Shown here piece after piece: positions 1 through 64,000 of a stretch of 64,000 nt of DNA. The stretch comes from Cognatishimia activa (lineage in GTDB: Bacteria; Pseudomonadota; Alphaproteobacteria; Rhodobacterales; Rhodobacteraceae). The stretch is from positions 3,038,001 through 3,102,000 of the forward strand of contig NZ_CP060010.1 of NCBI RefSeq assembly GCF_017798205.1, written 5' to 3'. A program made the position numbers and the translations under genes. Position 1 is the first letter of the stretch; every line of letters begins with the position of its first letter. Under the pieces are notes generated by a model. That model made no database searches. It was not told the origin of the DNA and was given only the letters and a program-made list of their open reading frames with translations.

Positions 1-842
1 AGATCCTTGCTGGTTGAAGAAATCACACGCAAATCCACCTTGATCTTGTCGCTGCCACCAACGCGGGTGAAACTTTGGTCAACCAAAACGCGCAGGATCT
101 TGGTCTGCGTGCCCAAAGGCATATCAGCGACCTCGTCGAAATAGACAGAGCCACCATTGGCCTGTTCCAAGAGGCCCGCCTCAACGCCACGCTCTAGGCT
201 TTCGCGGCCAAAGAGCACCTCTTCTACACGATCCGGCTCCACGCCCGCACAATTCACAGTCACAAAAGGTGCAGACGCCCGCAGGGAGTTCTGATGAATG
301 AACCGCGCGGCCAGTTCTTTGCCCGACCCAGACGGGCCCGACAGCATCACACGGCCGTTGGACTTGGTCACCTTATCCAAATTGCCAACCATCGTCCGGA
401 AGGCCGCAGAATCCCCGATCATCTCGGTCGGCTTGCCATCCTGCTGCTTGAGCTCGCTGTTCTCACGACGCAACCGGCTGGTCTCCATCGCGCGGCGCAC
501 AACCACCATGAGCTGGTCAATGTTGAAGGGCTTCTCGATGAAATCATAAGCCCCCTGTTTGATCGCAGCCACCGCGATCTCGATATTGCCATGTCCGGAA
601 ATGATCACAATCGGCACATCGGGGTAATCGCGTTTGACGGTCTTGAGGATATCAATCCCGTCCATATTGCTGTCCTTGAGCCAGATATCCAGGATCATCA
701 AAGCGGGCTGGTCAGAGGTGACCTCCTCCATCGCTTCGTCGGAATTTGACGCAAGCCGTGTGCTGTATCCCTCGTCCTTCAGAATATCCGAGATCAATTC
801 CCGGATGTCCCGTTCATCATCGACGATCAGAATGTCTCCCAT
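1..842 (-). CDS. ntrX: NtrX response regulator, 3' end cut by window edge
   Basis: Partner response regulator of the NtrY sensor, controlling nitrogen and redox-linked genes. 280 residues are visible: an N-terminal receiver with phosphoacceptor Asp52 and conserved Lys104, then the start of an AAA+ domain with Walker A GPSGSGKE (about 169-176) and a Walker B-like stretch ending FDEVADMP (about 234-242). The DNA-binding C terminus lies outside the window. The ATG at 842 is five bases after the ntrY stop, so the two are co-transcribed. The AAA+ domain has no GAFTGA loop: between VNCAG and the Walker B strand there is only a short linker. Family assignment is sure from sequence and position; direct sigma-54 activation is unlikely. 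Confidence 0.95.
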   Translation of the reverse strand, partial: MGDILIVDDERDIRELISDILKDEGYSTRLASNSDEAMEEVTSDQPALMILDIWLKDSNMDGIDILKTVKRDYPDVPIVIISGHGNIEIAVAAIKQGAYDFIEKPFNIDQLMVVVRRAMETSRLRRENSELKQQDGKPTEMIGDSAAFRTMVGNLDKVTKSNGRVMLSGPSGSGKELAARFIHQNSLRASAPFVTVNCAGVEPDRVEEVLFGRESLERGVEAGLLEQANGGSVYFDEVADMPLGTQTKILRVLVDQSFTRVGGSDKIKVDLRVISSTSKD

Positions 843-847
843 AGGGT

Positions 848-3103
848 TCACCCTTTTAGTTCCGTTGGTTCTGAGTGCTCTGCCTGCAAAACAGGCAATG
901 TGATTTCCGCCATCGCACCGAAATGTTCGTTCCCCGCAAACACAGGCGCATCGAGCAAAGCCAGCGTACCCCCATGTTCTTCGATGATTTTCTTAACGAT
1001 GGGAAGGCCTAGGCCCGTGCCTTTGTCGCGTGTGGTGACATATGGCTCAAAGAGGCGCGCGCGATCTGCAGGTAGGCCGATGCCATTGTCCATGATGCGG
1101 ATGATGCAGGTCTCGTCCTGGGACTCCAACTGGATACGCACTTCGGGCACGAGCCCCTCTGGCGCACCCTTTTGTTGAAACGTTTCAATAGCTTCGCCCG
1201 CATTTTTGATCAAATTCGTCAGCGCCTGCGAGATCATTGTCGCATCAATATTGGCCGGCAAAACGCCTTCTGGAATGTCCAGATCAAAGCGTACATCCGG
1301 CTGCCCCGCGTCCTGCAAAAGCGCTGCATCGCGTAGAATTTGCGCGACGTCATGCACGCGAAGCTCAGGTTCTGGCATGCGCGCAAACTTGCTGAATTCA
1401 TCGACAATCCGCCGAAGATCCTCAGTTTGTCGCACGATCACATCGGTCATCGACATGAGGCTATCTGAGTCTTCGCCCACTTTTGGCGCGAATTTGCGCT
1501 TGATCCGTTCCGCCGAGAGCTGGATCGGCGTGAGTGGATTTTTGATCTCATGGGCAATCCGGCGGGCCACATCGCCCCAAGCCGCCATACGCTGCGCGGT
1601 GACCAGATCAGTGACGTCATCAAAGGCGACAACATAGCCCTCAAGCCCACCTTCATCCGACCGCCGCGTGGCAAAACGCACCAAAAGATTTTCCTGCTGC
1701 CCGCCTCGGATCACTTTGATTTCCTGCTGAGCGACCTCCTGGCCACCGTCACGCATTTCCTCAAAGAGACCGGTGAATTCTGGGATCGACACGGCCAAAG
1801 GCGTCGCGCGATGGGAGCCGTCCCAATGCAACAATCGCTGTGCCGAACGGTTGGCAAAGGTGATCTGCCCGTCATTGTCCAATCCCACAACACCTGAGGT
1901 GACCGAGGTCAGCACAGAGTCAAACAGCCGCTGACGCCGTTCAATCTGTGTCGTGTTGTCCAATAGCGTCTGGCGCTGACCTTTCAGTTGCCGCGTCATC
2001 TGGTTGAAGTAGCGCCCGAGCATAGCGATCTCGTCGTCGCCATCCTCTTCGACAACCTGCACGTCCAGATCACCTGCCCCAACGCGCTGCGCCGCACTGG
2101 CCAGACGGCCCACAGGACGCGAGAGACGCTCGGCAAACCACAGCCCCATCCAAATCGCAGCAAGGATCAAAATGACTGCAAAACCGATATAGATCAGGCC
2201 ATACTCAAACAACACGCGGCCACGGTCCTCTTCCAATTGGGTATAGAGGTTCGCGGTTTCACGGGTCTCGTCCAACAGCGCAAAGATCTCGCCATCGACT
2301 TCGCGGCTGACATAAAGATAGCGATCCACGAACGCGTCCAGATGCACCAAGGCACGCAGCTCGTTCTGTTCTAGATCGCGAATGATCACGATGCCATCGT
2401 CACGCGCGGCCGAGATTTGTTCGTCAGATGGCTGCTCAAAATCAAAGAGGTAGGATCGGTCGCCCCGCGCCAAGAGCTCTCCGGTGCCATCAACCACAAA
2501 GGCTTCGCGCAAGCCGCGCTGGATGCTCGTTTGCGCTTCAGACAGCATCTGACGCAGATCGCCACGCGTGAACAGCGTTCCAGAGGAGCGTTTTACCGTG
2601 TTCAGAAAATCCGCCACGATGAACACATCCGTTTCCAGATCACGGATATGCTCTGCTTCATAAGCATGGGCCGCGGACACCGAATTGCCGACCACGCGAC
2701 TTACACGGTCTGAAAACCACCCCTCAAGGCCGATATTGATAGTCAACCCCGCAAAAATCGCGACTGTGACCGCAGGCACGAGCGCCATAGAAGCAAAGGC
2801 TCCGGTCAGCCGCATGTGCAATCTTGACCCCGCCGACCGAGACCGGCGCGAGGCCACAATCCGCACCAAGCGCTGCAGCACAAGCGCCGCCACTGCCAGC
2901 ACATATACGAGATCCGTCAGCAGAATGACGCGCAGCGAGGTTGTGGAAGATCCCTGATCGAAGGGACCGAAAATCAGAAAGGTCGCGACGGCCAGAATTG
3001 GCCCCATAAAGACCACACCAAAGGTGGCGAGATTCTGCGCACGCCGCTGTCGGCGCAGGCGCAGGAAGCGCAACCAATGTGTTGCGTTTACACCAGTCGC
3101 CAC
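848..3103 (-). CDS. ntrY: NtrY nitrogen-responsive sensor histidine kinase
   Basis: Membrane sensor kinase that phosphorylates NtrX. 751 residues: hydrophobic segments near 25-48, 59-83 and 97-124, an extracytoplasmic sensor region (about 125-300), another membrane helix (about 301-323), a HAMP domain, a PAS domain (about 390-500) and a kinase core with H-box His518 in AHEIKNPLTP, then the ATPase G-boxes (DNGIGLP, GTGLGLPI). The start is GTG at 3103 with GAGAG just upstream. It lies 100 bp downstream of ntrC in the same direction, the typical alphaproteobacterial ntrBC-ntrYX arrangement. Confidence 0.96.
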   Translation of the reverse strand: MATGVNATHWLRFLRLRRQRRAQNLATFGVVFMGPILAVATFLIFGPFDQGSSTTSLRVILLTDLVYVLAVAALVLQRLVRIVASRRSRSAGSRLHMRLTGAFASMALVPAVTVAIFAGLTINIGLEGWFSDRVSRVVGNSVSAAHAYEAEHIRDLETDVFIVADFLNTVKRSSGTLFTRGDLRQMLSEAQTSIQRGLREAFVVDGTGELLARGDRSYLFDFEQPSDEQISAARDDGIVIIRDLEQNELRALVHLDAFVDRYLYVSREVDGEIFALLDETRETANLYTQLEEDRGRVLFEYGLIYIGFAVILILAAIWMGLWFAERLSRPVGRLASAAQRVGAGDLDVQVVEEDGDDEIAMLGRYFNQMTRQLKGQRQTLLDNTTQIERRQRLFDSVLTSVTSGVVGLDNDGQITFANRSAQRLLHWDGSHRATPLAVSIPEFTGLFEEMRDGGQEVAQQEIKVIRGGQQENLLVRFATRRSDEGGLEGYVVAFDDVTDLVTAQRMAAWGDVARRIAHEIKNPLTPIQLSAERIKRKFAPKVGEDSDSLMSMTDVIVRQTEDLRRIVDEFSKFARMPEPELRVHDVAQILRDAALLQDAGQPDVRFDLDIPEGVLPANIDATMISQALTNLIKNAGEAIETFQQKGAPEGLVPEVRIQLESQDETCIIRIMDNGIGLPADRARLFEPYVTTRDKGTGLGLPIVKKIIEEHGGTLALLDAPVFAGNEHFGAMAEITLPVLQAEHSEPTELKG

Positions 3104-3203
3104 GAAGCTCTCTCACTAGATACTGTGACCGCCAAGCGTATCACTCCCACATTCAGTGGCAAACCGACCTCATGCGCCCGATTTGCCACGCGTTGTGGCA
3201 GTT

Positions 3204-4571
3204 TTACATCAACTTTCTGCGCCGTGTCACGTGAATATCGAGATCGGTGATTTTCTTACGCAGGGTATTCCGGTTGATCCCCAACAGATCCGCGCATTTC
3301 GCCTGATTTCCCCCGGTCGCATCCAACGCGATTTCAATCAGGGGCAGCTCGATTTCTTTAAGGATCCGCCCATAGAGCCCCGGAGGCGGCAGCATATTGC
3401 CGTGCAGGTCAAAGTACCGCTTCAAATGGCGCGCAACAGAGCCCGACAACTTCTCGCTCTCACCACCGCTCAGCAACGGCACGGCCTCAGGCTGGGTGCC
3501 CAGAACGGTTTCCGCCTCGGATTGCGAAATCTCTTCGCCCCGCGCAGTCAGAACCAGCCGTTTCACCGCATTCTCAAGCTGGCGCACGTTGCCGGGCCAA
3601 CTATAGGCGCGGAACAACTCGCGCGCGTCCTCAGAGAACACCCGCATCGAGGCACCATCACGTTCCAGTCGCGCGAGGAAGTAGTCGACCAAGAGTGGGA
3701 TATCATCCACCCGCTCGCGCAGCGACGGCACGACCAGATTGGCCCCATTCAACCGATAGAAAAGATCCTGACGCATGGTGCCCTTTTCGACCGCATTCAT
3801 CAGATCAACCTGGCTGGTCGCCATGAACCGAGGATTGTGATCGCCCGGATTGTCCATCATGCGCACAACGCGGGCTTGGGTTTCACTGTCCAGGTTCGAG
3901 ACCTCGTCGAATACGACAGTACCGCCTTTCGCACGCGCGAGAACCCGTGCCGGGCCTTCCAGATCTGTAAGATCGGAGGCTGTGACTGTGATAAACGGCA
4001 ACGTGCGGCGATCCGAGAAGTCGTGGATTTCCTTGGCAATCAGAGACTTACCCGTGCCAGATTCCCCGGATATCAAAACCGGCAGATCCGTATTCATCAC
4101 CCGCGCAACCAAACGATAGAGCGATTGCATGACAGGTGTGCGCCCCACCAAAGGCAGCTCATCGGGGCGGTCATTCTCATCCGCCGCAGGCGCTGCCGCC
4201 ACGCGGCGCTTTTCGCTCAGGGCCTTCGCTGTACGCTTCATCAGGTCGGGCAAATCAAACGGTTTGGGCAGATAATCGTAGGCCTCGGCCTCGGCTGCCT
4301 GAATGGCCGTCATGATCGTGTTTTGCGCCGAAATCACGATGACCGGCAACTGCGGGCGGTCCTCGGAAATCTTGGGCAGCATCTCGAGCCCATTGCCATC
4401 GGGCATCATCACATCGGTGATCACCACATCACCTTTGCCCTCGCCCACCCAACGCATCAACGTGGTCAGCGAACTTGTGGCATGCACCTTACACCCCGCG
4501 CGCGTCAGCGCTTGGGTTAACACGGTGCGAATCGTACGGTCGTCATCAGCAACAAGGACGGTTCCATCCAT
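3204..4571 (-). CDS. ntrC: NtrC nitrogen regulator lacking the GAFTGA loop
   Basis: Response regulator for nitrogen limitation, phosphorylated by NtrB. 455 residues: receiver with Asp53 and Lys103, AAA+ ATPase with Walker A GESGTGKS (169-176) and Walker B GTVVFDEV (217-224), and a C-terminal Fis-type helix-turn-helix (about 413-455). The segment between Walker A and B is shortened: the GAFTGA loop that contacts sigma-54 is absent, and the chain runs from TVTASDL directly into [12 protein letters not shown]. Rhodobacter capsulatus NtrC is known to activate sigma-70 RNA polymerase, and this protein fits that type. Three bases separate it from ntrB. Confidence 0.96.
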
Positions 4572-4574
4572 GAC

Positions 4575-5654
4575 TTAAGTCTCCTTCGCAGGAATGAGGT
4601 TTTTAGGGGCGCGGGGTAGAGAGATGCGGAACACCGTCTTGCCTGGCACAGAATCCACCGAGATCCAGCCCCCGTGATCAGAGATAATTTTACTCACCAA
4701 CGCGAGGCCAAGCCCCGTACCGTTTTCACGCCCCGAGACAAAGGGATCAAAGATGTCGCCCTTGATGTCCTGAGGCAATCCTGGGCCATCGTCGATGACC
4801 TCAATTTGGAGCGGCAGCGACTGGCCCGAGCCGTCATTGCGCCGCAGCCTGAAGCTATGCTCAAAGTAGGACCTCAGACGAATTATGCCTGACTTTCCAG
4901 CAGCTTCTGAGGCGTTCTTCAACAGGTTCAGAATGACCTGCAAGAGCTGATCGCTGTCGCCCAAAGCAAAAGGCAGCGAGGGATCGTACTCTTCCTTGAT
5001 GGTCATATGCGCGCCAAAACCCAAGAGCGCAGACCGGCGCGCGCGGTCCAGAACGTCGTGGATATTCACCGCCGTATGGGCGGGTGGCTGTAGGTTGCCG
5101 AACTGCTCGACCTGCTCCAGCAGCTTCACAATCCGGCGGCTTTCTTCGACGATCAGATCGGTCAGCTCCAGATCCTCGGGCTTCAGGTTCATCGACAAAA
5201 GCTGAGCCGCACCGGTGATCCCCGCCAGAGGATTCTTGATCTCATGCGCCAGCATTTCCGCCATGCCGATCGCGGATTTCGCGGCGTTCTTCACGCTTTC
5301 TGAAATCGAGACACGGCTTGCCAACTCCTGAGGCTCAAACAGGAACAACATGTCTCCGTCGGACCCCTGAACTGGCGCGATTTGCAGATTGCATTGCATG
5401 GGGGGCGCGTTGCCGGTGCCTACGTCCGCGTCATTCACAAACAGCGAGGAATTCTGCTTGCGCGCCCGGGCAAAGGCCTGCTCTAGCGGCGCATCAATCG
5501 CGATGCGATCCCAGACCGGCGTGCCTTTGATCGACTTGGCAGAGGCATTCAGGAACACCTCGGCCACCCCGTTGATATCCTGAATACAGTCATCCTTGTC
5601 GACCATGATCGCGGGGATCGGCAGCGAGGCCCAGAGCGCTGAATCTGACATCAT
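4575..5654 (-). CDS. ntrB: NtrB nitrogen sensor histidine kinase
   Basis: Cytoplasmic histidine kinase/phosphatase acting on NtrC, normally controlled by PII proteins. 359 residues: an N-terminal PAS domain (about 8-105), H-box with His137 in AHEIKNPLAG, N-box LNLLKNASEA, and G-boxes DDGPGLP and GTGLGLALV. No transmembrane segment is visible, as usual for NtrB. Its ATG overlaps the dusB stop codon (ATGA), implying translational coupling in a nifR3-ntrB-ntrC operon. Confidence 0.96.
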   Translation of the reverse strand: MMSDSALWASLPIPAIMVDKDDCIQDINGVAEVFLNASAKSIKGTPVWDRIAIDAPLEQAFARARKQNSSLFVNDADVGTGNAPPMQCNLQIAPVQGSDGDMLFLFEPQELASRVSISESVKNAAKSAIGMAEMLAHEIKNPLAGITGAAQLLSMNLKPEDLELTDLIVEESRRIVKLLEQVEQFGNLQPPAHTAVNIHDVLDRARRSALLGFGAHMTIKEEYDPSLPFALGDSDQLLQVILNLLKNASEAAGKSGIIRLRSYFEHSFRLRRNDGSGQSLPLQIEVIDDGPGLPQDIKGDIFDPFVSGRENGTGLGLALVSKIISDHGGWISVDSVPGKTVFRISLPRAPKNLIPAKET

Positions 5655-6649
5655 GCCGCGCTCCTTTCAGGGCCCGCACCCAAGGCGTCGGGCAAAAGCC
5701 GCATCACCTCGGCCGGTGTTTTCGCCGTTAAAACTGCTGTGCGCAAAGGCTTGTCGCAGCCTGCTTCGTCCATGTACCATCCCAAATGTTTACGCGCGAC
5801 TTTGACGCCCAAAGGCGTGCCGTAGAAACTGAGCATCGCGTCATAATGCTCTGATACCATTTGAATAAATTCGTCAGCGCTGGGGATTTCCGGTATCGCC
5901 GCTCCATAGATCTCTGACGCGACCACCGCAGGCAGCCAAGGCCGCCCTTGCACGCCGCGCCCCAACATTACGCCATCCGCGCCGGACTGCCTCAACGCCT
6001 CTTTGGCCGTCACCGTGTCCACAATGTCGCCATTCGCAATGACTGGAATGTCGACAGCCTCTTTGACCTTAGAAATCGCGCCCCAATCCGCCGCGCCCTT
6101 ATAGAATTGACACCGCGTGCGCCCGTGGATCGTCACCATCTGAATGCCAACCGCCTCAGCCCGCGCCACCAGCTCGGGCGCATTGAGCATGTCATCATCC
6201 CAGCCCAAACGGGTTTTCAGCGTCACCGGCACATTCACCGCCTCAACCACAGCTTCGATCAAGGAAATCGCCAGATCCGGCTCGCGCATCAGAGCCGAGC
6301 CTGACGCGCCTGCCCCGCTGGTGCTTGTCACTTTCTTGGCGGGACAGCCCATATTGATGTCAATGATCCGCGCGCCATTGGCCTCGGCCATTTTCGCGGC
6401 CTCAGCCATCCAATAGGCCTCGCATCCCGCGATCTGCACAGAGGTGCCCGCAACGCCAAACCCAAGCTCGGCTTTCTCACGGACACCCGGCTTAGCGTTA
6501 ATCAAATCCTGAGACGCGATCATTTCAGACACGACTAAACCCGCGCCAAAGCGCGCAACCAACTCCCGAAACGGCAGATCGGTGATTCCAGCCAACGGCG
6601 CCAAAAAGACCGGCGGATCCAGAATTATGTCGTTGAGTCGAATGCTCAC
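5651..6649 (-). CDS. dusB: tRNA-dihydrouridine synthase DusB (NifR3)
   Basis: FMN-dependent reductase that makes dihydrouridine in tRNA. 332 residues form a TIM barrel; the catalytic cysteine is in NMGCPAKKV, followed by the substrate-loop region TSTSGAGASGSALM, and phosphate-binding motifs include ANGDI and GADGVMLGRG. The start is GTG at 6649, with AAGGA about eight bases upstream. It is the first gene of the ntr operon; in Rhodobacter capsulatus the same gene was named nifR3 for its position before ntrB. The promoter should lie in the 159-bp divergent gap with ispDF. Confidence 0.95.
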   Translation of the reverse strand: MSIRLNDIILDPPVFLAPLAGITDLPFRELVARFGAGLVVSEMIASQDLINAKPGVREKAELGFGVAGTSVQIAGCEAYWMAEAAKMAEANGARIIDINMGCPAKKVTSTSGAGASGSALMREPDLAISLIEAVVEAVNVPVTLKTRLGWDDDMLNAPELVARAEAVGIQMVTIHGRTRCQFYKGAADWGAISKVKEAVDIPVIANGDIVDTVTAKEALRQSGADGVMLGRGVQGRPWLPAVVASEIYGAAIPEIPSADEFIQMVSEHYDAMLSFYGTPLGVKVARKHLGWYMDEAGCDKPLRTAVLTAKTPAEVMRLLPDALGAGPERSAA

Positions 6650-6808
6650 ATGCGTATTCCTTGTGCAGCGCCTTGAAATTATTCGGAAACACCGCGCTCG
6701 ACAATGAATCGCGCCGGAATTTCGGCTCCAATTTAAGCATGTGCCTATTTTTTAGGCAACACACCTAGGTCGATTGCGCAAAGCCTGATCTGGTCATAGA
6801 CAGGCCCT

Positions 6809-7951
6809 ATGAGTGAGCAGCACCAGAAAACAATTGCCCTGATCGTCGCCGCAGGCCGAGGCACGCGCGCCGGAGGGGCATTACCCAAACAATGGCAGCC
6901 TCTGGCGGGTCGCCGCGTGGCGGACTGGGCGCTCAAGGCTTTCCGAAACCATCCAAAGGTGGACGAGAGTCTGCTGGTCGTACACCCTGATGATGCACAG
7001 TTTTATGACAGCCTGGATGTAAAAACCGTGCATGGCGGCGCAACGCGTGATGCATCGGTGCGCGCGGGGCTCGAGGCTTTGGTTGGGACGGGCGCGACTC
7101 ATGTCCTTATTCACGATGTGGCGCGCGCAACGGTGCCGGAACATGTGATTACAGGTGTGATCGACGCCCTGAAAACCAGCAAGGCCGCGGCCCCTGCCTT
7201 GGCGGTCTCGGATGCGCTTTGGCGGGGTGAAGACGGTCAGGTCTCGGGCACGCAAAATCGCGCAGGTCTATTCCGCGCACAAACCCCGCAAGGGTTTGAT
7301 TTTGAAACCATTCTGGCAGCGCATCGATCCTTTCACGGGCAAGCGGCTGATGACGTCGAGGTCGCACGCGCGACTGGCGTAAACGTCACGATCACCGAAG
7401 GCGACGAGGCCAATCTGAAAATTACAACGCCCGGGGATTTCGCCCGCGCGGAACGCATTTTGCGAGGGACTATGGATATTCGACTGGGCAACGGCTTTGA
7501 CGTGCATGCCTTTGAAGAGGGTGATCATGTTGTGCTTTGCGGGGTCACGCTCCCGCACGACAAAGCGCTCAAGGGGCACTCAGACGCCGATGTTGGCATG
7601 CATGCGGTTACAGACGCGATCTATGGCGCGCTGGCGGAAGGTGACATTGGGCGGCATTTCCCCCCAAGCGAGATGGAGTGGAAAGACGCCGACAGCGCGA
7701 TTTTCCTGAAACATGCGGTGGATCTGGCAGCGTCCAAAGGGTTCACGGTCAGCAATATTGACTGCACCCTGATCTGCGAGCGCCCCAAGATCGGGCCGAA
7801 TGCCGCTAAGATGATCTCGCGGATGGCAGAGCTGATGGATATGGACGAAGACCGCGTCAGCATCAAAGCCACCACCAGCGAACGCCTTGGCTTTACAGGC
7901 CGCGAAGAAGGCATCGCAGCCCTCGCCACCGCGACATTGGTGAAATCATGA
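6809..7951 (+). CDS. ispDF: bifunctional IspD/IspF isoprenoid enzyme
   Basis: Two steps of the MEP isoprenoid pathway in one chain: CDP-ME cytidylyltransferase (IspD, residues 1-221) and 2-C-methyl-D-erythritol 2,4-cyclodiphosphate synthase (IspF, about 222-380). The IspD glycine-rich motif [13 protein letters not shown] is near the N terminus. The IspF half starts at Met222 with metal ligands Asp231 and His233 in GFDVHAF, then [10 protein letters not shown]. Such fusions are common in alphaproteobacteria. The gene heads a tight operon: pgpA overlaps its stop by four bases. Confidence 0.97.
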
Positions 7952-8436
7952 GCAAATTCATCGCGACTGTCTTTTATGTCGGCTACCTGCGTCCTGCACC
8001 GGGCACTTGGGGGTCTTTGGCTGGGGTGCTCTTTGCCTTGATCATTCAAATTTTTGGCGGCTTTCCGACTTTGGTCGCTGCCACTGTCATTGTATTCCTC
8101 ATCGGCTGGTGGGCCACCGCGGCCATGACGCGCGGCAGTGACAATCACGACCCCAGCGAGGTTGTCGTCGACGAAGTCGTCGGCCAATGGATCGCGCTAT
8201 TTGTCGTAAGCTATGGCACTTGGAAAATGGACCTCCCTGCCCTTGCCATGTATCCTGGCTGGATTGCAGGCTTTTTCTTCTTCCGCCTCTTTGACATTTG
8301 GAAACCCTCTATTGTCGGTTGGGCCGACCGTCGCGGAGACGCCTTGGGCGTGATGCTGGATGACGTCTTTGCGGGTGTCTTCGCAGCCATCGCGGTCACC
8401 ATATTGGGTGGCCTCTATCACATGGTGATCCTGTGA
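7948..8436 (+). CDS. pgpA: phosphatidylglycerophosphatase A
   Basis: Membrane enzyme that dephosphorylates phosphatidylglycerol phosphate to phosphatidylglycerol. 162 residues with the family motifs [11 protein letters not shown] near the N terminus and VVDEVVGQW near residue 74, plus hydrophobic helices around residues 25-55, 90-115 and 138-160. The ATG overlaps the ispDF stop (ATGA), and its own stop overlaps the GTG start of the next gene, so all three are probably translationally coupled. Confidence 0.94.
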
Positions 8437-8906
8437 CACTCGCCGAAGACCTCCTAGCGATCGCCAAAGCCAAAGGCGTGGTGATCGCGACAGCCGAAAG
8501 CTGCACTGGCGGGATGGTCTCGGCAGCGATCACTGACGTCGCGGGATCTTCGGCGATCCTTGATCGGGGATTTGTCACCTACACCAATGACGCGAAAATC
8601 CAGATGCTCGGCGTGTCACCTGCAACCCTTGACGCCCATGGGGCCGTGTCAGAGCAGGTCGCACGCGAAATGGCCGAGGGCGCCGTTGCGCATAGCAATG
8701 CCACCATCGCCGTCTCGATCACGGGGATCGCAGGCCCCGGTGGTTCCGAGTTTAAACCCGAAGGTCGCGTCTGTTTTGGCATCACTTCGAAAACCGAAAC
8801 CATCACAGAAACGGTGGAATTTGGGGCAATCGGGCGAAATAATGTGCGGGATTCGGCCAGAAATCACGCCTTGCGCCTGCTAATCACCGCCTCATCTCAA
8901 TTTTGA
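8433..8906 (+). CDS. pncC: CinA C-terminal-domain nicotinamide-nucleotide amidase
   Basis: 157-residue stand-alone CinA C-terminal domain (PncC type), which deamidates nicotinamide mononucleotide to nicotinate mononucleotide in pyridine salvage. Family motifs are ATAESCTGG near residue 20 and SITGIAGPGG near residue 98. There is no N-terminal molybdopterin-binding-like CinA domain, so competence-associated roles should not be assumed. It starts with GTG at 8433 overlapping the pgpA stop, and is the last gene of the ispDF-pgpA operon. Confidence 0.92.
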   Translation: MTLAEDLLAIAKAKGVVIATAESCTGGMVSAAITDVAGSSAILDRGFVTYTNDAKIQMLGVSPATLDAHGAVSEQVAREMAEGAVAHSNATIAVSITGIAGPGGSEFKPEGRVCFGITSKTETITETVEFGAIGRNNVRDSARNHALRLLITASSQF

Positions 8907-8907
8907 T

Positions 8908-8950
8908 TATTTTTTAGCCGTTAGCGGTATTTTTTAGCATATTTTTTAAT
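8908..8950 (+). repeat. three tandem T-tract repeats upstream of amtB
   Basis: TATTTTTTAGC occurs at 8908-8918 and 8928-8938, and TATTTTTTAAT at 8940-8950. They lie between the cinA stop and a TATAAAAT sequence (8967-8974) that could be the amtB -10 element. The 20-bp offset of the first two puts them on the same DNA face. They could be an UP-element-like or bent-DNA activator region, or regulator half-sites; cinA termination is another possibility for the first T-run. Function is inferred. Confidence 0.4.
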
Positions 8951-9064
8951 CATGCCGCAAAACGCATATAAAATAGACACCGCAAACAAAACTGCCGCTT
9001 TGTTTTGCACCTTTCATCCGCTTTGACCCCCTGCAACGGTTCTTAAGAAGATAAGGGGAAGATC

Positions 9065-10246
9065 ATGAACGGAGCGGATACCGCCTGGATCATCGTCGCC
9101 ACGGCGCTCGTGCTGATGATGACACTGCCGGGGCTGGCACTTTTTTACGGAGGCCTCGTGCGCGCGCGCAACGTCCTCAGCGTCTTTATGCATTGCTATG
9201 CGATTGCCTGCTTGATGAGCGTTCTGTGGCTCGTCTTTGGCTACTCCATCGCCTTTGGCGGCGGCACGTCGGGATACTGGGGTGGTCTGGACAAGATGTT
9301 CCTGTCGGGCGTCACCACGGATAGCCTGTCTGGCACCCTGCCCGAGGTTCTTTTCTTTGCATTCCAGATGACCTTCGCGATCATCACACCAGCGCTGATC
9401 GTTGGCGCCTATGTGGAGCGCATCGGCTTTGGCTTTGTGCTGCTGTTTTCCGCGCTATGGATGCTGATCTGCTACGCGCCGGTTGTGCACTGGGTCTGGG
9501 GCGGCGGCCTCCTCGCGGATGGCGGCATCTTTGGCGATAGCGGCGTGCGTGACTTTGCAGGCGGCATCGTGGTGCACGAGACCGCGGGTATCGCGGCGCT
9601 GGTGATCGCGGTTCTGCTAGGCGCACGTAAGAACAGCACAACGCCTCCGCATGCACCTTGGATGGTCATGGTTGGCGCAGCACTTCTGTGGGTCGGTTGG
9701 TTCGGCTTTAACGGCGGCTCTCAGCTCGCGGCAGACGGCGGCGCGGCGATGGCTCTGACCGTCACCCATATCTCTGCAGCCACCGCTTCCCTGACCTGGG
9801 CCCTGTGGGAGAAATTTAAATACGGCAAAGCCTCTCTGGTGGGTCTGGTCACCGGTACCATCGCAGGTCTGGCGTCTATCACACCGGCATCCGGTTTTGT
9901 CGGCCCTGTTGAGGCGCTGATCATCGGTGCAGTTGCAGGCGTTCTCTGCCAAGAGGCCGTGAACGTGATCCGCAACATGCTGAAAATTGACGACACGCTC
10001 GATGTCTTCGCAGTTCACGGCGTGGGCGGCATCTTCGGCACCATCATGATCGCGGTCTTCGGCCAAGCGTCTTTCGCAGCGCAGCTCGGATCACTGGCGA
10101 TCGTGGGTGTGTTCACTCTGGTTGTGACCTTTGTGCTGGTGAAAGTCGTCGGTATGATCACACCGCTGCGTGTGGATGAGGAAACAGAGACCACCGGCCT
10201 GGACCTGACTGTACACGGCGAACGCGCTTACGACGTCAGCTCGTAA
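9065..10246 (+). CDS. amtB: AmtB-type ammonium transporter
   Basis: Inner-membrane ammonium channel/transporter of the Amt/Rh family. 393 residues, almost entirely transmembrane helices. The conserved pore histidines are in VVHETAG and VHGVGG, and LFYGGLVRARN occupies the first helix. The RBS AAGGGGAAGATC precedes the ATG. Unlike the usual glnK-amtB pair, no PII gene lies upstream (cinA) or downstream (coq10-like, opposite strand), so its PII partner must be elsewhere. A strong terminator follows. Confidence 0.95.
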   Translation: MNGADTAWIIVATALVLMMTLPGLALFYGGLVRARNVLSVFMHCYAIACLMSVLWLVFGYSIAFGGGTSGYWGGLDKMFLSGVTTDSLSGTLPEVLFFAFQMTFAIITPALIVGAYVERIGFGFVLLFSALWMLICYAPVVHWVWGGGLLADGGIFGDSGVRDFAGGIVVHETAGIAALVIAVLLGARKNSTTPPHAPWMVMVGAALLWVGWFGFNGGSQLAADGGAAMALTVTHISAATASLTWALWEKFKYGKASLVGLVTGTIAGLASITPASGFVGPVEALIIGAVAGVLCQEAVNVIRNMLKIDDTLDVFAVHGVGGIFGTIMIAVFGQASFAAQLGSLAIVGVFTLVVTFVLVKVVGMITPLRVDEETETTGLDLTVHGERAYDVSS

Positions 10247-10267
10247 TGCCATCAAAAAATTGAAATC

Positions 10268-10293
10268 GGGCGCTCTTCGGAGCGCCCTTTTTT
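10268..10293 (+). terminator. Rho-independent terminator after amtB
   Basis: Perfect 8-bp stem GGGCGCTC/GAGCGCCC with a TTCG tetraloop, followed by six T. It lies between the convergent genes amtB and coq10-like and touches the coq10-like stop codon. Its reverse complement also has a T-rich tail, so it may serve both strands. Confidence 0.9.
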
Positions 10294-10735
10294 ATGCGTA
10301 AAGCTCGGCCGCGCGATTTTCAAAGGCGCGCACGATGCGGTTCATGGCCTCGTTGAAGACAACGCCGATGACGCCCTGCAAGATCGCATTTTTGAACTCG
10401 AAATCGACAAAGAAATCGACTTCGCATCCGCCCTCTACGTCTTTGAATTTCCAAGTAGACTTGAGGTATTTGAACGGGCCATCCAGATATTCTGTATCTA
10501 TGGATTTCTCGCTTTCAAACAGCGTCACCCGCGACCCGAATTTCTCGCGAAACACTTTGAACGAGATCACTAGATCCGCCAGCATGACCTCTGCTGCGCC
10601 CTCAGGCACGCGCGAGCGAATGCGCGCAGCCGCGCACCAGGGTAGAAACTGCGGATAGGACGCCACGTCTGCCACCAGCGCATACATCTGCGTCGCCGTA
10701 TAGGGCAGCACTCGAGTTTCGGAATGGCGTGGCAT
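10292..10735 (-). CDS. Coq10/START-domain ubiquinone-binding protein
   Basis: 147-residue type II toxin RatA/Coq10-like polyketide cyclase (START fold). In alphaproteobacteria this family is taken to bind or chaperone ubiquinone for the respiratory chain. The N terminus [21 protein letters not shown] and the [10 protein letters not shown] motif are typical. The ATG at 10735 is preferred over one at 10822, because homology begins at MPRHSET and the longer form would run into the opposite hpt start. It is divergent from hpt with under 85 bp between starts. Confidence 0.85.
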
Positions 10736-10815
10736 TTTCGTTCTTTGACCGCTCGGTTGTCCTTGATCCTTCGCGCCCATTTCGTATGGTTGGCGCGGAA
10801 ATTCAAGGGGGCAGC

Positions 10816-11358
10816 ATGACACAGCCAGCTTATGTGATCGACAAAATGATCTCGGCCAAAAGCATCGACGCGCGGATCGAAGAGCTTTGCAGCGAAATCC
10901 GGCGGGAGTTTGCGGACACGGACAAGCTGGTTGTTGTGGGGCTGTTGCGTGGCTCTTTCGTCTTTATCGCAGATCTTGTGCGAGAGCTGGACCTACCGGT
11001 CGAAGTCGACTTCCTTGAGGCGTCCTCCTACGGCGACGCCATGGAAAGCAGTCGCGAGGTGCGGATCCTCAAAGATCTGCGTGGCGAAATCGAAGGCCGC
11101 GATGTGTTGGTGGTGGAGGATATCGTCGACACGGGGCACACGCTGCACCATGTGTCTCGCTTCCTGCAGAACCGATCCCCGCGCAAAATGAAGACCATTG
11201 CGCTGTTGGACAAACCCAGCCGTCGCGAAGCCGATGTGCGCGCCGATTGGGTGGGCTTTGAGATCCCCGATGAATTCGTTGTCGGTTATGGCATTGATTA
11301 CGCTCAAAGAAACCGGAACCTGCCCTTTATCGGCAAGGTACGTTTCGTCGAGGAATAG
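10816..11358 (+). CDS. hpt: hypoxanthine phosphoribosyltransferase
   Basis: Purine-salvage enzyme that joins hypoxanthine (or guanine) to PRPP. 180 residues; the PRPP-binding signature [14 protein letters not shown] is near residue 98, and [16 protein letters not shown] near residue 40 is also typical. The ATG at 10816, after AAGGGGGCAGC, is chosen rather than an in-frame start at 10729 that would add 29 unconserved residues. Confidence 0.93.
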
Positions 11359-11464
11359 GCGGAGTTCACGACATCGTGAAGCCAAATTTGGGTCATGCTT
11401 CCCAAATCGCGCCCAGCGTTGCTACACTCGTGGAAAGTAGATTTACCAGCAGGAGTGTTACACC

Positions 11465-11923
11465 ATGGCCAAGAAACTACTCACCACCCTTACATTGATG
11501 GCCTCAATGACAGCCGGCGCCGCCTTTGCCGGCGGGCATATCGAGGGCGCAATAAAGGCCCGGCAAGGTCAGATGCAACTTTACGCACATTACCTTGGCA
11601 TCCTTGGCGGCATGGCGCGCGGCAATGCGGATTATGACGCCGCAGCGGCGCAGGCCGCAGCAGACAACCTGCTGGCGGTGGCGTCTCTGAACGCGGGTTC
11701 TCTCTGGCCACAGGGCTCTGATATGGACAGTGCGGAAGGTACCCGCGCGAAGGCGGCGATCTGGGAGAACTTCCCTGATGTGGGCGCGAAATCCATGGCG
11801 CTGACAAGTGCTGCAGCCAATATGGCCACTGCAGCAGGCACCGACCTTGACTCCCTGCGCGCCGCGATGGGCGATCTGGGCGGCACTTGTGGTGCATGTC
11901 ACAAGGCCTATCGGGGTCGCTAA
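11465..11923 (+). CDS. cytochrome c' (periplasmic, high-spin heme)
   Basis: 152-residue c-type cytochrome. A signal peptide (residues 1-22, ending AAFA) is followed by a four-helix-bundle domain and a C-terminal heme motif CGACHKAYRGR, the signature of cytochrome c' (binding of NO or other small ligands). The RBS AGGAG lies ten bases before the ATG. The diheme cytochrome starts seven bases after its stop, so the two are co-transcribed. The physiological partner cannot be named from sequence. Confidence 0.9.
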   Translation: MAKKLLTTLTLMASMTAGAAFAGGHIEGAIKARQGQMQLYAHYLGILGGMARGNADYDAAAAQAAADNLLAVASLNAGSLWPQGSDMDSAEGTRAKAAIWENFPDVGAKSMALTSAAANMATAAGTDLDSLRAAMGDLGGTCGACHKAYRGR

Positions 11924-11929
11924 TCCCCT

Positions 11930-12808
11930 ATGGGACGTTTTATCCGTTTGATCTTTGTGCTGGCCCTTCTTGGGCTGGCCGTTTTCTTTTTCGTGACGCG
12001 ACCCGGACAGGTCGACAGCGCCAGCTTTGACGGTCTGACAGCGGATCCGGTACATGGCAAAGACGTGTTTCATGCCGCGGGCTGTGCATCCTGTCACGTC
12101 GCCCCAAAGGCCGAGATCGGCGATGCTCCGGTTTTGGCGGGCGGTCAGGCCTTTCCTTCGGATTTCGGGACCTTCTATGCGCCTAACATCTCGCCGGATC
12201 CAGTGGCGGGGATTGGCGGCTGGAACACGGTTGACTTCGCGAATGCGGTTCAGAAAGGCGTAAGCCCTGCGGGGAAACACTATTATCCCGCATTTCCCTA
12301 TGTGTCCTACGCCAAGATCACGCCGCAGGATGTGGTGGATCTGAAGGCCTTTATGGAGACCCTACCCGCCTCTGGCGAAGCGAACACTCCCCATGATGTG
12401 GGGTTCCCCTTTAGCTACCGACGCGCTTTGGGCGGATGGAAACTGCTCTTTGGGGCCAGCGACTGGGTTGTGAGTGATGTTGGAACGCCTGAACTGGAGC
12501 GCGGCCGCTATCTGGTCGAAGCGCTAGGACACTGCGGCGAATGCCATACGCCGCGGAACGCACTAGGTGGCTTGGATCGCGCGTCGTGGCTGACTGGATC
12601 TGTCTTGCCGGGCGAAGGCAAAGTGCCAGGTATCACCCCATCAGAGCTTGATTGGAGCCCTGAAGACATCGCCTATTATCTGGAAAGCGGCTTCACACCC
12701 AGCTTTGACAGCGCCGGCGGCGCAATGGCGCATGTGGTTGAGAACATGTCGAAATTACCAGTAGAGGACCGCAACGCGATTGCGGCCTATGTGGCGTCTT
12801 TGCCATAA
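11930..12808 (+). CDS. membrane-anchored diheme cytochrome c
   Basis: 292 residues with an uncleaved-looking N-terminal hydrophobic anchor (about 6-22), then two cytochrome c domains with heme motifs CASCH (52-56) and CGECH (202-206). It resembles the cytochrome subunits of periplasmic dehydrogenases, but no dehydrogenase gene is adjacent. Its probable role is periplasmic electron transfer together with the upstream cytochrome c'. Confidence 0.88.
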   Translation: MGRFIRLIFVLALLGLAVFFFVTRPGQVDSASFDGLTADPVHGKDVFHAAGCASCHVAPKAEIGDAPVLAGGQAFPSDFGTFYAPNISPDPVAGIGGWNTVDFANAVQKGVSPAGKHYYPAFPYVSYAKITPQDVVDLKAFMETLPASGEANTPHDVGFPFSYRRALGGWKLLFGASDWVVSDVGTPELERGRYLVEALGHCGECHTPRNALGGLDRASWLTGSVLPGEGKVPGITPSELDWSPEDIAYYLESGFTPSFDSAGGAMAHVVENMSKLPVEDRNAIAAYVASLP

Positions 12809-12814
12809 ATGAAA

Positions 12815-12846
12815 CCGCCGGAGGCTCGGGTTGGAGCCTCCGGCGG
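12815..12846. terminator. 13-bp perfect hairpin between cytochrome c and lipA
   Basis: Perfect 13-bp inverted repeat (12815-12827 with 12834-12846) and a 6-base loop, between two converging genes. No long T-run follows on either strand, but the stem is very stable. It abuts a copy of the dispersed ATATTTTCAGCAAGAGAAAG element and probably ends transcription of one or both genes. Confidence 0.6.
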
Positions 12847-12847
12847 G

Positions 12848-12868
12848 GATATTTTCAGCAAGAGAAAG
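12848..12868. repeat. dispersed intergenic repeat, copy 1
   Basis: This 21-bp block is identical (reverse-complemented) to the copy at 28042-28062 and similar to those at 17972-17992 and 59811-59831. Core: ATATTTTCAGCAAGAGAAAG. It sits two bases from the lipA stop codon, with a GC-rich hairpin on its other side, the same order as at the tetR stop near 28040. Confidence 0.7.
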
Positions 12869-12870
12869 AC

Positions 12871-13824
12871 TTAGGCACGCGCGAGTTTTGCGCGGCGGTT
12901 GTCGCGCAGGCGGACGAAGTCATCGCCTGCGTGATAGGAGCTGCGGGTGAGCGGTGTGGCTGAGACCATGAGGAAGCCTTTGCCATAGGCGGCTTTCTCG
13001 TATTGCTCGAACTCTTCTGGCGTCACGAAACGGTCCACCGCGTGGTGCTTCGGGGTTGGCTGCAGATACTGGCCGATGGTCAGGAAATCGATGTCGGCGG
13101 CGCGCATGTCTTCCATGACTTGCATCACGGCCTGACGGTCTTCGCCAAGGCCGACCATGATGCCAGATTTGGTGAAGATCTCTGGGTCGAGTTCTTTGAC
13201 GCGCTGCAACAGGCGCAGAGAATGGAAATAACGCGCGCCAGGGCGCACTTCTGGGTAGAGGCCCGGGACGGTTTCAAGATTGTGGTTGAAGACGTCAGGT
13301 TTCGCGTCGGTCACGATTTTCAGCACCGAAGGATCACAGCGGATGAAGTCCGGTGTCAGGATTTCAATCGTGGTGCCCGGGCTGCGGTGGCGGATCGCGC
13401 GGATGGTTTGGGCGAAATGCTCGGCTCCGCCGTCTTCGATGTCGTCACGATCCACCGAGGTGATGACCACGTGGTTAAGGCCAAGTTTCTGGACCGCATC
13501 GGCCACGCGGCCCGGTTCAAACGGGTCCAGATCCTCTGGTGGCTTGCCGGTGGCGATATTGCAGAATGTGCAGGCGCGGGTGCAGACCTCGCCCATGATC
13601 ATCATGGTCGCGTGACCCTGGGACCAGCATTCGCCCGCGTTTGGACAGGCCGCCTCTTCGCAGACTGTCGCAAGGTTATGCTCGCGCATGATCTTTTTGG
13701 TCGCGTTATAGCCCTCTCCTGTTGGCGCCTTGACGCGGATCCATTTGGGTTTCTTCGGCTGGGCATTGTCCGGCCGATGGGCTTTTTCAGGATGGCGCTG
13801 CTCTGGGATCTTCAGGTCTCTCAC
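12871..13824 (-). CDS. lipA: lipoyl synthase
   Basis: Radical-SAM enzyme that inserts two sulfurs into protein-bound octanoate to form lipoate. 317 residues; the auxiliary cluster motif [13 protein letters not shown] (near residue 55) and the radical-SAM motif CTRACTFC (near residue 82) are both intact. GTG start at 13824 with GAGGAG upstream. Monocistronic on the minus strand; lipB is not in this window. Confidence 0.96.
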
Positions 13825-14045
13825 GCGGCTCTCCTCTGCACTCGTTCAAGCTTTGGAACTGCTAACATAGCTCTAGATTTACGCAAGGGCCAGTCATGCA
13901 GGGCAGCTATGCGTTTTGCGCCCACCTGCCTAAGCAGATGGCAAAGGCGTTTTGCGGCCCCGTCGCCGGCACGCAAGCTGTTGAAGCCCTTCGGGAATCG
14001 CCTTATGCCGCAGTGCAGAACTATCCTATCCCACAGAGGCTCCTT

Positions 14046-14594
14046 ATGTTTGCAGGACAAAAACTCCCCAATGTCACCTTCCGCACGCGCGTTCGCGACG
14101 ACAGCATCGAAGGTCCAAACCCCTTCCGCTGGCAGGACATGACCACCGCAGATTACTTTGAAGGCAAGCGCGTTGTGCTGTTTTCCCTGCCGGGTGCGTT
14201 CACCCCGACATGCTCGACATACCAGCTGCCAGGCTTTGAGAACGGCTTTGCTGATTTCGCGGCCGAAGGCATCGATGCGATCTATTGCATGTCTGTGAAC
14301 GACTCTTTTGTGATGAACAAATGGGCCGAAGCGCAGGGCATCAAAAACGTCGGCGTAATCCCTGACGGCTCTGGTGAATTCACCCGCAAAGTCGGCATGC
14401 TGGTGGACAAAGACAACCTCGGGTTCGGCATGCGCTCCTGGCGCTATGCGGCTGTCATCGACAATGGCGTTGTTGAGGCCTTCTTTGAAGAGCCAGGCCG
14501 CGACGACAACCACCCAGAGGATCCTTATGGCGAAAGCGCGCCAGAGAATGTTCTGAGCTATCTTAAGAACAAGGTCGACACTGTCGCGGCCTAA
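14046..14594 (+). CDS. peroxiredoxin (Prx5-like redoxin)
   Basis: 182-residue thiol peroxidase of the atypical Prx5/hybrid-redoxin type. Peroxidatic Cys56 lies in PGAFTPTCSTYQLPGF; FSLPGAFTPTCS is the family signature. It reduces hydrogen peroxide or alkyl hydroperoxides, probably with thioredoxin or glutaredoxin. The ATG at 14046 gives the family's usual N terminus MFAGQKLPNVTF; an upstream in-frame start at 13896 would add 50 unconserved residues. A strong terminator follows. Confidence 0.9.
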   Translation: MFAGQKLPNVTFRTRVRDDSIEGPNPFRWQDMTTADYFEGKRVVLFSLPGAFTPTCSTYQLPGFENGFADFAAEGIDAIYCMSVNDSFVMNKWAEAQGIKNVGVIPDGSGEFTRKVGMLVDKDNLGFGMRSWRYAAVIDNGVVEAFFEEPGRDDNHPEDPYGESAPENVLSYLKNKVDTVAA

Positions 14595-14617
14595 GCCTCT
14601 GTGAAAATTACGTAAAA

Positions 14618-14645
14618 GGCCCGCGACTATCGCGGGCCTTTTTTG
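14618..14645 (+). terminator. Rho-independent terminator after the peroxiredoxin
   Basis: Perfect 9-bp stem GGCCCGCGA/TCGCGGGCC with loop CTA, followed by six T, G and more T. It ends the peroxiredoxin transcript directly against the stop codon of the converging DUF6456 gene. Confidence 0.92.
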
Positions 14646-15731
14646 TTACCAGATCAGATCGCCGACCTCGGGATCGCAATTGCGGTAATGTTCAGCAAGC
14701 CTCGTCAAGGCGATCCGCAGAACCACTTTGCCCGACCGCGCAGGCCACCCGAGGTGTTTTTCTGTCGCCTCCATACCGTCCATGTGACAGCAGCACCTGA
14801 GGACCACATCCGACAACCCATCGCCCAGAGTTTCGAGCGCGGCGGTCACCCGGGCCCGCGCTGTCGCTGGTCCGCTTGCCGGAGACCTTGAGGACTTGGT
14901 GGTTTGCGTTGGTGTCAGGAAATGGGACCAATCTTGCGTTAGCCCCGGCTCTAGATGTGCCAGTTCAAAATCCTCGCGCAACCGCTCCCCTGCCCGCACC
15001 AGCTCACGCGACAGGTACGGTGTGCCATCCTTGTCACGGCGACGGGCCAGCACAGCCATCGGGCCCTCAGAACTGTGAAAGCGGACACGGCCGACTTGGC
15101 GCGCCTGAGGTTGGGTTTCAAACTCGGCCTGTGCCTCTTGAAACCCCGTTGCAGAATTTTCGCGCCGCGCCAATAGCCTCTGCAGAGCCGCCCTTCCCTG
15201 CGGCGTGATCACATAGCGTGCCACCCGCCCGCCGGACTTGCAGGAAATCCAATCCTTGAGCGCCATGGCCTCTGCTACCGCGCGGTCCGTGACTGCCGTG
15301 CGCTCACTTTGCCCGTTCAATCCCTCGCGCATGACCACGGCCTTATCAAGATCCTGTGCGACCGCAAGAATGGCGCCTGAATGACTAAGGCCCGTCAGGA
15401 CCTCAAGGGCCGCTGCATCCAAAGTTTCGTCGCTGGCTGGGGGATCAACTACATGACCATCCATCCCAATTGTCTCCGTCGCTGAGAGGGGCGGTTTGGT
15501 CGGAGACACGCGGGCGCTGAGTGCAGCCAAAGCGGAATCGATCAAGGGATCGTCACGACGGGATTCAACCCGCCTGATCTGGCGCATGATGGTCGATGCA
15601 TGACATTTGGAATGTCGCGCAAGCTCTCGAATTGAAACACCTTTTTCCGTATGGGCCAAGTAGCGCACCGCATAGGGTGGCACCCAGGTGGGAATGCTGT
15701 TCAGGTTGTGGTCTCTGGTCCTCTCCGACAT
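14646..15731 (-). CDS. DUF6456 helix-turn-helix protein
   Basis: 361 residues. The N terminus has a helix-turn-helix (about 20-50, KGVSIRELARHSKCHASTIMRQIRR), a middle winged-helix-like region around CKSGGRVARYVITPQGRAAL, and a C-terminal DUF6456 domain ending with GWPARSGKVVLRIAL. Probably a DNA-binding regulator; no target is known. The start at 15731 gives MSERTRDHN, and the longer form from 15815 is not supported. It is divergent from the DUF6477 gene across 238 bp containing a DnaA box. Confidence 0.8.
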   Translation of the reverse strand: MSERTRDHNLNSIPTWVPPYAVRYLAHTEKGVSIRELARHSKCHASTIMRQIRRVESRRDDPLIDSALAALSARVSPTKPPLSATETIGMDGHVVDPPASDETLDAAALEVLTGLSHSGAILAVAQDLDKAVVMREGLNGQSERTAVTDRAVAEAMALKDWISCKSGGRVARYVITPQGRAALQRLLARRENSATGFQEAQAEFETQPQARQVGRVRFHSSEGPMAVLARRRDKDGTPYLSRELVRAGERLREDFELAHLEPGLTQDWSHFLTPTQTTKSSRSPASGPATARARVTAALETLGDGLSDVVLRCCCHMDGMEATEKHLGWPARSGKVVLRIALTRLAEHYRNCDPEVGDLIW

Positions 15732-15793
15732 GTGAAATACCCCACGGAAGGTACACAAAACTGCCCTTTTTATCCGCGTTATTGTCCCCGGAT

Positions 15794-15802
15794 TTATCCA
15801 CA
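15794..15802 (+). promoter_or_regulatory. perfect DnaA box TTATCCACA
   Basis: Exact match to the consensus DnaA box, in the gap between the divergent DUF6456 and DUF6477 genes. A second exact copy lies upstream of ssb (62669-62677). A single box could allow DnaA-dependent regulation; there is no cluster suggesting an origin. Confidence 0.5.
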
Positions 15803-15969
15803 CGCTAGGCAGCATTGGTTACCGACGCGTTAAAATATGCGTGCGGATCCGATGATTGTTTCCATTTGGTAAACAGTGCCTGAGGTGCCCGCACGGTGCT
15901 TTACGTCCACGCAACACCCCAATGGGCCGTGGCACGCTTGGCTGCGATTCCAGAAAAGGGGACAGAGTC

Positions 15970-16254
15970 ATGGATATCTTGCAGCGCATGAACCGCCTAA
16001 AGCGCCCACCAATCCTGGTGCGCGCCGCCAAAGAAGGCGCCCTCAGCTATCGGCGCGACACACATCTGAAACGCTTTTTCGGAGAGGTGCCTCCGATGCA
16101 AAGCAAGGATCTTTTGGGACGTCTTTTGCATCTTGAGGATCAAAGCAACGATCAAAGACTGGCAGAAACGGCTGACTATTCCGTCACGCGCCACGTGGAC
16201 ATTTTGATCGCAGTCATAGGCGAAGCGCAGATTTTCCGCGCCTCGCAGTCGTAG
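15970..16254 (+). CDS. DUF6477 family small protein
   Basis: 94 residues, MDILQRMNRLKRPPILVRAA at the N terminus and YSVTRHVDILIAVIGEAQIF at the C terminus, matching the Rhodobacterales DUF6477 family. Function unknown. RBS AAAAGGGG about ten bases before the ATG. It converges on the mttB-family gene, with only nine bases between stops. The divergent DUF6456 regulator is a plausible partner (inferred). Confidence 0.8.
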   Translation: MDILQRMNRLKRPPILVRAAKEGALSYRRDTHLKRFFGEVPPMQSKDLLGRLLHLEDQSNDQRLAETADYSVTRHVDILIAVIGEAQIFRASQS

Positions 16255-16263
16255 ATTGCGCCC

Positions 16264-17808
16264 TTAGATAAAGGCGTCTGGCATGGACGCCTTTTTCTCA
16301 GCCACATAGGCGTTGAGCGCCTCTTCGATGGCCGGATCAATCGCCGGTTTCTGGTAGTTGTCCAGCAGGGTCTTGACGCGATTGGCCGCAAGGGTTTGCG
16401 TATCGCGCGCGCCCTCTTCTTCCCAGGTTTCAAAGGGCTTGTAGTCCAGGAGTTCCGAGCGCCAGAAGGCCGATTTGAAGTTCGCCTGCGTATGGGCACA
16501 GCCCAGATAATGACCGCCTGGTCCGACTTCGCGGATCGCGTCCATCGCTTGGCCGTTCGTGTCAATCGCAACGCCTTCGGCCATTTTCTGCAGGATGCCG
16601 AGCTGGTCTGCGTCCATCACGAACTTCTCGAAAGACGACACCAGACCGCCCTCAAGCCAGCCACAGCTGTGCAGCATGAAGTTCACGCCGCCCATCAGCG
16701 CCGCATTATGCGTGTGTGCAGTTTCATAGGCCGCCTGCGCATCTGGCAGTTTGGAGCCACAGAGACCGCCACCCGAACGGAACGGCAGCCCCATGCGACG
16801 GGCCAGTTGGCCTGCGCCATAGAGGATCTGGCTCGCTTCAGGCGTGCCGAAGGTTGGTGCACCAGAGCCCATGTCGATCGAGGTCACGAAGGCCCCAAAG
16901 ATGACCGGCGCACCTTTGCGAATGAGCTGGCTATAGGCGATGCCCGCGAGGACTTCGGCCATGACCTGTGTCAGAGTGCCAGCCACAGAGACAGGCGCCA
17001 TTGCACCGCCCACAATGAACGGAGACACGATGCAGGCTTGGTTGTTCTTGGCGTAAACCTCAAGTGCGCCCATCATCACATCGTCAAATGTCATCGGCGA
17101 GTTGATGTTGATGAGCGAGGTCATGACGGTGTTGTCTTGAACGAAATCCTTGCCAAAGAGAATGCCCGCCATATCCACAGAATCCTGCGCGCGGCTTGGT
17201 TCCGTGACTGACCCCATGAAGGGCTTGTCACTCAGCGTCATATGCGCGAGCAGCATGTCCAGGTGACGTTTGTTAACCGGAATATCGGTTGGTTCGCAGA
17301 CCGTGCCACCGGAGTGGTGGAGGTATTTGGACATATAGCCCAGCTTCACGAATTTCTGGAAGTCATCCATGGTCGCATAGCGACGCCCACCATCCACATC
17401 ACGCACGAACGGAGGGCCATAGACCGGTGCACAGACCAGAGAGTTGCCGCCAATCACAACGGATTTTTCCGGATTGCGGGCGTGCTGAGTGATTGTCGAC
17501 GGAGCAGTTTTACACAGCTCACGTGCCAAACCGCGCGGGATGCGAACGCGTTCACCTTCGACGGTGGCACCGGCCTCTTTCCAGCGCTCCAGAGCGGCTG
17601 GGTTGTCGACAAAGTTAACACCAACCTCTTCGAGGATGGTTTCAGCATTGGTCTCGATGATCTCGAGCGCCTCTTCGGTAAGGATCTCAAACAGCGGGAT
17701 ATTGCGTTCGATATACTTAGCGGTTTCGATCTTGATCGACCCACGTTCTGCACGGCGGGCTGCGCCCCCGCCTCCACGGCTACGACGACGAGATGTTGCT
17801 TCGGCCAT
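16264..17808 (-). CDS. MttB-family (non-pyrrolysine) methyltransferase
   Basis: 514-residue member of the trimethylamine:corrinoid methyltransferase superfamily. There is no in-frame amber codon, so it is of the non-pyrrolysine type, whose known members demethylate quaternary amines such as glycine betaine. The family body is clear (GGNSLVCAPVYGPPFV, GGTVCEPTDIPVNKRH, GGGLCGSKLPDAQAAYE). The N terminus is basic and disordered (RRRSRGGGG). The ATG at 17808 with AGGA seven bases upstream is preferred to GTG at 17820. No corrinoid protein gene is adjacent, so the substrate is uncertain. Confidence 0.88.
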   Translation of the reverse strand: MAEATSRRRSRGGGGAARRAERGSIKIETAKYIERNIPLFEILTEEALEIIETNAETILEEVGVNFVDNPAALERWKEAGATVEGERVRIPRGLARELCKTAPSTITQHARNPEKSVVIGGNSLVCAPVYGPPFVRDVDGGRRYATMDDFQKFVKLGYMSKYLHHSGGTVCEPTDIPVNKRHLDMLLAHMTLSDKPFMGSVTEPSRAQDSVDMAGILFGKDFVQDNTVMTSLININSPMTFDDVMMGALEVYAKNNQACIVSPFIVGGAMAPVSVAGTLTQVMAEVLAGIAYSQLIRKGAPVIFGAFVTSIDMGSGAPTFGTPEASQILYGAGQLARRMGLPFRSGGGLCGSKLPDAQAAYETAHTHNAALMGGVNFMLHSCGWLEGGLVSSFEKFVMDADQLGILQKMAEGVAIDTNGQAMDAIREVGPGGHYLGCAHTQANFKSAFWRSELLDYKPFETWEEEGARDTQTLAANRVKTLLDNYQKPAIDPAIEEALNAYVAEKKASMPDAFI

Positions 17809-17839
17809 TTTGTTCCTCACCCTCAGGCGTTAAAAGTTG

Positions 17840-17928
17840 ATCTTATCTAGCCCGCCCCCATTTGTCGCCACCGAGGGATTGCGGCTATTTGCCGAAAAAA
17901 GCGACATTTGACGCGCGGATTTGTCGCC
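17840..17928 (-). promoter_or_regulatory. candidate mttB promoter with GCGACAAA repeats
   Basis: On the minus strand a TAAGAT -10-like hexamer (17840-17845) lies 17 bp from GCGACA (17863-17868). The sequence GGCGACAAA occurs at 17861-17869 and again at 17920-17928; an inverted GCGACA is at 17901-17906. The motif overlapping the -35 position suggests an operator or activator site. No regulator can be named. Confidence 0.4.
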
Positions 17929-17932
17929 TTTA

Positions 17933-17992
17933 GGGGCTTTGCCCCTCGCGCCCTAGGGCGCTCACCCCAGAGTATTTGCTGCAAGATGAAAG
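17933..17992 (+). repeat. dispersed intergenic repeat, copy 2, with hairpins
   Basis: GGGGCTTTGCCCC (17933-17945), the perfect palindrome GCGCCCTAGGGCGC (17948-17961), and then GTATTTGCTGCAAGATGAAAG-like sequence at 17972-17992, a diverged copy of the element at 12848, 28042 and 59811. It lies 40 bp before guaA. Confidence 0.6.
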
Positions 17993-18031
17993 CGGCTTGC
18001 GATTTTTGGGGTTTTGGCATATCCGCCCCCC

Positions 18032-19591
18032 ATGACAGAGACATCCCACGACCGCCTGCTTATTATCGACTTTGGTAGCCAAGTGACGCAGCTGATTGCC
18101 CGTCGTTTGCGCGAGCTGAATGTCTATTGTGAAATCCACCCATATCAGAATGTGACCATGGAAATGGTGCGCGAGATGGCGCCCAAAGCTGTGATCTTTT
18201 CCGGTGGGCCTGATAGTGTAACGCGCGAGGGATCTCCGCGTGCCCCGCAGGAGATTTTCGATCTGGGCGTTCCGATTTTGGGCATCTGTTATGGCCAACA
18301 GGTGATGATGCATCAGCTGGGTGGCAAGGTTGAGTCGGGCCATGGCACGGCAGAGTTCGGGCGCGCCTTTGTGACGCCTCAAAACGAGCTGTCGATTTTG
18401 GAAGGTTGGTTCACCGAGGGTGACGAGCAAGTCTGGATGAGCCACGGCGACCATGTCTCTGAAATTGCTGAGGGTTTTGAAGTCTATGGCACCTCCCCGA
18501 ATGCGCCTTATGCGATCACGGCGGATGTCTCCCGGAACTTCTATGCGGTGCAATTCCACCCCGAGGTGCATCACACGCCGCGCGGGGCGAAGCTTTATGA
18601 AAATTTCGTCAAACTGGCAGGTTTTTCCGGCGATTGGACCATGGGTGCTTATCGCGAAATCATGATCGAGAAGATCCGCGAACAGGTAGGCGACAAAAAG
18701 GTCATTTGTGGTCTTTCAGGCGGGGTCGATAGCTCTGTTGCGGCGGTATTGATCCATGAAGCCATTGGCGATCAACTGACCTGTGTGTTTGTCGATCACG
18801 GGTTGCTGCGCAAAGGTGAGGCCGAAGAGGTCGTCACTATGTTCCGCGACAATTACAATATGCAGTTGATCCACGCGGACGAGCAAGAGTTGTTCCTTGG
18901 CGAGCTGGACGGGCAATCCGATCCGGAAACCAAGCGTAAGATCATTGGCAAGCTGTTCATTGACGTGTTCCAGAAACATGCGGACACGATTGAGGGTGCA
19001 GAGTTCCTTGCCCAAGGCACGCTTTACCCTGATGTCATTGAATCCGTGAGCTTTTCCGGCGGGCCTTCGGTGACCATTAAATCGCACCATAACGTTGGCG
19101 GCTTGCCTGAGAAGATGGGGCTAAAGCTGGTTGAGCCTCTGCGTGAGCTCTTCAAAGACGAGGTCCGTGCTTTGGGCCGTGAGTTGGGCTTGCCTGCGTC
19201 CTTCATTGGACGTCATCCCTTCCCCGGGCCCGGTCTGGCGATCCGCTGTCCCGGCGAAATCACCCGCGAGAAACTGGCGATCCTGCGTGAGGCCGATGCG
19301 ATCTATATCGACCAGATCCGCAAACACGGCCTCTATGATGAGATCTGGCAGGCCTTTGTGGCGATCCTGCCTGTGCGCACAGTCGGCGTGATGGGCGACG
19401 GGCGCACATATGACTACGCCTGCGCGCTGCGCGCGGTGACCTCGGTGGATGGCATGACCGCGGATTACTACCCGTTCAGCCATGAATTCCTTGGCGAAAC
19501 CGCGACGCGGATCATCAACGAAGTCAAAGGCATCAACCGCTGCACCTATGACATCACTTCCAAGCCTCCGGGCACGATTGAATGGGAATAA
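18032..19591 (+). CDS. guaA: GMP synthase (glutamine-hydrolysing)
   Basis: Converts XMP to GMP using glutamine and ATP. 519 residues: class I glutamine amidotransferase (catalytic Cys in LGICYGQQ, His in FHPEVHHTP), ATP pyrophosphatase domain with PP-loop GLSGGVDSS, and the C-terminal dimerisation domain ending KPPGTIEWE. The ATG at 18032 gives [17 protein letters not shown], the family N terminus. The following gene starts within its last codons. Confidence 0.97.
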
Positions 19592-20229
19592 AGCGCGCGT
19601 TTCTCAAGCTGTTGCGCCTTGGGGTGGTTGTCTATGCAGCCACCCTTTTTGCGGTCATTGGATGGAGTTTTTTGTGGCCCGCGCCTGATTTCTCTGAACT
19701 TCCAAAAGTCGAGACCGTCGTTTGCCTTGGTGCCGGTCACAATAAAGACGGCAGCATCGGGAAATACTCAAACCAAAGAGCGAAAACCTGTTCGGATCTG
19801 ATCCTTGCCGGCAAGGCTCAGCACGTGATTATGACCGGCACGAGCCAAATTGACACCTCCGTGGCCGAGATGATGGCCGATGTGGCGCGCGCTGATGGGG
19901 TGAGCGATGAGGCGATCACCGAAGAGCGCCTTGCCCGTTCCACACTCCAAAACGGTCTGTTCTCAATGCCATTTCTGGACGCCCAAAAGCCCGTTTTTCT
20001 AGTAACCGACAGCTTTCATCTCCCTCGCAGTTGGATCAGCTTTCGCTGGGCTGGCTATGCAGACCTTATCCTTGTCCCTTCCAGCGCACGCGACGGCGAA
20101 AGCTGGGTCTGGCCGCGCCCATGGGCTTTGATGCGCGAACCGCTGGCTATTTGGTTCAATCTGATCCGCGGCGGCCTCTGGACGTTGGCCAATCGTTTTG
20201 GCGTAGAAAACACCGCCTGGCTTATGTAG
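19582..20229 (+). CDS. YdcF/SanA family (DUF218) membrane protein
   Basis: 215 residues: an N-terminal transmembrane segment (about 11-31), then a DUF218 domain with [26 protein letters not shown], and [18 protein letters not shown] (conserved SxHxxR-like active region). Relatives such as SanA/ElyC act in envelope or polysaccharide metabolism, but the substrate is unknown. Its ATG overlaps the guaA stop by ten bases, so it is co-expressed with guaA. Confidence 0.85.
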
Positions 20230-20256
20230 CCTGTGGCCAAAAGCGCAGGACATCTC

Positions 20257-21165
20257 ATGAGCAGCCCAACCCAGCCCCATATCGTGGTTACCGGTGCCAA
20301 TGGCTTTATCGGCACACATGTTATGCACGCTTTGGCCCATGCCGGAGAATATCCGGTGGGGCTGTGCCGCAGGCCGACAAAGGGCCTCGTGCATGGGTTC
20401 GATCTGGAAAACCCAGGCGATTATGCGCAGGTTTTGAAAGGCGCGAAAGCCGTCGTGCATTGTGCCGCCCGTGTGCACGGGCGCGAGGACAAGGCAACCG
20501 AGCTTGCCGACCACATGAAAGCCAATCGCGATGGCACCGCCGATCTTGTCGCGCAGGCAGAGGCCGCTGGGGTTGAGACGTTTATCTTTCTTTCGACCGT
20601 CGCGGTCTATGGGGTGAACGCAAGCAGCACAGTGCTGGATCTAAACCACCCAACCGCGCCCAATACAGCGTATGGCAAAGCCAAACTCGAGGCCGAAGAG
20701 GTTGTTTTCAAAAGCAAAATGCGCGTGGTGATCCTGCGTGTGCCGCAGGTCTATGGCCCTCATGGGCCTGGCCTCTGGGGACGCATGTTGCGTATGGCCA
20801 ATGCGCCTTATCCGTTGCCTTTGGGATTTGTCCGCAACCAGCGCAGCATGATTGCCGTCCAAAATCTGGCCGATTTGATCCGTCATTGTGTTCAATCAGC
20901 CGATGTGCCGTCTTTGATCCTTGCAACGGATCACGCAGACATCAGCACCACGGACATGATGCGCCGCCTGCGCAGAGCCTTTGGGCGCGCGCCGCGTCTA
21001 TTCCCAGCCCCGTTCCCTATTCTGTGGCTGGGGGCCAAGGCCATGCGGCGCTCTTATCTGTATGACACCTACTACCGATCCCTAAGGTTCACCCCGACAG
21101 ACTGCAGCTGGACCCCGCCCCTAAGCCCGGCTGACGCCTTGGCAGCTTGCGCACCAAAACGGTAA
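20257..21165 (+). CDS. NAD-dependent epimerase/dehydratase (extended SDR)
   Basis: 302-residue sugar-nucleotide epimerase/dehydratase-type protein. Rossmann motif VTGANGFIGTH at the N terminus, catalytic Ser-Tyr-Lys region with FLSTVAVYG and YGKAKLEAEE, and RVPQVYGPHGPG. Probably modifies a UDP-sugar for surface polysaccharide. ATG at 20257 with AGGA six bases upstream is preferred to GTG at 20233. It follows the YdcF-like envelope protein by 27 bp. Confidence 0.85.
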   Translation: MSSPTQPHIVVTGANGFIGTHVMHALAHAGEYPVGLCRRPTKGLVHGFDLENPGDYAQVLKGAKAVVHCAARVHGREDKATELADHMKANRDGTADLVAQAEAAGVETFIFLSTVAVYGVNASSTVLDLNHPTAPNTAYGKAKLEAEEVVFKSKMRVVILRVPQVYGPHGPGLWGRMLRMANAPYPLPLGFVRNQRSMIAVQNLADLIRHCVQSADVPSLILATDHADISTTDMMRRLRRAFGRAPRLFPAPFPILWLGAKAMRRSYLYDTYYRSLRFTPTDCSWTPPLSPADALAACAPKR

Positions 21166-21218
21166 TTTTACTTTCCAATTACCGCGGAACCAGACACAGT
21201 CTGCCAACGGAGGACATT

Positions 21219-21554
21219 ATGGGTCGCACCACTCTCGCAGCGCTTTTACTGGCCAGCCCTTTGGCGGCAGAGGATTTTATTTGTTCAGGCACGGCGCCAG
21301 ATTGGTCTTTGACGATCACCGGGTCAGAGGCGATCTTTGACTATCAGCGCAAGAACAGCTTTCAGATCCCCGATACGGCCCGTGCCGAAGGCCAAGACTG
21401 GCCCCGCGCCAAACCCTTGATCGGGGATTTTGACACGGCGGTTGTGATCTTGGATCAGGCCATATGTGAAACCGGTCCGATTTCGGTAGACATCCTCACG
21501 CAACGAGGTCAAACACCCATCCTCTTAACCGGTTGCTGCGAGATCAAAGAATGA
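21219..21554 (+). CDS. small secreted protein, COG3650-like
   Basis: 111 residues. A short signal peptide (about 1-17, ending PLAA) is followed by a domain starting EDFICSGTAPDWSLTI, resembling the GTEPFWSL motif of COG3650 proteins. Four cysteines in the mature part could form disulfides. RBS CGGAGGACATT is excellent and fixes the ATG at 21219. It overlaps the next gene (ATGA). Function unknown. Confidence 0.75.
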   Translation: MGRTTLAALLLASPLAAEDFICSGTAPDWSLTITGSEAIFDYQRKNSFQIPDTARAEGQDWPRAKPLIGDFDTAVVILDQAICETGPISVDILTQRGQTPILLTGCCEIKE

Positions 21555-22426
21555 GTGATAGCCTTAAAGGCGTTTTGTGGATGCTGGGCTCTGTGCTGTC
21601 CTTCACGGCCATGGCCATTGCAGGCCGCGCCGTGAGCACCGAACTTGATACATTCGAGATCATGCTGTTCAGAAGCCTCTTGGGCGTGACAATCATCAGC
21701 CTGATCCTGACCAAAACCAAAGCCTGGGACCAGATCACCGGCCGCGACTTTCACCTGCACTTGGGCCGCAACATCGCGCATTTCACAGGTCAGAACCTGT
21801 GGTTCTTTGCCCTTGCCTCAATCCCCCTCGCACAAGTCTTTGCACTTGAATTCACAACACCGATTTGGGTGATCCTTTTGGCACCGATTTTCCTGAAAGA
21901 ACGGTGGAGCCTTTCGACCCTACTTTGTGCGGCACTTGGATTTCTGGGCATCCTCGCCATTGCCCGCCCCGGCGTGATCCCCATGGGGGTCGGCTTTATC
22001 ACTGCAGCCTGCTCGGCCATTGGCTTTGCGATCACGATGCTCTTCACCAAGCATCTGACGAAGCGCAATTCAACCATCACAATCCTGTTTTATCTGACGT
22101 CCATGCAGGCCGTCTTTGGCCTGATCTGCGCAGGATATGACGGAGACATCACCTTCCCGTCGCTGTCATCTCTGCCCTATGTCATCCTGATCGGCCTCAC
22201 TGGATTGACCGCGCATTGGAGCATAACCAGCGCGCTGCAACTCGCTCCGCCCTCTTTGGTTGCGCCTGTCGATTTCATTCGGTTGCCTTTAATAGCTGTC
22301 GTAGGGGCAGTTTTTTATGGGGAATCCGTCGACAATTGGTTAATTTTGGGGGCTTCGTTGATTTTGGCAGGCAATTACGCGAACATACTGTTGCAATTGC
22401 GCGCCACTCGGACTTCGGCGTCATAA
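21551..22426 (+). CDS. EamA/DMT-family transporter
   Basis: 291-residue inner-membrane protein with about ten hydrophobic helices and the two EamA repeats of the drug/metabolite exporter superfamily. The first repeat begins GVLWMLGSVLSFTAMAIAGR. The substrate cannot be predicted. Its ATGA start overlaps the stop of the small secreted protein, so the two are translationally coupled. Confidence 0.88.
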   Translation: MSDSLKGVLWMLGSVLSFTAMAIAGRAVSTELDTFEIMLFRSLLGVTIISLILTKTKAWDQITGRDFHLHLGRNIAHFTGQNLWFFALASIPLAQVFALEFTTPIWVILLAPIFLKERWSLSTLLCAALGFLGILAIARPGVIPMGVGFITAACSAIGFAITMLFTKHLTKRNSTITILFYLTSMQAVFGLICAGYDGDITFPSLSSLPYVILIGLTGLTAHWSITSALQLAPPSLVAPVDFIRLPLIAVVGAVFYGESVDNWLILGASLILAGNYANILLQLRATRTSAS

Positions 22427-22525
22427 ATTCGACACAACTTGACGTGGTGTCAGCCGTTGACCGAAAAATAATGTTTTCCGTACCTTAGGCGCAGGGAAAT
22501 TAAAATGCGCTTAGGGAGGCGTACA

Positions 22526-23605
22526 ATGATCAAAAAACTTACAGGCGCATTGTCGCTGACGTTGATGGCGACGACAGCCATGGCGGGTGGATTGGAGCGA
22601 TCTAACCAATCGGTTGGCATCATTTTTGAGAGCGGCGATTACGCAGAATTCTCATTCGGAATAGTCCGTCCTAATGTAACCGGCACTCAAAGCCTCGGAG
22701 GCGCGCCCTCCGGAGACATGGCAGGCGATTATTCACCGGTGGCGTTCGGCTTGAAGATGGATGTTACTGAGGATGTAAGTGTCGCGCTGGTAGTGGACTC
22801 GCCTTATGGCGGCGATGTTAGCTATCCAACCGGTACTGGCTACGCCCTCGCTGGAACAACTGCAGATGTGAACTCACAAGCTCTGACAGCGATTGCGCGA
22901 TATCAAATGAACGAGAACTTCAGCGCATATGCTGGTGTCCGTACACAACGCGTAGATGGCGATGTTGCGATTACAGGTGGCTACACGCTAGACGTCTCTC
23001 AAGGATCTGGAACGGGTTACTTGGTCGGCGCAGCCTACGAGATCCCGGAAATCGCATTGCGGGCGTCTTTGACATATAATTCTGCGATTGATCACACACA
23101 ATCGGTTACTGAATCGGGCGTCGGCACCTATAATCTGAGTTTCAAGACACCAAAGTCTTGGCACCTTGAAGCACAAAGTGGCATTGCCGAAGATACATTG
23201 CTTTTCGGTAGCGTTCGTTGGGTGAATTGGTCTGATTTTGCATTGACCCCAACAGGGTTTGCATTGGCCAACGGCGGCGCATCGCTGCTTTCTTATTCAA
23301 ACGATGTGACTACCTATACACTCGGTGTTGGACGTCGCCTCAACGACAATTGGTCAGTTTCCGTCTCAGCGCGTCACGAAAAAGCCGAAGGTGGTTTTTC
23401 GGGTAACTTTGGCCCGAATGATGGTTCAACTGGTCTAACTATCGGAGCGCGCTACACGCAGGATAACATCACAGTTTCAGGTGGCATTAACTACACGTGG
23501 CTTGGTGACACGAACACGGTTCTGAATGCAGCACCCCTCATCACTGGCTCGTTTACAAACAACTACGCAATTGGTGCGGGCCTGAAAGTCGGTGTTCATT
23601 TCTAA
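22526..23605 (+). CDS. OmpP1/FadL-family outer-membrane protein
   Basis: 359 residues: signal peptide (1-19, ending TAMA), then a beta-barrel of the FadL family for uptake of long-chain fatty acids or other hydrophobic compounds, ending with the membrane-targeting phenylalanine (KVGVHF). RBS GGGAGGCGTACA fixes the ATG at 22526. A monocistronic unit with its own terminator. Codons are visibly more A/T-rich than in neighbours (GTT, GAT, TCA, ACA frequent), suggesting recent transfer or high-expression bias. Confidence 0.88.
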   Translation: MIKKLTGALSLTLMATTAMAGGLERSNQSVGIIFESGDYAEFSFGIVRPNVTGTQSLGGAPSGDMAGDYSPVAFGLKMDVTEDVSVALVVDSPYGGDVSYPTGTGYALAGTTADVNSQALTAIARYQMNENFSAYAGVRTQRVDGDVAITGGYTLDVSQGSGTGYLVGAAYEIPEIALRASLTYNSAIDHTQSVTESGVGTYNLSFKTPKSWHLEAQSGIAEDTLLFGSVRWVNWSDFALTPTGFALANGGASLLSYSNDVTTYTLGVGRRLNDNWSVSVSARHEKAEGGFSGNFGPNDGSTGLTIGARYTQDNITVSGGINYTWLGDTNTVLNAAPLITGSFTNNYAIGAGLKVGVHF

Positions 23606-23630
23606 TCCGAGATTCAAAAGTTGAAAATGA

Positions 23631-23659
23631 AACCCCGCCCATCTCGGCGGGGTTTTTTT
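23631..23659 (+). terminator. Rho-independent terminator after the FadL gene
   Basis: Stem AACCCCGCC/GGCGGGGTT with a six-base loop, continuing into a seven-T run. Directly downstream of the FadL-type gene. Confidence 0.92.
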
Positions 23660-23726
23660 CATTTCACCATTTGACGCCCTGCCCGCACACAGCTACCTAA
23701 TTCCAAACAGCAATTTGAGCCGGGCC

Positions 23727-24584
23727 ATGATCTATCAATCCGCTTCCGACTGGCGCAATGCGCCGCATAAACGCGTCACGCTTTTCGCGATGTCTGGCCT
23801 GGGCAAGACCTATGTCTCAAACCTAATGCGCGCGACGGGGGACTGGTTTCACTATTCCGTCGATTACCGCATTGGCACACGCTACATGGGCGAGGCCATC
23901 GTGGATCACGCGAAATCCGAGGCCATGAAGGTCCCGTACCTGCGTGAGCTTTTGCTGAGCGACAGCATCTATATCGGCAACAACATCACCTTCGAGAACC
24001 TCGCACCGCTCTCGGCCTATCTGGGCAAACCCGGAGACCCCGCCAAAGGCGGCGTGCCCTTTGATGAATATATGCGCCGCCAAGAACTGCACCGCGCCTC
24101 CGAGGTGGCCGCGACGCTCGATACCGCGCATTTCATCAAACGCGCTCAGGAGCTTTATGGCTATGGCAATTTCATCTGCGATACGTCCGGCTCGATCTGC
24201 GAGGTCGTAGAGCCAGAGAACCCTGACGACCCTGTCCTAAAGGCTTTGACAGAGCAGACGCTGCTGGTTTGGATCAAGGGCTCTGACGCCCATACCGAAG
24301 AGCTGGTCAAACGCTTTGATCGCGCGCCTAAGCCTATGTATTACCAGCCGAAGTTCCTGCAATCAGCATGGTCGGAATACCTCGCGGAACAGGGCTGCGA
24401 TGAGGATGCTGTGGACCCGAACGCCTTCGTGCGCTGGACCTACGCCCGCGCCCTTGCCGCACGCCAGCCGCGCTATGAGGCCATGTCGAAATGGGGCATC
24501 ACGCTGGCTGGCGAAGATGTCGCCAAGGTCAAATCTGCTGCCGAATTCGAAGCCCTCATCGAAGAGACCCTTGAGCAAGCCTAA
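23727..24584 (+). CDS. P-loop ATPase of unknown role, next to metA
   Basis: 285 residues with a Walker A motif FAMSGLGKTY at residues 20-29. The rest is unfamiliar: SVDYRIGTRYMGEAI, YGNFICDTSGSICEV and a charged C terminus. It resembles kinase-like or nucleotide-binding proteins annotated simply as ATPase. The ATG at 23727 is preferred to TTG at 23715. Only 45 bp separate it from metA, and both read the same way, so a link to methionine metabolism is possible but unproven. Confidence 0.72.
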   Translation: MIYQSASDWRNAPHKRVTLFAMSGLGKTYVSNLMRATGDWFHYSVDYRIGTRYMGEAIVDHAKSEAMKVPYLRELLLSDSIYIGNNITFENLAPLSAYLGKPGDPAKGGVPFDEYMRRQELHRASEVAATLDTAHFIKRAQELYGYGNFICDTSGSICEVVEPENPDDPVLKALTEQTLLVWIKGSDAHTEELVKRFDRAPKPMYYQPKFLQSAWSEYLAEQGCDEDAVDPNAFVRWTYARALAARQPRYEAMSKWGITLAGEDVAKVKSAAEFEALIEETLEQA

Positions 24585-24629
24585 TCTCTGCCTTACATAG
24601 GACCATCCAAGATATAGGAATTTTGTCCA

Positions 24630-25574
24630 ATGCCCATCAAGCTGCCCTCTCACCTGCCTGCCTTTGACGTGCTCTCGCGCGAAGGCGTGATGGTGATGTC
24701 CGAGCGGCAGGCGGCACGACAAGACATCCGCCCTCTGCGCATCGGCCTCTTGAACCTGATGCCGAAAAAGATCCAAACCGAGAACCAATTCGCCCGTCTG
24801 ATCGGCGCGACACCTTTGCAGATCGAGTTTTCACTGATCCGCATGAGCGAGCATCAGACCAAAAACACCGCCGCCGCCCATATGGAAGAATTTTACCGCC
24901 CGTTTTCCGAGGTGAAGGCGACTGGCGAAAAGTTCGACGGCCTGATCATCACCGGCGCGCCGATTGAACATCTGCCGTTTGAGGAGGTCACCTATTGGGA
25001 CGAGCTCTGCGAAGTCTTTGACTGGACCCAGACCCATGTGCATTCGACCTTGGGTGTGTGCTGGGGTGGCATGGCGATGATCTACTATTTCCATGGCGTG
25101 CAAAAACACATTCTGGACGCCAAAGCCTTTGGGTGTTTCCGGCAAAAGAACCTGGCCCCTGCCAGTCATTATTTGCGTGGTTTTTCAGATGATTGCGTCA
25201 TTCCGGTCAGCCGCTGGACCGAGATGAAGCAGGACGAGATCGACACGGTTGATGGGCTACAGACGCTCTTGGGCAACGAGGACACCGGCCCTTGCTTGGT
25301 CGAGGATAAAGCCAAACGTGGCCTCTATATCTTTAACCATTTTGAGTATGACTCAGGCACGCTGAAGCAGGAATATGACCGAGACGTCGCGTCCGGCACG
25401 CCGATAAACGTGCCGAGCAACTATTATCCCGACGATGATCCCAGCCAGGATCCAATGAATCGTTGGCGCAGCCATGCACATTTGCTCTATGGAAATTGGG
25501 TTTCTGAACTATATGAAACCACACCATTTGACATTTCCAAGATCGGAGAGAAGAGCACCGATCTAAGGGGGTAA
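24630..25574 (+). CDS. metA: MetA, predicted homoserine O-acetyltransferase
   Basis: First committed step of methionine synthesis. 314 residues; catalytic Cys144 in LGVCWGGMA aligns with Escherichia coli Cys142. The residue that sets acyl specificity (Gly111 in the succinyl-using E. coli enzyme) is Glu113 here, in [12 protein letters not shown]. In characterised MetA proteins Glu at this site selects acetyl-CoA, so the product is probably O-acetylhomoserine. The 45-bp upstream gap is too short for a SAM-II riboswitch, and none is visible. Confidence 0.92.
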
Positions 25575-25575
25575 T

Positions 25576-26520
25576 ATGCGCATCCTTTTGATCCTTGCGA
25601 TCCTGATTTTGGGGCTGGCGACGCTCACCGTCTGGCGCGCCGCGCGCAATGAGGCACAGGCCCGTATTGACACCCCGCCTTTAGGTGAAATCATCGAGGT
25701 CGATGGCCACGACGTGCATGCTCTGGTCAAAGGCAGCGGTCCTGATCTTGTGCTGATCCACGGCTCTTCCGGCAATATCCGCGACTTTACCCATTCGCTG
25801 GTCGATCAGTTGACGGATCGCTACCGCGTCATCGTGCTGGATCGCCCCGGTCTGGGCTATTCTGATGCGGTCAATCCTAAAGGCGACACGATCTTTGAAC
25901 AGGCCGCGATCTTGCAGAAAGCTGCCGCACAGTTGGGGGCCGACAAACCCATCGTCGTGGGTCAAAGCTATGGTGGCACAGTCGCTTTGGCCTGGGCTGC
26001 GGACCATCCGGACGCGCTTTCTGCCCTCGTGACCCTCGCGGCTCCTGCCGAGCCATGGGACACGCCGCTCGCAAGGCTTTATGAAATCAATTCAAACCCT
26101 TGGCTTAGCTGGGCTGTCTTGCCGGTCATCTCAGCTTGGGTGCCCAACAGCCATGTCCAAAACGTCCTGATAGAGGTTTTCGCGCCGCAACCGGTGCCCG
26201 AGGGATACCTTAACCATTTTGGCAGAATGACCCTGAGCCGCGGTTCGCAAAAAGCCACCGCCCTGCAGCGCAAACGGTTCCTGGACGAGGTACGGACGCT
26301 GAAACCCCGCTATAGTCAGATCTCTGTGCCGACTGAAGTCCTGCACGGCGATGCGGATGATACGGTCAATATCGACCTGCACACGCCGACTTTGCTGAAC
26401 GCAATCGAGGGGGCGCAACTCACCACCCTGCCCGGCATCGGCCATATGCCCCAGCACGTCGCGCAAGAGGCTGTTTTGGACGCAATCGACCGCGCCGCGA
26501 TACACGCCGCATTGCGCTAA
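25576..26520 (+). CDS. alpha/beta hydrolase, membrane-anchored
   Basis: 314 residues with an N-terminal hydrophobic anchor (about 3-20). Alpha/beta hydrolase fold: oxyanion HGSSGN near 62, nucleophile Ser131 in VGQSYGG, acid Asp in HGDADDTV, and a C-terminal His in GIGHMPQH. Substrate unknown. It begins one base after the metA stop and is probably translationally coupled. It is not an obvious homoserine acyltransferase (MetX), although the fold is shared. Confidence 0.85.
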   Translation: MRILLILAILILGLATLTVWRAARNEAQARIDTPPLGEIIEVDGHDVHALVKGSGPDLVLIHGSSGNIRDFTHSLVDQLTDRYRVIVLDRPGLGYSDAVNPKGDTIFEQAAILQKAAAQLGADKPIVVGQSYGGTVALAWAADHPDALSALVTLAAPAEPWDTPLARLYEINSNPWLSWAVLPVISAWVPNSHVQNVLIEVFAPQPVPEGYLNHFGRMTLSRGSQKATALQRKRFLDEVRTLKPRYSQISVPTEVLHGDADDTVNIDLHTPTLLNAIEGAQLTTLPGIGHMPQHVAQEAVLDAIDRAAIHAALR

Positions 26521-26560
26521 GCGCTTGGGATCGCCATATTAATCAAAATGGAGAGATCTC

Positions 26561-27430
26561 ATGCAGCTGCCCTTTGACGGTGCCATCAGCGCCTATCACA
26601 CCGACCTCGCGCCTCAAGAGCTGCGTGACGCCATTGCGCAGGCGGGCAAGAAAGACATCGTGGACACAGGCTATCCATATGCCGAACGTATGGGCCGCAA
26701 GGCCTATGAGGCGCAATACGATGCGCTGCAGATCGAGCTGGTGAAATTGCAAGCCTGGGCCAAGGAAAGCGGCGCACGGATTGCGATTGTCTTTGAGGGG
26801 CGTGATGCAGCGGGCAAAGGCGGCACCATCAAACGGTTTCGCGAAAACCTCAACGCACGGGGCGCGCGCGTGGTGGCGCTCTCCAAACCGACAGAACGCG
26901 AACAGGGCCAATGGTATTTCCAGAGGTATATCAAACACTTGCCCACCTCCGGCGAAATCGTCTTCTTTGATCGCAGCTGGTACAATCGCGGCGTTGTGGA
27001 AAAGGTATTTGGCTTTTGCACGGATGAGCAACGTGAACATTTCTTCACGCAAGTGAACGACTTTGAAAAGATGCTCGAAGACGAAGGCATTATCCTTGTA
27101 AAGTTCTGGCTCAACGTGGGCCGTGCCGAACAACTGCGCCGGTTCTTGTCACGCGAGAGCGATCCGTTGAAACAATGGAAGCTCAGCTGGATCGACGTCG
27201 AAGGCCTTAAGAAATGGGACGACTATACGGCGGCGATTGGAGAGACCCTGACCCGCTCTGACAGCGCCCCTGCCCCCTGGACCGTCATCCGGTCAGACGA
27301 CAAGCGCCGGGCTCGGCTGGCTGCGATCCGCCATGTGCTAAGCCAGATCGACTATGATCGCAAAGACGCCGCCGCTATTGGCGCGCAAGACGACAAAATC
27401 TGCGGAGGCATCGACATCTGGAATGCCTAA
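26561..27430 (+). CDS. ppk2: polyphosphate kinase 2
   Basis: 289-residue PPK2 that transfers phosphate between polyphosphate and nucleotides. Walker [10 protein letters not shown] (80-88), Walker B/lid [17 protein letters not shown], and [16 protein letters not shown], all canonical for class I PPK2. Favoured direction (nucleotide or polyphosphate synthesis) cannot be told from sequence. The following TetR gene overlaps its end by eight bases. Confidence 0.93.
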
Positions 27431-28040
27431 ACGCGGCTATCATCACGGCAACCTGCGCCAAGCGCTGGTTGAGGCGGCCTTGCAGCTGATCGAGGCCAAG
27501 GGCCCGACCGGTTTCACCCTCTCAGAAGCCGCGAAAACCGCGGGTGTAACCCCGGCTGCGGTCTATCGGCACTTCGAAGGACGCGACGATCTAATCGCAG
27601 AGGCGGCCCGCCAAGGCTATGAAATCTTTGCGGATTTGATGCAATACGCCTACGACAAGGGCCAGCCCTCGGCGCTCTCGTCTTTTGAAGCGACAGGCCG
27701 CGCTTATCTGGCCTTCGCCCGTCGCTATCCCGGCCACTACATCGCGATGTTTGAAAGCGGGATTTCAGTTAACCGGACGCCGGAACTCGCAGCGGTGGCG
27801 CAGCGCGCACGCGGCGTGATGGAAAAAGCCGCTGCCGATCTCTCCGAACACATCCCACCAGAAAAGCGCCCGCCCCCCAGCATGTTCTCTGCACACGTAT
27901 GGGCCATGAGCCACGGCGTTGTGGAGCTTTTTGCACGGAACTCGCCCGGCACCCAAAGCCCATTTGCTCCCGAAGATCTGCTTGAATCAGGCATCGGCGT
28001 CTATCTGCGTGGCCTGGGGCTGATAAAACCCGACACCTAG
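27423..28040 (+). CDS. TetR/AcrR family regulator
   Basis: 205 residues with an N-terminal helix-turn-helix ([22 protein letters not shown], roughly 27-48) and a ligand-binding C-terminal domain. The ATG at 27423 lies inside the last codons of ppk2, so the pair is translationally coupled and the regulator may respond to polyphosphate/nucleotide state or act on its own operon. Target unknown. Confidence 0.88.
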
Positions 28041-28041
28041 A

Positions 28042-28088
28042 CTTTCTCTTGCTGAAAATATCCTGGGGGTCTGGGGGCAAGCCCCCAG
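28042..28088. repeat. dispersed intergenic repeat, copy 3, with hairpin
   Basis: CTTTCTCTTGCTGAAAATAT starts one base after the tetR stop and is the exact reverse complement of the copy at 12849-12868. It is followed by GGGGGTCT and the hairpin CTGGGGGC-AA-GCCCCCAG (28071-28088). The order stop codon, element, hairpin is the same as at lipA. Confidence 0.7.
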
Positions 28089-28111
28089 CCAAATCATCCA
28101 TCACCCAAAAC

Positions 28112-28136
28112 AAAAAGGGCCGCCCGAAGGCAGCCC
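28112..28136 (-). terminator. Rho-independent terminator after rpsI
   Basis: On the minus strand GGGCTGCC-TTCG-GGCGGCCC (one G-U pair) is followed by TTTTTG. It ends the rplM-rpsI transcript, 26 bases after the rpsI stop. Confidence 0.88.
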
Positions 28137-28161
28137 TTTCCGAAAACATAGACCCAGGCGA

Positions 28162-28647
28162 TTAACGCTTGGAGAACTGGAAGGAACGACGCGCTTTACG
28201 CTTACCGAACTTCTTACGTTCAACAACACGCGAGTCACGTGTCAGGAAGCCAGCGGCTTTCAGAGCGCCACGCAGGGATGGTTCATAAAGCTGCAGAGCT
28301 TTAGAGATACCGTGCTTCACCGCACCCGCTTGGCCGGACAGACCGCCGCCCTTAACGGTTGCGTAAACGTCAAACTCGCCTTCAACGCCAGCAACAGTGA
28401 ACGGCTGAGCCAGGATCATCTGCAGCACAGGGCGTGCGAAGTATTCGTTCATTGGCTTGCCGTTGACTTCGACCTTGCCGGAACCTGGTTTGATCCAAAC
28501 GCGGGCAACCGCATCTTTACGTTTGCCGGTCGCATAGGAACGGCCCAGCTCGTCACGAACAGGCTCACGTGGGGCCAGCTCGACCACAGCAGCCTCTTCG
28601 CCGGCTACGGCGTTCAGCTCTTCGAGGGAATTCACTTGATCAGTCAT
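28162..28647 (-). CDS. rpsI: 30S ribosomal protein S9
   Basis: 161 residues. An N-terminal extension of about 35 residues, common in alphaproteobacteria, precedes the conserved core starting [14 protein letters not shown]; the C terminus is FQFSKR, which reaches the ribosomal P site. Second gene of the rplM-rpsI operon, two bases after the rplM stop. Confidence 0.97.
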
Positions 28648-28649
28648 GA

Positions 28650-29111
28650 TTAGCTCCGGGTGTTCTTGGAGTTCATGGATTTCACATCCAGCACTTCTGG
28701 CGATTGCGCCTCATGTGGGTGCTCGGAGCCAGCATAGACACGCAGGTTGGTCATGATCTGGCGGGACAGACGGTTGCCCGGCAGCATGCGCTTTACCGCT
28801 GCGGTCACAACGCGCTCTGGGTACTTGCCTTCCAGCAGCTCGCCTGCAGTACGGGACTTGATGCCGCCTGGGTGGCCAGTGTGCCAGTAATAGTTCTTGT
28901 CCGTGCGTTTCTTGCCGGTCATCTGAACTTTTTCAGCGTTGATGATGATGACGTTGTCGCCGCAATCCATATGCGGAGTGAAAGACGCCTTGTGCTTGCC
29001 GCGCAGGCGCATAGCAACGATCGACGCCAAACGGCCCAGCACCACGCCCTCGGCGTCGATGATGATCCACTTCTTGTCGATGTCTGCTGGAGTAGCAGAG
29101 AAGGTTTTCAT
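28650..29111 (-). CDS. rplM: 50S ribosomal protein L13
   Basis: 153 residues with the family motifs [29 protein letters not shown] and the [10 protein letters not shown] stretch. First gene of the L13-S9 operon. The 159-bp gap upstream holds its promoter but no other gene that I can see. Confidence 0.97.
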
Positions 29112-29270
29112 GTGGTTCTACCTGATATTTGGTAGCAGCGCCGAACGAGTCCGACGCGCTTGTTAAGCGATGGGCGGGTTATAAAGGGTGGAAATGCACA
29201 GTCAAGCGCACAAGGTGCGAAATATGCACACGATTTCAAGGTGTTACAAAATAGGTATTATTTTACCCCA

Positions 29271-30665
29271 TCAGACATCTACCGAATTGGGCGGATTTTC
29301 CAGCATTTCGGACATACGACGCAGCGCGCGTTCAAATTCAGCTTGGGGAATCTGTGGGTTTATCCCAATGCGCACGGCATTTGGTGCTTGCCCGTCCTGT
29401 AAGGCAAACTCATCCGCAGACTTGATCCCGATCTTTTCAGCGGCGCAGGCAGCCGTAAATGTCGACCCCCTCCAGCCCTGCGGCAAACGCAGCCAGATAA
29501 ACGGTACTTCTTTGCGCCAGCGGATGTCCCATTTGCCCAGAATATTGACGGCGATCTTCACCAGTTCTTCGGTTTTGGCAGAGGTCAGTCGCCGCAACCG
29601 TTCAGCCTCTCCTGACGTGAGCAATTCGGTACAGAGGTCCAAGATCGGCGTAGGGAGGCCGTAAAACGTGCTCTGCGCCACTTGCCGCGCAACCGAGGCC
29701 TTGCCCGTCGCGCAGGCCACATAGCCAAAGCGCACCGCTGCTGAAACCGATTTGGTCAGCGACGACACATACCACGCTCGCTCTGGTACAATCGCGCGAT
29801 AAGTCGGACGGTCAGTGCGACAAACACAATAGCAATCGTCCTCGATGATTTGCAGCTGATAACGCCGTGCGATCTCTGCGATCTCTTGGCGGCGCGTTTC
29901 CGACGCGCGAATGGTGGTGGGGCTATGGGTTTCCGCGACGGTCACAAGCGCCTGACCACCGTGCTGACGCAAGGCCTCTTCCAGCAAATCCGGGCGCATC
30001 CCGTCTTGATCCATTTTTACGCCCACAGCCTGCGCGCGCAAAAGTCGCGCCGCGTGGCGGATACCGGGGTAGCCAAGGTCTTCGGTCAGGATCACAGGGT
30101 TCGGGCCATAAAGGCAGGCCTGCAACGTCATTATGACGGAATGCTGCGCACCAAGCCCCAAGACGATATCATCCGCAGAGAGACGCCCAACCCGATCCGG
30201 GCCGATCCAATCGACCACCGCCTGCCGCGCGGCCAAATCGCTGTCAGGTGTCGGGCAGTCCACATAGTTCTGACCAATCTCTCCCCCCAACTGCCGCATG
30301 ATCTGCCGGATCGAAGCATCTTGCCCGACCTCAGGCACTTTGACGCCGCGCATATTGAGATCTGTGTCCTGATAAACCGAGACCAAGGACTCCTCGACCA
30401 CAGGCTCCGCGCGTTCGCCTTCGGACACAAAAGTGCCCCGCCCGACCGTTGTTTCCACGAGCCCCTCTTCGACCGCCATCTTATAGGCCCGCGCGACGGT
30501 GCCCGGCGTGATCCCGAGTTGCCAGGCCAATTCCCGCACTGGCGGCAGCTTGAACCCGACAGACAATTCCCCGGATCGCACCGCTGCGCGCAGGGATTGT
30601 ATTAGTACAATGTACTTAGATTCCGAAATATTCGCGAAATCAGGCGGCCAAATTGTATCAGTCAC
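29271..30665 (-). CDS. MocR-type GntR/aminotransferase regulator
   Basis: 464 residues: a GntR winged helix (about 15-80, including LAWQLGITPGTVARAYK) fused to a fold-type I aminotransferase domain with the PLP lysine in SSLTKSVSAAVRFGY. MocR regulators sense PLP or amino compounds and bind repeated sites near their own promoters. GTG start at 30665, with GAGGAG upstream. Divergent from a DUF1127 gene across an operator array in which one repeat overlaps its start codon. Target is probably the DUF1127 gene and itself. Confidence 0.88.
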   Translation of the reverse strand: MTDTIWPPDFANISESKYIVLIQSLRAAVRSGELSVGFKLPPVRELAWQLGITPGTVARAYKMAVEEGLVETTVGRGTFVSEGERAEPVVEESLVSVYQDTDLNMRGVKVPEVGQDASIRQIMRQLGGEIGQNYVDCPTPDSDLAARQAVVDWIGPDRVGRLSADDIVLGLGAQHSVIMTLQACLYGPNPVILTEDLGYPGIRHAARLLRAQAVGVKMDQDGMRPDLLEEALRQHGGQALVTVAETHSPTTIRASETRRQEIAEIARRYQLQIIEDDCYCVCRTDRPTYRAIVPERAWYVSSLTKSVSAAVRFGYVACATGKASVARQVAQSTFYGLPTPILDLCTELLTSGEAERLRRLTSAKTEELVKIAVNILGKWDIRWRKEVPFIWLRLPQGWRGSTFTAACAAEKIGIKSADEFALQDGQAPNAVRIGINPQIPQAEFERALRRMSEMLENPPNSVDV

Positions 30666-30740
30666 AATAATCTCCTCGGGTTATTGTCACCGTAATTGTA
30701 CAAATACAGCAATACAATCACCCAATTGTACCAATACAAT
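30596..30740. promoter_or_regulatory. MocR/DUF1127 operator array
   Basis: Four related sites: ATTGTATTAGTACAAT (30596-30611, inside the mocR N-terminal codons), ATTGTATCAGTCACAAT (30652-30668, over the mocR GTG), an ATTGTACAAATACAG...ATACAAT block (30695-30718) and ATTGTACCAATACAAT (30725-30740). Consensus ATTGTAYYARTACAAT is nearly palindromic; CAATACAAT also recurs directly. Probably the regulator's binding sites for autoregulation and DUF1127 control (inferred). Confidence 0.65.
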
Positions 30741-30773
30741 TTCTGGACCACCGACACAATAAAGGAGATCCCC

Positions 30774-31007
30774 ATGTCACGGACGTCCACACTGCAACTG
30801 ACGCAACTTACTCAAACCGCAGCGACCCAGCCTCTTCCGGTCTTTGCGCAATGGGCGATTGCCTTTGCAGCGACCGTGACGGTTTGGGATCGGCGTGTGC
30901 GCACCCGAAAGGCGCTGGCGCGGCTTGAGAACGCCGAGTTGCATGACATCGGCATCACGCCAGAGCAAGCCCGCGACGAAGTCAGAAAACGTTATTGGGA
31001 AGCGTGA
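30774..31007 (+). CDS. DUF1127 small protein
   Basis: 77 residues with an N-terminal extension (about 1-45) and a C-terminal DUF1127 domain: ALARLENAELHDIGITPEQA followed by a basic tail. DUF1127 proteins in alphaproteobacteria are arginine-rich small proteins linked to phosphate and carbon regulation and RNA turnover. RBS AAAGGAGATC is strong. Its divergent neighbour is a MocR regulator with shared operators, which probably controls it. Confidence 0.82.
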   Translation: MSRTSTLQLTQLTQTAATQPLPVFAQWAIAFAATVTVWDRRVRTRKALARLENAELHDIGITPEQARDEVRKRYWEA

Positions 31008-31012
31008 AACAC

Positions 31013-31039
31013 AAAGGGCCGGCACAGACCGGCCCTTTT
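31013..31039. terminator. bidirectional terminator
   Basis: AAAGGGCCGG-CACAGA-CCGGCCCTTTT: a 7-bp GC stem extended by A/T pairs, giving T-runs on both strands. It separates the converging DUF1127 and thioesterase genes. Confidence 0.88.
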
Positions 31040-31041
31040 CT

Positions 31042-31467
31042 TTAGGATTTCACTGGCGGGACAGAATAAGTCAACGAGGCCCGCGCGACCAAATCATCCG
31101 ACCCTTCAGAACGCAGACGCACATCTGTAACCGTCAACGCCTTGCCGTGTTTCAAAAGCTCGGCATGCGCAATCAGATCCTTGCCCGCCTCGGGCTTGCG
31201 CATGAAGTCGATAGAGCAACTGGTTGTCACCGCCAAAGCCTTACGTCCGACAACCGCCAAAGTCGCCACATAAGCCGACACATCCGCCAACCCGAACATC
31301 GCAGGCCCAGACACAGTCCCACCCGGGCGAATGTGACGATCATTCACCTTCAGCTTCATAACCGTATGTCGCCCATCCATTTCCATAATCTCAAACTGAG
31401 ACCAAACCTGAGGAAACACCTCGGCCAGATACTCTGACAGCTCTTCTTTGGAAATCACCGGGGTCAT
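31042..31467 (-). CDS. PaaI-family hotdog thioesterase
   Basis: 141 residues of the PaaI/hotdog thioesterase family: RPGGTVSGPAMFGLADVSAYVA holds the catalytic-helix region, and TTSCSIDFMRKP is the central strand. Probably hydrolyses an acyl-CoA, substrate unknown; no paa genes are nearby. The ATG at 31467 (GAGG seven bases upstream) is preferred to other in-frame starts at 31479 and 31521. Confidence 0.82.
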   Translation of the reverse strand: MTPVISKEELSEYLAEVFPQVWSQFEIMEMDGRHTVMKLKVNDRHIRPGGTVSGPAMFGLADVSAYVATLAVVGRKALAVTTSCSIDFMRKPEAGKDLIAHAELLKHGKALTVTDVRLRSEGSDDLVARASLTYSVPPVKS

Positions 31468-31740
31468 GTTGTGCCTCATACGTGTTTCACAATTCTTTTC
31501 GCCCCAAGGCCAGAGACTCAAGCGTCCAAATCCGTGACGTCACGGCAGAATTAAGGCGTGTTCGGCGTCATCGGGCCTTTTAGATAGGCGGAATTTCAGA
31601 GAATTGTTCGTTCTGGGACAATAAATTAGGGGCATCGCCAAGATTGGACACATTTCGGCACAAGTCGGCATATTCCTGCCCTAATTTCTGCAATTTCTCT
31701 GGAATCAGCCCGCGTTTTCTGGCATAAGATTTTCAGACGC

Positions 31741-31832
31741 TTCATTGGGTCGCTGAACGGTGGAAGGTCCCTCCAAGGTCAACTCTCTCTGACCTCGACA
31801 TTCCTGCCTCAGCGACCCAAATGTGTTTTAGC
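31741..31832 (+). ncRNA. candidate structured RNA upstream of trmFO
   Basis: In the 444-bp gene-free gap 31468-31911. A 12-bp perfect inverted repeat, TTGGGTCGCTGA (31745-31756) with TCAGCGACCCAA (31809-31820), encloses two hairpins: TGGA/TCCA (31761-31775) and AGGTCA/TGACCT around loop ACTCTCTC (31776-31795). This gives a compact three-way junction. A TAAGAT -10-like hexamer at 31725-31730 would start transcription just before it, and TGTTTT follows at 31823-31828. I do not recognise the family. It could be a small RNA, a trmFO leader element or a terminator. The rest of the gap shows nothing I can identify. Confidence 0.4.
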
Positions 31833-31911
31833 CCCCCGAAATCACGACCAAAACCGCATTGCGCTGGCGCATGCCCTTCCCTTTGCACCGCTTCTGGCCT
31901 ATCTGCGCCTC

Positions 31912-33255
31912 ATGACAGAGACATTGCATATCATCGGCGGCGGCATGGCCGGATCGGAAGCGGCCTGGCAGGCGGCGAATATGGGCGTCAACGTGGTGAT
32001 CCACGAGATGCGCCCCAAGGTCGAGACCTTTGCCCATCGCACTGGACATCTGGCCGAGATGGTGTGCTCAAACTCTTTCCGCTCCGATGACGACGAACAA
32101 AACGCGGTTGGCCTTTTGCACTGGGAAATGCGCGCGGCCAACGGGCTGATCATGGCCATGGCCGACAAACATCGCCTGCCTGCGGGCGGAGCTTTGGCGG
32201 TAGACCGGGATCCTTTTGCGGAAAGTGTAACGGAGGCGCTGACCGCGCATCCTAATATTTCGGTGGAATACGGTGAAATCACCGAGCTGCCCCAAGACGG
32301 CCATTGGATCATCGCAACGGGCCCTCTGACGTCAGCCGGTCTTGGCGCCGCCATTCAGGCCGAAACCGGCGCCGATGCTTTGGCGTTCTTTGATGCCATC
32401 GCCCCGATTGTCTATGCTGAGAGCATCAATATGGACGTCGCCTGGTTGCAGTCTCGATATGACAAGGGCGATACCGAAGAAGAACGCAAGGCCTACCTCA
32501 ACTGCCCGATGACATATGAGCAGTACGAGGCCTTCATCGACGCGCTTGAGACGGCTGACAAAACCGAATTCCACGAAGGCGAAACTGCTGGATACTTTGA
32601 CGGTTGTCTGCCGATCGAAGTCATGGCCGAGCGCGGCCGCGAGACTTTGCGTTTTGGCCCGATGAAGCCAGTGGGCCTTACGAACGCGCATGATCCCGAC
32701 AACAAACCCTACGCCGTGGTTCAACTTCGTCGTGATAACGCTTTGGGAACGCTCTATAATATCGTGGGTTTCCAAACCAAAATGAAATACGGCGCGCAGA
32801 CCGAAGTACTGCGCATGATCCCCGGCCTTGAGGACGCGAGCTTTGCGCGTCTGGGTGGCATTCACCGCAATACCTTCATCAATTCGCCGACGCTTTTGGA
32901 CAATCAAATGCGGCTTAAAAGCAAACCGCATATCCGCTTTGCAGGCCAAATCACAGGCGTCGAAGGCTATGTGGAAAGCGCTGCCATGGGGCTTTTGGCG
33001 GGCCGTTTGGCGGCAGCAGAGATCCTTGGCAAACCGATGGAAACCGCGCCTGCGAACTCCGCCATGGGTGCTCTGGTCCATCACATCACCGGCGGGGCTG
33101 AGGCGAAGACCTTCCAGCCGATGAATGTGAACTTTGGTCTGTTCCATCCGGTCGAGGGCCTCAAAGGCGGACGTCGCGGGCGCAAAGACCGCTATAAGGC
33201 CTATACGGATCGCGCAAAAATCGACTGGCAAGACTGGCTGAACGCGCAATCCTGA
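31912..33255 (+). CDS. trmFO: TrmFO folate-dependent tRNA methyltransferase
   Basis: FAD- and methylenetetrahydrofolate-dependent enzyme that makes m5U54 in the tRNA T-loop. 447 residues: FAD motif [13 protein letters not shown] at the N terminus, then HEMRP and CSNSFRSDD, and [19 protein letters not shown] near the C terminus, all typical. Preceded by a possible RNA element and followed by a methyltransferase gene after 67 bp. Confidence 0.95.
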
Positions 33256-33322
33256 TGCGCTCTTTCGCGTAGCCGACCAAGAAATCATAGACGTAAGCGC
33301 TTTCACGCGCTTTACTTACGCT

Positions 33323-33934
33323 ATGACAAAGAAGTTTTTGGACTCCGTTTACAATCTGGACACCGCCAGCGACGTCGAAGAATTCTATGACGACTGGGCG
33401 TCCACCTATGACGCCGAAGTCACCGACAACGGCTATCTCACCCCATCCCGCTGTGCGGATGCGCTTTGGCAGTTCTTGCCCAACCCAGAGACCAAGATTC
33501 TGGACGTTGGCTGTGGCACCGGCCTCTCTGGCGAGGCTTTGGCCAAAGTCGGCTACACCAACATTGACGGCATCGACCCCTCGGCCGAGATGCTTGCCAT
33601 CGCCAAACGCAAGGGTGTCTACAAGACGGCCATTCATATGCAGGGCGAAGAGATGGACATCGAGCCCGGCAGCTATGAGGTCATCGCCTGCATCGGTGTC
33701 ATCGGCGTCGGCGCCGCGCCCGTGTCCTTGTTGGACACAGTAGTGGATCTTTTGCCCTCGGGCGGGAAACTCGTGCTGTCCTATAACGACAAAGCCATCA
33801 AAGAACGTATTTACGAAGCCCGTCTGAACGATTATCTCGACGGCGGTAGCGCGCGGCTCTTGTTCCGAGAGTTGGGCGACCACCTGCCCGGCAAGGGCAT
33901 GACCTCTTATGTCTATGTCGTTGAGAAAGTTTGA
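33323..33934 (+). CDS. class I SAM-dependent methyltransferase
   Basis: 203 residues with the SAM-binding motif ILDVGCGTGLSGEAL near residue 59 and an acidic loop DGIDPSAEML. It resembles small-molecule methyltransferases (Methyltransf_11/25 type); substrate unknown. Its stop overlaps the TTG start of gluQ (TTGA), so the pair is translationally coupled. Confidence 0.85.
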   Translation: MTKKFLDSVYNLDTASDVEEFYDDWASTYDAEVTDNGYLTPSRCADALWQFLPNPETKILDVGCGTGLSGEALAKVGYTNIDGIDPSAEMLAIAKRKGVYKTAIHMQGEEMDIEPGSYEVIACIGVIGVGAAPVSLLDTVVDLLPSGGKLVLSYNDKAIKERIYEARLNDYLDGGSARLLFRELGDHLPGKGMTSYVYVVEKV

Positions 33935-34779
33935 CTTTTAGAACGCGATTTGCGCCTTCCCCGACTGGTCCTTTGCATCTGGGACACGCCTATTCCGCCT
34001 TGATCGCGGCCCAAGAAGCGCGCGTACATGGTGGAGAGTTGCTGTTGCGGATCGAGGATATCGATCAATCCCGCAGCCGGACGCATTGGGAAGATCAGAT
34101 CTATGATGACCTCGCGTGGTTGGGCCTATCTTGGCCCCGCCCCGTAATGCGTCAATCGGAACGCACGAAGGCCTATGCACGCGCGGTTGCTAAGTTAACC
34201 GAAGCGGATTTGACCTATCCCTGCATTTGCCGCCGCGCGGATATTGAGGCGGCAGCCGGTGCGCCTCAGGAAGGTGTGCCGCAGTTTGGCCCTGACGGGC
34301 GGATCTACCCAGGGACCTGTCGTGCGCGCGCGTTTCCAGAGCCTCAGGATCACGCAATCCGCCTGAATATGGCGAAGGCTGTTGAAGGCCTGACAGAGCT
34401 AAGCTTTGTCGAACAGGGCGCGCTCTTTGCTGGCGCGCATCGCTTGGAGGCCGCTCAGCTTGTCGAGACCGTCGGGGATATCATCCTTGTGCGCAAAGGC
34501 ATGGCCGCCAGCTATCATCTTGCGGTGGTCGTGGATGACGCAGATCAGGGCATTACCCAGGTCACGCGCGGCGCGGACCTTTGGGAAGCCACCCAAATTC
34601 ACGTTCTATTACAGAAGCTTCTGGGCCTTTCTACACCCGACTACCATCACCACGACCTGATCCGCGACGATGCCGGAAAGCGGCTCGCCAAACGAGACGA
34701 CGCCCGCGCCATAGCCACCTATCGCGCCGACGGCGCAACGCCAGAAGATGTCATCGAAATGGTCGGTCTGACACCCTAG
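33931..34779 (+). CDS. gluQ: glutamyl-Q tRNA(Asp) synthetase
   Basis: Activates glutamate and attaches it to queuosine in tRNA(Asp). 282 residues resembling a truncated GluRS: HIGH-like GPLHLGHAYSA at the N terminus, KRLAKRDD in place of KMSKS, a zinc-site CICRRAD...GTCRARAF, and no anticodon-binding domain. It begins with TTG at 33931; the product MTFRTRFAPSPTG matches the family start. Its TAG stop shares bases with the stop of the converging hisI. Confidence 0.93.
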   Translation: MTFRTRFAPSPTGPLHLGHAYSALIAAQEARVHGGELLLRIEDIDQSRSRTHWEDQIYDDLAWLGLSWPRPVMRQSERTKAYARAVAKLTEADLTYPCICRRADIEAAAGAPQEGVPQFGPDGRIYPGTCRARAFPEPQDHAIRLNMAKAVEGLTELSFVEQGALFAGAHRLEAAQLVETVGDIILVRKGMAASYHLAVVVDDADQGITQVTRGADLWEATQIHVLLQKLLGLSTPDYHHHDLIRDDAGKRLAKRDDARAIATYRADGATPEDVIEMVGLTP

Positions 34780-35150
34780 TGGTCGTCGCAGTCATGCATT
34801 GGCTTCATAAGCTCAATCTCTTCGCCGTCCCGAACCGCTGTGTAAAAACAACTGCGTCGCATGGTGTGACAGGCCGCCCCAGTCTGGTTAATCAGCACAA
34901 GGATACAATCCTGATCGCAGTCATAGCGGAAATCGACCAATTCCTGCGTATGCCCGCTTGTCTCGCCCTTGATCCAAAACGACTGCCGTGACCTAGACCA
35001 ATAGGTCACCCGCCCCGTTTCCAGCGTCCGCTTGACGGATTCCTCATTCATCCACGCCATCATCAAGACCTCATGGCTGGTGGCATCCTGCGCAATCGCA
35101 GGGATCAGGCCATTTGCGTCGTACTTCAGCGTTTTCGGGTCGAAAGCCAT
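34776..35150 (-). CDS. hisI: phosphoribosyl-AMP cyclohydrolase
   Basis: Third step of histidine synthesis: opens the adenine ring of PR-AMP. 124 residues. Zinc and magnesium ligands are in DFRYDCDQDC and ACHTMRRSCFY, and TYWSRSRQSFWIKGE is the family signature. Stand-alone HisI without HisE fusion, as in other alphaproteobacteria. Confidence 0.96.
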   Translation of the reverse strand: MAFDPKTLKYDANGLIPAIAQDATSHEVLMMAWMNEESVKRTLETGRVTYWSRSRQSFWIKGETSGHTQELVDFRYDCDQDCILVLINQTGAACHTMRRSCFYTAVRDGEEIELMKPMHDCDDH

Positions 35151-35216
35151 GAGGCGCCTCTTTGCATTTGGGTGTAGGAACTCTATCTAAGACTGGCGGC
35201 GAAAAGGAAAGACCTG

Positions 35217-35669
35217 ATGTCTGGCGATACCGATCTGATCAAACTCTATTCTGGGCGCATTCTAGCGCTGGCCGCCGACATGCCGCGCACGGAGCGTTTG
35301 GCGGATCCGCATGCGACGGTCAAGAAACGCTCGCCGCTCTGTGGGTCAACAATAACCGTCGATGTGATCCTGCAAGACGATAAAATTTCCGAATATGGTC
35401 AGGATGTTAAGGCCTGCGCTTTGGGTCAAGCAGCGGCCTCAGTGGTGGGCGCGCATGTGGTGGGCCTGTCTCGCGCCGAGATCGAAACCGCGCGTGACGC
35501 TTTGAAAGACATGCTGAAAAACGACGGCCCCGCCCCCGCGGCCCCTTTCGAAGACCTCGAAGTGCTGCGCCCGGCCCGCGACTATAAAAACCGCCACGCG
35601 TCGATCATGCTCGCCCTTGAAGCCACGCTCGAAGCCATCGATCAGGCTGAGCAATCCGCCTGCGCCTGA
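35217..35669 (+). CDS. NifU/IscU-like scaffold with two of three cysteines
   Basis: 150 residues of the NifU N-terminal/IscU fold. Cys42 (PLCGSTI) and Cys67 (KACALGQ) match two ligands of the Fe-S scaffold. The third, expected near RH-C in IscU, is Ala here (YKNRHASIMLALEA). A role in Fe-S cluster handling is possible but cannot be assumed. RBS AAAGGAAAG precedes the ATG. The suf/isc operon is not adjacent. Confidence 0.82.
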   Translation: MSGDTDLIKLYSGRILALAADMPRTERLADPHATVKKRSPLCGSTITVDVILQDDKISEYGQDVKACALGQAAASVVGAHVVGLSRAEIETARDALKDMLKNDGPAPAAPFEDLEVLRPARDYKNRHASIMLALEATLEAIDQAEQSACA

Positions 35670-35690
35670 CCGCAATCTTCACAGCAAGAC

Positions 35691-35728
35691 AAAAAAAATC
35701 GCCGCACGTCTCGGGGAAGACGGCGGCG
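35691..35728 (-). terminator. strong minus-strand terminator downstream of the 40-aa gene
   Basis: On the minus strand an 11-bp GC-rich stem (35700-35728, one bulged A, six-base loop) is followed by eight T. Being on the minus strand it cannot serve the NifU-like gene; it ends transcription coming from the small membrane-peptide gene, leaving a 3' UTR of roughly 150 bases. That UTR includes a hairpin GAAAC-GTC-GTTTC. Confidence 0.9.
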
Positions 35729-35877
35729 AAAGTCGCGTGTTCTCTGCAATGGAAACGACGTTTCAGACGGGCTGATGTGAGGCAAACCCAAAGACTTTCA
35801 GGCAGTGACAGTCAATGCGCAGCAAGCGGGGACAGGCTACGCGGAAACATCAAAATGAGAACCGCAGGCAGATAAAA

Positions 35878-36000
35878 TTAAACAAAACCGGGAACGTGCA
35901 GAGCCACGAGCATCATCACGACAAGAGACGCGGCACCAACTGCGTCTTGCAGCAGCGTGGACTGGGAATTTTGGATCGCGGACTTGATTTGACGAAGCAT
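35878..36000 (-). CDS. 40-residue membrane peptide under LexA-type boxes
   Basis: 40 codons, ATG at 36000, TAA at 35878, with RBS GCAGGAGAG six bases before the ATG. Residues 1-19 are polar with Arg3 and Lys6; residues 20-39 (AVGAASLVVMMLVALHVPGF) form one hydrophobic helix. Upstream are two GTTC-N7-GTTC-type boxes, and downstream a strong terminator. Small, SOS-controlled, single-helix proteins in other bacteria include Caulobacter SidA (division inhibitor) and E. coli TisB (toxin). Homology to these is not evident; an SOS role is inferred from the boxes. It lies just after recG. Confidence 0.72.
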   Translation of the reverse strand: MLRQIKSAIQNSQSTLLQDAVGAASLVVMMLVALHVPGFV

Positions 36001-36027
36001 CGGGCTCTCCTGCACTCAGAATTATTT

Positions 36028-36080
36028 GTTGCTCATTTGTTCTCATTTTTAGCGAGTCGTGTAAAGAACTAAATAAGAAC
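36028..36080 (-). promoter_or_regulatory. LexA (SOS) boxes controlling the small peptide
   Basis: GAACTAAATAAGAAC (36066-36080) is an exact GTTC-N7-GTTC alphaproteobacterial LexA site. GTTGCTCATTTGTTC (36028-36042) is a one-mismatch version. A third GAAC at 36087-36090 is spaced by six bases. AATAAT (minus strand, 36021-36026) just downstream of the second box may be the -10. The sites are 28-80 bp upstream of the start codon. Confidence 0.65.
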
Positions 36081-36118
36081 ATTTGAGAACATTTTGTGAA
36101 TATGGGAACGTTTAACGG

Positions 36119-40425
<4,307 letters not shown>

Positions 40426-40517
40426 CTACTTTGGAAATGGTCCGTCGATCAGTTGGTTCCTGGTATGTCGCGTCAATCTTTCGTACCACGACTAACGCGA
40501 AAGGCACCGGCAAACGC

Positions 40518-41237
40518 CTAGGCACGCATGGCTACGCGATCCTCTTTGAGAGCTTCCACAATCTCTGGGTCGCGCAGCACATAACCCCGCCCCCAAACCG
40601 TTTCGATGTAGTTCTCACCCCCCGTGGCCTCAGAGAGCTTTTTGCGCAGCTTGCAGATAAAGACGTCGATAATCTTAAGCTCAGGCTCGTCCATGCCGCC
40701 ATATAGGTGGTTCAGGAACATTTCCTTGGTCAAGGTCGTGCCCTTGCGCAGCGAAAGAAGCTCGAGCATCTGATATTCCTTGCCCGTCAGATGGACGATA
40801 GCGCCATCCACATCCGCGGTCTTTGCATCCAGATTGACCGACACGCGCCCGGTTTTGATGATCGACTGCGAATGACCTTTCGAACGGCGAATGATTGCAT
40901 GAATACGCGCCACCAGTTCCTCGCGATGGAAGGGTTTCGTCAGATAGTCATCCGCGCCAAATCCAAAGCCCTTGAGTTTGCTTTCCGTATCGTCCGCGCC
41001 CGACAAAATAAGAATCGGCGTCTCAACGCGTGCACGGCGGATTTGACGCAATACTTCGTGACCGGCCATATCCGGCAAGCCAAGGTCCAGAAGGATCAGG
41101 TCATAGTCATAGAGCTTGGCCAGATCGATGCCTTCTTCGCCAAGATGTGTGCAATAGACGTTCAGGTTGGCGTGGCTCAGCATCATTTCGATGCTTTTGG
41201 TCGTGGTCGGATCGTCTTCAACTAAAAGAATGCGCAT
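40518..41237 (-). CDS. ctrA: CtrA master cell-cycle response regulator
   Basis: 239-residue OmpR-type regulator. The receiver starts [12 protein letters not shown] and has its phospho-Asp in [11 protein letters not shown]; the winged-helix DNA-binding domain ends near RGYVLRDP. In Rhodobacterales CtrA controls motility, gene transfer agents and other traits rather than viability. It lies downstream of sciP, which encodes a CtrA inhibitor; an exact CtrA site between the two genes suggests autoregulation. Confidence 0.96.
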
Positions 41238-41302
41238 TAACTTTAACTCCAAAGAACTGGGAATAGAGAACGGTCAGCTACGCAACTGTGTGTAAAAACA
41301 AG

Positions 41303-41317
41303 TTAATTTCAAATTAA
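41303..41317 (-). promoter_or_regulatory. CtrA full site TTAA-N7-TTAA
   Basis: TTAATTTCAAATTAA, an exact TTAA-N7-TTAA CtrA box, 66 bp upstream of the ctrA start codon and 28 bp downstream of the sciP stop. Autoregulation of ctrA through such boxes is known in Caulobacter. Confidence 0.75.
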
Positions 41318-41344
41318 CAGGCAGCAAAAACTGAAGAATTCGCT

Positions 41345-41623
41345 TTACGGTTGTCTAAATTTTTGCAGCGCAGTGGTCTTGAGCGCCTCTTCTCCGTGCT
41401 TGTGGATCGCGACCGACCATTGCACGAACTCTTCATTGCTGAGGTTATAGCGGCGCAGTGCCTCATCCTTGCTAATCAGCCCGTAGGCCACCCCACGCAC
41501 CACGGCAGCCTTGCGCGAGGCCACCCAGCGCGATGTGCCTTTCGGCGGCAGATCTGCTTGCGAAAACACCTTGCCATTGGGCAATTTCACCGTGCGAAAG
41601 CCGTTCACTTTTTTCAAAAACAT
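41345..41623 (-). CDS. sciP: SciP-like CtrA inhibitor (DUF1153)
   Basis: 92 residues of the DUF1153 family, with the helix-turn-helix segment ALRRYNLSNEEFVQWSVAI. In Caulobacter SciP binds CtrA and represses CtrA-activated promoters. Adjacent and same-strand to ctrA, 107 bp upstream, with a CtrA box in between. This linkage and the protein signature support the assignment. Confidence 0.9.
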   Translation of the reverse strand: MFLKKVNGFRTVKLPNGKVFSQADLPPKGTSRWVASRKAAVVRGVAYGLISKDEALRRYNLSNEEFVQWSVAIHKHGEEALKTTALQKFRQP

Positions 41624-41748
41624 GGTCCCACCTCTTTTGTCCGAGGACAGAATGTGGAAAACGCACTTAACGCCGCATGAAGCGGCCCCTTGAGAGTAAT
41701 TAGGATTTTCCTATATTCCTTTCTTTCTCGCCCTGAACGGAGCCCCAA

Positions 41749-42891
41749 ATGAACGCCCTCACGGATCATCCGGTCAATTCCCTTGGCTTTGCAAAGCCAC
41801 CCTCCGAGACCCGGGTTGTGGTCGCGATGTCAGGCGGCGTGGACAGCTCGGTTGTGGCCGCGAAACTGGCCGATGAGGGCTATGACGTGGTCGGCGTGAC
41901 CCTGCAGCTTTACGACCACGGCGCCGCTTTAGCGAAAAAGGGCGCGTGTTGTGCAGGCATCGACATTCACGACGCGCGCCGTGTGGCTGAGGAAAAAGGC
42001 TTTCCGCATTATGTTCTGGACTATGAAAACATCTTTCAGGACGCAGTGATTGATGAATTTGCCGATAGCTATCTGGCCGGCGCAACGCCTGTGCCCTGCA
42101 TCCGCTGCAATGAGCGCGTGAAGTTCAAGGATCTCTTGGAAACGGCCAAGGATTTGGACGCCGATTGCATGGCCACAGGCCACTACATCCAGCGCAAAAT
42201 GGGCGCACATGGGGCCGAGCTGCATTCCGCCGAAGACGCGCGGCGCGATCAGAGCTACTTCCTCTTTTCGACCACGCCAGAACAGCTCGATTACCTGCGC
42301 TTTCCGCTGGGACATCTGCCTGACAAAGACGCAACCCGCGCACTGGCCGCTGAATATGGGCTGGCCGTGGCAGACAAGCCTGACAGCCAGGACATCTGTT
42401 TTGTGCCCAATGGTGACTATGCCTCTGTGATTGAGAAACTGCGCCCAGGGGCAGCGGAGCCGGGCGATATCGTCGATCCCGAGGGCCGCGTTTTGGGTCA
42501 GCACAATGGAGTCATCCACTACACGATCGGACAACGTCGTGGCCTCGGAATCGGTGGCCTTGAAGAGCCGCTTTATGTGGTGAAACTGGATGTCGATGCC
42601 AAGCAGGTCATCGTTGGCCCCAAGTCCATGCTGGCCACGCGGATCGTGCCTGTACGCGAGATCAACTGGCTGGGCGATGAGCCCTTTACGTCGAAATCCG
42701 AATGGCATGTATCGGTTAAGGTGCGTTCAACCCGTCCGCCGCGTGAGGCGATCTTGCGGCCGCTGTCGGATACCACCGCCGAAGTCGAATTGTTGACACC
42801 TGAGGAAGGCGTGTCTCCGGGGCAGGCTTGCGTGTTCTACGAAAGCGAAGGCAGCCGGATTTTTGGCGGCGGCTGGATCTGGAAGAGCTGA
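41749..42891 (+). CDS. mnmA: tRNA 2-thiouridylase MnmA
   Basis: Thiolates U34 of tRNA for Lys, Glu and Gln. 380 residues; PP-loop [13 protein letters not shown] near residue 27, catalytic cysteines in [11 protein letters not shown] and [13 protein letters not shown]. Monocistronic and divergent from sciP, convergent with lpxB. Confidence 0.96.
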
Positions 42892-42898
42892 TCGAATT

Positions 42899-44074
42899 TT
42901 AAGTAGATTTCGGCGTCGAAAGCCCATCAAGCACGGCTTTCGCAGCCCGCAAGCCGGGATCTTGGTCTCCGCGTCCGAGTCGCTTCATCGTAAGCTCCAG
43001 GGCCTCGGCTTGCTCTTGCGGAGCCTGCAACAACTTTAGCACACCCTCTGTGATCGCCTCAGGTTGGCAATTCTCAGCGATAAATTCGGGCACAACGCGC
43101 GTCTCGCTGACCAGATTAACCAGGGTTACCGTGTCGATCTTAAGCATGCGCTTGAATATCTGACGTGACAGCCAGCTTACATCGTAAGCGATGATCATAG
43201 GCGTGCCTGCAGCCGCCAGTTCAAGCGACACAGTACCGGACGCCGCCAGCGCGACATCTGCCGCTTGAAACCCCGCCCGCTTGCGCATCAGAGCCTCTTG
43301 GGAAGAGAGACCAGAGGGATCGATGAGGACCGGCGGCGAAGCCATATCCTTGATCATCTCGCGCACCAGATCCGCGACAGGCCCCGCCACAGGCAACACA
43401 AACCGCAGCTCGGGGCGTTCCTGATTGAGCCGTTCCATGACGTCGATAAACACCGGCAACAGGCGTGTGACTTCAGACCGCCGACTGCCGGGCAAAACCA
43501 GAACGACCGGATCCTCTGCCGCACCGTCCAGAGATGCCCGAAATGCATCCACATCGGCCGCATCGGCCAAAGGCTCGTTCACCACTGGATGCCCAACAAA
43601 ATCGCAACGCATCCCCTCGGCTTTCATATAGGGCGGCTCAAACGGCAAGAGCGCCAGAACCTGATCGATATGCTTCGCCATCTTGGCCGCTCGTTTCGGA
43701 CGCCATGCCCAGACAGAAGGCGCCACATAGTGCACCGTGCGAATATCACTAGCCTCGCGCACCAAATTTGCGACGCGAAGGCAGAAATCCGGACTGTCGA
43801 TGGTGATCATAAGATCGGGCTGCCAAGCCAACACGGCGTCAGCACATTCGCGAATACGGCGTTTCAGGTGGAAGTACTTTGGCAGAACCTCGGCAATGCC
43901 CATGACCGACAGCTCGTTCATCGGGAACTGACTGTTCAGCCCTTCATCCGCCATCAAAGGCCCGCCGACCCCGCGAAACTCTATTTCTACGTCATAAAGC
44001 GTCTTAAGCCCCGCCATCAAAGACGCGCCAAGACGGTCGCCTGACAGTTCTCCGGCAATGAGGTAGACCTTCAC
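42899..44074 (-). CDS. lpxB: lipid-A-disaccharide synthase
   Basis: Joins UDP-2,3-diacylglucosamine and lipid X into the disaccharide precursor of lipid A. 391 residues of GT19 type, beginning MKVYLIAGELSGDRLGASLMAGL and including YVAPSVWAWRPKRAAK and VLPGSRRSEV. GTG start directly after the lpxI stop. Last gene of the envelope cluster. Confidence 0.96.
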   Translation of the reverse strand: MKVYLIAGELSGDRLGASLMAGLKTLYDVEIEFRGVGGPLMADEGLNSQFPMNELSVMGIAEVLPKYFHLKRRIRECADAVLAWQPDLMITIDSPDFCLRVANLVREASDIRTVHYVAPSVWAWRPKRAAKMAKHIDQVLALLPFEPPYMKAEGMRCDFVGHPVVNEPLADAADVDAFRASLDGAAEDPVVLVLPGSRRSEVTRLLPVFIDVMERLNQERPELRFVLPVAGPVADLVREMIKDMASPPVLIDPSGLSSQEALMRKRAGFQAADVALAASGTVSLELAAAGTPMIIAYDVSWLSRQIFKRMLKIDTVTLVNLVSETRVVPEFIAENCQPEAITEGVLKLLQAPQEQAEALELTMKRLGRGDQDPGLRAAKAVLDGLSTPKST

Positions 44075-44875
44075 CTAGATCTCCTCCAGCCCATAGATGA
44101 ACACACCCAGAGAGGCCGCCAGCCCAAGGGTCCGCACACGGTCCAAAATCAGCACGCGTTCAGCCGCCAGAGCGATCCCTGCAAGGCCAGCCTCTGCAAC
44201 ATGTTTAACGGTCTCTGGACCAATAGCGGGCATGTCAACGCGCAGGTCCTGCCCGACCTTGGGCGCTTTGATAAAGACACCCGCTGAGCGATGCAGATGC
44301 GCGGGGGTCCGAGCCACAAAATCCAGCAACGCATCGGTGCCTTGAAGCGTCTCAATACCCAGACAGAGGCCAGAGGCCACAACGCAGCCCTGCCCTAAAT
44401 CAAGCGGCGAAAGGGTTGCCAAGATTTCAGCACCGCGCGCGGCATCTGCAAGATTTTGATCGCTGGGTGTTGGCCCTGTGACCAAGCCTCGCGGAGCCTT
44501 CGCCTCAGGCAGCAGCTCATGCGCGCCGCGGATTGCGAGCCCCTGTTCTTCAAACAGCGTCATAATCAGGCGCAGGAGATGATCATCCCCCTGCTGGAAA
44601 GCCGCCATCAGACGAGGTGCTGTTTCGGCCATAAAGGGATCAAAATTCGCCGGATCAAGATCAGGTCGTGACATACCCCCGGCAAAAACCACCTCGTTCA
44701 CGCCCTGCGCCTTAAGATCCGCGAACAAGCCACCGAGTTTCTCAAAATGGTGCTCGCGCGTCTGAGGCAGATCGTGCGACATACCTGCAAGGCTCACCAG
44801 AACGGCCTTAGTGTGGTCCTCGGCCAGCTCCACTGGCAGTGCGCCTGACCCTGCAATGATCGCCAAACGCTCCAT
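44075..44875 (-). CDS. lpxI: LpxI UDP-2,3-diacylglucosamine pyrophosphatase
   Basis: 266 residues of the LpxI (DUF1009) family, which produces lipid X from UDP-2,3-diacylglucosamine in alphaproteobacteria in place of LpxH. Family features include AIIAGSGALPVELAE at the N terminus and VFAGGMSRPDL. Located between lpxA and lpxB, with three bases to lpxA and none to lpxB, so it is translationally coupled. Confidence 0.93.
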   Translation of the reverse strand: MERLAIIAGSGALPVELAEDHTKAVLVSLAGMSHDLPQTREHHFEKLGGLFADLKAQGVNEVVFAGGMSRPDLDPANFDPFMAETAPRLMAAFQQGDDHLLRLIMTLFEEQGLAIRGAHELLPEAKAPRGLVTGPTPSDQNLADAARGAEILATLSPLDLGQGCVVASGLCLGIETLQGTDALLDFVARTPAHLHRSAGVFIKAPKVGQDLRVDMPAIGPETVKHVAEAGLAGIALAAERVLILDRVRTLGLAASLGVFIYGLEEI

Positions 44876-44878
44876 GTT

Positions 44879-45676
44879 TTAGCGCGGCGTCAAGAATGAT
44901 CGGTCGCTTTTGGCCAACACAAACTCAACAATGTCCTTCACATAAGGACTGTCGGTCTCTTCGCCCAAACGCTCACTGCGCTCCATGAAAGAGCCCTCTC
45001 CCTGTGCCAGCATCTGAAAGGCCGCCCTGAGCGCAGTGATGTCCTCACGCGCAACGCCACGGCGTTTGAGGCCCACAAGGTTCAACCCATCAAGCTGCCC
45101 GCGCGGTCCCTGAACAAGGCCATAGGGGATCACATCATTGGTTACCATGGTCAGAGCACCAATGATCGCACCTTTGCCGATGCGGACGAACTGATGCACG
45201 CCCGAAAGGCCTCCGACGATCACATTATCTTCGATGATACAGTGCCCCGCGACAGCAACCGAGTTCACAAGGACCACATTGTTCCCGATCTGCGCATCAT
45301 GCGCCACGTGGCAACCGTTCATAAAGAACCCGTCGTCGCCAACCTTGGTCACGCCGACACCGCCTTTGGAGCCACCATTCATGGTGACAGCCTCGCGAAT
45401 GCGGTTGCGTTTGCCGATGACCAGCTTGCTGGTTGCGTCCTTGTACTTCAAATCCTGCGGAATTTCCCCGATGACCGAGAAAGGAAAGATCACCGTTTCT
45501 TCGCCAACCTTAGTGTCCCCTGTCACAACGACATGGGATTTCAGTACCACGCCAGCCTTCAAAACGACCTGAGGGCCAACCATACAGAAGGGACCGACCT
45601 GGCAGCCCTCAGCGATGACGGCGCCGTCTTCGATCACGGCAGAGGGATGAATATTGGCCTTTGGGGAAATTGTCAT
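44879..45676 (-). CDS. lpxA: UDP-GlcNAc O-acyltransferase
   Basis: First step of lipid A synthesis. 265 residues with left-handed beta-helix hexapeptide repeats (IHPSAVIEDGAVIAEGCQVGP) and the catalytic His region GCHVAHDAQIGNN. It follows fabZ by three bases. The C-terminal region carries the usual helical domain. Confidence 0.96.
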   Translation of the reverse strand: MTISPKANIHPSAVIEDGAVIAEGCQVGPFCMVGPQVVLKAGVVLKSHVVVTGDTKVGEETVIFPFSVIGEIPQDLKYKDATSKLVIGKRNRIREAVTMNGGSKGGVGVTKVGDDGFFMNGCHVAHDAQIGNNVVLVNSVAVAGHCIIEDNVIVGGLSGVHQFVRIGKGAIIGALTMVTNDVIPYGLVQGPRGQLDGLNLVGLKRRGVAREDITALRAAFQMLAQGEGSFMERSERLGEETDSPYVKDIVEFVLAKSDRSFLTPR

Positions 45677-45679
45677 GGT

Positions 45680-46141
45680 TCAGGCTTTCGGCATTTCCAT
45701 CATCGCGGTGAACTCGGCTTCTGCGGCCATTTCACCCTCGACTTCGGCCACGCCTGCGAATTTCCACACCTTGCCACCGGGCTTGCCGCGCGTGGTTTGC
45801 AGTTTCATTTCCAGCACATCGCCCGGCACCACCATGCGGCGGAATTTGCATTTGTCGATGGCCATGAAATAGACCTGCATGTTCTTGTCTTCGAGCCCCA
45901 GCTCGGTACCTACCATAATCGCCGCAGTCTGCGCCATGGCTTCGATGATCGTCACGCCCGGCATGATCGGGTTGCCTGGGAAATGACCCTGGAAATGCGG
46001 CTCGTTCATGGTGACATTCTTGATGCCCTTCGCGGATTGATAGCCATCGATATCGACCACTTTGTCCACCAGCAGAAACGGGTAGCGATGTGGGATAAGA
46101 CGTTGGATCAGATGGATATCGGCGCTTTTGAGCTCGGTCAT
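45680..46141 (-). CDS. fabZ: 3-hydroxyacyl-ACP dehydratase FabZ
   Basis: Dehydrates 3-hydroxyacyl-ACP in fatty acid synthesis. 153 residues, hotdog fold, with HRYPFLLVD (catalytic His) and [19 protein letters not shown] (catalytic Glu). Three bases before lpxA, as in many proteobacterial envelope operons. lpxD is not between ompH and fabZ. Confidence 0.96.
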
Positions 46142-46173
46142 ATTTTGTCCTGCAATAAGTCAGTGCGGTTCCT

Positions 46174-46204
46174 GAAAACCCCTAACAATCTGGCACTGTT
46201 AGGG
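46174..46204 (-). terminator. internal hairpin between ompH and fabZ
   Basis: An 8-bp perfect stem, CCCTAACA/TGTTAGGG, with a 9-base loop. On the minus strand it is followed by GGTTTTC. It lies inside the operon between ompH and fabZ and may attenuate transcription into fabZ-lpxAIB. Confidence 0.5.
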
Positions 46205-46225
46205 CAAGTCACAGGTTGTTTCGCA

Positions 46226-46792
46226 CTATTGCTCTGGGGCTTCGGTGCCGTCGCCCAGAATGCGGTTGGCTTGAAACAACGCACGATCCGTCACGTCCAG
46301 AACATCGCGCACAGCAAAGGCTGTGCGACGTTCCAGAATGATCAACGCGTTGGACTCAGCCAAGATTTGCTCCAACACCGGATTAAGCGACTTTATGAAG
46401 CGTTGGCGCTCGTCTTCAGCATTTTGCGCAATCTCACGCTGTTTGTTGATCTGAGCCTCTCGGGCCGCCTGAGCCTTGGCATCAAAGGCATCCGCCGCGG
46501 CCCTGAAATCAGCGGACGGCATGGTTTTGCGCTGTTCTGTCAGCACACGCTCTTCTTCTTCCAACTCAGTGGCAACACGCTCATTTTCCGCCTCAAGCGC
46601 CGCGATCGCATCATCCCGTTCCTGCGCCACCCGTTTGCCGAAATCGGATTCTGCGTACAACCGGTCTGACTGGATCACCAGGATCGGACTGGTAACAATA
46701 CGCGGCAGATCGCTCGAGCTTTGGGCCGAAACACTTGTGGCGGCCCCGATCAAGACCGCCACGAAGCACGCAAACTTGCGCAAGAAAGACAC
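46226..46792 (-). CDS. OmpH/Skp-family periplasmic chaperone
   Basis: 188 residues: signal peptide (about 1-23, ending SVSA), then an OmpH/Skp domain with a long charged coiled-coil (about 55-145, rich in Glu, Arg and Gln). Holds unfolded outer-membrane proteins on the way to BamA. GTG start two bases after the bamA stop, so translation is probably coupled. Confidence 0.88.
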   Translation of the reverse strand: MSFLRKFACFVAVLIGAATSVSAQSSSDLPRIVTSPILVIQSDRLYAESDFGKRVAQERDDAIAALEAENERVATELEEEERVLTEQRKTMPSADFRAAADAFDAKAQAAREAQINKQREIAQNAEDERQRFIKSLNPVLEQILAESNALIILERRTAFAVRDVLDVTDRALFQANRILGDGTEAPEQ

Positions 46793-46794
46793 GT

Positions 46795-49140
46795 TTAGAA
46801 CTCTGTCCGTAGGGTCAGGTTAAAGGTCTGCTCCTTGTCAAAGGCCTCTTTTTGCAGCGCTTTAGAGAAGTTGAACCGCAACGGACCAATCGGGGTATCC
46901 CAGAAGAGCGACACACCCACCGTCTGGCGCAACGAGAAGTCATTGCCGACCACATTGGTCAGGCTGCCATCGGTATCCCACAGAGAGCCGATGTCATAGA
47001 ACAAGCCGCCCGAGATACCATATTCCTCTGGCAAACCAATTGGGAACTCAGCGTCAAACCGCGCGACGGCATAGTATTTGCCGCCAAGACCGTCATCTGC
47101 CGCACCGACCTGATCCCGAGGCCCGATGCCCAAGGGTTCAAAGCCACGAATCTGCGAAGAGCTCAGCGCAAACCGGTTGTGAACCCGAGTGTCATTGTTT
47201 GGTGCAATAATTGCACCACCTTCGAGAGTCGCTCTCAGAGTAACTTCACCCTGCAGGATCTTACGCTGTGCAATGGTTTTGGCGGTGGTCTTTAGATATT
47301 CGATATCCCCGCCCAGACCATAGAAATCTTGAGACAATTCAAACAACACACCCGCATCTGGATTCAAGCCGCCAACGCGCGAGTCATATTGGTACGTATA
47401 ACCAATACCGCTGCCTAGTTGCGTGCCTACAGCTGCTTCTGAATCAATCACAGAGCCCGCGATCAAGGAGGCTGTTGGCACCGTCATTTCCACGTTTTCG
47501 TAGCTATATCGCAACTGCATCGTGCTGCGTTCGCCCAACTGGAAGCCGACGAAAGGCTTAAACGAGCCGACCGTGTTGGTGTAACGCGCATCCGCAATCG
47601 ATACATCCTGATAGGCCAAAGCAAAACCAACTGCCACATTGCGCCCCAGGAACCGAGGTTCGGTGAACGAGAGCTGATAGTTGTTCACATCCGGTGAGGT
47701 TGAGATATCAACCGCAAGTTCCTGACCACGCCCAAGGAAGTTGCGTTCCTTGAAGCCAGCCACCAGACCAAAACCGCTGTCGGTGGAATAGGTACCACCG
47801 AAGCTCAGAGAGCCCGTGTTCTGTTCCTCGACATCCACATCCACGATCACCTGATCCGGACGCGAGCCTTCTCGCGCATTCACTTCGGAATTGGCAAAGA
47901 AGCCCAGTGCCCGAATACGTTCCGCAGATTCACGGATCTCGCGCGGGTTAAACGGATCGCCTTCGACCACATTGAACTGTTGACGGACAACCCGGTCCAA
48001 GGTCGTGGTATTGCCCTCAATATCGATGCGCTCGATAAAGATGCGAGGACCACGGTCGACGACGAACTCAACATCAAGGCTGAGGTCACGATCATTACGA
48101 GAAATACGCGGCTCGATCCGCACGAAATCCAGACCCTGACGGTTGGCCAGACGTTCCAGTCGCGCAATCGAGCTTTCCACCAAGGACGGAGAGTACACAA
48201 CGCCTGGACGGATCCGTAGCGTGTCTTGGTATTCTTCGGCATCTGCATCGTCGATGTTGGATACTGTGGTGATCTCGCCAAAGGTGAACTGCTGCCCCTC
48301 TTCGACGTTGAATGTAATGAAATAGCCGTCACGCTCGCTGGCCAGCTCGGCGTTCACGCCGGTGACACGGAAATCCACATAGCCACGGGACTGATAGAAA
48401 TCGCGCAGAACCTGCTTGTCAAACTCGATCCGGTCCTCAACCAGAGTGTCGCTGCGGAAGAACTGACGCAGGATACCAGCCTGTTTTGTCGCCAGAACAC
48501 GACGCAGGCGGCGGTCGCTGAATTGACGGTTGCCGACAAAGCCCAGACGTTCGATTTCCGCCAGCGAGCCTTCGAATATTTCAAACACCAGATCGACGCG
48601 GTTGTCAGACCGGCGAATGATACGTGGTGTCACGCGGGCCGCAATCCGACCCTGAGCAGCATAGGCCTCGGCGATTGCAACGGCATCGCGCTCAGCGGTG
48701 GAAGGGTTGAAAACACGACGAGACTGGGACGAGATGGCCTGGGACAGCGCATCATCCTTAAGACGGCGATTACCCTCAAAACTGATGATATTGATGGTTG
48801 GGTATTCGACTACGGATATCACCAGCGTATTACCGCGCGGCGTGAACTCAACGCTCTCAAACAAGCCAGACGCAAGGATGTTCTGATAGGCTTCGTTCAG
48901 ATCGCCCCCAGACAGCACCTGACCCGGAGCGATTCCCGCGTAACCGATGACGGCGCTGTCATCGATGCGGTTGTTTCCTTCGACGGAAATGGCATTCAAA
49001 TTAAAGCTTTGCGCGTTTGACACAGCTGGCAGCAGCACAAAAAGCATTGAAATTAATAGAGAAATCGCGAACAACAGGTGACGCGGCTTGGACAACTCTA
49101 CCGCATTAGAGGGCGCTTTCCCTCTGAAATTACTGCTCAT
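46795..49140 (-). CDS. bamA: outer-membrane assembly factor BamA
   Basis: 781 residues. Signal sequence (about 22-43), five POTRA domains (repeated motifs such as SVEGNNRIDD, SFEGNRRLKDD, GFVGNRQFSD, and RIDIEGNTTTLD), and a C-terminal 16-strand barrel ending with phenylalanine (LRTEF). Inserts beta-barrel proteins into the outer membrane. It begins a transcript after the small 46-codon gene and its terminator. Confidence 0.96.
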   Translation of the reverse strand: MSSNFRGKAPSNAVELSKPRHLLFAISLLISMLFVLLPAVSNAQSFNLNAISVEGNNRIDDSAVIGYAGIAPGQVLSGGDLNEAYQNILASGLFESVEFTPRGNTLVISVVEYPTINIISFEGNRRLKDDALSQAISSQSRRVFNPSTAERDAVAIAEAYAAQGRIAARVTPRIIRRSDNRVDLVFEIFEGSLAEIERLGFVGNRQFSDRRLRRVLATKQAGILRQFFRSDTLVEDRIEFDKQVLRDFYQSRGYVDFRVTGVNAELASERDGYFITFNVEEGQQFTFGEITTVSNIDDADAEEYQDTLRIRPGVVYSPSLVESSIARLERLANRQGLDFVRIEPRISRNDRDLSLDVEFVVDRGPRIFIERIDIEGNTTTLDRVVRQQFNVVEGDPFNPREIRESAERIRALGFFANSEVNAREGSRPDQVIVDVDVEEQNTGSLSFGGTYSTDSGFGLVAGFKERNFLGRGQELAVDISTSPDVNNYQLSFTEPRFLGRNVAVGFALAYQDVSIADARYTNTVGSFKPFVGFQLGERSTMQLRYSYENVEMTVPTASLIAGSVIDSEAAVGTQLGSGIGYTYQYDSRVGGLNPDAGVLFELSQDFYGLGGDIEYLKTTAKTIAQRKILQGEVTLRATLEGGAIIAPNNDTRVHNRFALSSSQIRGFEPLGIGPRDQVGAADDGLGGKYYAVARFDAEFPIGLPEEYGISGGLFYDIGSLWDTDGSLTNVVGNDFSLRQTVGVSLFWDTPIGPLRFNFSKALQKEAFDKEQTFNLTLRTEF

Positions 49141-49245
49141 AAATCCTCATCCCGACAGACATTCCCAGACCGTAACTGAGTACTTGTTCGCGGGGACAAT
49201 GTCAAAAGCGCATTGGGGATTGTTTCGGACCTAAAGACATATATG

Positions 49246-49277
49246 CAAAAGGGCGCGGATTGCTATGGCAACCGCGC
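49246..49277 (-). terminator. terminator after the 46-aa gene
   Basis: On the minus strand GCGCGGTTGC (49268-49277) pairs with GCAATCCGCGC (49253-49263), with one bulged base, and is followed by CCTTTTGC. It separates the small membrane-protein gene from bamA. Confidence 0.75.
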
Positions 49278-49301
49278 TCCAAGCTCAACAAATGGGTTAA
49301 T

Positions 49302-49442
49302 TTAGTGCCAGAAGAACCCTTGGGATCCGACATAGTGCCATACGCTCAGGCACGCGAGCATCACGGCAGGAAACAAGAAGCGTTCCCAGTTCACCGCCCA
49401 AAGGACGCCAAGAGCCTGATATCCGTTACTGATCGTCTGCAT
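49302..49442 (-). CDS. 46-residue hydrophobic small protein
   Basis: 46 codons, ATG at 49442 and TAA at 49302, between rseP and bamA on the same strand. The protein starts MQTISNGYQALGVLWAVNW and has one hydrophobic helix (about 22-38, RFLFPAVMLACLSVW) followed by an aromatic tail ending FFWH. GAGAG is four bases upstream. It has its own terminator. Family unknown; its location among envelope stress and outer-membrane genes suggests a membrane role (inferred). Confidence 0.62.
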   Translation of the reverse strand: MQTISNGYQALGVLWAVNWERFLFPAVMLACLSVWHYVGSQGFFWH

Positions 49443-49471
49443 GGTTTCTCTCGCATTTGATTTCAGAAACC

Positions 49472-49497
49472 TTCTTGCCCGCTAAATGGGGCAAGAA
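49472..49497. other. 9-bp perfect hairpin downstream of rseP
   Basis: TTCTTGCCC (49472-49480) and GGGCAAGAA (49489-49497), with an 8-base loop, between the rseP stop and the 46-codon gene. No long T-run follows. Could be a partial terminator or RNA-processing site. Confidence 0.5.
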
Positions 49498-49522
49498 TTG
49501 GGCAGGACCCGTAAATTTTGAA

Positions 49523-50869
49523 TTAAGGGCAGAATAAATCGTTCGTCAGGCCAAAGACCATGAGGCTGAGGACGATCGCCAGACCGATCGACATCAGAAC
49601 ACGCGCCACGCGGTCACTTGGAGGGCGGCCGCTGACTGCCTCATAGGCGTGGAACATCAGGTGGCCTCCATCCAGCACCGGGATCGGGAACAGGTTCAAG
49701 AGGCCAATTGCGGTGGACAAAACGGCAATAAACCATATGAAGTTGTCTGCACCTTGGCTCGCCATCGCACCTGAGGTCTGTGCAATTCCGACCGGTCCCG
49801 AGAGGTTACAGCTCGAAATCGCGCCGGTGATCATGTGATAAAGACCCGAGATCGAGCCTTCGATAATACGTCCTGTCTGATTGACCGCCGCGGAAAACGC
49901 CTCGCCCACACCGGGCGTTTCTCGTGCTGGGTCAAACGCCACTCCACCGGCGATGCCGATGCGCCATTGGGTCTGAAACCCGCCCTCTGCAAGCGGCTCG
50001 TCCACACGGCGTGGAACAAGCACGAAATCGAGCATCTGACCATCGCGCCACACATCCAGTTTCAGTGGTTCGCCATTTCCGCCCTCGACGGCTTCTTTCA
50101 GATCGCGGAACGCATATATTTCTTGCCCGTCAATCGCCGTGATCACGTCACCAGAGGCCATCCCGATGTCCATCGCGGCGCCACGCGCAGCCAGTTCAAC
50201 GATCAAAGGTGGATAGAAGTATGGTCCGGTGACAGTCATCTGGTCGCCGTTCCGCAATACAGTGTAATCCAGATAGGGTGTGCGTGGCAGCAACTCTAGG
50301 AAAGACTCAGAGGCCTCTGCATCTGTGCCATCAGGAAAGGGCACACCCTCAATCGCGAGCACCTCATCGCCTGCTTTAAGCGCATACTCGGCATTCGGCA
50401 GCGCGCGCAGATCGCCCACGATCAGTTTATCGCCCACAACGCCTTGGCTGAAGATCACGCCCGCGAAGATCAGGATCGACAGAATAAAGTTAAAGATCGG
50501 CCCTGCAGCGACGGTCGCCGAACGCGCCCAAAGCGGCGCACCGTGCATAGTCGTACGCAGCTCTTCGGGCGACAGCGAGGAAATCAGCTCTCCGTTCGGG
50601 CCAGAGGCCGCATTGGCATCACCTTTAAAACGCACATAGCCCCCCAAAGGGATCGCCGCGATCTGCCACTTCGTGCCGCGTTTGTCATGAGTGGAATAAA
50701 GGACAGGCCCAAAGCCCAAGGAAAACACCTCAGCATGGATGCCCGACCAGCGTCCGACGATGTAGTGCCCATATTCATGGATCGCCACGATGATCGACAG
50801 AGCAATGATGAAAAACACAATCGCCCAGAGGCTCGACCCAAAGGACGGCAGAAGTGTTGTCAGATCCAA
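49523..50869 (-). CDS. rseP: RseP site-2 metalloprotease
   Basis: 448-residue inner-membrane zinc protease that cleaves anti-sigma factors in envelope stress. HEYGHYIVGR gives the HExxH zinc motif in the first helix; PDZ domains lie in the middle; the C-terminal DGGHLMFHAYE holds the third ligand. TTG start at 50869. Follows dxr by three bases. Confidence 0.93.
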   Translation of the reverse strand: MDLTTLLPSFGSSLWAIVFFIIALSIIVAIHEYGHYIVGRWSGIHAEVFSLGFGPVLYSTHDKRGTKWQIAAIPLGGYVRFKGDANAASGPNGELISSLSPEELRTTMHGAPLWARSATVAAGPIFNFILSILIFAGVIFSQGVVGDKLIVGDLRALPNAEYALKAGDEVLAIEGVPFPDGTDAEASESFLELLPRTPYLDYTVLRNGDQMTVTGPYFYPPLIVELAARGAAMDIGMASGDVITAIDGQEIYAFRDLKEAVEGGNGEPLKLDVWRDGQMLDFVLVPRRVDEPLAEGGFQTQWRIGIAGGVAFDPARETPGVGEAFSAAVNQTGRIIEGSISGLYHMITGAISSCNLSGPVGIAQTSGAMASQGADNFIWFIAVLSTAIGLLNLFPIPVLDGGHLMFHAYEAVSGRPPSDRVARVLMSIGLAIVLSLMVFGLTNDLFCP

Positions 50870-50872
50870 GGT

Positions 50873-52042
50873 CTATCCCCTCGTCGCAATGATCTCGGTC
50901 GCAGTCTTACGTGCGAGATGGTCCGTTTGCTTGACCGTATCAAGGGTCATTTCGGCATTAATAAGGCAGCTGTCGGCGGCCAATTTATTCAGCGTCGCCT
51001 CTACCACATCCGCCATATCCAGAAAACCGATCTGGTGGTCGATGAAGGCATCCAGCGCCTTTTCCTTGGCGGCATTGAAAATGCACCCTGCCATGCCACC
51101 GATCTCCATAACGTCCCAGGCGAGCCTAAGGGCCGGATAGCGGTCAGGATTGGGGGCTTTGAACGTGAGTTGACCGATACGCGCCAGATCGAGGCGTTCG
51201 ACAGGTAGGTCTTTGCGATCTGGGTAGTGCAGCGCAAAGCCAATGGCGTGACGCATATCGGGCGGGCCGACGTGGGCCATGAGGGCTCCGTCATTGAAGC
51301 CAACCAGCGCGTGCACGAGGGATTCCGGGTGGACCAACACTTCGATTTGACGCGGCGCGACGCCAAAGAATTCTTTTGTTTCAATGACCTCTAGGGCTTT
51401 ATTGAACATAGAGGCGGAGTCTATCGTGATGCGTTGGCCCATGTCCCAGTTGGGATGTTTGGCGGCCTGTTCTGGGGTGGCTTTGGCCATCTCTTCCAGC
51501 GGCCAATCGCGGAAAGCGCCGCCAGACGCGGTGATTGTGATGCGCTCAACAGAGGCGATGTCTTCGCCAATGAGGCCCTGAAAAACGGCGGAATGTTCGC
51601 TATCCACCGGCAGGATTTTCGCGTCATGCTTAGAGGCAGTGCGGTGGACAAGATCGCCTGCGGTCACGAGGCTTTCCTTATTGGCCAAAGCCAGCGTTGC
51701 ACCGGTGGACATGGCGATCAATCCGGGCTCAAGACCCGCGGCGCCAACAATGGCCGACATCACCCAATCCGCAGGGCGGGCCGCGGCCTCGGCAATCGCC
51801 TCGCTGCCAGCGGCGGCCTCGATGCCTGTGCCAGAGAGTGCCGCGCGCAGATCTTCGAGGCGGTTGGGATAGGCCGTGACCGCAATCTCGGCACCCAGAT
51901 CTATCGCGTCATGCGCCAATTGCGGAATATTCGCACCGCCCGTCAGAGCCACAACATCATAGCCCGCGCGGTCGCGACGGATCAGATCCAGCGTGTTTTG
52001 CCCAATCGAGCCGGTCGCCCCAAAGATAGAAACGCGTCGCAT
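50873..52042 (-). CDS. dxr: 1-deoxy-D-xylulose-5-phosphate reductoisomerase
   Basis: Second step of the MEP pathway, feeding IspDF elsewhere in this window. 389 residues with NADPH-binding motif IFGATGSIGQNTL at the N terminus, LANKESLVTAG, and metal-binding PVDSEHSAVFQ. Between cdsA and rseP as in most alphaproteobacteria. Confidence 0.96.
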   Translation of the reverse strand: MRRVSIFGATGSIGQNTLDLIRRDRAGYDVVALTGGANIPQLAHDAIDLGAEIAVTAYPNRLEDLRAALSGTGIEAAAGSEAIAEAAARPADWVMSAIVGAAGLEPGLIAMSTGATLALANKESLVTAGDLVHRTASKHDAKILPVDSEHSAVFQGLIGEDIASVERITITASGGAFRDWPLEEMAKATPEQAAKHPNWDMGQRITIDSASMFNKALEVIETKEFFGVAPRQIEVLVHPESLVHALVGFNDGALMAHVGPPDMRHAIGFALHYPDRKDLPVERLDLARIGQLTFKAPNPDRYPALRLAWDVMEIGGMAGCIFNAAKEKALDAFIDHQIGFLDMADVVEATLNKLAADSCLINAEMTLDTVKQTDHLARKTATEIIATRG

Positions 52043-52084
52043 GGATCCCCTTACCCTGTTGCGGATGCTTTAGACGCTCTGGCC

Positions 52085-52843
52085 TTACAAGCCAAGCGTA
52101 AGAAGTGCGATCAACACCACAAGATTGGCGGCAATCAGCCCGTCGAACCGGTCCAAAAGCCCGCCATGACCGGGGATCAGGTTCGAGCTGTCTTTGACAC
52201 CAGACCGACGCTTGATAGCGCTTTCGGCAATGTCGCCAAGCTGGCTGGCAAAGGACATGAAGACGCTGATCGCTGCGAGCTCTTCTCCGCCCATAAGACC
52301 GCCGACGACTGCAGCCGCCGCCCAGCCCGCAAGGATGCCAGCCCATGTCTTTTTAGGGCTGATGCTGGGCCAGAATTTCTTGCCACCAATGGCTTTGCCC
52401 GCGAAATACCCTGCCACATCGGTGGCCACGACCACGCAAATCAGCCAGACCACAAGGAAAATACCCTGCGCGTCATAAAGCATGAGCAACCCGAGGCCTG
52501 AAATCACCACAAGGCTCGCGTAGACGCCAAAGATCACCCGATCCTTGGCCGCAAAAAGCGCACCGACGAGACCCGGCAGTATAGCAGCTTCAATCAACGG
52601 CCGAGGCGCCGCGAAAACGCTCGCAATCAAAACAGACGCCGAGGCAACGCCCACGACAACCGCCAGCCATGCCTTGCCCGGCACGATCATCCGCGACAGT
52701 TCCCAGTTCATCCCAGCAACCGCCAGCGTGATCAAAGCAACATAGGCAAGGCCCCCGGTCGCGATCGCCCCTGCCCCAATTCCAAGCATCACGATCGCGG
52801 ACAGTACGCGCGTACGCAGGTCTCCCCAGTTGCCAGAACTCAT
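52085..52843 (-). CDS. cdsA: phosphatidate cytidylyltransferase CdsA
   Basis: Makes CDP-diacylglycerol, the precursor of all phospholipids. 252 residues, with multiple membrane helices. The C-terminal signature starts SAIKRRSGVKDSSNLIPGHGG. The ATG overlaps the uppS stop by four bases. Works upstream of PgpA, also encoded in this window. Confidence 0.94.
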   Translation of the reverse strand: MSSGNWGDLRTRVLSAIVMLGIGAGAIATGGLAYVALITLAVAGMNWELSRMIVPGKAWLAVVVGVASASVLIASVFAAPRPLIEAAILPGLVGALFAAKDRVIFGVYASLVVISGLGLLMLYDAQGIFLVVWLICVVVATDVAGYFAGKAIGGKKFWPSISPKKTWAGILAGWAAAAVVGGLMGGEELAAISVFMSFASQLGDIAESAIKRRSGVKDSSNLIPGHGGLLDRFDGLIAANLVVLIALLTLGL

Positions 52844-53565
52844 GCGGAAACCGCGCCGAACCGACGGTTGCGCTCGCCGAATTTGGAAATCACTTTGGTG
52901 AATTCTTCTTTCGAGAAATCCGGCCAGAGCGTGTCGACGAATTCATATTCCGAATAGGCAGACTGCCACAGAAGGAAATTCGAAATTCGCGCTTCGCCAC
53001 TGGTGCGAATGACCAGATCGGGATCGGGCAACACATGGGTATCCAGATAGGAGGACAGCGTGTCCTCGTTCACGGTCTTGGGGTCGAGCTTACCGTCCGC
53101 CACATCCTGCGCCAGTTGCTGTGTCGCGCGCGCCACCTCGTCGCGGCCACCGTAGTTGATGGCGATGGTCAGATTGACGACGGTATTGCCCTTAGTGACC
53201 TCTTCGAGCTCGTTCATCAGCCCCTGCAACTTTTTATCCAGCCGCATGCGGTCGCCAATAAAACGCACGCAAACGCCCTCTTCTTTCAAGGCCTTGGCCT
53301 CGCGTTTGATGTACTGACGAAAGAGCGTCATCAGCCCGGCCACTTCGGACTGGGTGCGTTTCCAGTTCTCGGTCGAAAACGCATAGATGGTCAGATAGCC
53401 GATATCGAGATCCTTACAGGTGCGCACGATTTCTTTCACTCGGCGCGCACCGGCATGGTGCCCAAACAGCCGAGGACGCCCCCGGCTCTGAGCCCAGCGA
53501 CCATTGCCATCCATAATGATGGCCACGTGATCGGGCGTGTTTTGAACCGGAGTGTCTTTGGCCAT
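52840..53565 (-). CDS. uppS: undecaprenyl diphosphate synthase
   Basis: Cis-prenyltransferase for the lipid carrier of peptidoglycan and polysaccharide. 241 residues; catalytic Asp in IIMDGNGRWAQSRG, and RTSGEARISNFLLWQ near the C terminus. The ATG at 53565 is chosen over GTG at 53583; both have partial RBS sequences. Confidence 0.95.
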   Translation of the reverse strand: MAKDTPVQNTPDHVAIIMDGNGRWAQSRGRPRLFGHHAGARRVKEIVRTCKDLDIGYLTIYAFSTENWKRTQSEVAGLMTLFRQYIKREAKALKEEGVCVRFIGDRMRLDKKLQGLMNELEEVTKGNTVVNLTIAINYGGRDEVARATQQLAQDVADGKLDPKTVNEDTLSSYLDTHVLPDPDLVIRTSGEARISNFLLWQSAYSEYEFVDTLWPDFSKEEFTKVISKFGERNRRFGAVSA

Positions 53566-53583
53566 AACCGCCCTACTCGTCAC

Positions 53584-54147
53584 TTAGACCTGCATGATCT
53601 CTTCTTGTTTGGTGGCCAGCGCTTCGTCGACCTTCTTGATGTAAGCATCGGTCATTTCCTGCACTTCGCCTTCCCAAAGCTTCTGGTCGTCCTCAGACAT
53701 CCCGTCCCCTTTGGCCTTCTTAATCTGATCCATTCCGTCGCGGCGCACATTACGGATCGAGACCCGCGCGTTCTCGGCATATTGACCGGCCACTTTGCCC
53801 AGCTCGCGACGACGTTCTTCGTTGAGCTCAGGGATCGGCAGCATGATGATTGTACCATTAAGCTGGGGGTTGATCCCAAGTCCGGATTCCCGGATCGCCT
53901 TTTCCACTTTGCCGACAAGCGCCTTGTCCCAGACGTTGATCGTCACCATCCGAGGCTCTGGCACGTTGACGGTACCCACCTGGTTGATCGGCGTCATGGA
54001 CCCATAGGCATCCACTTGCACAGGCTCAAGCATCGAGGCCGAGGCACGGCCCGTGCGCAAAGATGCAAATTCGGTTTTCAGATTGGTCATCGCGCCATCC
54101 ATGCGGCGCGTCAGGTCGTCGGTGTCGAGTTCAAAATCGTCGGACAT
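53584..54147 (-). CDS. frr: ribosome recycling factor
   Basis: Splits post-termination ribosomes with EF-G. 187 residues; characteristic [14 protein letters not shown] near residue 32 and the helical bundle ending TKQEEIMQV. Between pyrH and uppS, the usual order. Confidence 0.97.
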
Positions 54148-54210
54148 GCGAATACTCTTGCTTTTGGGGAGGCCCGTGCCGTCCCGATGGTTTTGATCAG
54201 CTTACGAGGT

Positions 54211-54945
54211 TTAGCTGACCTTTGTATAGGTGCCTTGACCGGCCATGATCCCCTTGAACCCGCCGGGCTCATCCAGACCAAAGACAATCAGAGGCAAATT
54301 GTTGTCCCGCGCCAAAGCAATCGCCGAGGCATCCATGACCTTCAGACGTTTGGACAACACTTCGTCATAGCTGATTGCATCATAGCGCACGGCGTCGTCA
54401 TGCTCTGCTGGGTCTTTGTCATAAACGCCATCAACGCCGTTCTTGCCCATGAGGATCGCTTCGCAAGCCATCTCATTGGCGCGCAGGGTCGCGGCTGTAT
54501 CTGTGGTGAAATATGGGTTGCCGGTGCCAGCTGCGAAGATACAGACGCGTTTCTTTTCCAAGTGACGCACAGCGCGGCGGCGGATGTAGGGTTCCGCGAC
54601 CTCGTCCATGCGGATCGCCGAGATCACGCGGGTAAAGACGCCGATTTCTTCCAAAGCGGACTGCATACCAAGCGCGTTCATGACCGTGGCCAACATGCCC
54701 ATATAGTCAGCCGTGGTGCGTTCCATCCCCTGGGCGGATCCCGAAAGACCACGGAAGATATTGCCGCCGCCGATGACCAGACAAATCTCGACGCCCAGAT
54801 CGTGAACCGCCTTCACCTCTTGGGCGATCCGTTGAACAGTCGGTGGATGCAGGCCGAACCCTTGATCCCCCATTAGGGCTTCCCCAGATATTTTGAGCAT
54901 CACGCGTTTATAGGTGGTCTCAGATTCAGGGGCTGCCTCGCTCAT
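54211..54945 (-). CDS. pyrH: uridylate kinase
   Basis: Phosphorylates UMP in pyrimidine synthesis. 244 residues with [20 protein letters not shown], and [15 protein letters not shown]. Start of the frr-uppS-cdsA-dxr-rseP series; rpsB-tsf is not upstream here (miaA lies divergently). Confidence 0.96.
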
Positions 54946-55070
54946 GTTGCACTCCGTTCACGCAAACATTTAAATTGTGCGCAAGATGTCGGAAAAGCGG
55001 CGCAGGTTCAATGCGCGATGTCAGAGAATCTGACGCTTTGGACGCAAAAACGCAGCAAAGGCCTTTGGCA

Positions 55071-55958
55071 GTGATCGATCTCAGTAAAATCCCCTCGGAC
55101 AAACACGTCTTGATTGCAGGGCCCACCGCCAGCGGCAAATCAGCTTTGGCGCTTGAGATTGCTGCCAAACAAGGGGGTGTCATCGTCAATGCGGACGCCT
55201 TACAGATTTATGACAATTGGCCGATCCTCTCTGCGCGACCCAATGCTGAGGACGAAGCCGCAGCCCCGCACCGCCTCTACGGGCATATTTCGGGCGATCA
55301 AGCCTATTCTGTCGGCCATTGGCTACGAGAGATAAAGCCAATCCTAGCCTCCGAACGCGCCATCATTGTTGGCGGCACTGGCCTTTATTTTACGGCCCTC
55401 ACAGAAGGCCTTGCCGAGATCCCAGCAACGCCTGACGCCACCCGAGAAGAGGCAAACTTGCGTGTTAAGGCCGAAGGGTTTGAATCCCTGCGGGATGAAT
55501 TGGACGAAGAAACGCTCCGCCGGATCGATGTGCAAAACCCAATGCGCGTTCAGCGTGCCTGGGAGGTTTTACGCGCAACCGGAAGGCATATCTGGGACTG
55601 GCAAGACCAAACCCCACCTCCATTATTGAATAAAGATCAATATGTTACGACCTTGATGATGGCCGAGAAAGACTGGCTGAATGCGCGCATCGAACAAAGG
55701 TTCGATTTGATGATCAAAGCGGGCGCGCTGGATGAGGCCCGCGCGAATCTAAAAACATGGGATCCCAAGGCCCCAAGCGCCAAGACTATTGGCGCTTCGG
55801 AACTAATCCGCCACGTTCTAGGGGAATTGTCTCTGGATCGTGCACGAGAATTGACGACAATCTTAACACGACAGTATGCCAAGCGGCAGCGTACATGGTT
55901 CAAAAGCCGCATGTCTCATTGGGAAAAATGCCACCTACCTATCCGTACGGATAGATAA
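55071..55958 (+). CDS. miaA: tRNA dimethylallyltransferase MiaA
   Basis: Adds a dimethylallyl group to A37 of tRNAs, using DMAPP from the MEP pathway. 295 residues with P-loop LIAGPTASGKSALAL, VNADALQIYD, and GGTGLYFTALTEGL. Start is uncertain: GTG at 55071 gives the family's usual N-terminal length (MIDLSKIPSDKHVLIAG); ATG at 55011 or 54975 would add 20-32 residues. Ends with a 16-bp palindrome covering its final codons. Confidence 0.9.
   Translation: MIDLSKIPSDKHVLIAGPTASGKSALALEIAAKQGGVIVNADALQIYDNWPILSARPNAEDEAAAPHRLYGHISGDQAYSVGHWLREIKPILASERAIIVGGTGLYFTALTEGLAEIPATPDATREEANLRVKAEGFESLRDELDEETLRRIDVQNPMRVQRAWEVLRATGRHIWDWQDQTPPPLLNKDQYVTTLMMAEKDWLNARIEQRFDLMIKAGALDEARANLKTWDPKAPSAKTIGASELIRHVLGELSLDRARELTTILTRQYAKRQRTWFKSRMSHWEKCHLPIRTDR
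55939..55954. other. 16-bp perfect palindrome at the miaA 3' end
   Basis: CTATCCGTACGGATAG, overlapping the last miaA codons, followed by A/T-rich DNA with a run of eight T. As a perfect palindrome with no loop it suits a dimeric protein better than a terminator, though either is possible. Confidence 0.45.
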
Positions 55959-56080
55959 TCCTTCAATTTAAAACTTTTTTTTAAATTTAGCTCGCGTAAG
56001 CTGAAATCCGTGGGGCGCACTGATTGTAACAAATCGAACAATTTGTTTGACCAGTACGTAAGATGAGGGGACGCGCAGGC

Positions 56081-56878
56081 ATGTCACAACCGGTTCAAGT
56101 GATGACACTGGCTCAATTGGGTCAATCCGCGTCATGGACGTTGGAGCTTATGCATCCGCAACAGGGCGGGTTGCTGATCTGGACCACGCGCGGTCAGGGT
56201 GTTGTGAACCTGCATGGGCATCGCCGTGGCTTTAGCACCTATCACGCGATTTATGTGCCCAACGGCCAGCTTTGGTCGATTGAACTGGGCCGCGGAGCTT
56301 TGGGTCTTGCGGTGGCCATCAAAGACGCCGAAGCCGCGAATTTCCCCGATCGTTGTCAGCAACTGCGCATTATGGAGCCTCAGGCTCAGAGCGAGCTGAC
56401 TGCCCTGATTGACGACATGCGGCGCGAGATCGAAAAGGATCGCCCGCTGCAAGGCGAAGTCCTGCAGGCGCATGCCCAGCTCTTGTCCATTTGGCTGCGC
56501 CGCGAGATGCGCGAGCAATATGAACCCAAACGCCCTAAAGCGGCCGAACGGCTGGTGGAAAAGTTCCATGATCTGGCCGCAGAGCGCTTTAGCGAAGGCC
56601 ATTCCATGGCCGATTTTGCTCAGATGCTCGACGTTACGCCAACCCATCTGGCGCGTGTCTGTCGCCAGACCAGCGGAATCACTGCGGCTGATGTCCTATC
56701 CCAATGCGTGCTCTACAAGGCCCGCATGGAATTGGAGAACAGTGACCTTTCCATCAAGGCGATCGCCGAATCGTTGGGATTTGGCAGCGCTGCCTACTTT
56801 ACGCGCTTCATTCAGCAGCACTGCGGCACAACGCCGAGCAATTTGAGGAACAATTTCAGACACTTGCAGGCAGCTTAA
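56081..56878 (+). CDS. AraC-family transcriptional regulator
   Basis: 265 residues: an N-terminal cupin-like sensor region (about 15-95) and a C-terminal AraC double helix-turn-helix (about 165-265, including SMADFAQMLDVTPTHLARVC and IKAIAESLGFGSAAYFTRF). The effector is unknown. It lies 348 bp upstream of the peptide-type ABC importer in the same direction and may regulate it. ATG at 56081 with GAGGGG about ten bases upstream is preferred to 56063. Confidence 0.88.
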   Translation: MSQPVQVMTLAQLGQSASWTLELMHPQQGGLLIWTTRGQGVVNLHGHRRGFSTYHAIYVPNGQLWSIELGRGALGLAVAIKDAEAANFPDRCQQLRIMEPQAQSELTALIDDMRREIEKDRPLQGEVLQAHAQLLSIWLRREMREQYEPKRPKAAERLVEKFHDLAAERFSEGHSMADFAQMLDVTPTHLARVCRQTSGITAADVLSQCVLYKARMELENSDLSIKAIAESLGFGSAAYFTRFIQQHCGTTPSNLRNNFRHLQAA

Positions 56879-56925
56879 CCCTAAGTTAGCTTTCTGCGCG
56901 GTATCTTTCTAAAAACGCCAGTTTT

Positions 56926-56939
56926 CGACATGCATGTCG
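56926..56939. promoter_or_regulatory. 14-bp palindrome between the AraC gene and the ABC operon
   Basis: CGACATGCATGTCG with TTTTT after it, 48 bp past the AraC stop in the 348-bp gap 56879-57226. It could be a weak terminator (5-bp stem, TGCA loop, T-run) or an operator. The remaining gap also holds CCGTC-CATT-GACGG and a 28-codon frame described separately. Confidence 0.45.
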
Positions 56940-57100
56940 TTTTTGGGTCGATTATGACGATCCCGTCCATTGACGGATGGTCATTTATCAGGCCGAATAG
57001 TCTCACCTAAACGAAAGACTGTGGCGGATGGTGCGCCTGACACGCACCCGGAGTCGCGGCAAAACGAAAGCTAGAGCCATATATGGCCGGGGAGAAATTC

Positions 57101-57187
57101 ATGTTCAATCCAGTCACTCTGGGAGTCCGCCTTTTCGCGGCCCCGGCGGCAGCCGCTTTGTGTTTTTGTCAATTGGTTAACGAGTGA
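57101..57187 (+). CDS. 28-codon leader-like frame upstream of the ABC operon
   Basis: A good RBS (GGGGAGAAATTC) precedes an ATG at 57101. The product MFNPVTLGVRLFAAPAAAAL plus eight residues looks like a signal sequence. It may be a leader peptide or a remnant of a lost substrate-binding protein gene, which usually lies here in such operons. Real translation is unproven. Confidence 0.35.
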   Translation: MFNPVTLGVRLFAAPAAAALCFCQLVNE

Positions 57188-57226
57188 CCAAGCCTTGTTT
57201 TTCGGTAACGGCAAAGCGGAGAAGAT

Positions 57227-58309
57227 ATGGGACTTTTCATTCTAAGACGGTTTGGCGTGATGCTGCTTACAGCACTCTGCCTCACCTATATCGTGTTCTT
57301 CATGACGAACCTCTATCCCAACCTGGAGAAGCTTGCGAAAACGCAGGGTAACTTCAGGATGTCGGATGAGGCCGTTGCGAGTTTCCTCGAAGATCGCGGC
57401 TATTTGCAATCCACGCCTCGGAAGTATCTGGAATGGGTCGGTCTTGCGCCGGGCTATTTGACAGAAAAAGACGGCGTGCCTCTTGGTAAATGTGTCCGCC
57501 CGGGCATGACCACCGAAGAAGTCCCAAATTATTGCGGTATTCTTCAAGGGGACTGGGGTTGGTCCACGGTTGCCAAGGCGCCTGTGGCTGACGTTTTAGG
57601 TACACGGCTTGCAAATACCGGCTATCTGATGTGGTGGGTGATGGTACTGATGGTACCTTCGGCTCTGATTATCGGGGTCTTGGCCGGCATGCGCGAAGGC
57701 AGCAAGCTTGACCGAAGCCTCTCTACCGTCTCGATCCTTTCTACCGCGACGCCAGAATATGTGTCTGGTGTCATCTTTATCGTCTTCCTCGCCTCTTCCC
57801 GTTATGGTCTGAGCCCCTGGCTCGCCGAGATGGGTCTGATCGAAGGTAAGACGCTCTTTAAAGGCACGGCCGCCAAAGCGATGGAAACGCCGACCTTTGA
57901 GAACTTCTTCCTGCCGGTTCTGACCATTGCGCTTTACGGAATGGGCTATATCGCGCGGATGACGCGGGCCTCTATGGCTGAAGTCATGACGGCGCAATAT
58001 ATCCGGACCGCGCGCCTGAAGGGTGTGAACTTCCGCAATGTGGTCATCAAACACGCGCTTCGCAACGCTCTGATCGCGCCGTTTACCGTGATCATGCTGC
58101 AGGTGCCGTGGCTGCTTAATGGCGTGGTGATCGTTGAGAACCTCTTTAACTACAAAGGGTTCGGCTGGCAGCTGGTGAATGCGGCAGGCAACAACGACAT
58201 CGACGTGCTCTTGGCGGTTTCGGTCGTCTCGGTGGTCGTCGTTCTCTTGACGCAGCTAATATCGGACATCGGCTATGTCTATCTCAACCCACGTATCCGT
58301 ATTTCGTAA
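57227..58309 (+). CDS. peptide-type ABC permease (OppB-like)
   Basis: 360 residues, inner-membrane subunit of a DppBC/OppBC-type importer. It begins MGLFILRRFGVMLLTALCLTY, has a large periplasmic segment (about 35-125, with two Cys residues) and the EAA motif near RTARLKGVNFRNVVIKHALRN. RBS GGAGAAGAT. First gene of the operon. Confidence 0.92.
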   Translation: MGLFILRRFGVMLLTALCLTYIVFFMTNLYPNLEKLAKTQGNFRMSDEAVASFLEDRGYLQSTPRKYLEWVGLAPGYLTEKDGVPLGKCVRPGMTTEEVPNYCGILQGDWGWSTVAKAPVADVLGTRLANTGYLMWWVMVLMVPSALIIGVLAGMREGSKLDRSLSTVSILSTATPEYVSGVIFIVFLASSRYGLSPWLAEMGLIEGKTLFKGTAAKAMETPTFENFFLPVLTIALYGMGYIARMTRASMAEVMTAQYIRTARLKGVNFRNVVIKHALRNALIAPFTVIMLQVPWLLNGVVIVENLFNYKGFGWQLVNAAGNNDIDVLLAVSVVSVVVVLLTQLISDIGYVYLNPRIRIS

Positions 58310-58321
58310 GGAGGCCTGATT

Positions 58322-59773
58322 ATGGAACCATTAACCTGGACAGGCCCTTTCGGAGCCTTCATTGATCCGATCTTCTCTGTGGTGCTGGTGATCTTTTTGA
58401 TCCTCGTCGCCATTCAGGTGGTCGGCGCCTATGCCTTGCCTGCGGTCAACGACCGTATTCTCGCAGACGGCACCATCATTCGCGACCGCGGGCCAAACGC
58501 GATGATTGGCATGGCTGTGCGCTATGCATTGCTGGCCCTTCTCGCCCTGATCGTTGTCTATATCGTTGCTGGCATGTTCACCCCATTGGGCACTGTCGGC
58601 ATCGTCGGCGCACTTGCAGCGCAGCTTTCGCCGGTCTGGATCTCGCTTTTGGCGACCTTCCTGATTTCGATCGTCTACAAGCGCAAGCTGGGCCTTTACG
58701 GCAAGCTTTTTGACAGCACCGTCGGCATGATCGGTTTTGGCATCGTGATGTTCTGGGTCTATACGGCGGTCTTTGCTGGCGTGTTTGACATGATCACCAC
58801 GCATGACGAACTGGCTCAGGTCTCTGGCATGAAGAACAAGGGGCCTGGCACACCGTTGCGCGGTATCGAGGAAGGCGACTATCCTTACTACCTCTTGGGC
58901 GGTGACAACCTCGCGCGTGACGTCTTTAGCCGCGTGGTCGAAGGCAGCTGGATCGTGATCACCATCGCGCCGCCAGCGACGCTTTTCGCCTTCATGGTCG
59001 GCATCACGCTAGGTCTGCCAGCAGGTTACTTTGGCGGGCGTCTCGACACCTTCCTATCGTTCCTCGCGAACCTGGTTCTGGCCTTCCCTGTGATCCTGTT
59101 GTTCTACCTCTTGGTGACACCAGAGATCGTGGCGATCGGCGTCCCGAACTATTTGGCGGTGGTCCTGTTCATCTTCCCGATCATCTTTGTGGCGGTCTTG
59201 CTAAACTCACGGTTCTATACCCGTCCACGCCTGCGCACGCCGCTTTTGATCGCGGTTGTGGGCCTGATGTTCTGGTTCTACCTCTGCCTCGTTTCGGCCA
59301 AAGGGTCTGCCATTAATGTTCTACCGTCCACTTTGGACCTCTTTGACATCTCGTCAGGCTTCCTAGTGGTGTTTGTCTCGGTGGCTTTTGTGAACTCGAT
59401 CACCGTGTTCCGGATCGTCCGTGGCCTCGCGCTGGACATCCAGACGCGCGACTATGTGGCGGCGGCGCAAACCCGGGGCGAAGGTCCGTGGTACATCATG
59501 CTGTGGGAGATCCTGCCCAACGCACGTGGCCCGCTGATCGTCGATTTCTGTCTGCGGATTGGGTACACGACCATCCTGCTTGGCACCTTGGGCTTCTTTG
59601 GCCTTGGCCTGCCACCAGAGAGCCCGGACTGGGGCACAACCATCAACGACGGCCGTAAACTGATGCAGCTTTATGTGCATCCGGTTCTGCCCCCTGCGTT
59701 CGCCCTGCTAACGCTGGTTCTGGGTCTGAACCTTCTGGCCGATGGTCTGCGCGAAGAGAGCCTCCGCGACTAA
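58322..59773 (+). CDS. peptide-type ABC permease (OppC-like), extended
   Basis: 483 residues, longer than usual OppC proteins because of extra N-terminal helices (about 15-165) before the permease core. The core contains LGGDNLARDVFSRVVEG and the EAA motif region YVAAAQTRGEGPWYIM. Starts 12 bases after the OppB-like gene and forms the second channel half. Confidence 0.9.
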   Translation: MEPLTWTGPFGAFIDPIFSVVLVIFLILVAIQVVGAYALPAVNDRILADGTIIRDRGPNAMIGMAVRYALLALLALIVVYIVAGMFTPLGTVGIVGALAAQLSPVWISLLATFLISIVYKRKLGLYGKLFDSTVGMIGFGIVMFWVYTAVFAGVFDMITTHDELAQVSGMKNKGPGTPLRGIEEGDYPYYLLGGDNLARDVFSRVVEGSWIVITIAPPATLFAFMVGITLGLPAGYFGGRLDTFLSFLANLVLAFPVILLFYLLVTPEIVAIGVPNYLAVVLFIFPIIFVAVLLNSRFYTRPRLRTPLLIAVVGLMFWFYLCLVSAKGSAINVLPSTLDLFDISSGFLVVFVSVAFVNSITVFRIVRGLALDIQTRDYVAAAQTRGEGPWYIMLWEILPNARGPLIVDFCLRIGYTTILLGTLGFFGLGLPPESPDWGTTINDGRKLMQLYVHPVLPPAFALLTLVLGLNLLADGLREESLRD

Positions 59774-59786
59774 GCAATCATGGTTC

Positions 59787-59831
59787 GGGGGCCAGCCCCC
59801 GGACCCCCGAGATATTTAGAGCAAGAGAAAG
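59787..59831. repeat. dispersed intergenic repeat, copy 4, inside the ABC operon
   Basis: Hairpin GGGGGC-CA-GCCCCC (59787-59800), then GGACCCCCGA and GATATTTAGAGCAAGAG-AAAG (59811-59831), matching the elements at 12848, 17972 and 28042. It lies between permease and ATPase genes of one operon, so it may reduce read-through to the ATPase or act in RNA processing. Confidence 0.65.
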
Positions 59832-59867
59832 CCCATGGGGCCTAATGCTCTAACCAGGGAGATAAAA

Positions 59868-61955
59868 ATGAGTAAGATGGAAGACTATGACGGTCCAATT
59901 CTAGAAATCGACAAGCTCTCGATTTCTTTCTTCACCCGTCTGCGTGAAATTCCTGCGGTGATGGACTTTTCAGTGACCGTGCAACCGGGCGAAGCCGTTG
60001 GCCTTGTTGGAGAATCTGGCTGCGGTAAATCCACCGTGGCTTTGGGCGTCATGCAGGATTTGGGCAAGAACGGCCGCATCGTTGGCGGCTCGATCAAGTT
60101 CAAGGGCCGTGATTTGAGCGAGATGAGCGACGAAGAGCTGCGTGATGTGCGCGGCAATGAGATCGCGATGATCTATCAGGAACCGATGGCCTCGCTGAAC
60201 CCGGCGATGAAGATCGGCAAGCAGCTGATGGAAGTGCCGATGATCCACGAGGGCGTGTCGGAGAAAGAAGCCTATGCGCGGGCGCTGGAAGTCGTCACAG
60301 ATGTGCGCCTGCCAGACCCCGAGCGGATGCTGAATTCCTTCCCGCATCAGCTTTCCGGTGGTCAGCAGCAGCGGATCGTGATCGCGATGGCGCTGATGTC
60401 CAAACCGGCGCTACTCATATTGGACGAGCCTACCACAGCGCTCGACGTGACCGTTGAGGCCGCGGTTGTGGAGCTGGTCAAAGATCTGGGCAAGAAATAC
60501 GGCACCTCGATGCTGTTTATTTCCCATAACCTTGGTCTGGTTCTGGAAACCTGCGACCGGCTTTGCGTGATGTATTCCGGTGAGGCGGTCGAGCGTGGCT
60601 CGATTGAAGACGTTTTTGACAAGATGCAGCACCCTTATACGCAGGCGCTGTTCCGCTCTATTCCACTGCCGGGTGCCGACAAGGAAAGCCGCCCGCTGGT
60701 GGCAATCCCAGGGAACTTCCCCCTGCCCCACGAACGGCCTCCGGGCTGTAACTTTGGCCCGCGCTGCAACTATTTTGAAGAAGGCCGCTGTGACGCGCAG
60801 GATATCTTAATGGAAGACGTGGAAGGCCATGATCGCCACTCCACACGTTGTCTGAAGTTCAAAGAGATCGACTGGGCCGCGCCGCCGGAAGTAGGTGAGC
60901 AGAAGGCCAAGGCAGAACCTGGCAATGTGGTTCTGAAGATGGACAACCTCAAGAAATACTATGAGGTCGCGGCATCTGCGCTCTTTGGCGGTGGCAACAA
61001 GAAGGTTGTGAAGGCCAACGAAACCCTCAGTTTTGAGGCGCGGGAATCTGAAACCCTCGCGATTGTGGGTGAATCCGGTTGCGGTAAGTCGACGTTCGCG
61101 AAGGTTCTGATGGGGCTTGAGACAGCCACGGACGGCCAGATCCTGCTTGATAACCGAAACATAGAAAGCACGGCGATTGAGGATCGGGACACCGGCACCG
61201 TTGCTGATGTTCAGATGGTCTTCCAAAACCCGTTTGATACGCTGAACCCTTCTATGTCGGTGGGGCGTCAGATCATCCGCGCGCTGGAAATCTTCAAAAT
61301 CGGTGATTCCGAGGCCGAGCGTCGCGAACGCATGTTGGAACTGCTCGATCTGGTGAAGCTGCCGCGTGCATTTGCAGATCGGATGCCGCGCCAGCTCTCT
61401 GGCGGTCAGAAGCAACGTGTGGGCATTGCCCGCGCCTTCGCAGGTGGCGCTCGGATCGTTGTGGCGGATGAACCTGTCTCGGCACTTGATGTGTCGGTTC
61501 AGGCGGCTGTGACCGATCTTTTGATGGACATCCAGCGTGAAAACAAAACCACGCTTCTGTTCATCAGCCACGACCTCTCGATCGTACGGTACCTGTCTGA
61601 TCGTGTGATGGTGATGTATCTCGGCCATGTGGTGGAATTGGGCACGACCGATCAGGTCTTTAACCCGCCCTATCACCCCTACACCGAGGCGCTGCTTTCA
61701 GCCGTTCCAATCGCCGACACCAGCGTCGAGAAAGAGCACATCGTGCTTGAAGGCGAGATCCCATCGGCCATGAACCCGCCCCCGGGTTGCCCATTCCAGA
61801 CGCGGTGCCGTTGGAAATCTGAAGTTCCGGGAGGTCTGTGTGAGAAGGAAGTGCCGCCGGTGCAGACCATGGCAAATGGCCATCAGGTCAAGTGTCACCT
61901 TGCCGAGGATGTACTCGAGCGCATGAAGCCGGTGATTAAGATCGCAGCCGAATAG
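59868..61955 (+). CDS. fused double ATPase of a peptide-type ABC importer
   Basis: 695 residues: two full ABC ATPases in one chain (DppD-DppF-like). First domain: Walker A GESGCGKST (48-56), signature LSGGQ (162-166), and Cys-rich C-terminal motif PPGCNFGPRC. Second: Walker A GESGCGKST (401-409), signature LSGGQ (510-514), and PPGCPFQTRC. RBS CAGGGAGATAAAA fixes the ATG at 59868. Powers the two permeases upstream. No substrate-binding protein is adjacent. Confidence 0.93.
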   Translation: MSKMEDYDGPILEIDKLSISFFTRLREIPAVMDFSVTVQPGEAVGLVGESGCGKSTVALGVMQDLGKNGRIVGGSIKFKGRDLSEMSDEELRDVRGNEIAMIYQEPMASLNPAMKIGKQLMEVPMIHEGVSEKEAYARALEVVTDVRLPDPERMLNSFPHQLSGGQQQRIVIAMALMSKPALLILDEPTTALDVTVEAAVVELVKDLGKKYGTSMLFISHNLGLVLETCDRLCVMYSGEAVERGSIEDVFDKMQHPYTQALFRSIPLPGADKESRPLVAIPGNFPLPHERPPGCNFGPRCNYFEEGRCDAQDILMEDVEGHDRHSTRCLKFKEIDWAAPPEVGEQKAKAEPGNVVLKMDNLKKYYEVAASALFGGGNKKVVKANETLSFEARESETLAIVGESGCGKSTFAKVLMGLETATDGQILLDNRNIESTAIEDRDTGTVADVQMVFQNPFDTLNPSMSVGRQIIRALEIFKIGDSEAERRERMLELLDLVKLPRAFADRMPRQLSGGQKQRVGIARAFAGGARIVVADEPVSALDVSVQAAVTDLLMDIQRENKTTLLFISHDLSIVRYLSDRVMVMYLGHVVELGTTDQVFNPPYHPYTEALLSAVPIADTSVEKEHIVLEGEIPSAMNPPPGCPFQTRCRWKSEVPGGLCEKEVPPVQTMANGHQVKCHLAEDVLERMKPVIKIAAE

Positions 61956-61980
61956 GGTTCGTCTTGCCAAACATACTCAA

Positions 61981-62012
61981 AACCGCCGCCTCTCCCGAGC
62001 GCGGCGGTTTTT
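61981..62012 (+). terminator. Rho-independent terminator after the ABC operon
   Basis: AACCGCCGC/GCGGCGGTT, 9-bp stem with an 11-base loop, then a run of five T. Between converging genes. Confidence 0.88.
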
Positions 62013-62023
62013 GTTTGGGCACC

Positions 62024-62608
62024 TCAGCTGCCCCAGATCGCTTTCACGTAATCCTGCGTCTCTTTATAGGGCGGCACACCACGGTGCTTTTCAACCGCTT
62101 CAGGCCCTGCGTTATAGGCGGCCAAAGCCAGACGCCATGAATTGAACCGGCGGTATTGCTGATAGAGATACCGCGCGCCACCCTCTAAGTTCTCTTTCGG
62201 ATCGAGCGCATCCACGCGCAAGAGTTTGGCCGTGTCAGGCATCAGTTGCGCCAGCCCCAAGGCCCCTTTGGGCGATACAGCGCCGGCGTTCCAATTGCTC
62301 TCCTGCTGCACAAGGCGCAGGAACAGATCAACGGGCACGTTGTGCGTAAGGGCGGCCTCACGCGCCATGTCCAGGTAGGGTCCGGTGTAGTTGCCACGAT
62401 AGGGCTGCGCGCCCCATTTGCTGGGCGTGTAAATGGGCTGTGGCTGAAGACGCACCGAGTCGCGATATTGCTCTGATGCACGATTGTCCAACACCTTAAG
62501 CTGAGCTGCCGACAGACCATTCTTGGTTTTATGGCTACCTGCCAAAACAGGCCCAGCCATCACAGCCAAGCCCACAGAGCCCAAGAATATCGCGCGTCTC
62601 ATCATCAT
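62024..62608 (-). CDS. lytic transglycosylase, SLT-domain
   Basis: 194 residues: signal peptide (about 1-24, ending GPVLA) and an SLT/goose-lysozyme-type domain with the catalytic Glu in [19 protein letters not shown], followed by [11 protein letters not shown] and [11 protein letters not shown]. Cleaves peptidoglycan glycan strands in the periplasm. The first of three adjacent ATG codons (62608), with AGG upstream, is taken as the start. Confidence 0.88.
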
Positions 62609-62668
62609 CGACCTAACATAGCGCCTCTTAACCAAATTTGAATAAGATGCTCTGAAAATCCGAAAGAC

Positions 62669-62677
62669 TTATCCACA
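62669..62677 (+). promoter_or_regulatory. perfect DnaA box upstream of ssb
   Basis: TTATCCACA lies between the transglycosylase and ssb, 83 bp before the ssb start codon. Possible DnaA-linked control of ssb, or a chance match. Confidence 0.5.
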
Positions 62678-62759
62678 GCGGTGCGTTTTTGCTGGCGTTC
62701 CGCGCGTGTGGATGGTGTAACCTATGCCAAACGAAAAAAGGGCTCAAAGGGGCGAACAT

Positions 62760-63284
62760 ATGGCCGGATCTCTGAACAAAGTAATGCTGATCGGTAATCT
62801 GGGCCGCGACCCAGAGGTGCGCAATTTCCAGAACGGTGGCAAGGTTTGTAACCTGCGCATTGCGACGTCCGAAACTTGGAAAGACCGCAACACAGGCGAG
62901 CGTCGTGAACGCACAGAATGGCACTCCGTCGCGATTTTCAACGAAGGTCTTGTACGTGTGGCCGAGCAATACCTCCGCAAAGGCTCCAAGGTCTATATCG
63001 AAGGCCAGCTGCAGACCCGCAAATGGCAGGACCAAAGCGGTCAGGATCGCTATTCCACCGAGGTCGTGCTGCAGGGCTTTGGCTCTACACTGACAATGCT
63101 CGACGGCCGTGGCGAAGGCGGCGGTGGCGGCGGCTTTGGCGGTGGCGGCCAGGGCGGCGGCTATGGCGGCGGAAGCGGCTATGACAGCGGTGGTGGTTAT
63201 GACCAAGGCGGCGGAAGCTTTGGTGGCGGCGGTGGTGGCCAAAGCGCGCCAAGCCGTGATCTGGACGACGAGATCCCGTTCTAA
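62760..63284 (+). CDS. ssb: single-stranded DNA-binding protein
   Basis: 174 residues: an OB fold ([20 protein letters not shown]), a Gly-rich flexible linker (about 116-160) and the acidic tip DDEIPF that recruits replication and repair proteins. RBS AAGGGGCGAACAT. The start at 62760 gives the usual N terminus. A second in-frame start at 62724 is not supported. Confidence 0.97.
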
Positions 63285-63291
63285 ACCCTTC

Positions 63292-63314
63292 AACTTTTGA
63301 GATTCTCAAAAGTT
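63292..63314 (+). other. 10-bp perfect hairpin right after ssb
   Basis: AACTTTTGAG-ATT-CTCAAAAGTT, eight bases after the ssb stop. No T-run follows; a true terminator lies further on. It may protect the 3' end of the transcript. Confidence 0.55.
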
Positions 63315-63339
63315 ATGATACCACCAAGAGGTGTTCTGG

Positions 63340-63370
63340 GCCTCCCTGAATACAGGGGGGCTTTTCTTTT
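63340..63370 (+). terminator. Rho-independent terminator after ssb
   Basis: GCCTCCCTG-AATA-CAGGGGGGC, 9-bp stem with one G-T pair, followed by TTTTCTTTT. Confidence 0.87.
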
Positions 63371-63382
63371 CGGGGTATCACA

Positions 63383-63742
63383 ATGTTAAAACGCACACTC
63401 ACAACCGCCGCGCTTCTTGTCGCGGCAAGCCAAGTCTCCGCACAAGGCACCGGATCTGAAGGCTATTTCCAGATCTACAACGACACCGCCAATAATATTC
63501 TGATCGGCTTTTACACCAACGACGGCTCTGGCTGGTCTACCAACTGGATTGACGGTTACGAGGTCGATCCGGGCGCCTCTATGCAAGCCGAGTTCTTTGC
63601 ACCAGAAGGGCTCTGCGATCAGGTCTTTGCCGCTGGATGGCTGGCCGACAATGGGGACGAGATCATCGACGATCCGATTGCGATCGACATCTGTGCTGCG
63701 TCCAATGTCTATCTTGGCGACAACGAAATTTTCTACGACTAA
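63383..63742 (+). CDS. small secreted protein, unknown family
   Basis: 119 residues: signal peptide (about 1-20, ending QVSA) and a 99-residue acidic mature domain with GYFQIYNDTANNILIGFYTND and WSTNWIDGYEVDPG. Two cysteines could form a disulfide. GGGG lies about eight bases before the ATG. I do not recognise it. It lies directly after the ssb terminator, so it is a separate transcript. Confidence 0.7.
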   Translation: MLKRTLTTAALLVAASQVSAQGTGSEGYFQIYNDTANNILIGFYTNDGSGWSTNWIDGYEVDPGASMQAEFFAPEGLCDQVFAAGWLADNGDEIIDDPIAIDICAASNVYLGDNEIFYD

Positions 63743-63778
63743 GCTCTCGTGCGTTGCTTGAGCGATTGGTAATCGGCC

Positions 63779-64000
63779 CTAGCCTGCCAGGCCGTCCTTG
63801 ATCACCGACACAACCGCATCGCGTGGCACATCTGCGGTGACAAAGGCCTGACCGATGCCGCGCGCGAGAATAAAGCGCAACTGTCCGTCGACGACCTTTT
63901 TGTCTTGCCCCATAAGGTCCACAAGATGCTCAGCCGAAGGCAGATCACCGGGAATATCCGTCAGGTCGGTTTTCATGCCCATCGCTTTAAGATGCGTCCT
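63779..64000 (-). CDS. aroB: 3-dehydroquinate synthase, C-terminal part
   Basis: Only the last 73 codons are visible; the rest runs off the right edge. DLTDIPGDLPSAEHLVDLMGQD and KKVVDGQLRFILARGIG match the AroB C-terminal domain, and HLKAMGMKTDL is the segment before it. AroB forms the first carbocycle of the shikimate pathway. Confidence 0.9.
   Translation of the reverse strand, partial: RTHLKAMGMKTDLTDIPGDLPSAEHLVDLMGQDKKVVDGQLRFILARGIGQAFVTADVPRDAVVSVIKDGLAG

Follow-up and report, generated by a model that had tools for sequence, protein, structure and literature searches.

The locus located downstream of recG in the 64,000-nucleotide stretch of DNA analyzed here (the window) is in our judgement rather probably a LexA-repressed SOS transcription unit of the Rhodobacteraceae with a dual output, being a small membrane peptide and a structured 3' RNA. 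The anatomy of this locus, which comprises the gene, its operator, the geometry of its promoter, the selection acting on its coding frame, the structure of the RNA and the co-inheritance of these elements, is practically certain. An initial annotation of the window had described a complete small peptide unit; the peptide unit was indeed retrieved, while the stretch between the stop codon and the terminator, which had been taken as spacer, was found to be a conserved structured RNA. The unit is therefore probably a dual-function transcript, peptide plus RNA, rather than a peptide gene alone.

All elements are located on the minus strand. The conserved upstream neighbor recG (36119..38209, identified by its Pfam RecG domains and by synteny) lies outside the unit, and the ligA and recG genes overlap by 4 nt on this same strand (window 36119-40422). 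The peptide gene (35878..36000) encodes MLRQIKSAIQNSQSTLLQDAVGAASLVVMMLVALHVPGFV, a predicted bitopic membrane peptide of 40 residues, as supported by its homologs, by dN/dS analysis and by a helix model, and its ATG is preceded at a distance of 6 nt by the Shine-Dalgarno sequence AGGAG (36007..36011), in agreement with the strong ribosome binding site that had been claimed. Downstream of the gene follow the conserved structured 3' RNA (35727..35871; assigned by covariance model, covariation and folding z-score) and an intrinsic terminator (35691..35729) consisting of a GCCGCC...GCGGCG stem and eight T residues. The terminator region (35685-35760) has a folding z-score of -3.96, and a terminator is present 3' of the peptide stop codon in 68 of 69 relatives at a median distance of 182 nt. 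This terminator had been presented as dedicated to the peptide gene: its presence was verified, but considering that no terminator was seen in the interval between recG and the peptide gene, it would also end transcriptional read-through from ligA-recG, and such read-through might maintain the peptide mRNA at a basal level.

The 40-codon frame has a hydrophobic translation and evolves as a protein, with a median dN/dS over 624 pairs of 0.14 when read in frame and of 1.44 when shifted to frame +1, and entropies of 1.11, 0.66 and 1.55 at the three codon positions, so that the minus-strand frame 36000-35878 of the initial annotation is real and coding. AlphaFold2 predicts helices at residues 2-11 and 13-39 (mean pLDDT 86), the latter representing the one long hydrophobic helix expected of the single-helix peptide originally described. 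The basic residues located before this helix suggest an N-in, C-out topology. Among 62 sequences, residues D19, G22 and L34 are invariant and M1, T15, L26, L30 and P37 nearly so, with small residues being present around D19 and G22. Searches of Pfam and NCBIfam gave no match for the peptide, and PHROG no convincing one. Its shortest relative is a 31-residue peptide, MTPEFLSDIIGVTALAVITTVILWLPAILQP (G778; L221/L240), in which the D, the G and the helix are kept and whose length is close to that of SidA (see below).

A sample of 395 Rhodobacteraceae genomes, nearly all of them from different genera, was searched for homologs of the peptide, which were detected in 275 genomes using the single sequence and in 348 (88%) using a profile of the 62 sequences. 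An identical peptide is present in Cognatishimia sp. DT_16, and in an order-level sample the profile matched 40 of 41, all belonging to the same family. Across 380 alphaproteobacterial genomes outside the Rhodobacteraceae only two partial matches were found, and both were dismissed as chance, since each falls within a long open frame (290 and 495 codons). The position downstream of recG was observed in each of the 69 loci inspected, the end of recG being located 93-227 bp before the peptide start codon, and the gene is single-copy, chromosomal, syntenic and family-wide. As a candidate plasmid relative, only one weak match, on a 1.58-Mb replicon of Pseudorhodobacter turbinis, was encountered, behind which the RNA model also matches.

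Upstream of the gene, the exact GTTC-N7-GTTC LexA-type operator GTTCTTATTTAGTTC (36066..36080), which has an AT-rich spacer, abuts the predicted -35 hexamer TTTACA (36060..36065, as deduced from position-specific counts over 68 loci). This is followed after 17 nt by the predicted -10 hexamer GAACAA (36037..36042), which is preceded by TGA, and a third GTTC unit (36087..36090) precedes the LexA-type box by 10 bp, generating the arrangement GTTC-N6-GTTC-N7-GTTC. Position counts retrieve the same order across the loci, i.e., GTTC-N7-GTTC, directly TTTACA, 17 nt, GAACAA and then a conserved GGGGCAACAAA-like stretch, with the spacing of 17 nt being found in 59 of the 63 loci measured. The predicted -10 hexamer does not carry a T at its last position, as is the case for most alphaproteobacterial promoters (PMC8407463), and a general promoter scan, as would be expected of such a hexamer, found no promoter at the locus. 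A second, imperfect LexA-like site, GAACAAATGAGCAAC (36028..36042; inverted GTTN-N7-GTTC, one mismatch), overlaps both the -10 hexamer and the probable transcription start; the inverted form GAAC-N7-NAAC is present in 69 of 69 relatives, although both sides are exact in only 2. The exact site, the one-mismatch site adjoining a possible -10 and the third GTTC were thus all located where the initial annotation had placed them (36080-36066, 36042-36028 and 36090-36087, respectively).

Inspection of a single sequence provides weak evidence for such boxes, since GTTC-N7-GTTC with at most one mismatch is not enriched in the window (47 seen versus 49.7 expected), nor is the exact motif in the genome (78 sites versus 145 in the reversed control), and comparative evidence was therefore needed. 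The exact box is located upstream of the peptide gene in 68 of 69 homologous loci versus 0.11 expected from shuffled upstream regions, which rules out the chance origin that the window and genome counts had left standing, and the three-unit arrangement with the third GTTC at N6 is kept in 63 of 69 relatives. Conservation of frame and box among relatives, proposed at the outset as a check, is in this way established. The combined pattern of box and promoter occurs at most once per genome, and was not found in the reversed control or in six genomes outside the family. When applied to genomes missed by the peptide profile, it leads to short hydrophobic frames in G023, G056 and G093, while a slightly shorter spacing of the pattern retrieves a similar frame of 42 aa in G101; recG is located upstream of the frames in G023, G093 and G101. 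No convincing frame was found behind the pattern in G054. In the Zongyanglinia relatives (L170, L171, L009) the N7 box is replaced by GTTC-N6-GTTC-N6-GTTC, i.e., a 10-bp spacing, with the promoter being kept, which constitutes a natural test of the spacing tolerance of LexA.

The published alphaproteobacterial LexA motif is GTTC-N7-GTTC (PMC3323433), and within the same genome (G000) exact boxes are present at lexA (gene 2713830-2714510, box 2714543), recA (gene 2959856-2960818, box 2960915), uvrA (box 2671352) and an MmcB-like (mmcB-like) gene (box 301726). Based on the match to the published motif and on the occurrence of the same boxes at these genes, the peptide gene is very likely under LexA control, as had been proposed for a transcription unit of its own; the operator is positioned at the promoter, the same operator is present at lexA and recA, and box and promoter are conserved across the family. 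The arrangement is richer than a plain LexA box, with a third GTTC at N6 and an inverted site, and the repeats might for that reason be thought to serve another regulator; the identity of the box to the published motif and its presence before the four genes listed make this explanation highly improbable.

Several other boxes of this genome are recorded here as observations in their own right. The box GTTCTATATTTGTTC is located 17 nt before a 134-aa ORF containing an OB-fold only (L102:1102-1523; G000:C1:575601 onwards), and on visual inspection this ORF is similar to the C-terminal tail of DnaE2, the remaining part of dnaE2 not being seen in frame upstream. Identical boxes, GTTCTTGTTTTGTTC (G000 3016412 and 37032), precede the genes for a radical SAM protein (L110:813-1901) and an aldo/keto reductase (L100:876-2027), which may be additional members of the SOS regulon here. 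The box GTTCTTACTTTGTTC (G000 1685870) is located upstream of a 193-aa ORF (L103:1238-1819), which has no Pfam match and may be only a mechanical ORF. Two exact boxes, GTTCTCCCCTAGTTC (G000:942509, L112; and 2429370, L114), have identical flanks and are therefore part of a repeated element, so that a role as LexA sites is improbable. In an in silico LexA study of Dinoroseobacter shibae, the main text contains no mention of recG, and no filamentous lexA mutant of R. capsulatus was found in the open-access literature.

The interval between the peptide stop codon and the terminator corresponds to a structured RNA, in which a closing stem encloses a multiloop of usually three hairpins with C-rich loops, these being CCUGUCCCC, CUGCCUG and UGCCUC in the window. 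In relatives, the motifs CUGCCUG and CUGUCCC recur 3' of the stop codon up to a strong terminator. The mean folding z-score over 95 non-redundant sequences is -2.83 (-2.18 for the RNA of the window), and in the minimum-energy folds the 5' end is closed to the 3' end in 90 of the 95, three hairpins being most often formed. Each sequence contains on average 3.4 copies of the C-rich motifs, versus 0.42 in shuffles; their probability of being unpaired is 0.76 versus 0.31 elsewhere, they are more unpaired than the remainder in 91 of 91 motif-bearing sequences, and they are among the most conserved letters of the RNA.

When 41 of the 3' regions were aligned with MAFFT without fitting to structure (alignment A3), only the closing stem was folded, 7 of its 9 pairs displaying compensatory changes, and for this reason ten similar sequences were used to seed a covariance model. 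This model yielded 39 matches in 86 sources, among which 26 of 26 modelled pairs show changes on both sides that preserve pairing (181 cells of this kind versus 40 in shuffles), counts that are inflated because covariance alignments are fitted to structure, this concern being limited by the shuffle and slide controls and by the unfitted alignment. The covariation score is 0.479, compared with 0.155 after shuffling and no more than 0.078 when the pairings are slid, and covariation was also seen on 66 sequences. A second covariance model (R2), built without the window sequence, assigns 31.9 bits to positions 35871-35727 of the window, this being the sole match in that genome. The RNA was matched in 100 of 296 genera (E 0.01, stricter filters) and always once per genome, a range that represents a lower bound as detection in distant genera is weak; compared with the 88% obtained for the peptide, it would appear that the RNA has diverged or been lost in distant clades. 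Among 11 genomes from outside the Rhodobacteraceae none gave a match to the RNA, and a search of Rfam 15 returned no covariance model match up to E 1 in window positions 35400-36300.

In all 75 genomes compared, the RNA starts 5-73 nt (median 14) after the peptide frame and on the same strand, and from this short gap and the shared terminator we infer that the peptide gene and the structured RNA are co-transcribed. One explanation is a passive 3' UTR, whose structure protects the short mRNA or promotes termination, so that only the peptide matters: 3' structures commonly stabilize mRNAs, and the RNA is always found attached to the peptide frame. A stability hairpin, however, needs no conserved loop sequence, whereas the C-rich loops are highly conserved and unpaired, and a multiloop with a covarying closing stem is more than a cap, which makes this explanation unlikely. 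Repeated, exposed and conserved as they are, the C-rich loops resemble by analogy the seeds of trans-acting sRNAs, and we give about an even chance to the 3' RNA being a regulator that acts in trans.

Control of the peptide in cis by the 3' RNA was considered and is not supported, given that pairing between leader and 3' RNA of the same transcript is no better than that of mismatched partners (-29.7 versus -29.8 kcal/mol) and that the predicted accessibility of the start site is unchanged by the 3' RNA (0.33 versus 0.34). The same values speak against a type I toxin-like unit, in which a TisB-like depolarizing peptide would be encoded by a message whose structured RNA controls its own translation: according to the prediction, ribosome access to the message is not shut off by its 3' structure, the Rfam search revealed no known antisense RNA family, and the locus is single-copy, chromosomal, syntenic and family-wide. 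SOS control combined with a small hydrophobic peptide, as known for TisB of E. coli, agrees with such a unit, which is nevertheless quite improbable.

For a LexA-repressed unit with peptide and RNA as its two products, the following sequence of events may be proposed. LexA would occupy the GTTC direct repeats abutting the -35 hexamer, as well as the imperfect inverted site that overlaps the -10 hexamer, thereby keeping the promoter shut until DNA damage causes RecA-stimulated cleavage of LexA and the promoter opens; both LexA binding and damage induction are here deduced from the sequence. One short transcript would then be translated into the 40-residue peptide and end in the structured RNA of approximately 145 nt and the terminator. 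The peptide is predicted by the helix model to be inserted in the membrane, its short basic N-terminal helix remaining cytoplasmic and a single helix, which carries D19, G22 and P37, spanning the membrane, and in the favored reading it would arrest division, working like SidA, by docking this membrane helix on late divisome membrane proteins. The 3' RNA, either whole or cut from the message, would pair in trans with target mRNAs, its UGCCUG/CUGUCCC loops base-pairing with G-rich translation start regions.

That the peptide inhibits division is argued by analogy and falls a little short of an even chance; no sequence feature points specifically to the divisome, and a single helix of 40 aa could fill many membrane roles. 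Many bitopic peptides of about 40 aa act as subunits or regulators of membrane proteins, and the peptide could accordingly serve a transporter, a protease adaptor or a respiratory complex needed during damage, with the conserved D19 and G22 and the small residues around them being compatible with such a role. Nothing argues directly against this possibility, which we regard as somewhat unlikely in view of SidA, DidA, YneA and SosA, a precedent that favors division. The full proposal, in which one SOS-induced RNA supplies a division-halting membrane peptide as well as a multi-loop C-rich 3' RNA that silences target mRNAs, is put forward tentatively, as possible rather than probable.

The Rhodobacteraceae are a marine family of high abundance that includes the gene-transfer-agent models, and no description of how they hold division after DNA damage was found in the open-access literature. 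The same literature yielded no earlier description of the locus, although one may exist elsewhere, and no expression, binding or phenotype data for it were found. A candidate effector that is single-copy, syntenic and present in nearly 90% of sampled genera makes this question directly testable, and a strongly covarying RNA with no Rfam entry would tie SOS induction to post-transcriptional control within the same molecule. If the full proposal is true, a single molecule supplies both arms, protein and RNA, of the damage checkpoint of the Rhodobacteraceae, and the RNA and the peptide would each represent a new family.

Among known systems, TisB/IstR-1 of E. coli consists of a LexA-controlled short hydrophobic peptide with an antisense antitoxin RNA, and shares with the present locus a short hydrophobic peptide under LexA control (here predicted), while differing from it in context and conservation and in the antisense RNA, for which the Rfam search returned no counterpart here. 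Listeria LhrC and Rhodobacter CcsR are multi-loop sRNAs which, like the present RNA, repeat a short C-rich seed in several hairpin loops, though seed, structure and taxonomic range are different. UdsC of Rhodobacter sphaeroides, an RpoHII-dependent RNA of 67 nt located downstream of RSP_7527 (PMC8625941, PMC9779115), resembles the present RNA, as do other 3'-UTR-derived sRNAs, in being derived from the 3' UTR of a hypothetical-protein mRNA in the same bacterial family; the present RNA, with its length of approximately 145 nt plus terminator and its position behind a LexA-type box at recG, differs in sigma factor and length and was not equated with UdsC. What defines dual-function and 3'-UTR RNAs, namely a conserved structured RNA in a coding transcript, is found here in the form of covariation and linkage, with co-transcription being deduced. 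DidA, YneA and SosA are division inhibitors from other taxa and of other sizes, being small single-span membrane proteins induced by DNA damage, as is predicted for the present peptide; DidA is not under LexA (PMC4211646), and the accessible parts of the literature on these three proteins mention no attached conserved RNA. SidA of Caulobacter crescentus, a LexA-controlled protein of 29 aa that inhibits division via FtsW (PMC4211646), is similar in belonging to an alphaproteobacterium, in its SOS control and in being a tiny single-helix inner-membrane peptide (here predicted). The present peptide, in contrast, has 40 residues with conserved D, G and P positions, is fixed behind recG, is conserved over hundreds of genera and has a structured 3' RNA attached, and its likeness to SidA is best taken as a working resemblance, not as membership.
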